Below, piece by piece: positions 1 to 41,294 of a stretch of DNA of 41,294 nucleotides. A program made the position numbers and the translations under genes. The stretch's first letter is position 1. Each line of letters opens with the position of its first letter. Below the pieces are notes generated by a model. The model was not told the DNA's origin. It did not search any database and saw only the letters and a list, made by a program, of their open reading frames with translations. The stretch comes from an uncultured Saprospiraceae bacterium (GTDB lineage Bacteria > Bacteroidota > Bacteroidia > Chitinophagales > Saprospiraceae). The stretch lies in the NCBI GenBank assembly GCA_937922815.1, contig CALAJP010000117.1:1-41294 (forward strand), given 5' to 3'.

Positions 1-1464
1 ATTGAAATCAGAAAAAAATATGTTGAACATATCCAACGTGTTTTTGTACTATTTGGACAATCCGAAGAAGAAGCATTAGCATCTGCTCAGCACATTTTAC
101 GACTAGAGACTGTTCTTGCAGAACCAAGACTATCCAGAGTAGAAAGAAGAGATATCAGAAACTATGACAACCCAAGGTCAGTTGCAGATATCAACAAAAT
201 GATACCTACTATAGATTGGAACATGTTTTTTGAGGACTTAAAATTACCAAGTAAATTAGACACTACTTATGTAATGCAATTAAAGTATTCTAAAAAACTT
301 GCGGATATTTTAGTAGATGGCAATATTGAAGATATTAAATTAATGACTAAATGGTCAACAATTAACAATTTAGCAAGTGTTGCTAATCAACAATTATATG
401 ATTATAATTGGGATTTTTATTCAAAAACTTTGAATGGTGCTGAAAAACAAAAACCTGCTGACATTAGAGCTTTGAGAGTTGTAAATAGTAGAATTGGAGA
501 GGCATTAGGCAAACTATATGTTGACGAAAAATTCCCTGTTGAAGCTAAAAAATCGGCTGAAGAAATGGTTGCCAATCTAATTAAGGCTTATGATGGTCGT
601 ATCAAAAACCTTTCTTGGATGTCTGACGAAAGTAAGGAAGAAGCATTAAAAAAACTACATGGACTAACCGTAAAAATCGGATACCCTGACAAGTGGAAAG
701 ATTATTCTAAATTGGCTATTGAACCAGACATGAGCTTACTAGATCAACACATAGCTTATATTAAGTGGTCTAATGATGATAATTTATCTAAGTATAAAAA
801 GCCAGTTGATAAAACGAAATGGTCTATGCCTCCTCAAACGGTAAACGCATACTTCAATCCACTGTTTAATGAAATTGTATTCCCTGCAGCAATTCTTCAA
901 CCTCCTTTCTTTGATTATAAAGCAGATGATGCGGTAAACTATGGTGGTATCGGAGCGGTAATTGGTCATGAAATTTCTCATGGATTTGATGATTCAGGTT
1001 CAAGGTTCGATTCTGATGGCAATTTAAGAAACTGGTGGACTGATACTGATTTAGAACAATTCAGAGAAAGAGGTTTGAAACTGAAAACACAGTTTGATAG
1101 TATTGAAGTTTTTGAAAATACTTATGTTAATGGTGCACTAACGTTAGGTGAAAATATAGGTGACCTTGGTGGTATTTTGGCGGCTTTTGATGGTTTGCAA
1201 ATCAATTTCAAGAATAAAACTAAGCCTGGAGAAATTGAAGGATTTACACCCGAACAACGATTTTTCATGTCTTGGGCTACTGTTTGGAGAACCAAATCTA
1301 GAGAAGAATATATTCGTACTAAATTAAAAACGGATCCACATTCTCCAGGTATGTACAGAGCAACAGAACCTTTAAAAAACATTGATGAGTTTTACAAAGC
1401 ATTTAACATCAAAGAAGGAGATAAAATGTACTTAGCTCCAGAAGAAAGGGTGAAAATTTGGTAA
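1..1464 (+). CDS. M13-family zinc metallopeptidase (PepO/neprilysin-like), 5' end missing
   Basis: The frame is open to base 1, so this is a gene cut by the window edge; the first ATG at 199 is internal and the upstream codons encode family-like sequence (KKYVEHIQRVFVLFG, ILRLETVLAEPRLSR). The catalytic domain is complete: the zinc motif HEISH lies in VIGHEISHGFDD (bases about 961-990), the third-ligand motif ENIGDLGG at about 1150-1173, and the C terminus RVKIW resembles the usual family ending. M13 enzymes are zinc endopeptidases that cut short peptides and in Bacteroidota are usually exported or lipid-anchored; the signal region is outside the window, so location is inferred. A strong hairpin terminator follows. 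Confidence 0.93.
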   Translation: MEIRKKYVEHIQRVFVLFGQSEEEALASAQHILRLETVLAEPRLSRVERRDIRNYDNPRSVADINKMIPTIDWNMFFEDLKLPSKLDTTYVMQLKYSKKLADILVDGNIEDIKLMTKWSTINNLASVANQQLYDYNWDFYSKTLNGAEKQKPADIRALRVVNSRIGEALGKLYVDEKFPVEAKKSAEEMVANLIKAYDGRIKNLSWMSDESKEEALKKLHGLTVKIGYPDKWKDYSKLAIEPDMSLLDQHIAYIKWSNDDNLSKYKKPVDKTKWSMPPQTVNAYFNPLFNEIVFPAAILQPPFFDYKADDAVNYGGIGAVIGHEISHGFDDSGSRFDSDGNLRNWWTDTDLEQFRERGLKLKTQFDSIEVFENTYVNGALTLGENIGDLGGILAAFDGLQINFKNKTKPGEIEGFTPEQRFFMSWATVWRTKSREEYIRTKLKTDPHSPGMYRATEPLKNIDEFYKAFNIKEGDKMYLAPEERVKIW

Positions 1465-1502
1465 TACAAATAAAAACCCGTGTATTATAAAATATGCACT
1501 AT

Positions 1503-1546
1503 AAAAAACCTTAATTAGAAAATATACGACTAATTAAGGTTTTTTT
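1503..1546 (+). terminator. Intrinsic terminator after the M13 peptidase gene
   Basis: Inverted repeat AAAAAACCTTAATTAG / CTAATTAAGGTTTTTT with an 11-nt loop, ending in a T-run. It begins 39 bases after the stop codon. The A-run on the other side would let it work in both directions. Confidence 0.85.
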
Positions 1547-1592
1547 ATTAAAATAAAAATTGGATTTCAGGCAAAAACCCAATACAATATTC

Positions 1593-1600
1593 TATATTTG
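1593..1600 (+). promoter_or_regulatory. Candidate -7 box (TATATTTG) for the TonB receptor gene
   Basis: The sequence matches the Bacteroidota sigma-A -7 consensus TAnnTTTG. No well-spaced TTG -33 element was found upstream. The implied 5' leader to the ATG at 1752 is roughly 145 nt, in which I saw no recognised riboswitch. Confidence 0.35.
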
Positions 1601-1751
1601 TCGTTTAGTTGCATAAAACAACTAAATCATTCCAAACAAATAGCTTCTTAAATTACATTATTCCTAATATCTCATATGAGGGGTTAGTCACCAATCTGTA
1701 AATTCAAACTTTAAATATATTTTGAATTATTTTTTAACAAAACATTTTTGT

Positions 1752-4541
1752 ATGAAACTTTTTACTAAATCATCACTATTAGTGATGTGTATTGGTTTGT
1801 TTGGATTAACAGTCAATGCTCAATCCTTATCCGGTATTGTCACTAGTGACGAAGGTGAAGTCATTGGGGCTAATGTTCTTATCGAAGGAACAACAAGCGG
1901 AACTACTTCAGATTTTGATGGCTCTTACAGATTAGAAATGGATGCTGGTACATACCAGATTACGTTTTCATACCTCGGCTATGTATCGCAAACGTTAGAC
2001 GTTATTATAGCTGATGGCGAAGACAAAAAATTAGATGTCTTTATGGAATCTGATGCACAACAACTAGAAGATGTTGTAGTAGTAGGTACTCGTACCGCTC
2101 CAAGATCTTCTACCAGTACTCCTTTACCTGTAGATATGATTTCCACAAAAGATTTGGCATCAACCGGTCAAGCTTCTTTCGACAAAGCTTTACAGTATAG
2201 AATACCTTCTTTCAATACCGTTCAGACTCCTGTTAATGATGCAACTTCATTATTGGATCCTTATGAAATACGAAACATGGGACCTTCAAGAACATTGATT
2301 CTTATTAATGGAAAGAGAAAGAACATGTCAGCATTATTATATACTCAAACTTCGCCAGGTCGTGGAGAAACAGGTGCTGATATCTCTGCAATACCACAAG
2401 ATGCTATCAAAAGAGTTGAAATATTGAGAGATGGTGCTTCGGCACAATATGGTTCTGATGCTATTGCAGGGGTTATGAATATCATATTAAAAGATAGAGT
2501 TGATCAAGCTTCTGTTACATTGCGAGCAGGAATGACAAGCAAAGGTGATGGCGAAAACATTGGCTTGAGCTTTAATAACGGAAATAAAATTGGAGATAAA
2601 GGTTTTATCAACTACACCGTCGATTTCTCTAAATCTTACCTAATGAACAGACCTGGTACTGTTGATGCAGCTGGAGAAGCCATAGATTTCGAGGCTGATA
2701 TTGCAGATGTACAATCGTTTTTAAATCAATATCCAGATGCTGGAAACATTAACGGTTCACCTGAAACAACTGCAGCAAAATTTGCAGTTAATGGAGGATT
2801 AGACATTACAGAAAATACTGAAGTTTATTTTAACGCTGCTTATGTTTATAAAAACGTAAACTCTTTCGCCAATTATAGAACTCCATACTGGAGAACAGAG
2901 GCTGCTTTTCCATATTTAGCTGATTTTTTCCCTAATGGACCTGGAGGAACTTACATTGGATATGTACCTACGTTTGATGGTTTATTGAATGATTATAATG
3001 GAACATTAGGTTTCAGAAACGAAAGAAATGGTTGGATTACAGACGGAAGTATTACTTTTGGTGGTAATAAACAAACATATACAGTATCAAATTCTCACAA
3101 TAGAAATGAAGTTTTTGTAACAAACATAACTGATGCTAATGGTAATGGTTCTATTGACGAAGGTGAAATTTCATTAGATCAAAAATACAGAGAAAACTCT
3201 CCTATTTCATTTGACCCAGGAGGTACTGCATTTAGTCATGTTGTAGGTAATATTGATATTACGAAAAGAATAAGTGATAAATTTGCATTTGCATTTGGAT
3301 CTGAGTTTAGAACAGAATCATTTACCGTTATTGAAGGTCAAGAAGCTTCTTATGAAGGTGGTGGAGCAGATTCATTTGCAGGTAACACACCTGAAAATTC
3401 AGGAAAATTCAATCGTTATAATGTAGGAGCTTATGCTGATTTTGCATTCGATTTTACGGATGATTTTTTAGTAAATGTAACAGGTCGTGTAGAAAACTAT
3501 TCTGATTTCGGAAATGCTTTCGTTTGGAAATTAAGTTCTAGATATAAATTTGCTGATGATAAATTGACGTTAAGAGGTTCTGCTTCTACAGGTTTCAGAG
3601 CACCAACATTACACCAGATTTATACTCAAAAGGCTCAATTCTCTTTTGTACCAGGTCAAGGTATCCAAGTGGGTGGGTTGGTTAGTAATATTTCTCCTCA
3701 AGCAAACTTATTAAACATTCCTGAATTGACTGCTGAGAAATCTACTAACATCACTTTAGGTATTGGAGCAAAACCATTTTTAGGATTTAATTTCACGTTG
3801 GATTATTACAACATCTCAGTAAAAGACAGAATCCTATTGAGTACAGAAATTGGAGCAACAGATGCTGGAGGAACAGAACTTGACAACATTCTAACGTCAA
3901 ACAATCTAAGTGATTTGAGTTTCTTTGTAAATGCTATTGACACCAGAACATCAGGAATTGATTTTGTAGCAAACTACAGAAAAACATTAACTACGGGTAA
4001 AGTCAGTCTTAATTTATCTGGAAATTATACAATCCAAAATGAAAGAGACGGTGCTGTAAAAAATCCAGATATTGTAGCAGCAGCAGGTCAATCTGTTGTT
4101 AATAGAACTCAAGAAGCATTATTCTTTACTTCTCGTCCTGTTACTAAATGGATTTTAGGGGTTAGTTACGAATTAGACAAATGGGCTTTCTCTGTAAACA
4201 ATACTTATTTCGGGAAAACAATTTTCAAACAACAAGGTTTAGATGATAATTTAAGAACTGAATTTATACCTAAAATTGTTACTGATTTAGCGATTTCTTG
4301 GAACCCTACGGATAAGTTAACTTTTGCATTAAATATAAATAACATACTTAATGTTCTTCCTGAATGGAAATTTGTAGCAGAGAACGCTGCAGGTACAACA
4401 CTATTAAACAACGAAGCTGAAATTAAAAACCAAAGTAATTTAATTACTTTTAACCAACGATATAGTCAAATGACTTATGATGGTTCACACTTTAGTCAAT
4501 TCGGTACGATGATGACTCTAAGTGCTAATGTTAGATTTTAA
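1752..4541 (+). CDS. TonB-dependent outer-membrane receptor with N-terminal carboxypeptidase-regulatory-like domain
   Basis: From the ATG at 1752 the product is 929 residues and starts with a clean signal peptide (MKLFTKSSLLVMCIGLFGL..NAQ). An in-frame ATG at 1722 would put ten polar/aromatic residues in front of it, so 1752 is preferred. After the signal comes a carboxypeptidase-regulatory-like beta-sandwich (SLSGIVTSDEGEVIGANVLIEG ... F.YLGY.SQ), then a plug domain (EDVVVVGTRT; GPSRTLILINGKRK; IKRVEILRDGASAQYGSDAIAGVMNI), then a long beta-barrel ending in LSANVRF with the terminal Phe typical of outer-membrane proteins. Such receptors take up siderophores, vitamins or glycans using TonB energy. 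There is no SusD partner beside it, so it is probably not a Sus-type glycan system; the substrate cannot be read from sequence. Confidence 0.93.
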   Translation: MKLFTKSSLLVMCIGLFGLTVNAQSLSGIVTSDEGEVIGANVLIEGTTSGTTSDFDGSYRLEMDAGTYQITFSYLGYVSQTLDVIIADGEDKKLDVFMESDAQQLEDVVVVGTRTAPRSSTSTPLPVDMISTKDLASTGQASFDKALQYRIPSFNTVQTPVNDATSLLDPYEIRNMGPSRTLILINGKRKNMSALLYTQTSPGRGETGADISAIPQDAIKRVEILRDGASAQYGSDAIAGVMNIILKDRVDQASVTLRAGMTSKGDGENIGLSFNNGNKIGDKGFINYTVDFSKSYLMNRPGTVDAAGEAIDFEADIADVQSFLNQYPDAGNINGSPETTAAKFAVNGGLDITENTEVYFNAAYVYKNVNSFANYRTPYWRTEAAFPYLADFFPNGPGGTYIGYVPTFDGLLNDYNGTLGFRNERNGWITDGSITFGGNKQTYTVSNSHNRNEVFVTNITDANGNGSIDEGEISLDQKYRENSPISFDPGGTAFSHVVGNIDITKRISDKFAFAFGSEFRTESFTVIEGQEASYEGGGADSFAGNTPENSGKFNRYNVGAYADFAFDFTDDFLVNVTGRVENYSDFGNAFVWKLSSRYKFADDKLTLRGSASTGFRAPTLHQIYTQKAQFSFVPGQGIQVGGLVSNISPQANLLNIPELTAEKSTNITLGIGAKPFLGFNFTLDYYNISVKDRILLSTEIGATDAGGTELDNILTSNNLSDLSFFVNAIDTRTSGIDFVANYRKTLTTGKVSLNLSGNYTIQNERDGAVKNPDIVAAAGQSVVNRTQEALFFTSRPVTKWILGVSYELDKWAFSVNNTYFGKTIFKQQGLDDNLRTEFIPKIVTDLAISWNPTDKLTFALNINNILNVLPEWKFVAENAAGTTLLNNEAEIKNQSNLITFNQRYSQMTYDGSHFSQFGTMMTLSANVRF

Positions 4542-4563
4542 TGTTTTATAAATTCTAACACAA

Positions 4564-4602
4564 AAAGACCGCAATACTTTGATGTAAGTGTTGCGGTCTT
4601 TA
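4564..4602. terminator. Bidirectional terminator between the TonB receptor and pyrR
   Basis: Stem AAAGACCGCAATACTT / AAGTGTTGCGGTCTTT with a 6-nt loop, A-rich on the left and T-rich on the right. It sits between convergent genes and can end both transcripts. Confidence 0.85.
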
Positions 4603-4622
4603 TTTTATATAAAAAAGTACTC

Positions 4623-5159
4623 TTATTTTGTTTTCAAAACTACTTCTTTTTCATTTCCTTCTTCCCAAAATACTTGTACATAACTTTCGTCCATTGTGTC
4701 AACAACCAAGCCTGAATAATTGCTTTGAATAGGTAAATGGCGTTTGAATTTTCTATCAATCAAAGTGACTAAAGACACTCGCTCTGGTCGTCCATAATGA
4801 AGCAGTGCAGACATCGCCGCCTGAATCGTTCTACCCGTAAATAAAACATCATCAACCAAAAAGACTTGTTTCCCTTCAATCAAAAAAGGCATATCCGTTT
4901 TATATGCTTTCAAAGTTTCCTCTCCTCTCCTAAAATCGTCTCTATAAAATGTAGGGTCAATAATACCGAAGTCAAAATAGATAGAAGGTTCTTCTTCTCG
5001 AATAAATTCGGCAATACGATTAGCTAACAAAACACCTCTTGGCTGAATGGCAATTATACAAAAAGGTTCGTCCGACTTTTGATCCTCGATAATTTGATAC
5101 GCCAATCGTTCGATAGTTAACGTAAACCTCTTTTTTGACAAAAGTATTTTTGAAGCCAT
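4623..5159 (-). CDS. pyrR: PyrR-type uracil phosphoribosyltransferase / pyrimidine regulator
   Basis: The 178-residue length fits PyrR (about 175-185). The PRPP-binding loop is present as VFLVDDVLFTGRTI, and the family signature FGIIDPTFYRDD precedes it. In Firmicutes PyrR binds pyr mRNA to cause attenuation and also has UPRTase activity; in Bacteroidota the regulatory role is less established, so enzyme activity is the safer call. It follows aroC by two bases on the same strand, so the two are co-transcribed. I looked for a PyrR-type attenuator in the leader and saw none. Confidence 0.9.
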   Translation of the reverse strand: MASKILLSKKRFTLTIERLAYQIIEDQKSDEPFCIIAIQPRGVLLANRIAEFIREEEPSIYFDFGIIDPTFYRDDFRRGEETLKAYKTDMPFLIEGKQVFLVDDVLFTGRTIQAAMSALLHYGRPERVSLVTLIDRKFKRHLPIQSNYSGLVVDTMDESYVQVFWEEGNEKEVVLKTK

Positions 5160-5161
5160 AT

Positions 5162-6256
5162 TTATATATTTATTTTGTCAATTCTTGTAGATGTATTCAT
5201 TAGCAATGCGTCAAGAATTACTAAAGCGGTCATTGCTTCAACAATAGGAACTGCTCGTGGAACTACACAAGGGTCATGTCTTCCCTTTCCTACTACCTCT
5301 GATGGTTGTCCATGAATATCAACACTTTGTTGTGCAGGTATTATAGTAGCCACAGGTTTAAAAGCAACACGAAAATAAATATCCATACCATTCGAAATAC
5401 CACCTTGTATTCCTCCCGAATAGTTAGTTTTAGTAATCGTCCTATCTCCATCTTGGTCGAACAAATCATTATGTTCAGAACCTTTCATCGTAACACCATC
5501 AAAACCCGAACCATATTCAAACCCTTTAGCTGCATTAATACTCAACATCGCTTTCCCTAAATCTGCATGCAACTTATCAAAAGCAGGTTCCCCTAAGCCG
5601 ACAGGACAGCCCTTGACTACAGCACTCACTACCCCACCGATAGTATCTCCTTGTTTTTTAATTGTTTTTATAAGTTGAATCATCTCCTCAGCTTTATCCA
5701 AATCAGGACAACGAACAGGCGTTGATTCTATATTATCAAAATTCAAATCTTGATATGGTTTTTCTGATTTAATATGTCCTGTTTGGCTAACATAGGCAGT
5801 AATATCAACATTAAAATGCCTCAAAACCAACTTAGCTACTGCCCCCGCAGCTACTCGTGCAGCAGTTTCTCTTGCCGACGAACGTCCACCTCCTCTATAA
5901 TCACGATTTCCGTATTTATAATGGTAGGTCATATCAGCATGAGAAGGTCTAAATTTCTCAGCAATATGCGAATAATCCTTAGATCGAGCATCTTGATTAA
6001 ATATCACCAACATAATCGGAGTCCCCGTAGATTTACCTTCAAAAACACCTGAAAGTATTTCGGCTTTATCTGCTTCTTTACGTTGTGTAACAATAGCAGA
6101 TTGTCCTGGTCTTCTTTTCGCTAATTCTTCATTAATAAAACCTTCATCAATTACAACTCCGCTGGGACATCCATCGATAGTAACCCCAACTGCTTTACCA
6201 TGAGATTCTCCAAAAGTTGTTATTCTAAATACATTTCCAAAAATATTACCCGCCAT
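5162..6256 (-). CDS. aroC: Chorismate synthase
   Basis: 364 residues, the usual size. It converts 5-enolpyruvylshikimate-3-phosphate to chorismate using reduced FMN, the last step of the shikimate pathway. Conserved blocks are visible in order: [19 protein letters not shown] near the N terminus, RRPGQS, the [29 protein letters not shown] block, and near the C terminus [18 protein letters not shown]. The start ATG lies 45 bases downstream of a good promoter match. It leads a two-gene operon with pyrR. No sign of damage. Confidence 0.97.
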
Positions 6257-6300
6257 ATCTAATTTTCTAATAAAAAATTAATCTTATTTTAAGAATACTA

Positions 6301-6335
6301 CAAAACTACAACTTTTAAATTATCTTAAAATCAAA
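6301..6335 (-). promoter_or_regulatory. Candidate promoter of aroC-pyrR
   Basis: On the minus strand a TAGTTTTG -7 box (6301-6308) is preceded by a TTTG -33 element (6332-6335) 23 bases away, at the long end of the spacing described for Flavobacteriia. The start site would lie about 35-40 bases before the aroC ATG. Confidence 0.45.
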
Positions 6336-6515
6336 AAAACGAGCAATCTCTTTAAAAATCAGAATATTTTTAGATATTAATTTCAATTAAGTTAAAAAAT
6401 GATGTAATAAAGATTAAATTTAATAATGAAAGTAAGAAAGCAAAAGGATTTATTGTATTTTATACACTTTCATTTGGAAAAAGCAAAAAAATGAATTTAC
6501 TTAGCAGAAAACAAA

Positions 6516-6645
6516 TAGACATTATTACGAATTGAATTGTATGAGAGAAAAAACAAGAGTTTTAATTTCATACCCTGAGGTGTTAAAATGAGTACTTGAC
6601 GAAGAGTGAATTTGAATCCCTATGAATTCTTCGTAATAGTATCTA
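6516..6645. repeat. Dispersed ~130-bp repeat element, copy A (MITE-like or structured RNA)
   Basis: The element is bounded by imperfect terminal inverted repeats: TAGACATTATTACGAA at the left and the complement of TAGATACTATTACGAA at the right. It shares 34 of 35 bases with copy B at the window end in the block beginning ATTATTACGAATT (6521-6555), and about 24 of 28 bases in the block ATACC...GAGTACTT (6570-6597). Inside it is a small hairpin ATACC-CTGA-GGTGT at 6570-6583. It carries no ORF. It ends 8 bases before the next gene's -7 box. Confidence 0.7.
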
Positions 6646-6653
6646 AATAAGAC

Positions 6654-6661
6654 TAATTTTG
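6654..6661 (+). promoter_or_regulatory. Candidate -7 box (TAATTTTG) for the kinase-pfkA operon
   Basis: Matches TAnnTTTG and lies 46 bases before the ATG at 6707. No TTG -33 element at standard spacing; that region is the right end of the dispersed repeat, which may have supplied or displaced it. Confidence 0.4.
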
Positions 6662-6706
6662 ATATTTACAGCATGATGATTCTTGTTGTATCTAAAAACA
6701 TTTAAT

Positions 6707-7558
6707 ATGAAGTTAATAGCAGATAGTGGTTCAACAAAGGCAGATTGGAAGTTAGTTCAAAACAATGAAGTAATTAAAGATATTCATACCAAAGGATATA
6801 ACCCTTATTATTGGACAGCTCAAGAAATAACACAAGAGCTACAACCTATTTTCCATAGAGATTTAGACACCAATACAATACAAGAAGTCTATTACTATGG
6901 TGCAGGATGTAGTGCCGATAGCTACAATAAAATAATCGAAGATGGGCTACAACCTATTTTTCCGAATGCAAAAATCTTTGTGAAACATGATTTATTAGCG
7001 GCGGCAAGAGCTACTTGTTATGACGAACCAGGAATTTCTTGTATTTTGGGGACGGGTTCTAACTCTTGCTTATTCGATGGCAATACTATTTTAGATAACG
7101 TAGCTAATTTGGCTTATATCGTTGGAGACGAAGGAAGTGGATCTCATATAGGTAAAGCTATTTTACAGGCTTATTTTTATAAAGAAATGCCCGCAGATTT
7201 AGCTGAAAATTTCAAACAAATGTACCCTCATGATAAGGGGTGGTTTATGAAAAAAATATATGAAGAAGAAACACCCAACGCATTTTTGGCTTCGTTAACA
7301 CATTTTTGTTCAACGAGTAAAGATCAATTTTTTATTAAAAAATTAGTATATGATTGTTTTAAATTGTTTATTGAGCGGCATCTAACAAAATATGAAAATT
7401 ACAAGAACTATAAGGTGCATTTTGTTGGCTCAATAGCCTATTATTTTTCAGACATATTGAGTGTTGCACTCAATGAAAAAGGAATGACCCTTGGTAGAAT
7501 TATCAAAAAACCAATTGATAACCTTGTAAATTACCATACACAAAGCATGGTGAATTAA
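6707..7558 (+). CDS. BadF/BadG/BcrA/BcrD ATPase-family protein, N-acetylglucosamine kinase-like
   Basis: 283 residues from the ATG at 6707; upstream TTG codons in frame are not needed because the fold starts directly with the ASKHA phosphate-1 motif (MKLIADSGSTKADWKLV). A second ATP motif is visible as CILGTGSNSCLFDG, followed by AYIVGDEGSGSHIGK, matching the eukaryotic-type NAGK/BadF branch. The likely reaction is ATP-dependent phosphorylation of an amino sugar such as GlcNAc, in the cytosol. It is followed after 18 bases by pfkA on the same strand, which suggests a link to amino-sugar salvage entering glycolysis. Substrate is inferred from family only. Confidence 0.8.
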   Translation: MKLIADSGSTKADWKLVQNNEVIKDIHTKGYNPYYWTAQEITQELQPIFHRDLDTNTIQEVYYYGAGCSADSYNKIIEDGLQPIFPNAKIFVKHDLLAAARATCYDEPGISCILGTGSNSCLFDGNTILDNVANLAYIVGDEGSGSHIGKAILQAYFYKEMPADLAENFKQMYPHDKGWFMKKIYEEETPNAFLASLTHFCSTSKDQFFIKKLVYDCFKLFIERHLTKYENYKNYKVHFVGSIAYYFSDILSVALNEKGMTLGRIIKKPIDNLVNYHTQSMVN

Positions 7559-7576
7559 TTTTAATGGTATTGAAAT

Positions 7577-8557
7577 ATGAGTAAAATAAAAAGAATCGCA
7601 GTTTTCACCTCTGGAGGTGATGCACCTGGTATGAACGCAGCTATCAGAGCAGTTGTAAGAACAGCAACCTATCATGACCTACATATATATGGAATAAAAA
7701 GAGGTTATGATGGAATGATTAACGGTCAAATTTCTAGACTTGAAACTTCCGAAGTGGGAAACATCATTCACAGAGGAGGTACCGTTTTGAAAACGGCTAG
7801 GAGTATGGGGTTTATGACAGAAGAAGGTAGAAAACAAGCCTACGAACAACTAAAAGCTTATGATATTGATGGTTTAGTAGCTATTGGTGGAAATGGTACT
7901 TTGACTGGTGCTATGAAGTTTTCAGAAGAATTTAATATTCCTATTATTGGGCTACCGGGTACAATTGATAACGATTTATATGGTTCTGACCATACTATCG
8001 GGTTTGATACGGCTTTGAATACGGCTATTGAAGCTATAGACAAGGTTAGAGATACCGCCGATTCTCATAATCGTATTTTCTTCGTAGAGGTAATGGGTAG
8101 ACATTCTGGTTTTATTGCCTTGCATACAGGAATAGGAAGTGGTGCATCAAGTATTCTTATACCAGAAGCTGACAAAGACATCAATAACCTAAAAGATACC
8201 CTAAAAAAGGGTCTGAAAAGGAAAAAACTATTTGGTGTTATTGTTGTCGCTGAAGGAAACAAATATGGTGGAGCAATGGAGGTTGCCAAAAAATTCTCCG
8301 AAGAAAATAGTGCTTACGAAGTGAAAGTAACCGTTATTGGGCACCTTCAAAGAGGAGGTTCTCCTACTTGTGCAGACAGAGTATTGGCTTCTCGCCTAGG
8401 ACATTCTGCGGTAGAAGCCTTAATTGATGGCAAGCGTGATGTTATGGTAGGTGTCATTAACAATAAAGTATGTTTCACCCCTTTCATTGATGCTATTGAA
8501 AAACAAAAAAGTGCAAGTCAGGATTTAATTAATATGGCTGAGATATTAGCTTTATAG
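7577..8557 (+). CDS. pfkA: ATP-dependent 6-phosphofructokinase
   Basis: 326 residues, typical of bacterial PfkA. It phosphorylates fructose 6-phosphate to the 1,6-bisphosphate. Visible motifs: the nucleotide-binding start FTSGGDAPGMNAAIRAVVR, AIGGNGTLTGA, the catalytic GTIDNDL with GSDHTIGFDTA, VEVMGRHSGFIA, and the effector/substrate region GHLQRGGSP..DRVLASRLG. Gly-Gly-Asp at the N terminus and GGNGT argue for ATP use rather than pyrophosphate use. Second gene of a two-gene operon, followed by a terminator. Confidence 0.96.
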   Translation: MSKIKRIAVFTSGGDAPGMNAAIRAVVRTATYHDLHIYGIKRGYDGMINGQISRLETSEVGNIIHRGGTVLKTARSMGFMTEEGRKQAYEQLKAYDIDGLVAIGGNGTLTGAMKFSEEFNIPIIGLPGTIDNDLYGSDHTIGFDTALNTAIEAIDKVRDTADSHNRIFFVEVMGRHSGFIALHTGIGSGASSILIPEADKDINNLKDTLKKGLKRKKLFGVIVVAEGNKYGGAMEVAKKFSEENSAYEVKVTVIGHLQRGGSPTCADRVLASRLGHSAVEALIDGKRDVMVGVINNKVCFTPFIDAIEKQKSASQDLINMAEILAL

Positions 8558-8580
8558 CAAAATAATCTTTGCTTTATTTT

Positions 8581-8619
8581 AAAAATGAGTTTTTTCTATC
8601 GAGAAAACTCATTTTTTTT
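8581..8619 (+). terminator. Intrinsic terminator after pfkA
   Basis: Stem AAAAATGAGTTTT / GAAAACTCATTTTT with a short loop and a run of eight T, starting 24 bases after the stop codon. Confidence 0.85.
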
Positions 8620-8655
8620 GAAATATGCTTTCGTATTACCAACAAAAACAAACAA

Positions 8656-8663
8656 TAATTTTG
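8656..8663 (+). promoter_or_regulatory. Candidate -7 box (TAATTTTG) for the symporter gene
   Basis: Matches TAnnTTTG, about 120 bases before the ATG at 8785. No well-spaced -33 element. Confidence 0.3.
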
Positions 8664-8784
8664 TAAAGCCATATATAGATATTAGTTTTAGGCTTCAAAG
8701 AAAAGGTTATTTAGTACTTTAAAAAATGATTTAACATTCATAAAAGAGAATTATAACCAATTATTATAACGAATAAATAAGAAA

Positions 8785-10548
8785 ATGAAGAGATTAGGTT
8801 GGTTGTTATCCGTGTTGTTTTTTGTACCTTCCTTTGTCAGTGCTCAAAGTGTTGATGAAATTATTAATAAAAAGTTTGGCCCTATTTCTGATGCAATTGC
8901 AGGGGCTGTATTCTATTCTATCTCCATATCTGGAGTAGACTTGCCTTTGGTTATCGTATTGCTTTTAGCTTCAGCTACTTTTTTTACTGTATATTTTGGC
9001 TTTATCAACTTCACAGGCTTTAAATTAGCCATTGATACTGTTAGGGGAAAATACGACGAAGAACCTGCGGACAAATCAAACAATACTGAAAATGTTCATA
9101 GCGTAGATGGCGATATTGTAGATACTATAAAAGACGAAAGTATGGAAGGTGAAGTTTCTCACTTCCAAGCGTTAACTGCTGCTGTGTCAGGTACTGTAGG
9201 CTTAGGAAATATTGCGGGGGTTGCTATTGCCATTTCGGTAGGGGGACCTGGAGCCACATTTTGGATGATTATTGCGGGTTTATTAGGTATGGCATCTAAG
9301 TTCACAGAATGTACTTTGGGTGTAAAATATAGAGAAGTAGGTCCAGACGGAACCGTTTATGGAGGTCCTATGTATTATTTATCTAAAGGTTTGGGCTTAA
9401 AAAATATGGCTGGATTAGGTAAGGTGCTCGCTGTATTTTTCGCAATTTGTTGTATTGGAGGTTCTTTTGGGGGTGGAAACATGGCTCAATCAAACCAAGC
9501 ATTTTCTCAGCTAGAATCGATGGCGAGGTCTAAAGTAATGGCTATTGATCAATCTCTAATCAATGAACAGATTTTCATTAACGATAATAGTCAAAATGCA
9601 AAAGGAGTATATGTAGTAAAATCTATTGGTAATGATGTAGTTGCTACTAACCTAAAATCCGGTGATGAAAAAACATTTTCTAAAGAAACCGTAATTAACA
9701 GTGCTAAACACTCTCCTCTTTCTGGAAAAGGATATATTTTCGGTCTTATTGTAGCAGGTTTAGTTGCTTTAGTTATTATTGGAGGGATTAAAAGAATTGG
9801 TTCTGTTACGGAAAAAGTTGTTCCTTTTATGTGTGGAATTTATATTTTAGGAGCTTTAATCGTTATTTTCTCAAACTTATCCGTTGTTCCCACTGCTTTT
9901 GGTCAAATTATTAGCGGAGCATTTTCACCCGAAGGTATTACAGGTGGATTTATTGGAGTATTAATATTAGGTATGAGAAGAGCTGCTTTTTCCAATGAAG
10001 CGGGTGTAGGTTCTGCGGCTATTGCCCATTCGGCCGTAAAAACAAATTATCCTGCGAGTGAAGGTGTTGTTGCTTTATTAGAACCATTTATTGATACCGT
10101 AGTTATTTGTACCATGACTGCTTTAGTTATTATTATTACCAATATCGATGGTAGTATGATGACCTATGGCGTAGAAAATGCAGAAGGTGTTGAGGCAACA
10201 TCTAGAGCTTTTGCTTCTGTTATTCCTTGGTTTCCTTATGTATTAACCTTAGCAGTAGTCTTATTTGCGATTTCTACTATGCTTTCTTGGTCTTACTACG
10301 GGTTACAGTCTTGGATGTACTTATTTGGTAAGAGCAAAGTGGCTGACTTTTCATATAAAATCATTTTCTGTATTTTTATCGTGATAGGAGCAAGTTCTAG
10401 CTTAAAAGCGGTGTTTGCATTTTCAGATGCTATGATTTTTGCCATGGCAATTCCTAACTTAGTTGGGCTTTATTTCTTATTGCCTGTTGTTAAGGATGAA
10501 TTGAAAAAATATAAAACTAAAATAGCAGAGATAGTAGCTAACGCTTAA
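8785..10548 (+). CDS. Alanine/glycine:cation symporter (AGCS) family protein
   Basis: 587 residues. The AGCS signature is clear: LTAAVSGTVGLGNIAGVAIAIS..GGPGATFWM, then KFTECTLGVKYRE, GGPMYYLSKGLG, and RRAAFSNEAGVGSAAIAHSA. It imports alanine or glycine with sodium through the inner membrane, which fits a cell that makes a sodium gradient with Nqr (20-26.5 kb). Two oddities: a signal-peptide-like N terminus (MKRLGWLLSVLFFVPSFVSAQ) before the first core helix, and a hydrophilic insertion of about 70 residues (about 240-312) between two membrane helices, rich in beta-type sequence. The insertion explains the length over the usual 450-550 residues. Confidence 0.93.
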   Translation: MKRLGWLLSVLFFVPSFVSAQSVDEIINKKFGPISDAIAGAVFYSISISGVDLPLVIVLLLASATFFTVYFGFINFTGFKLAIDTVRGKYDEEPADKSNNTENVHSVDGDIVDTIKDESMEGEVSHFQALTAAVSGTVGLGNIAGVAIAISVGGPGATFWMIIAGLLGMASKFTECTLGVKYREVGPDGTVYGGPMYYLSKGLGLKNMAGLGKVLAVFFAICCIGGSFGGGNMAQSNQAFSQLESMARSKVMAIDQSLINEQIFINDNSQNAKGVYVVKSIGNDVVATNLKSGDEKTFSKETVINSAKHSPLSGKGYIFGLIVAGLVALVIIGGIKRIGSVTEKVVPFMCGIYILGALIVIFSNLSVVPTAFGQIISGAFSPEGITGGFIGVLILGMRRAAFSNEAGVGSAAIAHSAVKTNYPASEGVVALLEPFIDTVVICTMTALVIIITNIDGSMMTYGVENAEGVEATSRAFASVIPWFPYVLTLAVVLFAISTMLSWSYYGLQSWMYLFGKSKVADFSYKIIFCIFIVIGASSSLKAVFAFSDAMIFAMAIPNLVGLYFLLPVVKDELKKYKTKIAEIVANA

Positions 10549-10571
10549 AACTATTCTACTAATAATAACAC

Positions 10572-10606
10572 AAAAGCCTATTGGAAAACCTTCTGATAGG
10601 CTTTTT
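10572..10606 (+). terminator. Intrinsic terminator after the symporter gene
   Basis: Stem AAAAGCCTAT / ATAGGCTTTTT, 23 bases after the stop codon, ending in T5. Confidence 0.8.
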
Positions 10607-10642
10607 ATGTAAACCCCTTACTCTATTTCAAGTAACAAAAGT

Positions 10643-11428
10643 ATGCAGTCTATTTTTCAAAAAAAAGAATCGATATTATTTATAGTTTTAGCGGGTATTT
10701 TTATTACCAATGCTCTCATTGCTGAACTAATCGGTGGTAAGATTTTTTCTTTAGAAGACACCCTAAACATCGCTCCTGTAACATGGTCTTTACTTGGAAA
10801 TTCGGGTACGCTCCAATTTACAGCAGGTACTTTACTTTGGCCTGTAGTATTTTTGATGACCGACGTTATTAATGAATATTATGGACACAAAGGCGTTAGG
10901 TTTTTATCCTATCTTACTATTATATTGATTGGTTATAGTTTTATAATGTTATACGCAGCTATGGGCTTATCCCCTGCTGACTTTTGGATTACCTCCAAGG
11001 CCAATAGTGGTGTTCCTAACTTAGACCATGCCTTTAATGCTGTATTTGGGCAAGGGTTGCTAATAATAGTAGGTTCTATGTTTGCATTCTTGGTTGGACA
11101 GGTTTTAGATGTTTTAATTTTTCAGAAAATAAAGAAATATACAGGCGAAAAGAAAGTTTGGTTGAGGGCGACAGGTTCCACTGTTATTTCTCAGTTTTTT
11201 GATAGCTTTGTCGTTTTATATATTGCATTCGTAGGAGGACCTGCCATAACAGGGTTTGGAGAACCTTGGCCATTTTCTTTGTTTATAGCAGTAGGTTTAA
11301 TTGGATATTTCTACAAAGTAATTTTAGCATTTTTACTCACCCCTTTTATTTACCTCACACACGCTGTACTCGATAAATACTTGGGTTTGGAAAAGGCTAA
11401 TAAAATGAAAAAAAATGCATTGCAATAG
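10643..11428 (+). CDS. yhhQ: Queuosine-precursor transporter (YhhQ/VUT family)
   Basis: 261 residues with about six to seven membrane helices and little else. Family marks are FTAGTLLWPVVFLMTDVINEYYGHKGVRFLS near residues 60-90, GQ.LDVLIFQKIKK, and RATGSTVISQFFDSFVVLYIAF. Members of this family bring queuosine precursors (preQ0/preQ1) into the cell for tRNA modification. It has no linked queuosine genes here. It converges on the kinase gene with only five bases between stop codons and no terminator in that gap. Confidence 0.9.
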   Translation: MQSIFQKKESILFIVLAGIFITNALIAELIGGKIFSLEDTLNIAPVTWSLLGNSGTLQFTAGTLLWPVVFLMTDVINEYYGHKGVRFLSYLTIILIGYSFIMLYAAMGLSPADFWITSKANSGVPNLDHAFNAVFGQGLLIIVGSMFAFLVGQVLDVLIFQKIKKYTGEKKVWLRATGSTVISQFFDSFVVLYIAFVGGPAITGFGEPWPFSLFIAVGLIGYFYKVILAFLLTPFIYLTHAVLDKYLGLEKANKMKKNALQ

Positions 11429-11433
11429 TAAAA

Positions 11434-13314
11434 TCAATCAAATTTACACGGTAGTTTGACCTCCACTTGTGTTCCTACCCTGCCAACAATCTCCAAATCT
11501 TTTATATCAATTCTACAATCAATAGAGAAAGTTCGGCTTAATAATTCTAATCTTTTTTCAGTAATTGAAGTTCCCAATGAACGATGTTTATGATGACGAC
11601 CTTCTTCTATATAAGCTTTTTGTGTAGCATTTATCCCCGGTCCATTGTCCGTAATCGTACATAAAATAACAGAAGCAGAGAGTTCCGAAAAGTGGATTCT
11701 AATTTTACCATCAGATTCTAATTGCTTAACCCCATGCTCTAAAGCATTTTCAATATAGGGCTGTAAAATCATACTAGGAACCTTAATCATATCGGGTTCT
11801 ATATCATCATTAAGTGTTATTTCATACTCAAATTTGTTTTCAAATCTCAATGCTTTATTCAATTCTAAATAGCCATGTAAAAAAGATAATTCTTTATCCA
11901 AAGGAATAAAGTCCTTATCGGAATACTCCAAACTCTGTCTAATCATGGTAGCAAATTTAGACATATGAGTAGCAGCTTCTCTATTTTTTCCTTTTAAAAT
12001 AAATAGCTGAATCGCATTTAAAGTATTGTATATGAAATGAGGGTTCATTTGAGACCGCAAAGCCTTTAACTGCAATTTATTCGCCTCCAGCTTCATAATT
12101 TCTAGCTGTTTCTGCCTATTTTCAGCTTCATACCTTTCTCTTTGTTCATTTTCATGAACCATCTTCAACCTACGCTGATACTGTTCAAATGCTTCGGTAT
12201 ATAATTTAAGGTAAACGTAAGCTTGCTGATAATTCCCTACCGAATTATAGTATTCAGCCATATCTTTGGTCAACAAAGAGCGTAGTCGAAACTCTCCCTC
12301 CCTTGTGGCTACTTGTATTGCTTTGGTTAGATGTTTTAATGCCAACTCTGCCTTGCCCTGAGCCAAATACAACTCTCCTATCCATCTTTCCAACATCAAA
12401 TATTGATCTATCGAAATTAAAATAGCATCGCTTGACGAATATATTTTTTCGGCTTGTTGATAAAAATTCTCTGCCTGCTCATATTCTTTCGACTTAAAAG
12501 CCAGTTGTCCAAGGTTAGCAAATGAACTCGCATAGGGAACAATATCTCTATACTTTTCATCCATTTGAATAACTTTCTCTAAATATATTTTTGCTTCTGT
12601 CTCCTTTCCTAAATTGATATAAGTATTACCAACCTTGAAATAAACCCACGCTTTTCTAAATTGAAAACTCATTCTATCTGCCAAATCGAGTGCATTCAAA
12701 TACGAAGAAAGTGCGTCATCAGTAGAAGCAATAGATTCGTAAACCGTTCCCAAACCGACTTCAATTTGAAATTGTAAAAATTGGATCTCTATGGTACGTT
12801 CAATGATAGTTGAAAGTTCTTTGGATGCTTTTAGGTAAAAAAGAATCGCGCTTTGAGAATCTTTCACGAGTGTTTTCCAAAGTGCTTTTCTAACATAGAG
12901 TTTAGCATTCAGAAAGGAATCGCTCAGCCCCGAGACAATATTTTCTGCTAAAAATAAGGTTTGTTCGGCTACCGTAATCTTTTTACGATTCAATAAACAA
13001 GCAGACCTATCTAATAAAATATGCCCTAAAAATAAACATGGCTCCTGCTGACTATAAATCTGAAACAAGGTTTCGAATGAAATATCCGCCTTTTCAAACT
13101 GAGAGTCCATATTAAGAATAACAGCTTTCCGATATTGACAACGGTGAAAAATCTCGGCATCGACATCAATATCAATCATAGATTCTATCTCCTCAACATA
13201 TCTATAAGCAATTTCTGGTTTTCGGAACAAATTCAAATCAATGAGCATATCTAATGTTCTCACTTTATCTTCTTTTGTTTCGCTTACTTCTAGCTGTTGT
13301 AATAATTGACGCAT
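11434..13314 (-). CDS. Cytosolic TPR-repeat histidine kinase (LytS/PF06580 type)
   Basis: 626 residues from the ATG at 13314; a TTG three codons upstream (13323) is a weaker alternative. Residues about 1-380 are helical TPR-like repeats (e.g. AWVYFKVGNTYINLGKETEAKIYLEKVI, ASSFANLGQLAFKSKEYEQAENFYQQA). A coiled coil follows (ENEQRERYEAENRQKQLEIMKLEANK), then the kinase: H-box LRSQMNPHFIYNTLNAIQL, N-box PSMILQPYIENALEHGV, G-box ITDNGPGI and GTSITEKRLELL. No signal peptide or membrane helix is visible, whereas many Bacteroidota relatives carry both; the sensor is thus probably cytosolic. Its partner is most likely the LytTR regulator at 13703-14461, with a small peptide gene between them. Confidence 0.93.
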   Translation of the reverse strand: MRQLLQQLEVSETKEDKVRTLDMLIDLNLFRKPEIAYRYVEEIESMIDIDVDAEIFHRCQYRKAVILNMDSQFEKADISFETLFQIYSQQEPCLFLGHILLDRSACLLNRKKITVAEQTLFLAENIVSGLSDSFLNAKLYVRKALWKTLVKDSQSAILFYLKASKELSTIIERTIEIQFLQFQIEVGLGTVYESIASTDDALSSYLNALDLADRMSFQFRKAWVYFKVGNTYINLGKETEAKIYLEKVIQMDEKYRDIVPYASSFANLGQLAFKSKEYEQAENFYQQAEKIYSSSDAILISIDQYLMLERWIGELYLAQGKAELALKHLTKAIQVATREGEFRLRSLLTKDMAEYYNSVGNYQQAYVYLKLYTEAFEQYQRRLKMVHENEQRERYEAENRQKQLEIMKLEANKLQLKALRSQMNPHFIYNTLNAIQLFILKGKNREAATHMSKFATMIRQSLEYSDKDFIPLDKELSFLHGYLELNKALRFENKFEYEITLNDDIEPDMIKVPSMILQPYIENALEHGVKQLESDGKIRIHFSELSASVILCTITDNGPGINATQKAYIEEGRHHKHRSLGTSITEKRLELLSRTFSIDCRIDIKDLEIVGRVGTQVEVKLPCKFD

Positions 13315-13319
13315 GTTTT

Positions 13320-13338
13320 TCAATATTTATAATATTGA
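13320..13338. promoter_or_regulatory. Perfect palindrome just upstream of the kinase start
   Basis: TCAATATTTATAATATTGA: 8-bp arms around TAT, ending 6 bases before the kinase ATG at 13314. As DNA it could be an operator; as RNA a weak hairpin over the ribosome-loading region. It is AT-only apart from the ends, so chance is possible. Confidence 0.35.
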
Positions 13339-13406
13339 AGATAGTTCATTATTTGTTTTTAGCCTAATCGTATTAAATTAATCTTTATATAAAGAAAATA
13401 GGGTAC

Positions 13407-13442
13407 AAAAAAACGGGTCATAAACTAAAAGTTTATGACCCG
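13407..13442 (-). terminator. Intrinsic terminator of the small peptide gene
   Basis: A perfect 13-bp stem (AGTTTATGACCCG / CGGGTCATAAACT, loop of 3) followed on the minus strand by seven T. It separates the peptide gene from the kinase gene. A second perfect 7-bp hairpin (GAATCAT / ATGATTC, 13450-13470) lies between the stop codon and this terminator. Confidence 0.9.
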
Positions 13443-13473
13443 AATGTTTGAATCATCCTGAAAATGATTCTCC

Positions 13474-13629
13474 TTATTGTGGCATGTTTCCACTGAATCC
13501 ACCAATAAGGTTGCTAGAGGAGTTCCCTTTGTTCCCTCCTACAGCGTTCTTTTTTTGTTCGTCATTTAATAACTCAAATTCTTTTCTGAGTTCTTCCAAT
13601 GACTTAACACTGTTGTTATTTCCTTCCAT
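13474..13629 (-). CDS. 51-residue double-glycine-leader peptide, candidate secreted signal
   Basis: I do not recognise it as a named family. Read from the sequence, the product is 51 residues: a charged helical N-terminal part (SLEELRKEFELLNDEQKKN) ending AVGG at residues 29-32, then a 19-residue Gly/Asn/Ser-rich tail, NKGNSSSNLIGGFSGNMPQ, with no cysteine. Leu at -12, Gln at -8 and Ala at -4 relative to GG approximate the LSxxELxxIxGG leader pattern cut by C39 peptidase transporters. It has its own TATATTTG -7 box 18 bases upstream and its own strong terminator, so it makes a short (~235 nt) transcript. It lies 73 bases downstream of the LytTR regulator and 160 upstream of the TPR kinase. 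No C39 exporter is in the window. Alternatives: a bacteriocin-like peptide, or a small cytosolic protein. Confidence 0.72.
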   Translation of the reverse strand: MEGNNNSVKSLEELRKEFELLNDEQKKNAVGGNKGNSSSNLIGGFSGNMPQ

Positions 13630-13647
13630 AGTTGAAAATTTGTATAA

Positions 13648-13655
13648 CAAATATA
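13648..13655 (-). promoter_or_regulatory. -7 box (TATATTTG) of the small peptide gene
   Basis: Exact TAnnTTTG match 18 bases before the ATG at 13629, giving a leader of roughly 10 nt. The -33 position (TTTTAC on the minus strand) is not a good TTG match, which is compatible with a promoter needing an activator. Confidence 0.55.
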
Positions 13656-13659
13656 AACT

Positions 13660-13687
13660 ATTCTTTATGTATTGTAAAATAAAGAAT
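13660..13687. promoter_or_regulatory. Inverted repeat across the peptide-gene promoter (candidate operator)
   Basis: Nine-base arms ATTCTTTAT and ATAAAGAAT, perfectly complementary, separated by 10 bases. It covers the spacer and -33 region upstream of the -7 box. It has no T-run after it, so it is unlikely to be the terminator of the regulator gene. A dimeric regulator could bind here. Confidence 0.45.
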
Positions 13688-13702
13688 GATTTTTTGTCAT
13701 AT

Positions 13703-14461
13703 TTAATACCGTCCCTGTAAGTTTTCTAACCGTTCCAAAAACCCAGCTATCCGTCTCCTTGCTACTTCTAGCTTTGAACCATCTACCATTATTATCTGTC
13801 TTTCATTACGATTAAACTTTTTAATGAAGTTCATATTAACGATATGGCTCTTATGAATACGGTAAAAATTAAAATTTGTTAACAAATCTTCATACACTTT
13901 TATTGTTTTGGATACCGTAATTTTAGAATCTTTGGTCGTAAAAATATGAGTATAATTGTCTTCCGCTTCCATTCTAATGATTTCACTCATCTCTAAAAAA
14001 TAAATTCCATCTAATGCACTAATCGTTATTTTTGAAAATGTATTAGGATTTTGGTAGTAACTTTTCAACATTTCTACCCGTTCGTTCATTTTTTGCGGTA
14101 TAGCAGGCACTCTTTTTACGGCATCAATAATTGCTTGTGGATCAATGGGTTTTAACACATAACCGATAGCAGAATAATCAAATGCCTTGACTGCATACTC
14201 TTCATAAGCGGTTACAAATATTATATTAAAAGCTATATCTTCTAGTTGATCTAAAGTCGAAAAAATAGCCCCGTCTAATAAATTGATGTCCAAAAAGGCT
14301 ATATCTATAGGAGAATGAGGCTTATCGAAAAAAGCAGAAGCTTCAACATTAGACTTAAATACTCCAACAACCTCTAAGTCGGGGATAAAATTTTCAACTA
14401 TCGACCCTAATAGTTTTTGGCTATTTATTTCGTCTTCTATTATAATTGCTTTTCTACTCAT
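13703..14461 (-). CDS. LytTR-family response regulator
   Basis: 252 residues. Receiver domain at about 1-120: acidic pair IIIEDE, phospho-acceptor Asp in DIAFLDINLLDG, the Thr in IFVTAYEEYAVKAF, and the Lys in GYVLKPIDP. LytTR DNA-binding domain at about 145-245: ISALDGIYFLEMSEIIRMEAEDNYTHIF, FYRIHKSHIVNM.FIKKF, and VARRRIAGFLERL. Such regulators pair with PF06580 kinases, here very likely the TPR kinase at 11434-13314. LytTR proteins commonly bind pairs of short repeats, so the peptide-gene promoter 40-60 bases downstream is an obvious candidate target. Its start codon overlaps (ATGA) the stop of a 27-codon upstream ORF. Confidence 0.95.
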   Translation of the reverse strand: MSRKAIIIEDEINSQKLLGSIVENFIPDLEVVGVFKSNVEASAFFDKPHSPIDIAFLDINLLDGAIFSTLDQLEDIAFNIIFVTAYEEYAVKAFDYSAIGYVLKPIDPQAIIDAVKRVPAIPQKMNERVEMLKSYYQNPNTFSKITISALDGIYFLEMSEIIRMEAEDNYTHIFTTKDSKITVSKTIKVYEDLLTNFNFYRIHKSHIVNMNFIKKFNRNERQIIMVDGSKLEVARRRIAGFLERLENLQGRY

Positions 14462-14806
14462 CTACCTGCTGTATTGAATTGTTTTGGAAATTTAATTAAA
14501 GTACTAGAATTCAATAAAAGCAATGCTTTGTCAAATGACATAAGTAAGGGATTTATTTTAACTAGTTGTGCGATGTGTAGTATCTGAAAAGCCAAAATTA
14601 AAAAAGTAAACCTAATATAAAAAATAATTCCTACTTATGGTCTCCACTAAGCCTAATTAAGCAATACATAAAACATCTTAAAATCACAATACAAATATAC
14701 AATATTTATATATATAAAGAAATAATAAACAATTATATGCATAACAAAAAACAGGAGCAAAGAATATTCTTTGCTCCTGTTTTTCTTAATAAAAAAATTA
14801 ATTAAA
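14462..14806. other. 345-base intergenic region upstream of the LytTR regulator
   Basis: It holds a 27-codon minus-strand ORF (14458-14541) that ends in the regulator's start codon, a TATATTTG -7-like box on the minus strand at 14692-14699, and the DUF5606 terminator at 14749-14782. The rest is AT-rich with nothing recognised. Confidence 0.6.
14749..14782. terminator. Terminator of the DUF5606 gene (near-perfect palindrome)
   Basis: AAACAGGAGCAAAGAAT / ATTCTTTGCTCCTGTTT with T-runs on both strands. It lies 25 bases after the DUF5606 stop codon, reading minus. Confidence 0.88.
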
Positions 14807-15226
14807 TTACTCTTCCTCTTTAACTTCCTCTTTTAATAATTCCTCTATTAGATCATTTTTCTTCAAAAAACTAAACCATTTAATAACTTTTTTAATGTCG
14901 TTAGGGTACACCCTATCTTCATCGTAAGTAGGCAGTACTGTTCCGAAGTATTCTTGCAATTCAGCTTTACTACTTTTAACAGATACGGGAGGTGTAGCTT
15001 CATATGCTTCGTCCATCCTTCTGAAAACTTCTTTCAATTCTAATGAATCAACATCTGTTACATAAATAGCAACTGACTCTAAAGGCGTAAATTGATATTT
15101 ACGAATTGAGGCAAAAAACCTTTTCTTAGTTTCTAATTGTTCAACGATTAAACCATTAGAACGATTAGCAACCATTGAATATAAACCAGGAAGACCTCCA
15201 ATGGCCATAACATTATTCATTCCCAT
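14807..15226 (-). CDS. DUF5606 domain protein
   Basis: A small conserved Bacteroidota family of unknown function. Family features visible: IGGLPGLYSMVANRSNGLIVEQLETKKRFF near the N terminus and YFGTVLPTYDEDRVYPNDIKKVIKWFSFL near the C terminus; the tail is Glu/Lys rich (EELLKEEVKEEE). The frame continues six codons upstream to a TTG at 15244, but that TTG is the end of a TACATTTG -7 box, so transcription must begin after it; I therefore choose the ATG at 15226 (the ATG at 15220 is equally possible). 139 residues from 15226. Cytosolic by composition. Confidence 0.85.
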   Translation of the reverse strand: MGMNNVMAIGGLPGLYSMVANRSNGLIVEQLETKKRFFASIRKYQFTPLESVAIYVTDVDSLELKEVFRRMDEAYEATPPVSVKSSKAELQEYFGTVLPTYDEDRVYPNDIKKVIKWFSFLKKNDLIEELLKEEVKEEE

Positions 15227-15241
15227 ATTTTTATTTTTTTG

Positions 15242-15249
15242 CAAATGTA
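15242..15249 (-). promoter_or_regulatory. -7 box (TACATTTG) of the DUF5606 gene
   Basis: Exact TAnnTTTG match on the minus strand. It implies a start site near 15235 and a very short leader (about 10 nt) before the ATG at 15226, and rules out translation from the TTG inside the box. Confidence 0.5.
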
Positions 15250-15535
15250 ATGGTTTTCATCAAAAATAGAAATCTACTTTATCAATTTACTGTTATTACT
15301 TCAATAAGTAGTAGAAAAACACCGTATTTTTCTATGATTTTCAGCAGTGAAATCTTCATCAACTTAAAAAACACTAAAGTTATCATAATTATAGAATTAT
15401 TATGATAGGTCTTATTACGCATAAATTCATATATCTACTAAATACAAAAGCAGTTTATGAAACATATTTTATATAAAAAATACCCTATGCATGAACAAAT
15501 AGGTAATAAATAGGCTTATTATAAAAAGTAAAATT

Positions 15536-16168
15536 ATGTATTGGAATAAGAAAGATATTGAAACGGCAGAAAGACGGTTAAAACTGAATATCATTAATAG
15601 TATTACAGGTATAAAACCAGCAAACTTGATTGGTACTGTATCTGACAAAAGGAAGGATAATCTTGCAATATTTAGTTCTGTGATACATTTGGGTAGCAGT
15701 CCTGCTCTGATAGGGTTTATTTTACGTCCAAAGGGTGAAGTTCCTCGCAATACCCATGATAATATAATGCACAACCAAGTGTACACCATCAATCACGTTC
15801 CTCAGAGCTTGATTAAAAATGCTCATTACACTTCTGCTAAGTTTGACGAAAATATATCTGAATTTGAAAGGTGTAATTTCACCGCCGAATATATTGATGG
15901 TTTTGATGCTCCTTTTGTTAAAGAATCTGTGATAAAAATTGGGCTTCGTTTTCGAGAAGAAATACCTATCCCTTTAAATAATACGAGTTTAATGATAGGT
16001 GAAATAGAACACATATTTGTTCCTGACGAATATATTTCTCCATTGGGCTACATAGATTTGGAAAAAGCAGAAACCGCTGCAATTTCTGGTCTAAATACCT
16101 ATTACAAACTGAATAAACTAGATTCCTTTCCTTATGTTCGTTTAGAGGAGGTACCTGATTTCGATTAA
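15536..16168 (+). CDS. Flavin reductase family protein (FMN-binding split barrel)
   Basis: 210 residues. The N-terminal half matches the flavin-reductase/split-barrel pattern: INSITGIKPANLIGTVSDKRKDNLAIFSSVIHLGSSPALIGFILRP, with substrate side chains after the core. Members use NAD(P)H to reduce free or bound FMN in the cytosol; the precise donor and partner are unknown. The closer relatives I recall are the 210-residue Bacteroidota proteins annotated simply as flavin reductase. It is divergent from DUF5606 and followed by the DEAD-box helicase after 83 bases with its own promoter box. Confidence 0.85.
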   Translation: MYWNKKDIETAERRLKLNIINSITGIKPANLIGTVSDKRKDNLAIFSSVIHLGSSPALIGFILRPKGEVPRNTHDNIMHNQVYTINHVPQSLIKNAHYTSAKFDENISEFERCNFTAEYIDGFDAPFVKESVIKIGLRFREEIPIPLNNTSLMIGEIEHIFVPDEYISPLGYIDLEKAETAAISGLNTYYKLNKLDSFPYVRLEEVPDFD

Positions 16169-16204
16169 GCCCGATAAACCTAAAAATATAAGCAAAAGAA
16201 ATCT

Positions 16205-16212
16205 TATCTTTG
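16205..16212 (+). promoter_or_regulatory. Candidate -7 box (TATCTTTG) for the DEAD-box helicase gene
   Basis: Exact TAnnTTTG match 39 bases before the ATG at 16252; no clear -33 TTG. Confidence 0.45.
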
Positions 16213-16251
16213 TAAGTTTTTTAGTTTGAAGATTACATATAATATCATAGG

Positions 16252-17607
16252 ATGAAGCTGTTTGAAGATTTTAAGATTAAGAAGCAATTATTTAGTGCGA
16301 TTTCAGAATTGGGATTTGAGACTCCCACTCCTATTCAGCACGAATCTTATTCAACCATACTTGCAGGAAGAGACTTTGTAGGTATTGCTCAAACGGGAAC
16401 GGGAAAAACAATCGCTTATTTACTTCCAATTTTACAGGATCTAAAGTTTTCGACACAACAACATCCTCGTGTTCTGATTATGGTTCCTACTCGGGAATTA
16501 GTAATCCAGGTTGTTGATCAAATCGAAAAACTAACTCCTTATATTACGGTAAGAACGGTAGGTGTATATGGTGGAACGAATATCAATACTCAAAAATTAG
16601 CGATTAGTAAAGGAATTGATATTATCGTGGGTACTCCCCGTAGATTATACGATCTAGCTTTGACTAATGTATTACGACTGAAATCAATTCAGAAACTTGT
16701 AATTGATGAGGTTGATATTATGCTCGACTTTGGATATAAAACGCAGTTGAAACATATTTTTGAATACATTCCGAGCAAAAGGCAAAACATCCTTTTTTCT
16801 GCGACCATGACAACTTATGTAGATGAATTGATTGATGGTTTTTTGGTCAATCCTGTTAAAAAGACAATTTCGATAAGTGGTACTCCTTTAGAAAATATTA
16901 GCCAAGAATGCTATGCGGTTCCCAATTTCTATACTAAAGTTAATCTATTAAATCATTTGCTGAAAGATAAAGAAGAATACAATAAAGTATTAATCTTCGT
17001 AGCCACCAAGGTTAATGCGGATAGACTTTTCGAATCCTTAGACTTTGAAACGGAAACATCTGTGATTCACTCCAGTAAAGAACAAAATCATAGAACAAAA
17101 TCTATTGAAAAATTCGAAAATGGAACGAGTAGAATATTGATTGCAACAGATGTAATTTCTAGAGGAATTGATATTGAAAAAATTTCAACCGTATTTAGTT
17201 TTGATACTCCTTTTTACCCTGAAAATTATATTCATCGTATCGGTCGAACGGGTAGAGCTCAAGAAGAAGGGAAATCCGTTCTTTTTTATAGCCCAAAAGA
17301 AGAAGTACTGAAAGATGCTATCGAGGATTTAATGAATTACACCATTCCTTTCAATGAATTTCCTGAAGAAGTCGAAAAGGCAACTCGACTTACACCCGAA
17401 GAAAAAAGACGACCATTCACTCAAAAAGAACTTACCAGCCATGAGCCTAAATCTGAAGGTGGTGCTTCTTTCCATGAAAAATCGGCTAAAAACAGTAAAG
17501 AAAAAACAAAGAAAAAGAGTTACCGAAAACTGCTAAAAGAAAGGTTCAAAAAACCATTAAGACGTGGTGATAAGATTCAGAATATGAAGAAACGAAAGCG
17601 TAAATAA
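16252..17607 (+). CDS. DEAD-box ATP-dependent RNA helicase
   Basis: 451 residues. Helicase motifs in order: Q motif (GFETPTPIQ), motif I AQTGTGKT, Ia PTREL, motif II as DEVD rather than DEAD, motif III SAT, then in the second RecA domain ATDVISRGIDIE and HRIGRTGRAQ. A basic, lysine-rich tail follows (KEKTKKKSYRKLLKERFKK...NMKKRKRK), typical of RNA-binding tails on bacterial DEAD-box proteins. Role likely in ribosome assembly or RNA turnover, especially in the cold; RhlE-like by size but I do not assign a symbol. The DEVD change keeps the catalytic Asp-Glu pair and is expected to be active. Confidence 0.95.
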   Translation: MKLFEDFKIKKQLFSAISELGFETPTPIQHESYSTILAGRDFVGIAQTGTGKTIAYLLPILQDLKFSTQQHPRVLIMVPTRELVIQVVDQIEKLTPYITVRTVGVYGGTNINTQKLAISKGIDIIVGTPRRLYDLALTNVLRLKSIQKLVIDEVDIMLDFGYKTQLKHIFEYIPSKRQNILFSATMTTYVDELIDGFLVNPVKKTISISGTPLENISQECYAVPNFYTKVNLLNHLLKDKEEYNKVLIFVATKVNADRLFESLDFETETSVIHSSKEQNHRTKSIEKFENGTSRILIATDVISRGIDIEKISTVFSFDTPFYPENYIHRIGRTGRAQEEGKSVLFYSPKEEVLKDAIEDLMNYTIPFNEFPEEVEKATRLTPEEKRRPFTQKELTSHEPKSEGGASFHEKSAKNSKEKTKKKSYRKLLKERFKKPLRRGDKIQNMKKRKRK

Positions 17608-17629
17608 ATTTTTTTCTAACCTATAAAAT

Positions 17630-18034
17630 ATGTTTAGACTTATAATCTCTAAAGCCGAACAAAACCCCAAAAAGCTTTTTTTATTTGATGGACTTGGTGC
17701 TATTTTATCTGTATTCTTATTAGGTGTGGTACTTGTTGAATATAAAACGCTTGTTGGAATTCCCTCTAATGTATTATACACTCTTGCTGCTATTCCTATG
17801 TTTTTTGTGGTTTATGATGCCTACTGCTATTTTAAATTAGATTCAAACATAGGCACATTTTTAAAAAGCATCGCTATTCTCAATTCAGCCTATTGTTTAC
17901 TCTCTCTAAGCCTCGTATTTTACCATTTAGAAACAACTACGATTTATGGTTGGGCTTATATTTTAATAGAAATATTAATTGTATTGTTTATTGCAATTAT
18001 CGAGTATAAAGTTGGGAAAAGGTATTGTAATTAA
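17630..18034 (+). CDS. Small integral membrane protein, unknown function
   Basis: 134 residues, mostly hydrophobic, with about four predicted membrane helices (LFLFDGLGAILSVFLLGVVL; VLYTLAAIPMFFVVYDAYC; IAILNSAYCLLSLSLVFYHL; WAYILIEILIVLFIAIIEY). The sequence resembles small uncharacterised Bacteroidota membrane proteins, but I cannot name the family. It follows the helicase gene by 22 bases and is probably co-transcribed. An imperfect inverted repeat over its stop codon (ATTGTAATT...AATTACAAT) lacks a T-run. Confidence 0.8.
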   Translation: MFRLIISKAEQNPKKLFLFDGLGAILSVFLLGVVLVEYKTLVGIPSNVLYTLAAIPMFFVVYDAYCYFKLDSNIGTFLKSIAILNSAYCLLSLSLVFYHLETTTIYGWAYILIEILIVLFIAIIEYKVGKRYCN

Positions 18035-18148
18035 GAAAGTATTTTCTCAATTACAATAGGGTTTACCTTCAACCAAAGTACTGCCAGTAAACTACAATGT
18101 CTAAATTTCGAGATTTATTCTGTTGCTGATCATTAAGTCATAATACTA

Positions 18149-19852
18149 TTAATTAAGAAAAGCATCTCTCCCAAAATCATATTTATTTTTTAACTTATCA
18201 AGGTTATTATGATTTAAAAACAAATAATAATCTATATCAAAAAGCTCAAATCTTTCATTGATATTCGCATCCTTGGCAATAATGTTTAATAATTCAAATA
18301 TAGAATTGTAATCACAAGACAAGCCTGTATTTTCTAGGTTAGTAATGTAAATTTTATTATTTGCAAATACATAAGATTTGTCAATAGAATTACCGTATCC
18401 ATCATTTATGTTAGAATCAGTCCAATGATAAATTTCACCTAAATTCTCATTAGTACAAGCGATATATGAACTAATTATTTCATTATAATCAAAATACTCA
18501 TAATCATAATCTATATAAGCACAACCCCCCATAGATGATAACAAATTCAATATTTTGGTATCAACGGACGGGAAGTTATTAATGTTTTTAGAGTATTCAA
18601 TTACTTCCTTAGAAACAGGTTTATTTACAATCCCGAATTCATATAATTCTTTGGCAATCTTTTCATAAGGAGTATTCATTTCAAGATAAGTAGCTTTTAT
18701 TGAATTGACAAGCCATTTATTATTCATAAATAAATCTAATTTATCCATATACTTTGCATCCATTTGTAAAATGGCATCTATAAATTTATAATTATTTTCA
18801 TATTCAAATAAAAATGGTTGCTTATCGAAGGCTTCTATTACTGTTTCTATAATTTTTTTATCCTTTGTAGCTTTATAATGGTAAACAGCTAGATCCAAAG
18901 TATAGTAGAAGTAATTTTCATCTTTGATTAATGCTATAACTTCTTTATTACAAATTTTCCTCTTGTAATTATTAAGAGCAGTTAGTGCAATATGCTTATA
19001 GGCATCATTTTTTAAATAATATTTTGCCACAGGAATTATTCTTTCATCATGATAAGAAAAAAGCACATTTGTAAATTTACTATTATGATCTGGACCATAC
19101 CCACCTATATACATATTAAAGTCAGATTCAGATTTAGTAACTTTTTCAAATGCTATAAGCATAATCTCAAAGACTTGTTCTTTAATTTTTTTGTCATTTG
19201 ATTCTATATAATTTGATAAAAAATCAACAAATAAATCAAACTGATAATCATATACTTCTTTCTTAATTATTTCATTTTTTAAAAAATTCAATGCGGTAAC
19301 ATTACTTCCATCTTCAGATAAATAGCTTAAAATGCTATGAATATTAGATTTATTTGATATTAAATGAAGTTTATTTTCTAATAATTTTTCATAACCATTC
19401 AGTTTTTTATCCCCTGCAATGATTATTACTAATGACTCGTCTTCTTGTTTAGATATATTGTTATAGATAGCATTTATCAAGTCCTGGTCATTTATTGCTT
19501 GGGAAGTATTAATCAAATCTTTATATAGTTTATGTCTCATATCCATATTATCCCCCACGATAATTTTTAATATTGAAGGTTGAAGTGATTTTTCTCCACT
19601 CAGGTACCTTTCAACTAAAGAATTACTAATTTCATTTTGTTTATGTAATTCTCGTTCCTCGATTTTATTATTTAATTCTTTATTTTTTAATAAAATATAA
19701 TTTAAAATACTATCGACTTTATTCTCAGCATTTATAATAGTAATTCTTTCTAATTTTTCGGTGTCAGAAATCTCAGAATCAAGACTTTTTTGAGAAAATA
19801 AAAATATGTTCGAAAGCAAAAAAATTAATGAGGCTAAAAAAGATTTTCTCAT
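18149..19852 (-). CDS. Secreted hypothetical protein with helical-repeat character
   Basis: 567 residues; not recognised. It has a signal peptide (MRKSFLASLIFLLSNIFLFSQ) and then a long, mostly alpha-helical, Lys/Glu/Asn-rich chain with recurring segments such as FLSNYIESNDKKIKEQVFEIMLIAFEKV, PVAKYYLKNDAYKHIALTALNNYKR and ALIKDENYFYYTLDLAVYHYKATKDKKIIETVIEAF, which look like HEAT-type solenoid repeats. The C-terminal third is Tyr/Asp rich (ACAYIDYDYEYFDYNEI-like) and may be a separate domain. It is visibly more AT-rich, with more Asn/Ile/Lys/Tyr, than its neighbours. It stands alone between a helicase operon and nqr and has its own upstream region with a CATATAT...ATATATG palindrome (19942-19958). 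Confidence 0.75.
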   Translation of the reverse strand: MRKSFLASLIFLLSNIFLFSQKSLDSEISDTEKLERITIINAENKVDSILNYILLKNKELNNKIEERELHKQNEISNSLVERYLSGEKSLQPSILKIIVGDNMDMRHKLYKDLINTSQAINDQDLINAIYNNISKQEDESLVIIIAGDKKLNGYEKLLENKLHLISNKSNIHSILSYLSEDGSNVTALNFLKNEIIKKEVYDYQFDLFVDFLSNYIESNDKKIKEQVFEIMLIAFEKVTKSESDFNMYIGGYGPDHNSKFTNVLFSYHDERIIPVAKYYLKNDAYKHIALTALNNYKRKICNKEVIALIKDENYFYYTLDLAVYHYKATKDKKIIETVIEAFDKQPFLFEYENNYKFIDAILQMDAKYMDKLDLFMNNKWLVNSIKATYLEMNTPYEKIAKELYEFGIVNKPVSKEVIEYSKNINNFPSVDTKILNLLSSMGGCAYIDYDYEYFDYNEIISSYIACTNENLGEIYHWTDSNINDGYGNSIDKSYVFANNKIYITNLENTGLSCDYNSIFELLNIIAKDANINERFELFDIDYYLFLNHNNLDKLKNKYDFGRDAFLN

Positions 19853-19964
19853 GATTGACTACAATGGTTTTAGTTTTATAAATGGGGAATAAGAAAATTC
19901 AGATTTGCTTTTTGATAGCTTTTTAAATATAACGAAAAAATCATATATATCATATATGAGACAT

Positions 19965-19999
19965 AAAAAAAGCGATTAAGAAGAATCTTAATCGCTTTG
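19965..19999 (-). terminator. Terminator of the nqr operon
   Basis: Stem AAAGCGATTAAG / CTTAATCGCTTT, loop of 6, followed on the minus strand by a run of seven T; just past the nqrF stop. Confidence 0.88.
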
Positions 20000-20005
20000 G
20001 TATTT

Positions 20006-21328
20006 TTAGCTTCCGAAATCATCAAAAGCAATATTTTCATCAGGAACTCCTAAGTTGTCTAGCGTTCTCATAATTGAAGCTGCCATCATTGGAGGACCAC
20101 AATAGTAGTATTCTATTTCTTCTGGTTCCGCGTGGTTTTTCAAGTATTCATTATAAACAACGTCCATAATATATCCTTTGAAACCTTCACCACTTTCGTC
20201 TTCCATGTTTTCTTTTACTGTCCAATTATCTTCAGGAGCAGGATTATCTAAAGCTACATAGAATTTGAAGTTAGGGAATTCTTTTTCGATTTGTCTAAAG
20301 TCATCGATATAAAATAACTCTCTTCTTGTACGACCACCATACCAGTATGAAACTTTTCTATCCGTTGTTTTCAATGTGTGGAACAAGTGGAACAAGTGAG
20401 AACGTAATGGAGCCATACCAGCACCACCACCGATATAAACCATTTCTTTCTTAGTCGGTTTGATGAAGAATTCACCATAAGGACCAGAAATAGTTACTTT
20501 GTCACCTGGGTTTCTACTAAATACATAAGAAGAACAAACACCTGGATTTACAGATTTCCAATCGTTCGTACCTCTATCCCATGGTGGAGTAGCAATACGA
20601 ATATTCAACATCACAATATTCCCTTCAGCAGGGTGATTCGCCATTGAATAAGCTCTAAATTGAGGCTCTTCATTTTTCATTTTCAACTTCCAAAGATTGA
20701 ATTTATCCCATTCTGGTTGGAATTCATCTTTAGCTTTCCCCATTCTTGGATGAGAATCGATATTCATCGTTTTGAAATCAACATCAATAGTAGGAACATC
20801 AATTTGGATATATCCACCAGCTTCGAAGTCTAGTTCTTCGCCTTCTGGTAATTTCACCACAAATTCCTTGATAAATGTTGCTACGTTATAGTTAGAAACT
20901 ACTTCACAATCCCATTTTTTGATACCAAAAATTTCTTCGGGAATACGAATTTTCATATCCTCACGAACTTTCACCTGACAAGCTAAACGCTTGTTTTCAG
21001 CAGCTTCTTTTCTTGATAAATGGTTCATTTCTGTAGGTAGAACATCTCCACCTCCTTCATCAACCCAACATTCACACATGGCACAAGTTCCACCACCACC
21101 ACAAGCGGATGGCAAAAAGATACCTTGGTCAGAAAGAGAAGATAATAAAGAAGAACCAGGTTTTACCTTAAACGGTTTTTCGTCATCACCATTTACAGTA
21201 ATATTCACATCTCCCTGAGGCACTAATTTTTTTCGTGCACTGATTAAGATAAATGATAAGGCTACAATAACTGCTACGAAAACAATTACGGCATAAATCA
21301 ATGTCTCGATACTAAATAAAAGAAGCAT
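20006..21328 (-). CDS. nqrF: Na+-translocating NADH:quinone reductase subunit F
   Basis: 440 residues. N-terminal membrane anchor (about 5-30), then a 2Fe-2S ferredoxin domain with Cys76, Cys82, Cys85 and Cys117 in [13 protein letters not shown] and RLACQV, then FAD-binding ([10 protein letters not shown]) and NADH-binding regions ([23 protein letters not shown]). This is the electron entry point: NADH to FAD to the iron-sulfur centre. Last gene of the operon, 30 bases after nqrE. Confidence 0.97.
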
Positions 21329-21358
21329 AATTCTATGATATTTTTATCTGTAATTTTA

Positions 21359-21961
21359 TTAAAAAGCAGCAGGATCAATTCCTACTAACGCCATAAATGC
21401 CAAGCCCATAAGACCTGTAAGTATAAACGCCATTCCTAACCCTCTCAATGGAGCAGGAACATCTGAATATCTAATTTTTTCACGGATTGCTGCAATAGCT
21501 ACAATAGCTAAGAACCAACCTACTCCACCGCCTAAACCGAATGAAACTGATTGCCCTAGTGTATATTCTCTTGAAACCATGAATAAAGAACCACCCAAAA
21601 TAGCACAGTTCACAGTAATCAATGGTAAGAAGATACCTAATGCTGCATATAGTGAAGGTGAAACTTTCTCTACTATCATTTCCACCAACTGTACCATTGA
21701 TGCAATAACCGCAATAAATAAAATGAATCTTAAGAATGTTAAATCAACTCCTAAAAGACCATTCTCACCCAAAAGGTATTCGTTAATCAACCAATTGATT
21801 GGCATTGTGATACCCAAAACGAATATTACTGCCATTCCTAAACCAATCGCTGTTTTTACACTTTTTGATACCGCCAAGTAAGAACACATTCCTAAGAAAT
21901 ATGCCAAGACCATATTGTCAATAAAAGCAGCTTTGATAAATATATTTATAAATTCTCCCAT
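21359..21961 (-). CDS. nqrE: Na+-translocating NADH:quinone reductase subunit E
   Basis: 200 residues, six membrane helices, closely related in fold to NqrD. Typical motifs: [29 protein letters not shown] with the Cys that helps hold an iron centre with NqrD, and [18 protein letters not shown] with the second Cys. Integral inner-membrane subunit of the sodium pump. Confidence 0.97.
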
Positions 21962-22021
21962 GATTAATTATAGATTATAGAGATTTTAATTTTTTATTTT
22001 TACTAAATCGAAGATCAAATA

Positions 22022-22732
22022 TTATGATACATCAACCAAGTTAGAGTATTTAGCACGTTGAATCCAAATGATAATTCCAATCAAAAACATCGCTGCTGCT
22101 GGCATCACCATTAGACCATTATTTGCATACCATCCAAATAAGAAACTGTCAACAGTATTGATTAAGAAATCACTTCCCGCACCAATAATTTTAATTTCTA
22201 ATGGAGAACCTGCGAACAAAGTTCCTTTACCAAATAATTCTCTAAAGAAACCAACTACAATAATAATAACACCATAACCTACACCATTTCCTAAACCATC
22301 AAGGAAAGAATCGTATGGTTTGTTACCCATTGCGAAAGCTTCTAAACGTCCCATTACAATACAGTTCGTAATAATCAATCCAATATAAACTGACAATTGT
22401 TTGTAAACGGGGAAATTAATGTATTTCAAAAATAACTCAACCACTGTTACTAACGTAGCGATAATAATCAATTGAGTAATCATCCTTACCTGAGAAGGAA
22501 TATAATTTCTTAATAATGAAGTTGCCAAGTTTGCAAAAACAGTAACGAATAATACTGCGATTGCCATAACAATTGACGGGTACAAAAGAGACGTTACTGC
22601 TAATGCTGAACATACCCCCAATACCTGTACAGTAATAGGGTTCGTTTCGTTCAACGGATCTATAAGCAATTTTTTCTCTGCTTTACCGAATAGGCTTCTT
22701 TTTTCTTCAACTTTTGTTGTAGTTTCTGCCAT
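22022..22732 (-). CDS. nqrD: Na+-translocating NADH:quinone reductase subunit D
   Basis: 236 residues, slightly longer than usual because of a charged N-terminal stretch (TTTKVEEKRSLFGKAEKK) before the conserved PLNETNPITVQVLGVCSALAVT. GLIITNCIVMGRLEAFA holds the second conserved Cys. Six membrane helices. Pairs with NqrE in the membrane core. Confidence 0.97.
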   Translation of the reverse strand: MAETTTKVEEKRSLFGKAEKKLLIDPLNETNPITVQVLGVCSALAVTSLLYPSIVMAIAVLFVTVFANLATSLLRNYIPSQVRMITQLIIIATLVTVVELFLKYINFPVYKQLSVYIGLIITNCIVMGRLEAFAMGNKPYDSFLDGLGNGVGYGVIIIVVGFFRELFGKGTLFAGSPLEIKIIGAGSDFLINTVDSFLFGWYANNGLMVMPAAAMFLIGIIIWIQRAKYSNLVDVS

Positions 22733-22768
22733 GATTTATGATTTTTCTTACAATGAAAAAATTATTGT

Positions 22769-23509
22769 TTATTTTAAACCTTTCAAATATGGTTGGTAAT
22801 AATGCAACCCTCTTTTAAGCATTTCTGTTACCCCATCAGCAGTAACAGTAGCACCTGTAATACCATCAACTTCTGTTCTTTGGTCTCTAGCTCCACCTTT
22901 ACGAACAGTGATATAAACATAATCACCTGCTTCGTTAGTTAACTTTTTACCTTGGAACTGAGCAATAAAGGCTTTATTATCTTTGATTTCAGCACCTAAA
23001 CCTGGAGTTTCACCTTTGTGATCAAAAGTAGCTCCAATTACAGTTTCCAAATCTGATTCAATAGCCAATGCTCCCCAAATATCATCCCATAATCCAGAAC
23101 CTCTTACTGATAAGATATATGATTTTGTTTTACCATCATCAAAAACATAAAAAGGTAAAATTCTTGATGCTTCAGGTTTTTTCTTTTCTTTAGCTAAATC
23201 TACATTTTCTGCTTTTCCTCCTTTGTGTCCACTAGCTTCTACTTGTTCTACTGAAAGGACATTTCCTTCCATATCCAAAACGATTTGTTCTACTTTAGAA
23301 TCAAATAAAGTTAAAACTTCATCATCCGACATATCATCAACAGATGAATCAAGTTTTGGCTGTAAGGCTTTCAATAAAGCCCTTTTATTAAATATAGACT
23401 CATTTAATGCGGCTTGATCTTTAGTAGCTTCACGCAATCCTGTGATCGCTGTTGCTACTGATAAAGTAAGCACTAATATAAACATGAATACTTGCTTCGT
23501 ACTATGCAT
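22769..23509 (-). CDS. nqrC: Na+-translocating NADH:quinone reductase subunit C
   Basis: 246 residues with one N-terminal membrane helix and a periplasmic FMN-binding domain. The ApbE flavinylation motif is present as DGITGAT near residue 220, where the final Thr carries covalent FMN. KGETPGLGAEI is the conserved loop of the domain. The maturation enzyme ApbE is not in the window. Confidence 0.97.
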   Translation of the reverse strand: MHSTKQVFMFILVLTLSVATAITGLREATKDQAALNESIFNKRALLKALQPKLDSSVDDMSDDEVLTLFDSKVEQIVLDMEGNVLSVEQVEASGHKGGKAENVDLAKEKKKPEASRILPFYVFDDGKTKSYILSVRGSGLWDDIWGALAIESDLETVIGATFDHKGETPGLGAEIKDNKAFIAQFQGKKLTNEAGDYVYITVRKGGARDQRTEVDGITGATVTADGVTEMLKRGLHYYQPYLKGLK

Positions 23510-23534
23510 AACTCGTCAATTGTTTTATTTACAA

Positions 23535-24848
23535 TTATGAAATAGTTTCTAAACTTTGATTTTTGATTACATTCTCATTTTTTGATTGTAATCTTTCTTC
23601 AGCTATTTTCTTTCTTCTTCCGATATTTCCTTGAATAACAGTATAGTCAATCAATGGAGCAAAAACGTTGAATAACAAAATTGCTAACATCCAACCTTCA
23701 GGATATGCTGGGTTTAAAACTCGGATAATCATACCGACAAAACCTATCAAAAATCCGTAGATTATTTTACCTCTATTAGTAGAAGCAGCTGTAACAGGAT
23801 CTGTAGCCATAAATGCCATTGCAAAGAAGAATGACCCCATATAAAATTGGTAGTACCAAGGCACATCCATGAATGGAGTTGCTCCCCATACATTTAGTAA
23901 CAAAGACATCACAATAGCACCCACAAACATAGATAACATGATTCTCCAACTAGCAATACCTGTTGCTAATAATATAACTACACCTAAAAGGATAAAAGGT
24001 TTACTTGTTTCACCTATTGAACCAGGAATTGCGCCCCAGAACATTTGTGCTTCGGAATAATGCATCAATACATTATCCCAACCTTCTTTTGCCAAGGCTA
24101 AAGGGGTTGCTCCTGTGTATCCGTCTGCAACGGCTTGTCCTCCAGCTCCAAAGGTATCCATTCCAAACATTCCAAATATCCCATCTAACATTCCATAGAT
24201 AGTACCATATTGTTCTCCTTGATAAATTGTTTCTACTTTCTCTATACCCGCAATCCATACTTCATCACCAGAAATAGTTGTTGGATAAGCAAAAAATACA
24301 AATACACGAGCCAATAAAGCTACATTCAATATATTCATACCTGTTCCACCAAACGCCTCTTTACCAATGATAACAGCAAAAGCTACTGCTACACCTAAAA
24401 TCCATAAAGGAATATCAGGTGGCATAATCAATGGTATCAATGCTCCACTTACTAAGAATCCCTCCTCTATCGGATGTCCTTTTTTAGAAGCGAAGTAAAA
24501 CTCAACACCTAAACCGACAACATGAGCTACCACAAAAATTGGCAACATCTTAACCAATCCATAAGTTAGTTTCAAATGAAACCCACCTAAAAACTGTTGA
24601 TACATACCTAATGCATCAAAATGTTGGTGACCGATATTGTACGTTCCGAAAAGGTAACATAATTGCATTGCCAATACGACAAGAACCATGGTACGTTTCA
24701 AATCCATACCATCTCTCAAATGAACACCTCCTTGAGTTACGGTATCGGGCGTATATAAAAATGTAAAGAATCCGTCGTAAAGGGTGTGCAAAAATGGCGA
24801 GTCCTTTTTACTGGGTTCTAACTTTTTAACTGTTTCTAATAGTCCCAT
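23535..24848 (-). CDS. nqrB: Na+-translocating NADH:quinone reductase subunit B
   Basis: 437 residues, about ten membrane helices. It carries covalent FMN at the Thr of DGYTGATPLALA, riboflavin, and forms part of the sodium channel and quinone site. GKEAFGGTGMNILNVALLARVFVFFAYP and AFMATDPVTAASTNRGK are strongly conserved family blocks. Confidence 0.97.
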   Translation of the reverse strand: MGLLETVKKLEPSKKDSPFLHTLYDGFFTFLYTPDTVTQGGVHLRDGMDLKRTMVLVVLAMQLCYLFGTYNIGHQHFDALGMYQQFLGGFHLKLTYGLVKMLPIFVVAHVVGLGVEFYFASKKGHPIEEGFLVSGALIPLIMPPDIPLWILGVAVAFAVIIGKEAFGGTGMNILNVALLARVFVFFAYPTTISGDEVWIAGIEKVETIYQGEQYGTIYGMLDGIFGMFGMDTFGAGGQAVADGYTGATPLALAKEGWDNVLMHYSEAQMFWGAIPGSIGETSKPFILLGVVILLATGIASWRIMLSMFVGAIVMSLLLNVWGATPFMDVPWYYQFYMGSFFFAMAFMATDPVTAASTNRGKIIYGFLIGFVGMIIRVLNPAYPEGWMLAILLFNVFAPLIDYTVIQGNIGRRKKIAEERLQSKNENVIKNQSLETIS

Positions 24849-24908
24849 GAAGTGACTTTTTATTTTTTAATAATAAAAGTAAAATTATTCAATGATAACA
24901 TAATTTGA

Positions 24909-26534
24909 TTAGCCTTCAGCTATCATCATATCGTGACCTCTTTCTAATATTTGTTGAAGGGGTTGCTTCGATGTACAAACAAATTCACATATAGCAATAT
25001 CTTCCTTCTCTAATTCGTAGATGCCTAACCCTTCGATTGCTTCGTAATCGTTAATAATGATAGATTTCATTAAATGTTGAGGGAATATATCCATTGGTAA
25101 AACACTTTCGTATTGACCTGTCACCACAAAAGCTCTCTTTTCACCATGTGTGTTGGTATTCGCTTTGTATTTAATATCAGGGAATAAGAAACCTGGCAAT
25201 GAACGAGAAATACTTGGTCTTTCTGTCAATGGTAATAACCAGCCAAACATTTCAAACTCATTTCCTTCTTCTATTACAGTAATTTGAGAATCAAATGCAT
25301 TCAAAAACTGATCATTCTCTTTCTTCTCTCCTGTAAATATATCGCCTGAGATTATTCTTGAATTATCATCAACGTTTTGAGTTGCTAATAATTCTCCAAT
25401 ATTTGCACCTGCTTTAGTTGATACATTTTGTGGATTATCTAAAGGAGTCCCTACTAATGAAACTATTCTAGTTACGTCGTATTTCTTAGCGGTGAATAGT
25501 TTACCAAGCGTAATTACGTCCTGAACACCTAAAGTCCAAACAATATCTTCACCACCTATAATCGGAGCAATATGATGAATTTGAACACCAACATTACCTG
25601 CGGGATGAGCACCTTTGAAGTAATACTTTCTTGTGTTATTGAATTGTTCAAAAGAAGATTGCACCTCTTTGTTACCATTTAAACCTAAATGAACTGAACC
25701 TGAGGTCAATTTAGCCAAAACATCAATTCCTTGTTGGAAGCTAGCTTCTTGTCCTTCAATTGCAATTTCGTTATCTAATGCTAATGGAGCCGTACTAAAA
25801 GTAGAAATAAAAATATCTCTAGGTACTACTTGCGTATCAGCAATCAAATTGAATGGTCTTTGCTTAATTAAAGGCCAAACTCCTGATTCTGCAAGAAAAT
25901 TAATTAAAGATTCTCTGCTACTAGTTTCAACATCAATAGCTTCTAATTCTTTAAATTGATTTTCTCCATCGGCAGCAATAGTTACCGAATGGATAGATCT
26001 TTTTGCTCCTCTAACGATACCAGTTACTTCACCACTAACGGGAGAAACATACTTAACGTCAGGATTTTTCTTATCAAAGAAAAGAACATCTCCAGCCAAA
26101 ACTTTTGAACCTTCTTCAACCACTACTTTAGGGATTGGAGAAATGCCTTTAAAGTTAACAGGAGACACCGCATAATTTTTAACAGCAACGCTTGAGATGG
26201 TTTCATCTACAACATTACCCGCCAAATTAATGTCAAATCCTTTTTTCAAGGTTCTAACTGGCAAATCCGTTGTCTTTATGCCCGTTTCTTTGCTTGACGA
26301 TCCAGTCAAGAAAGATGGTTTGCTTTCAAAATCATCAGCAACTCCTAATTTAGAAGCTTCAATTCTAAATAAATTGCTCGAAACAACCCATACAGCACCA
26401 ATAATAATCAGAACTACTATCCCTACAATTGTAGCCGATAATAATGAAGACCCAGAATTGCTCTGTGCAAATAAGCTCGTTGAGCTTAATATAAAGCTTA
26501 GGAAAAATCCTAATTTAAAAATTGTACTACTCAA
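24909..26534 (-). CDS. nqrA: Na+-translocating NADH:quinone reductase subunit A with N-terminal membrane-anchor extension
   Basis: 541 residues, about 95 longer than usual NqrA (about 445-450). The canonical protein begins near residue 96 (LKKGFDINLAG). In front is a signal-peptide-like segment (KLGFFLSFILSSTSLFAQ), a short polar stretch, and a strong membrane helix (about 32-53), then a linker. The start is a TTG at 26534 with AAGG six bases upstream, following an in-frame stop 24 bases before; no in-frame ATG exists between that TTG and the core domain. If both hydrophobic stretches insert, the NqrA domain stays on the cytosolic side as expected, now tethered. First gene of nqrABCDEF. Confidence 0.93.
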   Translation of the reverse strand: MSSTIFKLGFFLSFILSSTSLFAQSNSGSSLLSATIVGIVVLIIIGAVWVVSSNLFRIEASKLGVADDFESKPSFLTGSSSKETGIKTTDLPVRTLKKGFDINLAGNVVDETISSVAVKNYAVSPVNFKGISPIPKVVVEEGSKVLAGDVLFFDKKNPDVKYVSPVSGEVTGIVRGAKRSIHSVTIAADGENQFKELEAIDVETSSRESLINFLAESGVWPLIKQRPFNLIADTQVVPRDIFISTFSTAPLALDNEIAIEGQEASFQQGIDVLAKLTSGSVHLGLNGNKEVQSSFEQFNNTRKYYFKGAHPAGNVGVQIHHIAPIIGGEDIVWTLGVQDVITLGKLFTAKKYDVTRIVSLVGTPLDNPQNVSTKAGANIGELLATQNVDDNSRIISGDIFTGEKKENDQFLNAFDSQITVIEEGNEFEMFGWLLPLTERPSISRSLPGFLFPDIKYKANTNTHGEKRAFVVTGQYESVLPMDIFPQHLMKSIIINDYEAIEGLGIYELEKEDIAICEFVCTSKQPLQQILERGHDMMIAEG

Positions 26535-26594
26535 AACACCTTCGTTTTTAACAGTTAGTTAATAGTTGGTATTAATAAATTCTAAAAATTTCCA

Positions 26595-26602
26595 CAAATA
26601 TA
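26595..26602 (-). promoter_or_regulatory. Candidate -7 box (TATATTTG) for the nqr operon
   Basis: Exact TAnnTTTG match about 60 bases before the nqrA start codon; no standard -33 TTG. Confidence 0.45.
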
Positions 26603-26770
26603 TGAAAGTTTTTGACCTTAGTGTAATTCATAATATAAATAAACGTAACACAAATTACTATTTAGACTTATTTTAAATAACAAATTGATTTTCTTTGTTT
26701 ATTTTATCAAATCAAACAATCAATTCTTATTATTGTTCTTCGTTTATTATTAAAAATCAAAACTTAAAAA

Positions 26771-27544
26771 GTGAAATCATTATTAACTGCATTAATCGTC
26801 TTTTTATTGATAATTTCCTGTAACCAAACAGCACAAAAAAAAGATACTCCCTCGGAGTCAGCTCTTACCAAATTATCTAAGAGTGATTCTATTATCAATC
26901 AAGCTATAATCGCTCATGGAGGAGCAAAATATGAAAATGCACACTATTCTTTTATTTTTAGAGATAAAAAATTCAGCTTCCATAACCAAGGAAATCAGTA
27001 TACCTATACAAAGACACAAACAAAGAATGACACCATAATTATAGATAGTCTAACTAATGATTCTTTTAAAAGAACAATTAATGGAGAGGAAATATCTTTG
27101 GATGAAAAAACAGAAAGAAGATATTCAAATGGGGTTAATTCCGTAATTTACTTTGCTACTTTGCCTTATAAATTGAAAGACAAATCTGTTTTCAAAAAAT
27201 ATGTTGGAGAAACAAAAGTAAAGGAAAAGGACTACCATATTATTTCAGTTTCATTCTCAGAAGAAGGTGGTGGTGATGACCATGATGACAATTATATGTA
27301 TTGGGTTAATAAAGAAACCAATCAAATTGATTATTTGGCTTACGATTACCAAGTCAACAAAGGCGGTGTTCGATTTAGAGAAGCGTTCAACCCTAGAAAT
27401 GTTGAAGGGATTATTTTTCAAAATTACGTAAACTATAAAGCTCCTGTAGGTACAAACTTAATTGATTTAACGAATATGTTGGAAAAAGAGGAATTAGAAA
27501 AACTTTCTTTAATAGAAACCGAATCGGTAGAAAAAATAGATTAA
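26771..27544 (+). CDS. DUF6503-family lipoprotein
   Basis: 257 residues with a GTG start (AAAAAGTGAAATCA) and a lipoprotein signal whose lipobox ends at Cys19 (VFLLIISC). The body matches the DUF6503 pattern: SIINQAIIAHGG..YENAHYSFIFRDKKFSF, a YSNGVNSVIYFATLPYKLKD block, DNYMYWVNKETNQIDYLAYDYQVNKGGVRFREAFNPR. The family is common in Bacteroidota and its function is unknown; the fold is probably a LolA-like or outer-surface beta sheet, by inference. It is divergent from nqrA. Confidence 0.85.
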   Translation: MKSLLTALIVFLLIISCNQTAQKKDTPSESALTKLSKSDSIINQAIIAHGGAKYENAHYSFIFRDKKFSFHNQGNQYTYTKTQTKNDTIIIDSLTNDSFKRTINGEEISLDEKTERRYSNGVNSVIYFATLPYKLKDKSVFKKYVGETKVKEKDYHIISVSFSEEGGGDDHDDNYMYWVNKETNQIDYLAYDYQVNKGGVRFREAFNPRNVEGIIFQNYVNYKAPVGTNLIDLTNMLEKEELEKLSLIETESVEKID

Positions 27545-27583
27545 TCCTACATACTATTTTCCCCAATGGTTGTGAATTTAAAG

Positions 27584-27600
27584 TTAATTTCGTAAATTGA
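27584..27600. promoter_or_regulatory. Imperfect palindrome upstream of the toxin-antitoxin pair
   Basis: TTAATTTCGTAAATTGA agrees with its own reverse complement at most positions and lies 15 bases before the toxin ATG, overlapping a TAATTTCG near-match to the -7 box. This is where an HTH antitoxin would be expected to bind for autoregulation. Confidence 0.35.
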
Positions 27601-27615
27601 TTTTAAACCAAATAA

Positions 27616-27990
27616 ATGAAAGAATACTTCAATACTGAAACCAATCGGAGTCTGGTACAATCATTCTTAGACAGAACAATTGATATTTTAGACAATGGTG
27701 GCTTCTTAACTTTTACAAATAAAGCTCAGAATGAATTAGACTACCTTACTATAACTGAATTTATAGAGAAAGAAGACATTAAGGAAGCTATTTATTCATT
27801 AGTAATAGAAGATTATTATCGAGGAATTAATGAAAGTTTAGAGGGAGATTTTGAAGTGTGTGCTTTTCGAGTATTTATCAACCATACAGAAATATATCTC
27901 AAGTATGGACTACAAAGGGAAGGAATTCAAATATTGATATTTTCTACACACAAACCTTTTCTAAGAATGAATCAGCCTTTTTTAAATTAA
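27616..27990 (+). CDS. MqsR-family-like toxin
   Basis: 124 residues. It fits the broad MqsR-like family seen in many bacteria: LTITEFIEKEDIKEAIYSLVIEDYYRGINESLEGDFEVCAFRVFINHTEIYLKYGL...IQILIFSTHKP, i.e. a DYYxG motif, an FG/FRVxIxxxEIYxK strand and a C-terminal ISFHxA-like strand. Members are RelE-fold mRNA interferases that cut RNA in the cytosol. It comes first in the pair, as in mqsRA, with ten bases before the partner gene. Activity is inferred; the catalytic residues of this branch are not well defined. Confidence 0.68.
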   Translation: MKEYFNTETNRSLVQSFLDRTIDILDNGGFLTFTNKAQNELDYLTITEFIEKEDIKEAIYSLVIEDYYRGINESLEGDFEVCAFRVFINHTEIYLKYGLQREGIQILIFSTHKPFLRMNQPFLN

Positions 27991-28000
27991 AAAAATAAAA

Positions 28001-28492
28001 ATGGAAAAGAGTATTTTGAAAAGAAATGGAGATAAAACAGAAGAGTTAAGTTGTTTCGTCACCAAAAAATTTAATCAAATAGAATTCAGCTATAAAATTC
28101 ATTATTATTTAGACAATATAGTCGATGAAAATAATGGTAAAATAAGTAAAACTGATTTAGAAAAGCATTTTACTGAAGAACAAATGGAACGCAATACTGC
28201 TGCTTTAAAAAATGCTTATTTTGCGGCTCAAGGTTCTATTTCTCCTATAGAAATCATCAAATTTAGAAAAAAACATAAAATTGCAGCTTCTACATTAAGC
28301 TACATTTTGGGGTTTAGTAAAAACACCATTTCTAACATAGAAAAAGATGGAATTTCATCGTTAGCTACTGGAAGGTTAATAAAAAACAGTATTGAAAATA
28401 AAAACTTACTCCGAAAATACATAAAACTCTGTTACAAAATAGATGAAAAGAAAAAAGAAAGGCTTCTTCAAGAAATTGAAAAGTCAAGCTAA
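28001..28492 (+). CDS. MqsA-family-like antitoxin with C-terminal HTH
   Basis: 163 residues. The C-terminal part matches the MqsA-type XRE HTH pattern (ISPIEIIKFRKKHKIAASTLSYILGFSKNTISNIEKDGISSLATGRLI). The N-terminal domain lacks the paired CxxC zinc ligands of classical MqsA; only one Cys (Cys18) is visible there. It likely binds and neutralises the upstream MqsR-like toxin and represses the operon. Its stop codon overlaps the yqgE stop by four bases on the other strand. Confidence 0.72.
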   Translation: MEKSILKRNGDKTEELSCFVTKKFNQIEFSYKIHYYLDNIVDENNGKISKTDLEKHFTEEQMERNTAALKNAYFAAQGSISPIEIIKFRKKHKIAASTLSYILGFSKNTISNIEKDGISSLATGRLIKNSIENKNLLRKYIKLCYKIDEKKKERLLQEIEKSS

Positions 28493-29052
28493 TTCCAACT
28501 AGCACTATCAGGGATTTCGGCGAGTATGGTGTAAGGTTCTCCCTTATCTTTCAGTGCCTGCGTCCATACTTCATCTCCAGATAATGAAAATAAGTAATTG
28601 GGGTCGTGATCAGACACGACCCAACTACTTTCGATTAATTCTTCTTTTAATTGTTCGGGGCCCCAACTCGAATATCCTTTATAGAACCTGATGTCATCTG
28701 GTGTAATCAAATCATGTTCCATTAAGGTTTTCAATTTTTCGAAATCACCTCCCATGTAGAGTCCTTTTGTAATCTCAACCGAATCGTCTAGTAAGTGACC
28801 TATTCGATGAAGATAAAAAATAGCATCTTGAAACAATGGACCTCCATAAAATACGGGCAAATCCATCTGAGCAGGTAAGTCTTTCAATAATTTATGAAGC
28901 GTAGTCGTTATCTTTTTATTAATAACAAAGCCAATCGTCCCCTCTATATTTCTATGATATGTCAAAACAACAACACTACGTTTGAAATTTTTATCTATCA
29001 TATAAGGTTCTGCAATTAGAATATTGCCTTGTTTAACTTTCTTTGACTTCAT
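28489..29052 (-). CDS. YqgE/AlgH family protein
   Basis: 187 residues. Family motifs are all present: GNILIAEPYMIDKNFKRSVVVLTYH...GTIGFVINK, VFYGGPLFQDAIFYLHR, and RFYKGYSSWGPEQLKEELIESSWVV. The family is widespread and its biochemical role is unknown; AlgH in Pseudomonas was linked to gene regulation. It follows pruA by 45 bases on the same strand and is probably its operon partner. Confidence 0.93.
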   Translation of the reverse strand: MKSKKVKQGNILIAEPYMIDKNFKRSVVVLTYHRNIEGTIGFVINKKITTTLHKLLKDLPAQMDLPVFYGGPLFQDAIFYLHRIGHLLDDSVEITKGLYMGGDFEKLKTLMEHDLITPDDIRFYKGYSSWGPEQLKEELIESSWVVSDHDPNYLFSLSGDEVWTQALKDKGEPYTILAEIPDSASWN

Positions 29053-29097
29053 GCTTTATGCTTTTTTCGTCATGGGGATTTGGTAATAACAATCTGA

Positions 29098-30726
29098 CTA
29101 CCCCAAAAACGGATACTTATAATCTTCTGGTGGTAATAAATTTTCTTTTACTGTTTGTACGTTAATCCAACGATAAAGATTAAATATTTCTCCAGCTTTA
29201 TCATTTGTGCCTGATGCACGACCACCACCAAACGGCTGTTGACCTACTACTGCACCCGTTGGTTTATCATTAATATAAAAGTTACCAGCGCTATTTTCTA
29301 ACTTCTTCTCTGCTAATGTTATTGCATACCTATCGGTTGAAAACACAGCTCCTGTCAATGCGTAAGGCGAAGTTTGGTCTACCAACTCTAGTGTTTTTTC
29401 AAAATCTTCATCTTCATAAACATAAATGGTTAGCACTGGTCCGAAAATTTCTTCTGCCATCCATTTGTTGCTTGGATTAGAGGTGACAAAAACGGTTGGT
29501 TTTACAAAGTATCCTTCCGAATCGTCATAAGTCCCTCCTGTGATACACTCTATTTCATTAGAAGCCAAGCCTTCGTCAATATATCCACTAATTCTATCAA
29601 AAGAAGCTTTACTAATCACTGCATTTATAAAATTACTGGTATCGTTAACCGAGCCCATTTTCATACTCTCCACTTGCTCTACCAAATGTTTTTTGGTTTC
29701 ATTCCAAATACTTTTAGCGATATATGCCCTAGAGGCAGCTGAACATTTTTGACCTTGAAATTCAAAGGCTCCTCTGGATAAAGCGGTAGCTACTTGAACA
29801 GGGTTTGAAGATCCGTGAGCCATCAAAAAGTCTTTTCCTCCTGTCTCCCCTACTATTCTTGGATAAGATTTATATTTAGAAATATTTTGACCTATAATCG
29901 TCCACATTTGTTGGAATACTTTTGTACTTCCCGTAAAGTGTAAACCTGCAAATTCTGGATGATTAAATACTACGTCTCCTGTAGCTGGTCCGTCAGCAAC
30001 AACCATATTAATTACTCCGTCAGGCAAACCTGCTTCTTTAAATATTTTCTGTAACCAAAACGCACTATAAATTTGGTCTTCAGAAGGTTTCCACACAACG
30101 GTATTACCACACAAAGCAGGTGCAAAACAAAGATTTCCAGCAATTGCGGTAAAATTGAAAGGAGTTACTGCAAAAACAAAGCCTTCTAGTGGTCTATATT
30201 TCAAGCGATTCCAAATTGTATCTGAATTAGCCGCAGGTTGTCTATTATAGATTTCAGAAAGGTAGTAAACGTTAAATCTAAGAAAGTCAATAAATTCACA
30301 AACTGAATCTATCTCCGATTGAAATACATTTTTAGATTGACAAACCATCGTTGCTACATTCATTTGATAACGATATTTGCCTGCAATCAAATCAGCAGCT
30401 CTCAAGAATATAGCTGCTCGATGGTTCCAATCCATTTCAGACCATTCTGTTTTAGCTTCTAAAGCTGCATCAATAGCCAATTGAACATGGCTTGCATCTC
30501 CTTTATAGTAATGACCTAATATGTGTTTAGTGTCATGAGGTGGATGCATAGAAATTTTTTCACCTTCAAAAATTTCTTTATTCCCAATATACATGGGCAC
30601 TTCAATCTTCTTCCCTAAGGCTTCGTCAAGGGCTGAAAGAATCTCTTTATGGTCTTTCGACTTGGGAACATAATCATAAACGGGTTCGTTCTTAGGACGT
30701 GGTACTGAGAAAATAGCGTTTGCCAT
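29098..30726 (-). CDS. pruA: L-glutamate gamma-semialdehyde (1-pyrroline-5-carboxylate) dehydrogenase
   Basis: 542 residues, the size of stand-alone P5C dehydrogenases. It oxidises glutamate semialdehyde to glutamate with NAD+, the second step of proline breakdown. Aldehyde-dehydrogenase features: FNFTAIAGNLCFAPALCGNTVVWKPSEDQ for cofactor binding, FTGSTKVF, the general-base region VGETGGKDFLMAH, and the catalytic Cys in FQGQKCSAASRAY. Proline dehydrogenase is not nearby. Confidence 0.96.
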   Translation of the reverse strand: MANAIFSVPRPKNEPVYDYVPKSKDHKEILSALDEALGKKIEVPMYIGNKEIFEGEKISMHPPHDTKHILGHYYKGDASHVQLAIDAALEAKTEWSEMDWNHRAAIFLRAADLIAGKYRYQMNVATMVCQSKNVFQSEIDSVCEFIDFLRFNVYYLSEIYNRQPAANSDTIWNRLKYRPLEGFVFAVTPFNFTAIAGNLCFAPALCGNTVVWKPSEDQIYSAFWLQKIFKEAGLPDGVINMVVADGPATGDVVFNHPEFAGLHFTGSTKVFQQMWTIIGQNISKYKSYPRIVGETGGKDFLMAHGSSNPVQVATALSRGAFEFQGQKCSAASRAYIAKSIWNETKKHLVEQVESMKMGSVNDTSNFINAVISKASFDRISGYIDEGLASNEIECITGGTYDDSEGYFVKPTVFVTSNPSNKWMAEEIFGPVLTIYVYEDEDFEKTLELVDQTSPYALTGAVFSTDRYAITLAEKKLENSAGNFYINDKPTGAVVGQQPFGGGRASGTNDKAGEIFNLYRWINVQTVKENLLPPEDYKYPFLG

Positions 30727-31159
30727 ATAGATTTAGGTTTAAAGAGTAAAGAATATTTTATTTCAATTCACAAACTAACAAAATATGTTATCCATATTTT
30801 GAATCTTGCCAAATATAATATTTATTTTGGATTAAATTGGGGTAGAAATGATATGGCATTCAAAACTGCGGTTACTTTTCATTATCGTATATTTTATCTA
30901 TTTACAAAGTTCAATTTTCTTTTATTTGCCTTCCCTACCCTTTTTATTTTATAGCAACCGTATATCGACAGACCATTTTATCGAGTCTCAGTATAAAACT
31001 AAATGATAACAATATCGTACACTCAGATATAGAACCCTATGTTTTAAAACTTAAATTACCTAGTAACAGAAATTAATAAAAAATAAATACCCTTAAACAT
31101 CTCAGCTTTTATTACAAAAAGTCATTAAGTATGTTTATGTGGTGCAAGAGGAAATATTG
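30727..31159. other. 433-base divergent intergenic region
   Basis: Between divergent pruA and the surface-protein gene. It holds a TATATTTG -7 match on the minus strand (30810-30817) suited to pruA and a possible 52-codon plus-strand ORF at 30848-31006 with a hydrophobic stretch, which I do not call. Nothing else recognised. Confidence 0.6.
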
Positions 31160-32815
31160 ATGAAAAAAACAGCATTAACGATACTCGTTTGTATTTTTCT
31201 AACTTGTGTATATGGACAACAACCAACAGATTATACAACCGCAGAAATTAATACCATAAATACCGACCGTTCGGCTGCAGAAGGCAACTTATACCACGAT
31301 GCAGGCTTAGATATTTTTTATATAGGAGTAACAGATGGTAGTCTAAAAGAGTTAGGAACAGTAATTAGCAGAGGTGCCACCGATGAAGATGTATTGAGTT
31401 GGAATACTTCAACAAACCAATGGGAAGCTACACCTCCAACTATCGCAGGAATTACGTTAGAAAAAACTATTATTAATAACATTAAACGTGCAAGGGTTAA
31501 ATTACAAGCCTTTAATAACATAAATCAAACTTCTTATACTGTGATTCCCGAAAGTTTTGAATTTAATCAAACTCTCGCTACCATCTCTGATAATAAGTTA
31601 ACAAACTTAGAAGGCAAATTAAACTTTATTGTCCAGCCTAATTTTTTATCAGCCGCCCTAAATGTAAACGTAAATTGCATCCTGTATAAAAACAATACGG
31701 CAGTACAAAAAGTATTCGGAAGTAATTACATCTCTAACAATAACAATCACAATACATCTAGTTCCAGTTTTACTTTCTTGATTGAAGATATCGTAAGAAG
31801 CGATATAATTCATTTTGTTTTTGAACGAGAAGCCAATACTGGTTTTACAGAATTAGTTTCCGATGGCATCGAAACCTCGTTTATCTTTATTGAAGAATCT
31901 ACGGACTTAGAAATTATAACTAACGTCACTGCACCACTAAATTTAAGTATCGCACAAGGACCTCCAGGGCCTCGGGGGCCAAGAGGGGCTCAAGGGAATC
32001 AAGGTCCGGCTGGTTCTAGTGTCATCATAAAACCATATATTACTAGTGCAAGTAGAACACAAATTCCTACTAATCAAACAGAATATAAAATTACGATATT
32101 TGGGCAAAACTTCGACACAAATACCTTGTTTGAGATTATAGATGGTGATTTAACGAATCTTATCATTACAAATACAGAAGTATTATCTCCAACCCAAGTT
32201 CAATTAACCTTTACCTCTACAGGGTTGGAAGACAGTTATTTATTAAGAGCTTATAATAATGGCAATAGTCATTTTGGAGTAGATATAACCTTAGACGTTG
32301 TTGATAAAATAGTACTTATCCCTGGAGATAATGTCGCATGGGAAAATGAAACTTTTGGGATAGAAGTTGGCAATGGAACAATGAGAACTACTGTCCCCAA
32401 TGGAGGCTGGAATAAACAAGCAACTTTTGGCAGTGTACCAGCTAATACAGACTGCATTTTAGAATTTAGGTACGCTGGTAGGGGCATCAATAGCACCCGA
32501 GATGCTTATGCAATGATAGGATTAACAATTGACCCTACTGCTAACACTAGTTATACTACAATAGACCATGCAATCTACCTTCGTAATGGTGCTGATGTCT
32601 ATATTTATGAGAATGGTTCTTCTAGGGGGAGGAGATCTGTAACGCTGAATGATGGTGATTTTTTTGAAATAAAAAGAACGGGAACTACAATAACATATCA
32701 TCAAAATGGCACTCTAATATACACTTCTCTTGTTCCTTCAACGGGTGAATTATTTTATGACTCCTCGGTACATTTAAGTGTTTCTTTGTTAGATATAAAA
32801 TTATCTTACGAATGA
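31160..32815 (+). CDS. Secreted modular surface protein with short collagen-like stretch (paralogue 1)
   Basis: 551 residues from the ATG at 31160, chosen because AGAGGA lies eight bases upstream and the signal peptide (MKKTALTILVCIFLTCVYGQ) starts there. Modules in order: an N-terminal module of about 45 residues (DYTTAEINTINTDRSAAEG.LYHDAGLDIFYIGVTDGSLKELG), a beta-rich region, about seven collagen-like Gly-X-Y triplets (GPPGPRGPRGAQGNQGPAG), an IPT/TIG-like beta-sandwich (ITIFGQNFDTNTLFEI...), and a C-terminal jelly-roll/lectin-like domain (IDHAIYLRNGADVYIYENGSSRG...ITYHQNGTLIYTS). Probably a trimeric fibre with an adhesive tip; this is inference from modules. The next gene overlaps by ATGA. 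Confidence 0.8.
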   Translation: MKKTALTILVCIFLTCVYGQQPTDYTTAEINTINTDRSAAEGNLYHDAGLDIFYIGVTDGSLKELGTVISRGATDEDVLSWNTSTNQWEATPPTIAGITLEKTIINNIKRARVKLQAFNNINQTSYTVIPESFEFNQTLATISDNKLTNLEGKLNFIVQPNFLSAALNVNVNCILYKNNTAVQKVFGSNYISNNNNHNTSSSSFTFLIEDIVRSDIIHFVFEREANTGFTELVSDGIETSFIFIEESTDLEIITNVTAPLNLSIAQGPPGPRGPRGAQGNQGPAGSSVIIKPYITSASRTQIPTNQTEYKITIFGQNFDTNTLFEIIDGDLTNLIITNTEVLSPTQVQLTFTSTGLEDSYLLRAYNNGNSHFGVDITLDVVDKIVLIPGDNVAWENETFGIEVGNGTMRTTVPNGGWNKQATFGSVPANTDCILEFRYAGRGINSTRDAYAMIGLTIDPTANTSYTTIDHAIYLRNGADVYIYENGSSRGRRSVTLNDGDFFEIKRTGTTITYHQNGTLIYTSLVPSTGELFYDSSVHLSVSLLDIKLSYE

Positions 32816-34503
32816 ATAATTTATCACTACATATAATCCTTAATTTAAGGTTAAAAAACACAATTTTCTTTGTATTTTTTAGTTTTTGTGCTGTATCTAT
32901 TTATGGGCAAGACCAAGCCACTGACTTTACTACTAGTGAAATCAATACTATTAATACTCAAAAAACAGCAGGAGAAGGAGATATTTATCACGATTATGAA
33001 CTTGACATATACTACTTGGGGGTAACGGATGGAACACTTAAAGAATTAGGTACAGTAACTAATGTAGGTATTGAATCTAAGGATGTACTAAGATGGGATA
33101 CTACTTCTAATCATTGGGCTCCATCAAGAGAAAAAACGGACAGTTTAAACTTGAAATGGGATTCCATTTATGTAGCAAAAAGGACTAAAGTTAGAATAAA
33201 AGAAGGTTTGACTCAAGACTTGAACGAAATGAAAGTGCTCCCAGATAGCCTATTTTTCAATGAAACAGGTGCAATTATTAATAATGAAAGAATTTCGGGA
33301 CTAAAAGGGAATATTAGAATAACTTTTCAACCCAACTTTATCAATGGTGCTTCTTTTACAAACCTAAATTGCGTATTGTATTTTAATGGAATCGCACATA
33401 AAAGAATATTTGGAAACAATATAATATCTAATGGCAATAGCCACACCTCGTCAAGTTCTAAATGGGTCTTTGAAAAAGAAAATGTAAAAGTTACCGATTA
33501 TTTTGAAATCGCCATAGAAACCGAAGCGAACCCTAATTTACCTTTTTTATTTTCTAAAGAAGAGTTTTTATCTTTCATTTACATCGAACAATTCGAAAAA
33601 ACAGGTGTAATTGTTGATCTTACAGTGCCTGTCAACTTAATATTAAACCAAGGACCTCAGGGAAATCAAGGACCTCAAGGAGAACTTGGAGTACTTGGTC
33701 CTCAGGGGAGTAATAATTCATTAAAACCATACTTGTCTTATACCTTATATCCTAACATACCTAAGAACCAAATAGGTTATGCAATTACTATAATTGGTAA
33801 TAACTTCGATAGTAATACAAGTTTCGAAATTATAGGAGAAAATGATAATATTAGTTTGGTAAATACTCAAGTGATATCACCAACGGAAGCAATTTTAACC
33901 TTCAATTCAGGAGATAAAGATGAATCGTATTTAATTGATGCTCATAATGGGCAGAGTTACAATGAAAATCAAGCTTTGAGTATTCATGTTAAAGATGTAA
34001 CCGTTTTAATCCCTGGGGATAATACTACTTGGGAAAATATTTCGACAGGTGTAGAGGTAGGAAACAACTATATGAGATCCATAAATAATAATTCTGGATG
34101 GGATAGACAAGCAACCTTTGGTTCTGTTCCTGCCAACACTGACTGTACCTTGTCTTTTACTTACGGCGGAAATGGTCTTAATGGGGCTAGTACGGCTTTT
34201 GTTATGGCCGGACTAGGAGTTGACCCAGAAACTAACGCTTCTTTTAATAGAATAGATCATGCAATTTATATCGTAAATAGTAAAGATATTCATATCTATG
34301 AGAATGGAGGAAGTCGGGGTTTACATTCTACAAACTTACAACATGAAGATGATTTTACAATTCGAAGACAAGGTACCGTTATTACATATTATCATAATGA
34401 AAAATTAATTTACACTTCAAAAATAGCATCTACTGGCGAATTGTTTTATGATTCTTCCATCTACCGAAACTCAACAATTAAAGATATAAAATTAAGCTAT
34501 TAA
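32812..34503 (+). CDS. Secreted modular surface protein with short collagen-like stretch (paralogue 2)
   Basis: 563 residues; ATG overlaps the stop of the upstream gene (ATGA), so translation is coupled. Same architecture as its neighbour: signal segment (FFVFFSFCAVSIYGQ), DFTTSEINTINTQKTAGEG.IYHDYELDIYYLGVTDGTLKELG module, beta region, six Gly-X-Y triplets (GPQGNQGPQGELGVLGPQG), TIG-like domain and lectin-like tail (IDHAIYIVNSKDIHIYENGGSRG). Clearly a tandem duplicate that has diverged. The N-terminal 14 residues before the signal hydrophobic core are longer than usual; an inner start is possible but no better ATG is seen. Confidence 0.8.
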   Translation: MNNLSLHIILNLRLKNTIFFVFFSFCAVSIYGQDQATDFTTSEINTINTQKTAGEGDIYHDYELDIYYLGVTDGTLKELGTVTNVGIESKDVLRWDTTSNHWAPSREKTDSLNLKWDSIYVAKRTKVRIKEGLTQDLNEMKVLPDSLFFNETGAIINNERISGLKGNIRITFQPNFINGASFTNLNCVLYFNGIAHKRIFGNNIISNGNSHTSSSSKWVFEKENVKVTDYFEIAIETEANPNLPFLFSKEEFLSFIYIEQFEKTGVIVDLTVPVNLILNQGPQGNQGPQGELGVLGPQGSNNSLKPYLSYTLYPNIPKNQIGYAITIIGNNFDSNTSFEIIGENDNISLVNTQVISPTEAILTFNSGDKDESYLIDAHNGQSYNENQALSIHVKDVTVLIPGDNTTWENISTGVEVGNNYMRSINNNSGWDRQATFGSVPANTDCTLSFTYGGNGLNGASTAFVMAGLGVDPETNASFNRIDHAIYIVNSKDIHIYENGGSRGLHSTNLQHEDDFTIRRQGTVITYYHNEKLIYTSKIASTGELFYDSSIYRNSTIKDIKLSY

Positions 34504-35471
34504 AGTCTCCAAAATCGAATCTGATTTCTTTCTATTATCTCTAAATCAGCTACTGATAAATCTGTTGGATACATAATCACTTCGCTCATAAACCCTTCGA
34601 ACCGTGCCCTAGAACCCCATGCACCTCCTATATGAAATTCTCCTCCAGTCTGGGGTGTTGAAGGTAGTGGTGAGTTATTAAGAGCCGTGCTTGATGTATT
34701 CACTCTTGCTGTTTTATAATTAGTTCCTCTCACAAAAGTATACTGCTTCCATACATTTAAACTATTTCTGTTGTCATAACTCCTATATCTTGCACAGCAC
34801 CTCTCTGCAGCATCAAAAAAAACAAATCCATTAGTCCAATTAATATGAAATGCCCATCTCCAAGTTCGATAAAATGTACCAAAAGTAAAATGAGCTTTAT
34901 TTCTAGTCGTTTTAAGTGTTAACATAAAAGAACCATTAATTCCATCATTTAAAACTTCTTCTACGGGTTTGATAATTCTTAAATAATCATTCCCTCTAAA
35001 CCGTATAGCAGGCATATTGTTGTTTCTACCCGCAGTATTCAATTCCAATACAGGTTGATTACCAACACTTTCTTGTACAGCATCAAACCCAACAACTGTA
35101 GTTTGATTATACCAAATGGTAACGTGTATCACAGAGGCATCTATAAAATCTCTTAAAGTAACTCGTTGTCCTATGGTATAAGATGAAGAACCGACACTAG
35201 TTATAGTCACAATACTTTGATTACCGACTAAACCGATTCTATTAAAATAAACATCTCCTTCTGCATTATCAGTGGCTCTTCGGGCTCGAATACTTGGCCC
35301 TTCATAATCTGAATCAATTAACCTCAAACTATAACCAAAAGAGAATGGAACGGGATGATTTATGGTAAAATCTTGATTAAGGTAATACCTGTTTATAGGC
35401 AAAACTCCTTGCGCGTTACCTATTGAGTTTGCAAAAATCAGTATTGCTATAAATAAATAAAATCTTATCAT
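34500..35471 (-). CDS. Secreted protein with arabinofuranosidase-B-like and LamG-like regions
   Basis: 323 residues from the ATG at 35471, which starts a signal peptide (MIRFYLFIAILIFANSIGNAQ) 17 bases after the upstream stop; an ATG at 35501 overlaps the upstream gene and touches an AGGAG with no spacing, so it is less likely. SLRLIDSDYEGPSIRARRATDNAEGDVYFN and FIDASVIHVTIWYNQT resemble the N-terminal part of AbfB-type arabinofuranosidase-like domains common in Bacteroidota surface proteins, followed by a LamG/concanavalin-type sandwich (GSFMLTLKTTRNKAHFTFG...GGEFHIGGAWGSRARFEGFMSEVIMYPTDLS). Probably glycan binding; catalysis is doubtful at this length. Pair partner of the head-repeat gene upstream. 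Stops overlap with paralogue 2. Confidence 0.75.
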   Translation of the reverse strand: MIRFYLFIAILIFANSIGNAQGVLPINRYYLNQDFTINHPVPFSFGYSLRLIDSDYEGPSIRARRATDNAEGDVYFNRIGLVGNQSIVTITSVGSSSYTIGQRVTLRDFIDASVIHVTIWYNQTTVVGFDAVQESVGNQPVLELNTAGRNNNMPAIRFRGNDYLRIIKPVEEVLNDGINGSFMLTLKTTRNKAHFTFGTFYRTWRWAFHINWTNGFVFFDAAERCCARYRSYDNRNSLNVWKQYTFVRGTNYKTARVNTSSTALNNSPLPSTPQTGGEFHIGGAWGSRARFEGFMSEVIMYPTDLSVADLEIIERNQIRFWRL

Positions 35472-35487
35472 TGGTTTTGTCTTAATT

Positions 35488-36870
35488 TTAGAAGGTGACA
35501 TCTCCTGAAAGAATTATAGTTCCATCGCTTGCTATTTCTATCCCTGCTTTAGAGTATTGAGCACTAGTTCTATCAAAGTCGTAGGGATGTTTGACAACCG
35601 CTCCAGCATCTCCTACAAAGTAGACATTCCCTAACCCTAATTGCGTTACACTGACCTGAAAGCCAGGAGGTAACCCAGGTTCAACGACCAATTTAACATC
35701 ACTATCAGAATTAAATTCTAAAATACTACCATTATCACTTACTTGTAGAAGGTAAGAGTCTTCATAAGGAGCACCACTATTGTTAGGGTTTAAGGTAACT
35801 AATCCAGAAACCGTTTGTGCCCAATATTTTTCTTTAAATGACCAAAAAGAGCCTGTATCTGTATCATAAACAAGTAACCCGTTGGCAGGAGAATCAATAC
35901 TTGTTCTTTGGTCGGTTGTCATTCGAGGTATTAAGATTCCTTTATTAGAGCTTTTAATCTCAAGCTTAGCAGATTCCTCAGCTTCTGTGACTCCTACCGA
36001 TAGACGTCCTTTATCCAATTGGGGAGCACTATCGGCTACATTCACACCGTACAAAAGGTTTCCGATATTTAGTTGATTACTTCCTGTTAAATTTGGTAAG
36101 TCTAACTTTGAACCAATAAGGATATTATCACTACCTCTTTCCTGATTCGTCGCTGCTTGATACCCCATAAAAATATTATTATCTCCAGCGACTTTAGCCC
36201 CAGTATTACTACCAATATGTATAGAAGAAGTAGCATTCGATTGTTCTCCTGCTGAAGTACCGATAAAGGTATTACCTACTCCATTTTCATTTTCTCTTCC
36301 TGCATTCGAACCTATAAATATAGAACCTTGAGCTCCTCTGGTGTTTTTTCCTGCCGATAAACCGATGAATACATTTTCGGAACTATTATTATTCTGTCCA
36401 GCTTCAAAGCCTAATGCCGAATTACCTTTTGACACTGGTTGTAAGGTAAAATTCCCTACGGCTACATTATATCCACCTTTGTTTTCTACACCTGACTTAT
36501 TACCAATAAATGTGTTTTCATCAGGAGTAAGACTTTCAAATCTATTATTAACAAAAGCCCACATTCTTGAACCGTTTAATCCAACAAGTACGCTATCCGA
36601 AGCACCATTTTCAACAACACGAACATAAGAATCTCCATCTTCGTTTTTAATAACATCACTTTCACCACCGCCACTAAGCAAAAGCAAAAGCCCATTCGTT
36701 AAACCCAAATAATAAATTTTCTTTTCCTTATCATAATATAAATCTCCTTCACTCGCTTTCTTATTATCTATAATAGCTTCAATTTCTGAAGTTGTATAGT
36801 CTCTCGGTTCTTGGGCGGAACTTATATGATAAAACAACATAAAAAATAACCCTAGATATAAAGATTTCAT
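35488..36870 (-). CDS. Secreted protein with YadA-head-like repeats and the shared N-terminal module
   Basis: 460 residues. Signal peptide (MKSLYLGLFFMLFYHISSAQ), then the same module as the two convergent paralogues (DYTTSEIEAIIDNKKASEGDLYYDKEKKIYYLGLTNG). From about residue 115 to 250 are repeats of about 23 residues with cores NTFIG..SG, NVAVG, NSALGFEAG, NVFIGLSAG, SIFIGSNAG, NTFIGTSAG, SIHIGSNTG, NIFMGYQAA, NILIG, which resemble the left-handed beta-roll heads of trimeric adhesins. Then ILIPRMTTDQRTSIDSPANGLLVYDTDTGSFWSF, a motif frequent in Bacteroidota tail-fibre-like proteins. No YadA membrane anchor and no obvious type IX secretion tail are present, so attachment is unclear. Confidence 0.8.
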   Translation of the reverse strand: MKSLYLGLFFMLFYHISSAQEPRDYTTSEIEAIIDNKKASEGDLYYDKEKKIYYLGLTNGLLLLLSGGGESDVIKNEDGDSYVRVVENGASDSVLVGLNGSRMWAFVNNRFESLTPDENTFIGNKSGVENKGGYNVAVGNFTLQPVSKGNSALGFEAGQNNNSSENVFIGLSAGKNTRGAQGSIFIGSNAGRENENGVGNTFIGTSAGEQSNATSSIHIGSNTGAKVAGDNNIFMGYQAATNQERGSDNILIGSKLDLPNLTGSNQLNIGNLLYGVNVADSAPQLDKGRLSVGVTEAEESAKLEIKSSNKGILIPRMTTDQRTSIDSPANGLLVYDTDTGSFWSFKEKYWAQTVSGLVTLNPNNSGAPYEDSYLLQVSDNGSILEFNSDSDVKLVVEPGLPPGFQVSVTQLGLGNVYFVGDAGAVVKHPYDFDRTSAQYSKAGIEIASDGTIILSGDVTF

Positions 36871-37305
36871 TTCAATTTGCTTTTAAAACCTAACTGCTTT
36901 TTAGATAAAAAATATCCTCACTAAAACGGACTTAAAACTGATTTAATGCTATCAAGCTTTTAAATTCAATCTTATTTGGTAAAAGGTGAAACCATAGACA
37001 TCAATAATCTCAAAGTCTCCTATTACCATATACGTACAAAATTTGTTATTTGTTTTTCTGTCCCGCCTTAATCATTAGGGTTAATCCCATTTATATCCAT
37101 GAAGGTTGCTAAGGACAATACTCTGTTAAAGAAATCTTAACGAATTTTCATTTTTCACTTTTATTTATAGCAAAACCATCTACTACAAGACAACAATGAA
37201 TTATACATCTCGAATTAATCAATATGGTTTAATTATTGCTTTAAATAATATTGTTTACTAAAACATACAACCTTCATTTACTAATTAGACCATTTAAAAT
37301 AAAAA
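36871..37305. other. 435-base divergent intergenic region
   Basis: Between divergent surface-protein and S41-peptidase genes. AT-rich, without exact TAnnTTTG boxes near either start, and no ORF above about 15 codons that I would trust. Nothing recognised. Confidence 0.6.
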
Positions 37306-38913
37306 ATGAAGATTACATCCCTAATAAGCTTACTTTTTTTACTTTTTTTAAATATTAATGTTTCTGCTCAAAAAGTTCAACTTTCTGCTGAACAGCAAAT
37401 ATCAAGGTCTGTTTTTCATATTCAAAAGTATTTCAATATTGTTGATTCTAAAATAAGTAAAAAGAATTTTGACATATTTTTAAAATATTACTTCTTCGAT
37501 TTAGAGGAGATTTTGACAAAAAAAGATAAGAAAGAACTATTCCATAAAATAAATGACATCAACGAAGCCGTCCAAGGGAAAAACAGCGAAATCGTGTTGA
37601 AATTAAATAACATTCTAAAAGAAAAATTGTTCCTTCTAAAACAAAACCCTAATCCAAAAATTTTACAATCCTACAGACAAATTCAATTAGAAATAGGAGA
37701 AACCCCTTCTCGTATAGAAAACTTAACCACTAATATTCTTGACCAAACCATTCAGTCTATTCTAAAAGATTTGGATGCTCATTTTTACATTCATTTTCTA
37801 AATTCAACCTTAAAGACAGTTGACCCAAACGCAGGCTACTATTCGAGTACTTCTAACTTTAGTTTTCCGTTTTCAAAAAAAGATAAGACATTCCGAAAAT
37901 CACAAAAAAAATATAGCTTCTCTGACCAATTCGAAAGTGACCGAATCATTGCCTTTAAATCTCATAACAAGAATTCGTGGGCATATGTCAACCCACAATG
38001 GACTGAAAGTTATTTCAAAAAACAAATTCAAAAGCTAAATCATCAAGAAATTGATTTTCTGTTTAGAACATCTGATAATGATGAATATTTATTAACCTGG
38101 CAACTAAAAACAAACAAAAACACTGCTAATGTAAAATTGTCTTGGGTGCTGGGCAAGCAAAACAAAATTGCACACCTTACAATTCCTTCTTTTTATGCCA
38201 ATAAAACATCAACTTTAGAAAAAGATTTGAAAAATAAACTTAATGAAGTAATAGCGGGTAACGGAGAAGGGTTAATTCTTGACCTTCGAAACTCGAAAGG
38301 CGGTCATGTAGAGCAAGCCGTAAAGTCACTTTCATTCTTTATTAATAAACAACCCATTTTGTTGTCGCGAAATGGTAATCAAACTATTAAAAAATCTACC
38401 TATTCTGATAAAGTATTGTGGAATAAACCCGTAGTTGTTTTAATCAACGAAGGAACAGCTTCTTCGTCTGAAATTTTTGCAGCTGCGTTTCAAGATTATA
38501 AAAAAGGGATTCTAGTAGGTACAAAAACTTATGGCAAGGCTTCTATGCAGGATTTAATAGATATTAATGACTTTTTGGAAAGTGATTTTGATTACGGAAA
38601 AATCAAAGTCACCACTGCTCTTTGCTATCGAGTAACAGGACAATCTTTTCAGCAAATTGGTATTTCACCAGACATTTTTGTAGATAATAATGAAATTGAG
38701 ACAATTCATAAAATGAATGAATGGCAAAATTTTCCTAACATTAAAAACGAACAAAAAGCAGTAACCCAAGAAAACGAAAAGATTATCCAACGACTTATTC
38801 AATCCTTTGACACGAATGTCTCTATCGACCCCAAATCGCCCATAGACCCAAAACTCCAAGCAGCTATTGAAATTCTAAACCAATGGAATAATAGCTTATT
38901 AGAAGTGAAATAG
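37306..38913 (+). CDS. S41-family (C-terminal processing-type) peptidase, secreted
   Basis: 535 residues, signal peptide MKITSLISLLFLLFLNINVSAQ. The catalytic core is at about 280-460: LILDLRNSKGGHVEQAVKSLSFF, the nucleophile region NEGTASSSEIFAAAFQDY with Ser at about 386-388, and the base Lys at about 411 in GTKTYGKASMQ. Family members cut proteins in the periplasm or at the surface, often in stress response. A clear PDZ domain with its GLGL-type loop is not visible before the core; the corresponding region (about 200-270) is strongly diverged. The N-terminal 190 residues are helical and unrecognised. Confidence 0.85.
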   Translation: MKITSLISLLFLLFLNINVSAQKVQLSAEQQISRSVFHIQKYFNIVDSKISKKNFDIFLKYYFFDLEEILTKKDKKELFHKINDINEAVQGKNSEIVLKLNNILKEKLFLLKQNPNPKILQSYRQIQLEIGETPSRIENLTTNILDQTIQSILKDLDAHFYIHFLNSTLKTVDPNAGYYSSTSNFSFPFSKKDKTFRKSQKKYSFSDQFESDRIIAFKSHNKNSWAYVNPQWTESYFKKQIQKLNHQEIDFLFRTSDNDEYLLTWQLKTNKNTANVKLSWVLGKQNKIAHLTIPSFYANKTSTLEKDLKNKLNEVIAGNGEGLILDLRNSKGGHVEQAVKSLSFFINKQPILLSRNGNQTIKKSTYSDKVLWNKPVVVLINEGTASSSEIFAAAFQDYKKGILVGTKTYGKASMQDLIDINDFLESDFDYGKIKVTTALCYRVTGQSFQQIGISPDIFVDNNEIETIHKMNEWQNFPNIKNEQKAVTQENEKIIQRLIQSFDTNVSIDPKSPIDPKLQAAIEILNQWNNSLLEVK

Positions 38914-38915
38914 TC

Positions 38916-39377
38916 TTAGTTTTTTCTTAATTTCAATTGCATTCCCATTAGAAAATTTCGCAAAAACTGGTCTTTACACAATCGATATTGACTTTGTTCT
39001 GGTTTTCGAAAAAATGCAGTAATTTCAGACTTACTAGCTTGTATTCCTGCTTCGTTTAAGTATGAAATAATACCTTCAACCTTAAGATTCAATGCAATTT
39101 TCATCTTTCGTAGGATAATATTATTATTCAAACTTTGCTCTGCTACTATTTTAGTATCGTCTTTCTTGCCTCGTCGAGTAACAATAAATCCATTTAGAAA
39201 ATGGGCTAATTGTTTATCATATATGTTTTTATAGTCCTCCGCATCTTCTTTTTTCAACCAGTTGCTAACTTGGGCTCTATCTACGGTCAAATCTCCTTTT
39301 TCGAATACTTCAATCATCTGACTATCTGAATAATCGAATGTGTATCTAATTTTTTTAAGTACATCATTATTTGTCAT
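38916..39377 (-). CDS. DUF1456 family protein (YehS-like)
   Basis: 153 residues holding two copies of the DUF1456 unit: NNDVLKKIRYTFDYSDSQMIEVFEKGDLTVDRAQVSNWLKKE...LAHFLNGFIVTRRG, and NNNIILRKMKIALNLKVEGIISYLNEAGIQASKSEITAFFRKPE...FLRNFLMGMQLKLR. Function unknown in the family. It converges with the S41 gene two bases away. A TAGTTTTG -7 match lies at 39409-39416 on the minus strand. Confidence 0.93.
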   Translation of the reverse strand: MTNNDVLKKIRYTFDYSDSQMIEVFEKGDLTVDRAQVSNWLKKEDAEDYKNIYDKQLAHFLNGFIVTRRGKKDDTKIVAEQSLNNNIILRKMKIALNLKVEGIISYLNEAGIQASKSEITAFFRKPEQSQYRLCKDQFLRNFLMGMQLKLRKN

Positions 39378-39505
39378 GCTACACTGGATTTAAATTATTT
39401 TCGGAACACAAAACTAATTAATTTATTTATCTTTAAATCCATATCTGAACAAATAGACTTCCTACTCATGCATACATTTATTTTAACCCACAACTTAATA
39501 TTGAA

Positions 39506-40972
39506 ATGCAATTGAATACGAAGTTAATAGCGACCTTTTTAGGTCCTATCTTTTTTACTCTAATAATTCTCTTTTTTAATCCCGAAGGATTACCTAAACA
39601 AGCAAATGCCGTTCTTGCCTGTACGCTGTGGATAGCAACTTGGTGGATTTTTGAAGTAGTTAGTATTAATGTCACCGCTTTGCTTCCCATTATTATTTTT
39701 CCACTATCGGGTGCATTAGAGCTTAAAGCCGTCACCGCTTCGTATGGTCACAAATATATATTTTTATTTATGGGCGGATTTATTTTAGCCATCGCAATTG
39801 AAAAATGGCACTTACACAAACGTATCGCTCTAAATATCATTCACTTGTTAGGTACAGGAATTTCTAAAATTATTTTAGGTTTTATGCTCGCTACCGCTTT
39901 TATGTCTATGTGGATATCTAATACCGCTACTTCTGTTATGATGCTTCCTATTGGCATGGCTATTATTCAACAAGTAAAAGACTACCCTTCTACTCCCGAG
40001 GATGAAAATAAAATTTTTGGGAAAGCGCTTATGTTGGCAATTGCTTATAGTGCTTCCATTGGAGGCATCGCAACATTGATTGGTACTCCACCTAACTTGG
40101 TGCTTGCTGGCGTTGTTGAAGAGATTTATGGAATAGAAATCACCTTCGCACAATGGTTTAAATTTGGTTTACCCATCTCTATCGTCTTGTTGTTTATTTG
40201 TTGGCTCTATTTAACAAAAGTTGCTTTCAAAATTAAAATGGACGCTTTTCCTGGCGGAAGAGCAGAAATTAAAAGACTAATCAATGAACTTGGAAGGTGG
40301 AGTTTTGAAGAAAAAGTTGTTTTAGGTATCTTTTTTCTTGCGGCAACGCTTTGGATTTTCAGATCAGCATTACAACAATTCATCCCCATGTTAGATGATA
40401 CCATTATCGCGATATTAGTGGCTATGATATTATTTATATTTCCATCTTCAAATAAAAAAAACCCTATACTAGAATGGAAAGAAGCCGTAAAAATGCCCTG
40501 GGGTATCATGATTCTTTTTGGTGGTGGGATGGCAATTGCAAGTGCTTTTCAAGCTAGTGGTTTGGCGAATTGGGTCGGTTCGCAATTTAATTTACTTAGA
40601 GACTTGCCTATAATTTTGTTAATTTTAATGATAATTACTGCGGTCAATTTCTTAACGGAAATCACATCCAATTTAGCCACAACGGCGATGCTTTTACCTA
40701 TTTTAGCACCAATGGCTATTTCTCTTAATATCCACCCATACATCTTATTAGTATCCGCAACACTTGCAGCTTCATGTGCCTTCATGCTACCCGTAGCTAC
40801 CCCTCCAAATGCAGTAGTATTTGGTTCGGGTTATCTAAAAATATCGGATATGGTAAAAACAGGAATTTGGATGAATATAATCTCTATTATACTACTGTCT
40901 TTATTCGTGTATTTTGTTTTAAATATTCTTTGGGGTTTTAACCCTACAACCTATCCCGATAGTTTAAGGTAA
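39506..40972 (+). CDS. DASS-family sodium:dicarboxylate/sulfate symporter
   Basis: 488 residues with about 11-12 membrane helices. Both SNT substrate/sodium motifs are present (WISNTATSVMMLPIG and TEITSNLATTAMLLPIL), each followed by its proline loop (GTPPNLVLAG and PVATPPNAVVFGSGYLK). Members carry succinate, malate, citrate or sulfate with sodium; the exact substrate is not readable. Like the AGCS symporter, it would use the sodium gradient from Nqr. Confidence 0.94.
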   Translation: MQLNTKLIATFLGPIFFTLIILFFNPEGLPKQANAVLACTLWIATWWIFEVVSINVTALLPIIIFPLSGALELKAVTASYGHKYIFLFMGGFILAIAIEKWHLHKRIALNIIHLLGTGISKIILGFMLATAFMSMWISNTATSVMMLPIGMAIIQQVKDYPSTPEDENKIFGKALMLAIAYSASIGGIATLIGTPPNLVLAGVVEEIYGIEITFAQWFKFGLPISIVLLFICWLYLTKVAFKIKMDAFPGGRAEIKRLINELGRWSFEEKVVLGIFFLAATLWIFRSALQQFIPMLDDTIIAILVAMILFIFPSSNKKNPILEWKEAVKMPWGIMILFGGGMAIASAFQASGLANWVGSQFNLLRDLPIILLILMIITAVNFLTEITSNLATTAMLLPILAPMAISLNIHPYILLVSATLAASCAFMLPVATPPNAVVFGSGYLKISDMVKTGIWMNIISIILLSLFVYFVLNILWGFNPTTYPDSLR

Positions 40973-40985
40973 ATATTTTTCATGA

Positions 40986-41023
40986 AAAAATAGCCAGTAT
41001 TACGATTAATACTGGCTATCTTT
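40986..41023. terminator. Bidirectional terminator between the DASS gene and tRNA-Val
   Basis: Stem TAGCCAGTATT / AATACTGGCTA with a short loop; six T follow on the minus strand, so it suits the tRNA transcript best and may also end the DASS transcript. Confidence 0.82.
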
Positions 41024-41041
41024 AAACCCCAAAATATTAAG

Positions 41042-41116
41042 TGATCACTATTGGATTCGAACCAATGACCCCTACCCTGTCAAGGTAGTGCTCTAAACCA
41101 ACTGAGCTAAGCGATC
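41042..41116 (-). tRNA. tRNA-Val (anticodon GAC)
   Basis: 75 nt on the minus strand. Acceptor GATCGCT/AGTGATC (one G-T pair), D stem GCTC/GAGC, anticodon stem CTACC/GGTAG around TTGACAG, so anticodon GAC for GUC/GUU codons, variable loop GGGTC, T stem ATTGG/CCAAT around TTCGAAT, discriminator A. CCA is not encoded (CTT follows), so it is added after transcription. Confidence 0.95.
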
Positions 41117-41189
41117 ATTCAAAATGTGGGGCAAAAATAATATAAAAAATCAAAAAACAAAATTAGTTTTCTAATTACCTATCTAATAT

Positions 41190-41294
41190 TAGATATTATT
41201 ACGAATTGGATTGTATGAGAGAAAAAACAGGAATTTTTATTTCAATCAAGGAAAGCACGGAATCTAATACCCATAGGTATTAAGATGAGTACTT
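41190..41294. repeat. Dispersed repeat element, copy B (cut by window end)
   Basis: Begins with TAGATATTATTACGAA, which matches copy A's terminal repeats, then continues with 34 of 35 identical bases (from ATTATTACGAATT), an insertion of about 22 bases relative to A, and the conserved ATACC-CATA-GGTAT hairpin (41267-41280) followed by ATGAGTACTT. Same orientation as copy A. The right end lies beyond the window. Confidence 0.7.

Follow-up and report, generated by a model that had tools for sequence, protein, structure and literature searches.

A conserved double-glycine peptide gene between a LytTR regulator and a TPR histidine kinase in Saprospiraceae: a candidate peptide-signalling module

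The window (the whole 41,294-nucleotide stretch analyzed here) carries on its minus strand a gene for a double-glycine precursor peptide of 51 residues (13474–13629, stop codon included), translated as MEGNNNSVKSLEELRKEFELLNDEQKKNAVGG / NKGNSSSNLIGGFSGNMPQ. Residues 1–32 form the leader (13534–13629, minus strand), which ends in AVGG, and residues 33–51 form the tail (13477–13533, minus strand), which ends in MPQ and is the presumed exported peptide. A −7 promoter box of the form TAnnTTTG, here TATATTTG, is located at 13648–13655 on the same strand and begins 26 nt before the peptide ATG, and an intrinsic-terminator-like hairpin with 13 pairs, a loop of 3 and a T-run lies 3′ of the gene at 13414–13442 (minus strand; one found against 0.2 in shuffled sequences, with fold z-scores of −5.7 for a longer and −6.6 for a shorter stretch). 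The neighbors, also on the minus strand, are a receiver–LytTR response regulator of 252 residues (13703–14461; PF04397, E 1.3e-19; PF00072, 1e-11) and a TPR/PF06580 histidine kinase with a HATPase_c domain (11434–13323; PF06580, 2.5e-22; TPR_12, 8.2e-18), comprising 629 residues when read from TTG and having an alternative ATG start at 13314. The first-pass annotation of this DNA had described a 51-codon gene with its own −7 box and 13-bp terminator, lying between a LytTR regulator and a PF06580 kinase on one strand, and the ORF, box, hairpin, Pfam assignments and coordinates all agree with that description. The source assembly (3.88 Mb, 308 contigs, 96.6% complete) contains four LytTR genes and, by direct search, a single copy of the peptide.

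With the window peptide as query, no NCBIfam model matched at E ≤ 10, Pfam returned one match only, to an unrelated model and under its cut-off, and viral contigs gave no match. A first contig scan of genomes with the same query was likewise empty, because the window copy is divergent; the first search of 60 relatives gave weak matches, seven of which are whole small ORFs with the same layout and 29–40% identity to the window copy. A profile built from these seven and the window peptide matched 175 of 298 same-family genomes at E ≤ 1, chance matches included, and a second one, drawn from 57 non-redundant members, hit 138 of the 298 at E ≤ 0.01 (126 at E ≤ 1e-5), the 138 including some matches without the family tail (G150) and three weak ones (G149, G212 and G223) counted from score alone. 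In its own genome, the window peptide is found by the family profile at E 1.3e-10. The carrier family is apparently Saprospiraceae, since the carriers named over 30 loci include Phaeodactylibacter xiamenensis KD52, Flavilitoribacter nigricans DSM 23189 and Lewinella cohaerens DSM 23179 along with MAGs, most of which bear the label Saprospiraceae.

The peptides were read in 97 loci, several of them fetched twice, giving 76 distinct sequences out of a larger set that has many more matches, mostly weaker; the counts that follow depend on two alignments (A1 and A2) made from search matches. The family layout consists of the leader, a GG present in every one of the 57 aligned members, and a basic tail with the typical end (C/L)GGI.PQ. 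Among the 76 distinct peptides, the tail after the GG has 16–25 residues and a net charge of +1 to +6, ends in PQ in 70 and contains one Cys in 56; the window tail has none. The tail is thus strongly conserved, contrary to the variable tail first expected, and a 7-residue product released at a second GG (residues 43–44), also envisaged at the outset, was rejected since this GG belongs to the conserved tail motif, in which G44 and G47 are invariant in A1. Pooled pN/pS was 0.08 over 52 pairs picked at ≥85% amino-acid identity, a choice that lowers pN, and the copies of L024 and L035 show 13 differences, at synonymous sites only. One member with a start called too early (L034) was left out of the pN/pS, covariation, tail and gene-order counts and kept in those of the promoter box, upstream element, EM motifs and hairpin. 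Because relatives with the same GG and tail hold the same position in many genera, the peptide ORF goes beyond chance; judged from sequence comparison, it is a real gene, as initially observed, in a conserved family of double-glycine peptides that has no curated name and of which we found no description in the literature.

The limits of this family were drawn from leader models and from genomes elsewhere in the phylum. Scanned member by member, the leaders touched TIGR04149 in 22 of 57 cases and a bacteriocin signal model in 12 of 57, with weak E-values; against the curated TIGR04149 cut-off of 25 bits, the L028 peptide scores 19 bits and P0001 gives no match, and a TIGR04149 search of the window's genome found nothing above the cut-off. 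Among 395 genomes sampled from the phylum outside this family, 23 gave a match at E ≤ 0.05; a locus was obtained from 18 of them through their first matches (5 genomes and all second matches being unread), with a GG-leader ORF in 16, none having the tail-motif end, and no such ORF in 2. The best outside match (L119, E 9.9e-5) has NNSCGGPQ within a longer tail, which may be chance. GG-leader peptides are present in several Bacteroidota genomes outside the family, and an extension of the present family beyond Saprospiraceae was rejected as unsupported, no outside peptide read having the tail-motif end. As a separate observation, related GG leaders occur on different tails with EPPPFG or DPPPIG motifs at L189 (1725–2464, minus strand), L190 (82–246, minus strand) and L191 (2548–3147, plus strand), the peptides of L189 and L191 being in tandem and the set lying near an alanine-dehydrogenase-like gene. 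At L192 (3846–4031, plus strand) and L203 (3908–4093, minus strand), a peptide with a CGNIVPE/CGNIVPQ tail has no regulator or kinase nearby and adjoins a BrkB-like gene (Pfam being run on L192 only).

Counted over one locus per distinct peptide (n = 76), the regulator lies upstream of the peptide in 65 of 75 readable loci and is not adjacent in 10, the kinase lies downstream in 64 of 74 and is not adjacent in 10, and the order regulator–peptide–kinase holds in 56 of the 73 loci readable on both sides, with neither neighbor in 3; homologues with a conserved GG beside the same regulator/kinase pair, for which the first-pass annotation had suggested a search, therefore do exist. Regulator orthologues (E ≤ 5e-57, a cut-off chosen after the distribution was seen) are found in 138 of the 298 genomes, together with the peptide in 131, the regulator being alone in 7 and the peptide match alone in 7, with descent ignored. 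When the seven regulator-only genomes were re-read, two proved to have a GG peptide under the cut-off (L239 and L241), two a tail without GG (L238 and L240), and three no peptide in the fetched stretch. The gene at L238 (2051–2215, plus strand) and L240 (2048–2215, plus strand) lies between regulator and kinase and keeps the tail KWNSRCGDLLPH with the double glycine absent. Nine peptide genomes were searched for an orthologue of the TPR-bearing kinase, and every one has a single copy (in G104 it is broken by a contig end); in eight of the nine, this copy is away from the peptide. Two control genomes without peptide and regulator gave kinase-domain matches only (TPR kinase in 0 of 2). One genome, G010 (87% complete), has kept both the regulator and the TPR-kinase orthologue, with no peptide in the stretch read and no C39. 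Most of these co-occurrence figures ignore descent and genome size. At L107 (3497–3664, minus strand), L111 (3487–3624, plus strand) and L113 (3341–3553, minus strand), family peptides have neither regulator nor kinase nearby, and the genomes of L107 and L111 carry a second copy adjoining the regulator (L200 and L201).

The non-coding surroundings of the gene are conserved as well. Of 66 loci, 28 have the box TAnnTTTG no more than 140 nt from the start, where shuffled sequences give 5.3. In the relatives, the regulator–peptide gap contains a promoter-like TTTTGTACTTTTA in 55–60 of 64 cases, counting those EM runs that recovered it, and a second motif further upstream, TATGTGTAAAAAAAAAATGT, in 42 of 64, both EM counts being made with no shuffle control. 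A strict pattern for the TATGTGTAAAAAAAAAATGT element matches 20 of 64 gaps, where shuffles give 1.1, and matches none of 66 regulator promoters and none of 56 peptide–kinase gaps. The element is absent from the window, whose genome has 7 element matches, each with 3 mismatches and none at the peptide gene. In three genomes (G001, G074 and G126), the sole exact genome-wide occurrence of TTATGnGTAATAAAAAWATGTR is at the peptide gene, the other matches having 3 mismatches and being about as many as in a reversed control; elsewhere, one of two tied best sites lies at the peptide gene (G020), a site at another place beats the one at the peptide gene (G205), the matches lie away from any known peptide gene (G000 and G094), or the genome has no match (G156). 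No clear LytTR direct repeat was recognized in the element, which we regard as a candidate site of the regulator, binding being presumed from its position. On the 3′ side of the peptide gene, 43 of 58 loci have a terminator-like hairpin with a T-run, where shuffling gives 8.4; the arm AAGGGCTACATT of this hairpin recurs across genera, the window included, with changes on both sides of pairs (L023, L025, L080, L083 and downstream regions shorter than 60 nt being left out of this comparison), and the conserved hairpin is possibly more than a terminator.

The kinase is predicted to be soluble and cytosolic. Among 77 complete kinase ORFs, mostly of about 640 residues and some from genomes fetched twice, 76 have no segment above a Kyte–Doolittle value of 1.6, and the lone exception (L150) has its membrane-type segment in an N-terminal extension that may reflect a wrong start. 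The AlphaFold2 model of the window kinase (mean pLDDT 87.8) consists of a confidently predicted TPR solenoid (about residues 1–361), a long helix and the kinase core. Fold matches of the solenoid include LGN (Z 27.7), NprR (26.0), Rap of Phi3T with peptide (24.9) and Rap bound to CSF (24.1), the NprR and Rap matches covering about residues 55–386. The modelled sensor thus has the look of a peptide-binding solenoid in the cytosol; such TPR folds are widespread, however, and similarity of fold does not reveal a ligand. All 50 kinases compared have the phosphorylation-site histidine, and the aspartate that we take to be the receiver phosphorylation position is conserved in at least 95% of 50 regulators.

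C39 exporter-peptidase domains, present in 180 of the 298 same-family genomes, were detected in 135 of the 138 peptide genomes versus 45 of the 160 others, with descent ignored. Within genera that are mixed for the peptide, C39 was present in 33 of 34 genomes with the peptide versus 11 of 21 without (permutation p 0.005) and, after four labels had been corrected by hand, in 28 of 28 versus 7 of 14 (p 0.001), a test that controls by genus only, on genera listed by hand and with several incomplete genomes among the negatives. The window's genome encodes two C39 proteins, one of which combines C39, ABC_membrane and ABC_tran domains, so that the C39 peptidase sought from the start is at hand. The C39 genes are not adjacent to the peptide. 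The idea that the upstream element is also present at C39 loci was rejected, since 20 fetched stretches contain no strong copy (weak scores occur at L174, L175, L182 and L184), and a rough regular-expression search for GG peptides adjoining C39 genes led nowhere. As expected of a C39/PCAT substrate, the leader ends in GG (L238 and L240 excepted) and C39 occurs in the same genome; the genomes of L238 and L240 also contain C39. Altogether, these sequence data give good support to a conserved module of Saprospiraceae in which the peptide and the two-component pair go together with an exporter.

Signalling by ribosomal peptides is well known in Firmicutes. In the Com and Blp systems of streptococci, a GG-leader peptide, a C39 exporter, a polytopic membrane histidine kinase and a LytTR regulator work with direct-repeat regulator sites before the peptide operon. 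The analogy drawn in the first-pass annotation holds for the GG leader, the LytTR regulator, the C39 exporter in the genome and the peptide gene adjoining regulator and kinase, and fails at the receptor, as the Saprospiraceae kinase is predicted to be soluble with TPR repeats in place of a membrane receptor; furthermore, the exporter lies outside the locus, the tail is conserved across genera and the host belongs to Bacteroidota. The cytosolic TPR solenoid encoded beside a small peptide gene recalls instead the RRNPP family (Rap, Rgg, NprR, PlcR and PrgX), and its fold is near those of NprR and Rap, yet the generic TPR protein LGN scores as high. Unlike RRNPP receptors, however, the sensor is a histidine kinase (His_kinase and HATPase_c) acting through a LytTR regulator, with no DNA-binding or phosphatase effector, and unlike RRNPP propeptides, the Saprospiraceae peptide has a GG leader. 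Neither a membrane kinase like that of Com/Blp nor an RRNPP effector domain was found on testing; the module thus belongs to neither group, and a hybrid with a cytosolic TPR receptor should replace the streptococcal analogy.

The family peptides share with TIGR04149 peptides and bacteroidetocins the GG leader and the phylum, and differ from TIGR04149 peptides in that no member scored reaches the curated cut-off and in their fixed association with a regulator and a kinase; the YGNG box, the motif used for comparison with bacteroidetocins, is absent from all 76 distinct peptides. Bacteroidetocins are described as GG-leader peptides of Bacteroidota (PMC6671954), and a survey of RRNPP systems, as far as its available text goes, covers Firmicutes only (PMC10075063). 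GG proteins or PCAT exporters also serve communal behavior or differentiation outside Gram-positives, in the biofilm proteins of Synechococcus (PMC4997328) and HetC of Nostoc (PMC10986499), for which the available text mentions no TPR kinase/LytTR pair, and RiPP mining in Bacteroidales has, in the text available, one putative cluster with a kinase and a regulator (PMC10352776). Our literature search, which left most subscription journals and preprints outside, found no peptide/two-component circuit of this kind in Bacteroidota, in line with the earlier statement that none was known; such absence is no proof.

Our reading, which we place just on the probable side, is that a C39-exported peptide, the LytTR regulator and the soluble TPR kinase work together as one module in a closed autoregulatory loop, with the peptide as the likeliest input. 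From the GG and the association with C39, it is presumed that an ABC exporter with a C39 peptidase, whose gene lies elsewhere in the genome, would cut the precursor after the GG and that the cleaved 19-residue peptide would be exported; the kinase would pass phosphate to the LytTR regulator, which would act on the peptide promoter to close the loop. Since the kinase is soluble, kinase and peptide would have to meet inside the cell, where the TPR solenoid would most likely bind the peptide, either before export as the precursor or once it has been taken up again. Support comes from the selected, conserved peptide family with its invariant GG, from linkage and co-occurrence with regulator, kinase and C39, from the predicted solubility of the TPR kinase and, among the relatives, from a conserved promoter element that is the whole-genome best match in three genomes; cleavage and export, binding of the element by the regulator, binding of the peptide by the TPR domain and the sign and output of the loop are what we infer. 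Counting against it are the window lacking the element, the better site elsewhere in G205, C39 genes that are unlinked and without a strong element, the lack of tail–TPR covariation, the GG-less genomes, the unlinked loci, and a cytosolic receptor that requires precursor sensing or re-uptake.

More tentatively, the soluble TPR kinase may directly read its own GG peptide in the cytoplasm, recognizing either the conserved GGI.PQ end or the leader, and so constitute in Bacteroidota a dedicated two-component system that responds to a peptide. In mirror-tree comparisons that allow for the other domains, leader and TPR domain covary (partial r 0.21, 6 of 500 permutations), tail and TPR domain do not (partial r 0.04, 183 of 500), and tail and receiver give 0.18 (20 of 500); none of the eight tests is strong, and the hints are weak and divided. 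The read-through model made for L059 gives pLDDT values of at least 50 at the end of the tail (43–50) and in parts of the leader, versus 26–28 in the linker, a difference that conservation alone could explain. If a cytosolic TPR kinase does read its own peptide, the exporter half of Com/Blp would be joined to the receptor half of RRNPP, and the system would respond to peptide that has come back into the cell or to an exporter that has stalled.

The same data could be accounted for by a secreted effector, a C39-exported bacteriocin-like or surface-active peptide whose transcription the two-component system controls on another cytosolic cue. This alternative, which we consider rather unlikely, agrees with the bacteriocin-type models touched by the leader, the basic tail, the regulator element located chiefly at the peptide gene and the lack of clear tail–TPR covariation, whereas no immunity-like or modifying gene stood out as recurring beside the peptide in 31 loci and the window, and the conservation of the tail would be unusual for an antimicrobial; the kinase is retained even where it is unlinked, which fits control alone equally well. 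Still less probable is an intracellular partner or export-state sensor, in which the unexported precursor would bind the TPR kinase and report C39 exporter function, the exported tail having no signalling role of its own. Although the cytosolic kinase, the leader–TPR covariation (one of the eight tests) and the two genomes with a tail and no GG speak for it, the GG is otherwise invariant and C39 tracks the peptide, so that export matters in most lineages, and both GG-less genomes have C39 too. A chance ORF or unrelated small gene, to which the 51-residue length, the lack of a database family and the divergence of the window copy might point, is practically negligible in view of the homologues in 138 genomes, the low pN/pS and the promoter and hairpin conserved around the gene.

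Peptide signalling stays our best reading, unproven as it is, and in Bacteroidota this peptide may serve as the signal of a new peptide-signalling circuit; of the circuit first proposed, the conserved module has stood up to the sequence-based refuting conditions set in the first-pass annotation, and the role of the peptide as signal is what we infer. The module occurs in 138 of 298 sampled family genomes and comprises a single kinase, a single regulator, in most cases a single peptide, and a likely exporter; its presence in named strains makes exported-peptide signalling in Bacteroidota directly testable. The peptides of L238 and L240, which keep the tail and lack the GG, suggest that the tail can matter without this export route. 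Finally, genus g101 has two genomes in which the peptide gene is followed by a TonB-dependent-receptor-like gene (OMP_b-brl_3), at L206 (1042–3471, minus strand), where the kinase follows the receptor gene, and at L207 (4466–6970, plus strand), which gives a lead, and only a lead, for re-uptake of the peptide.
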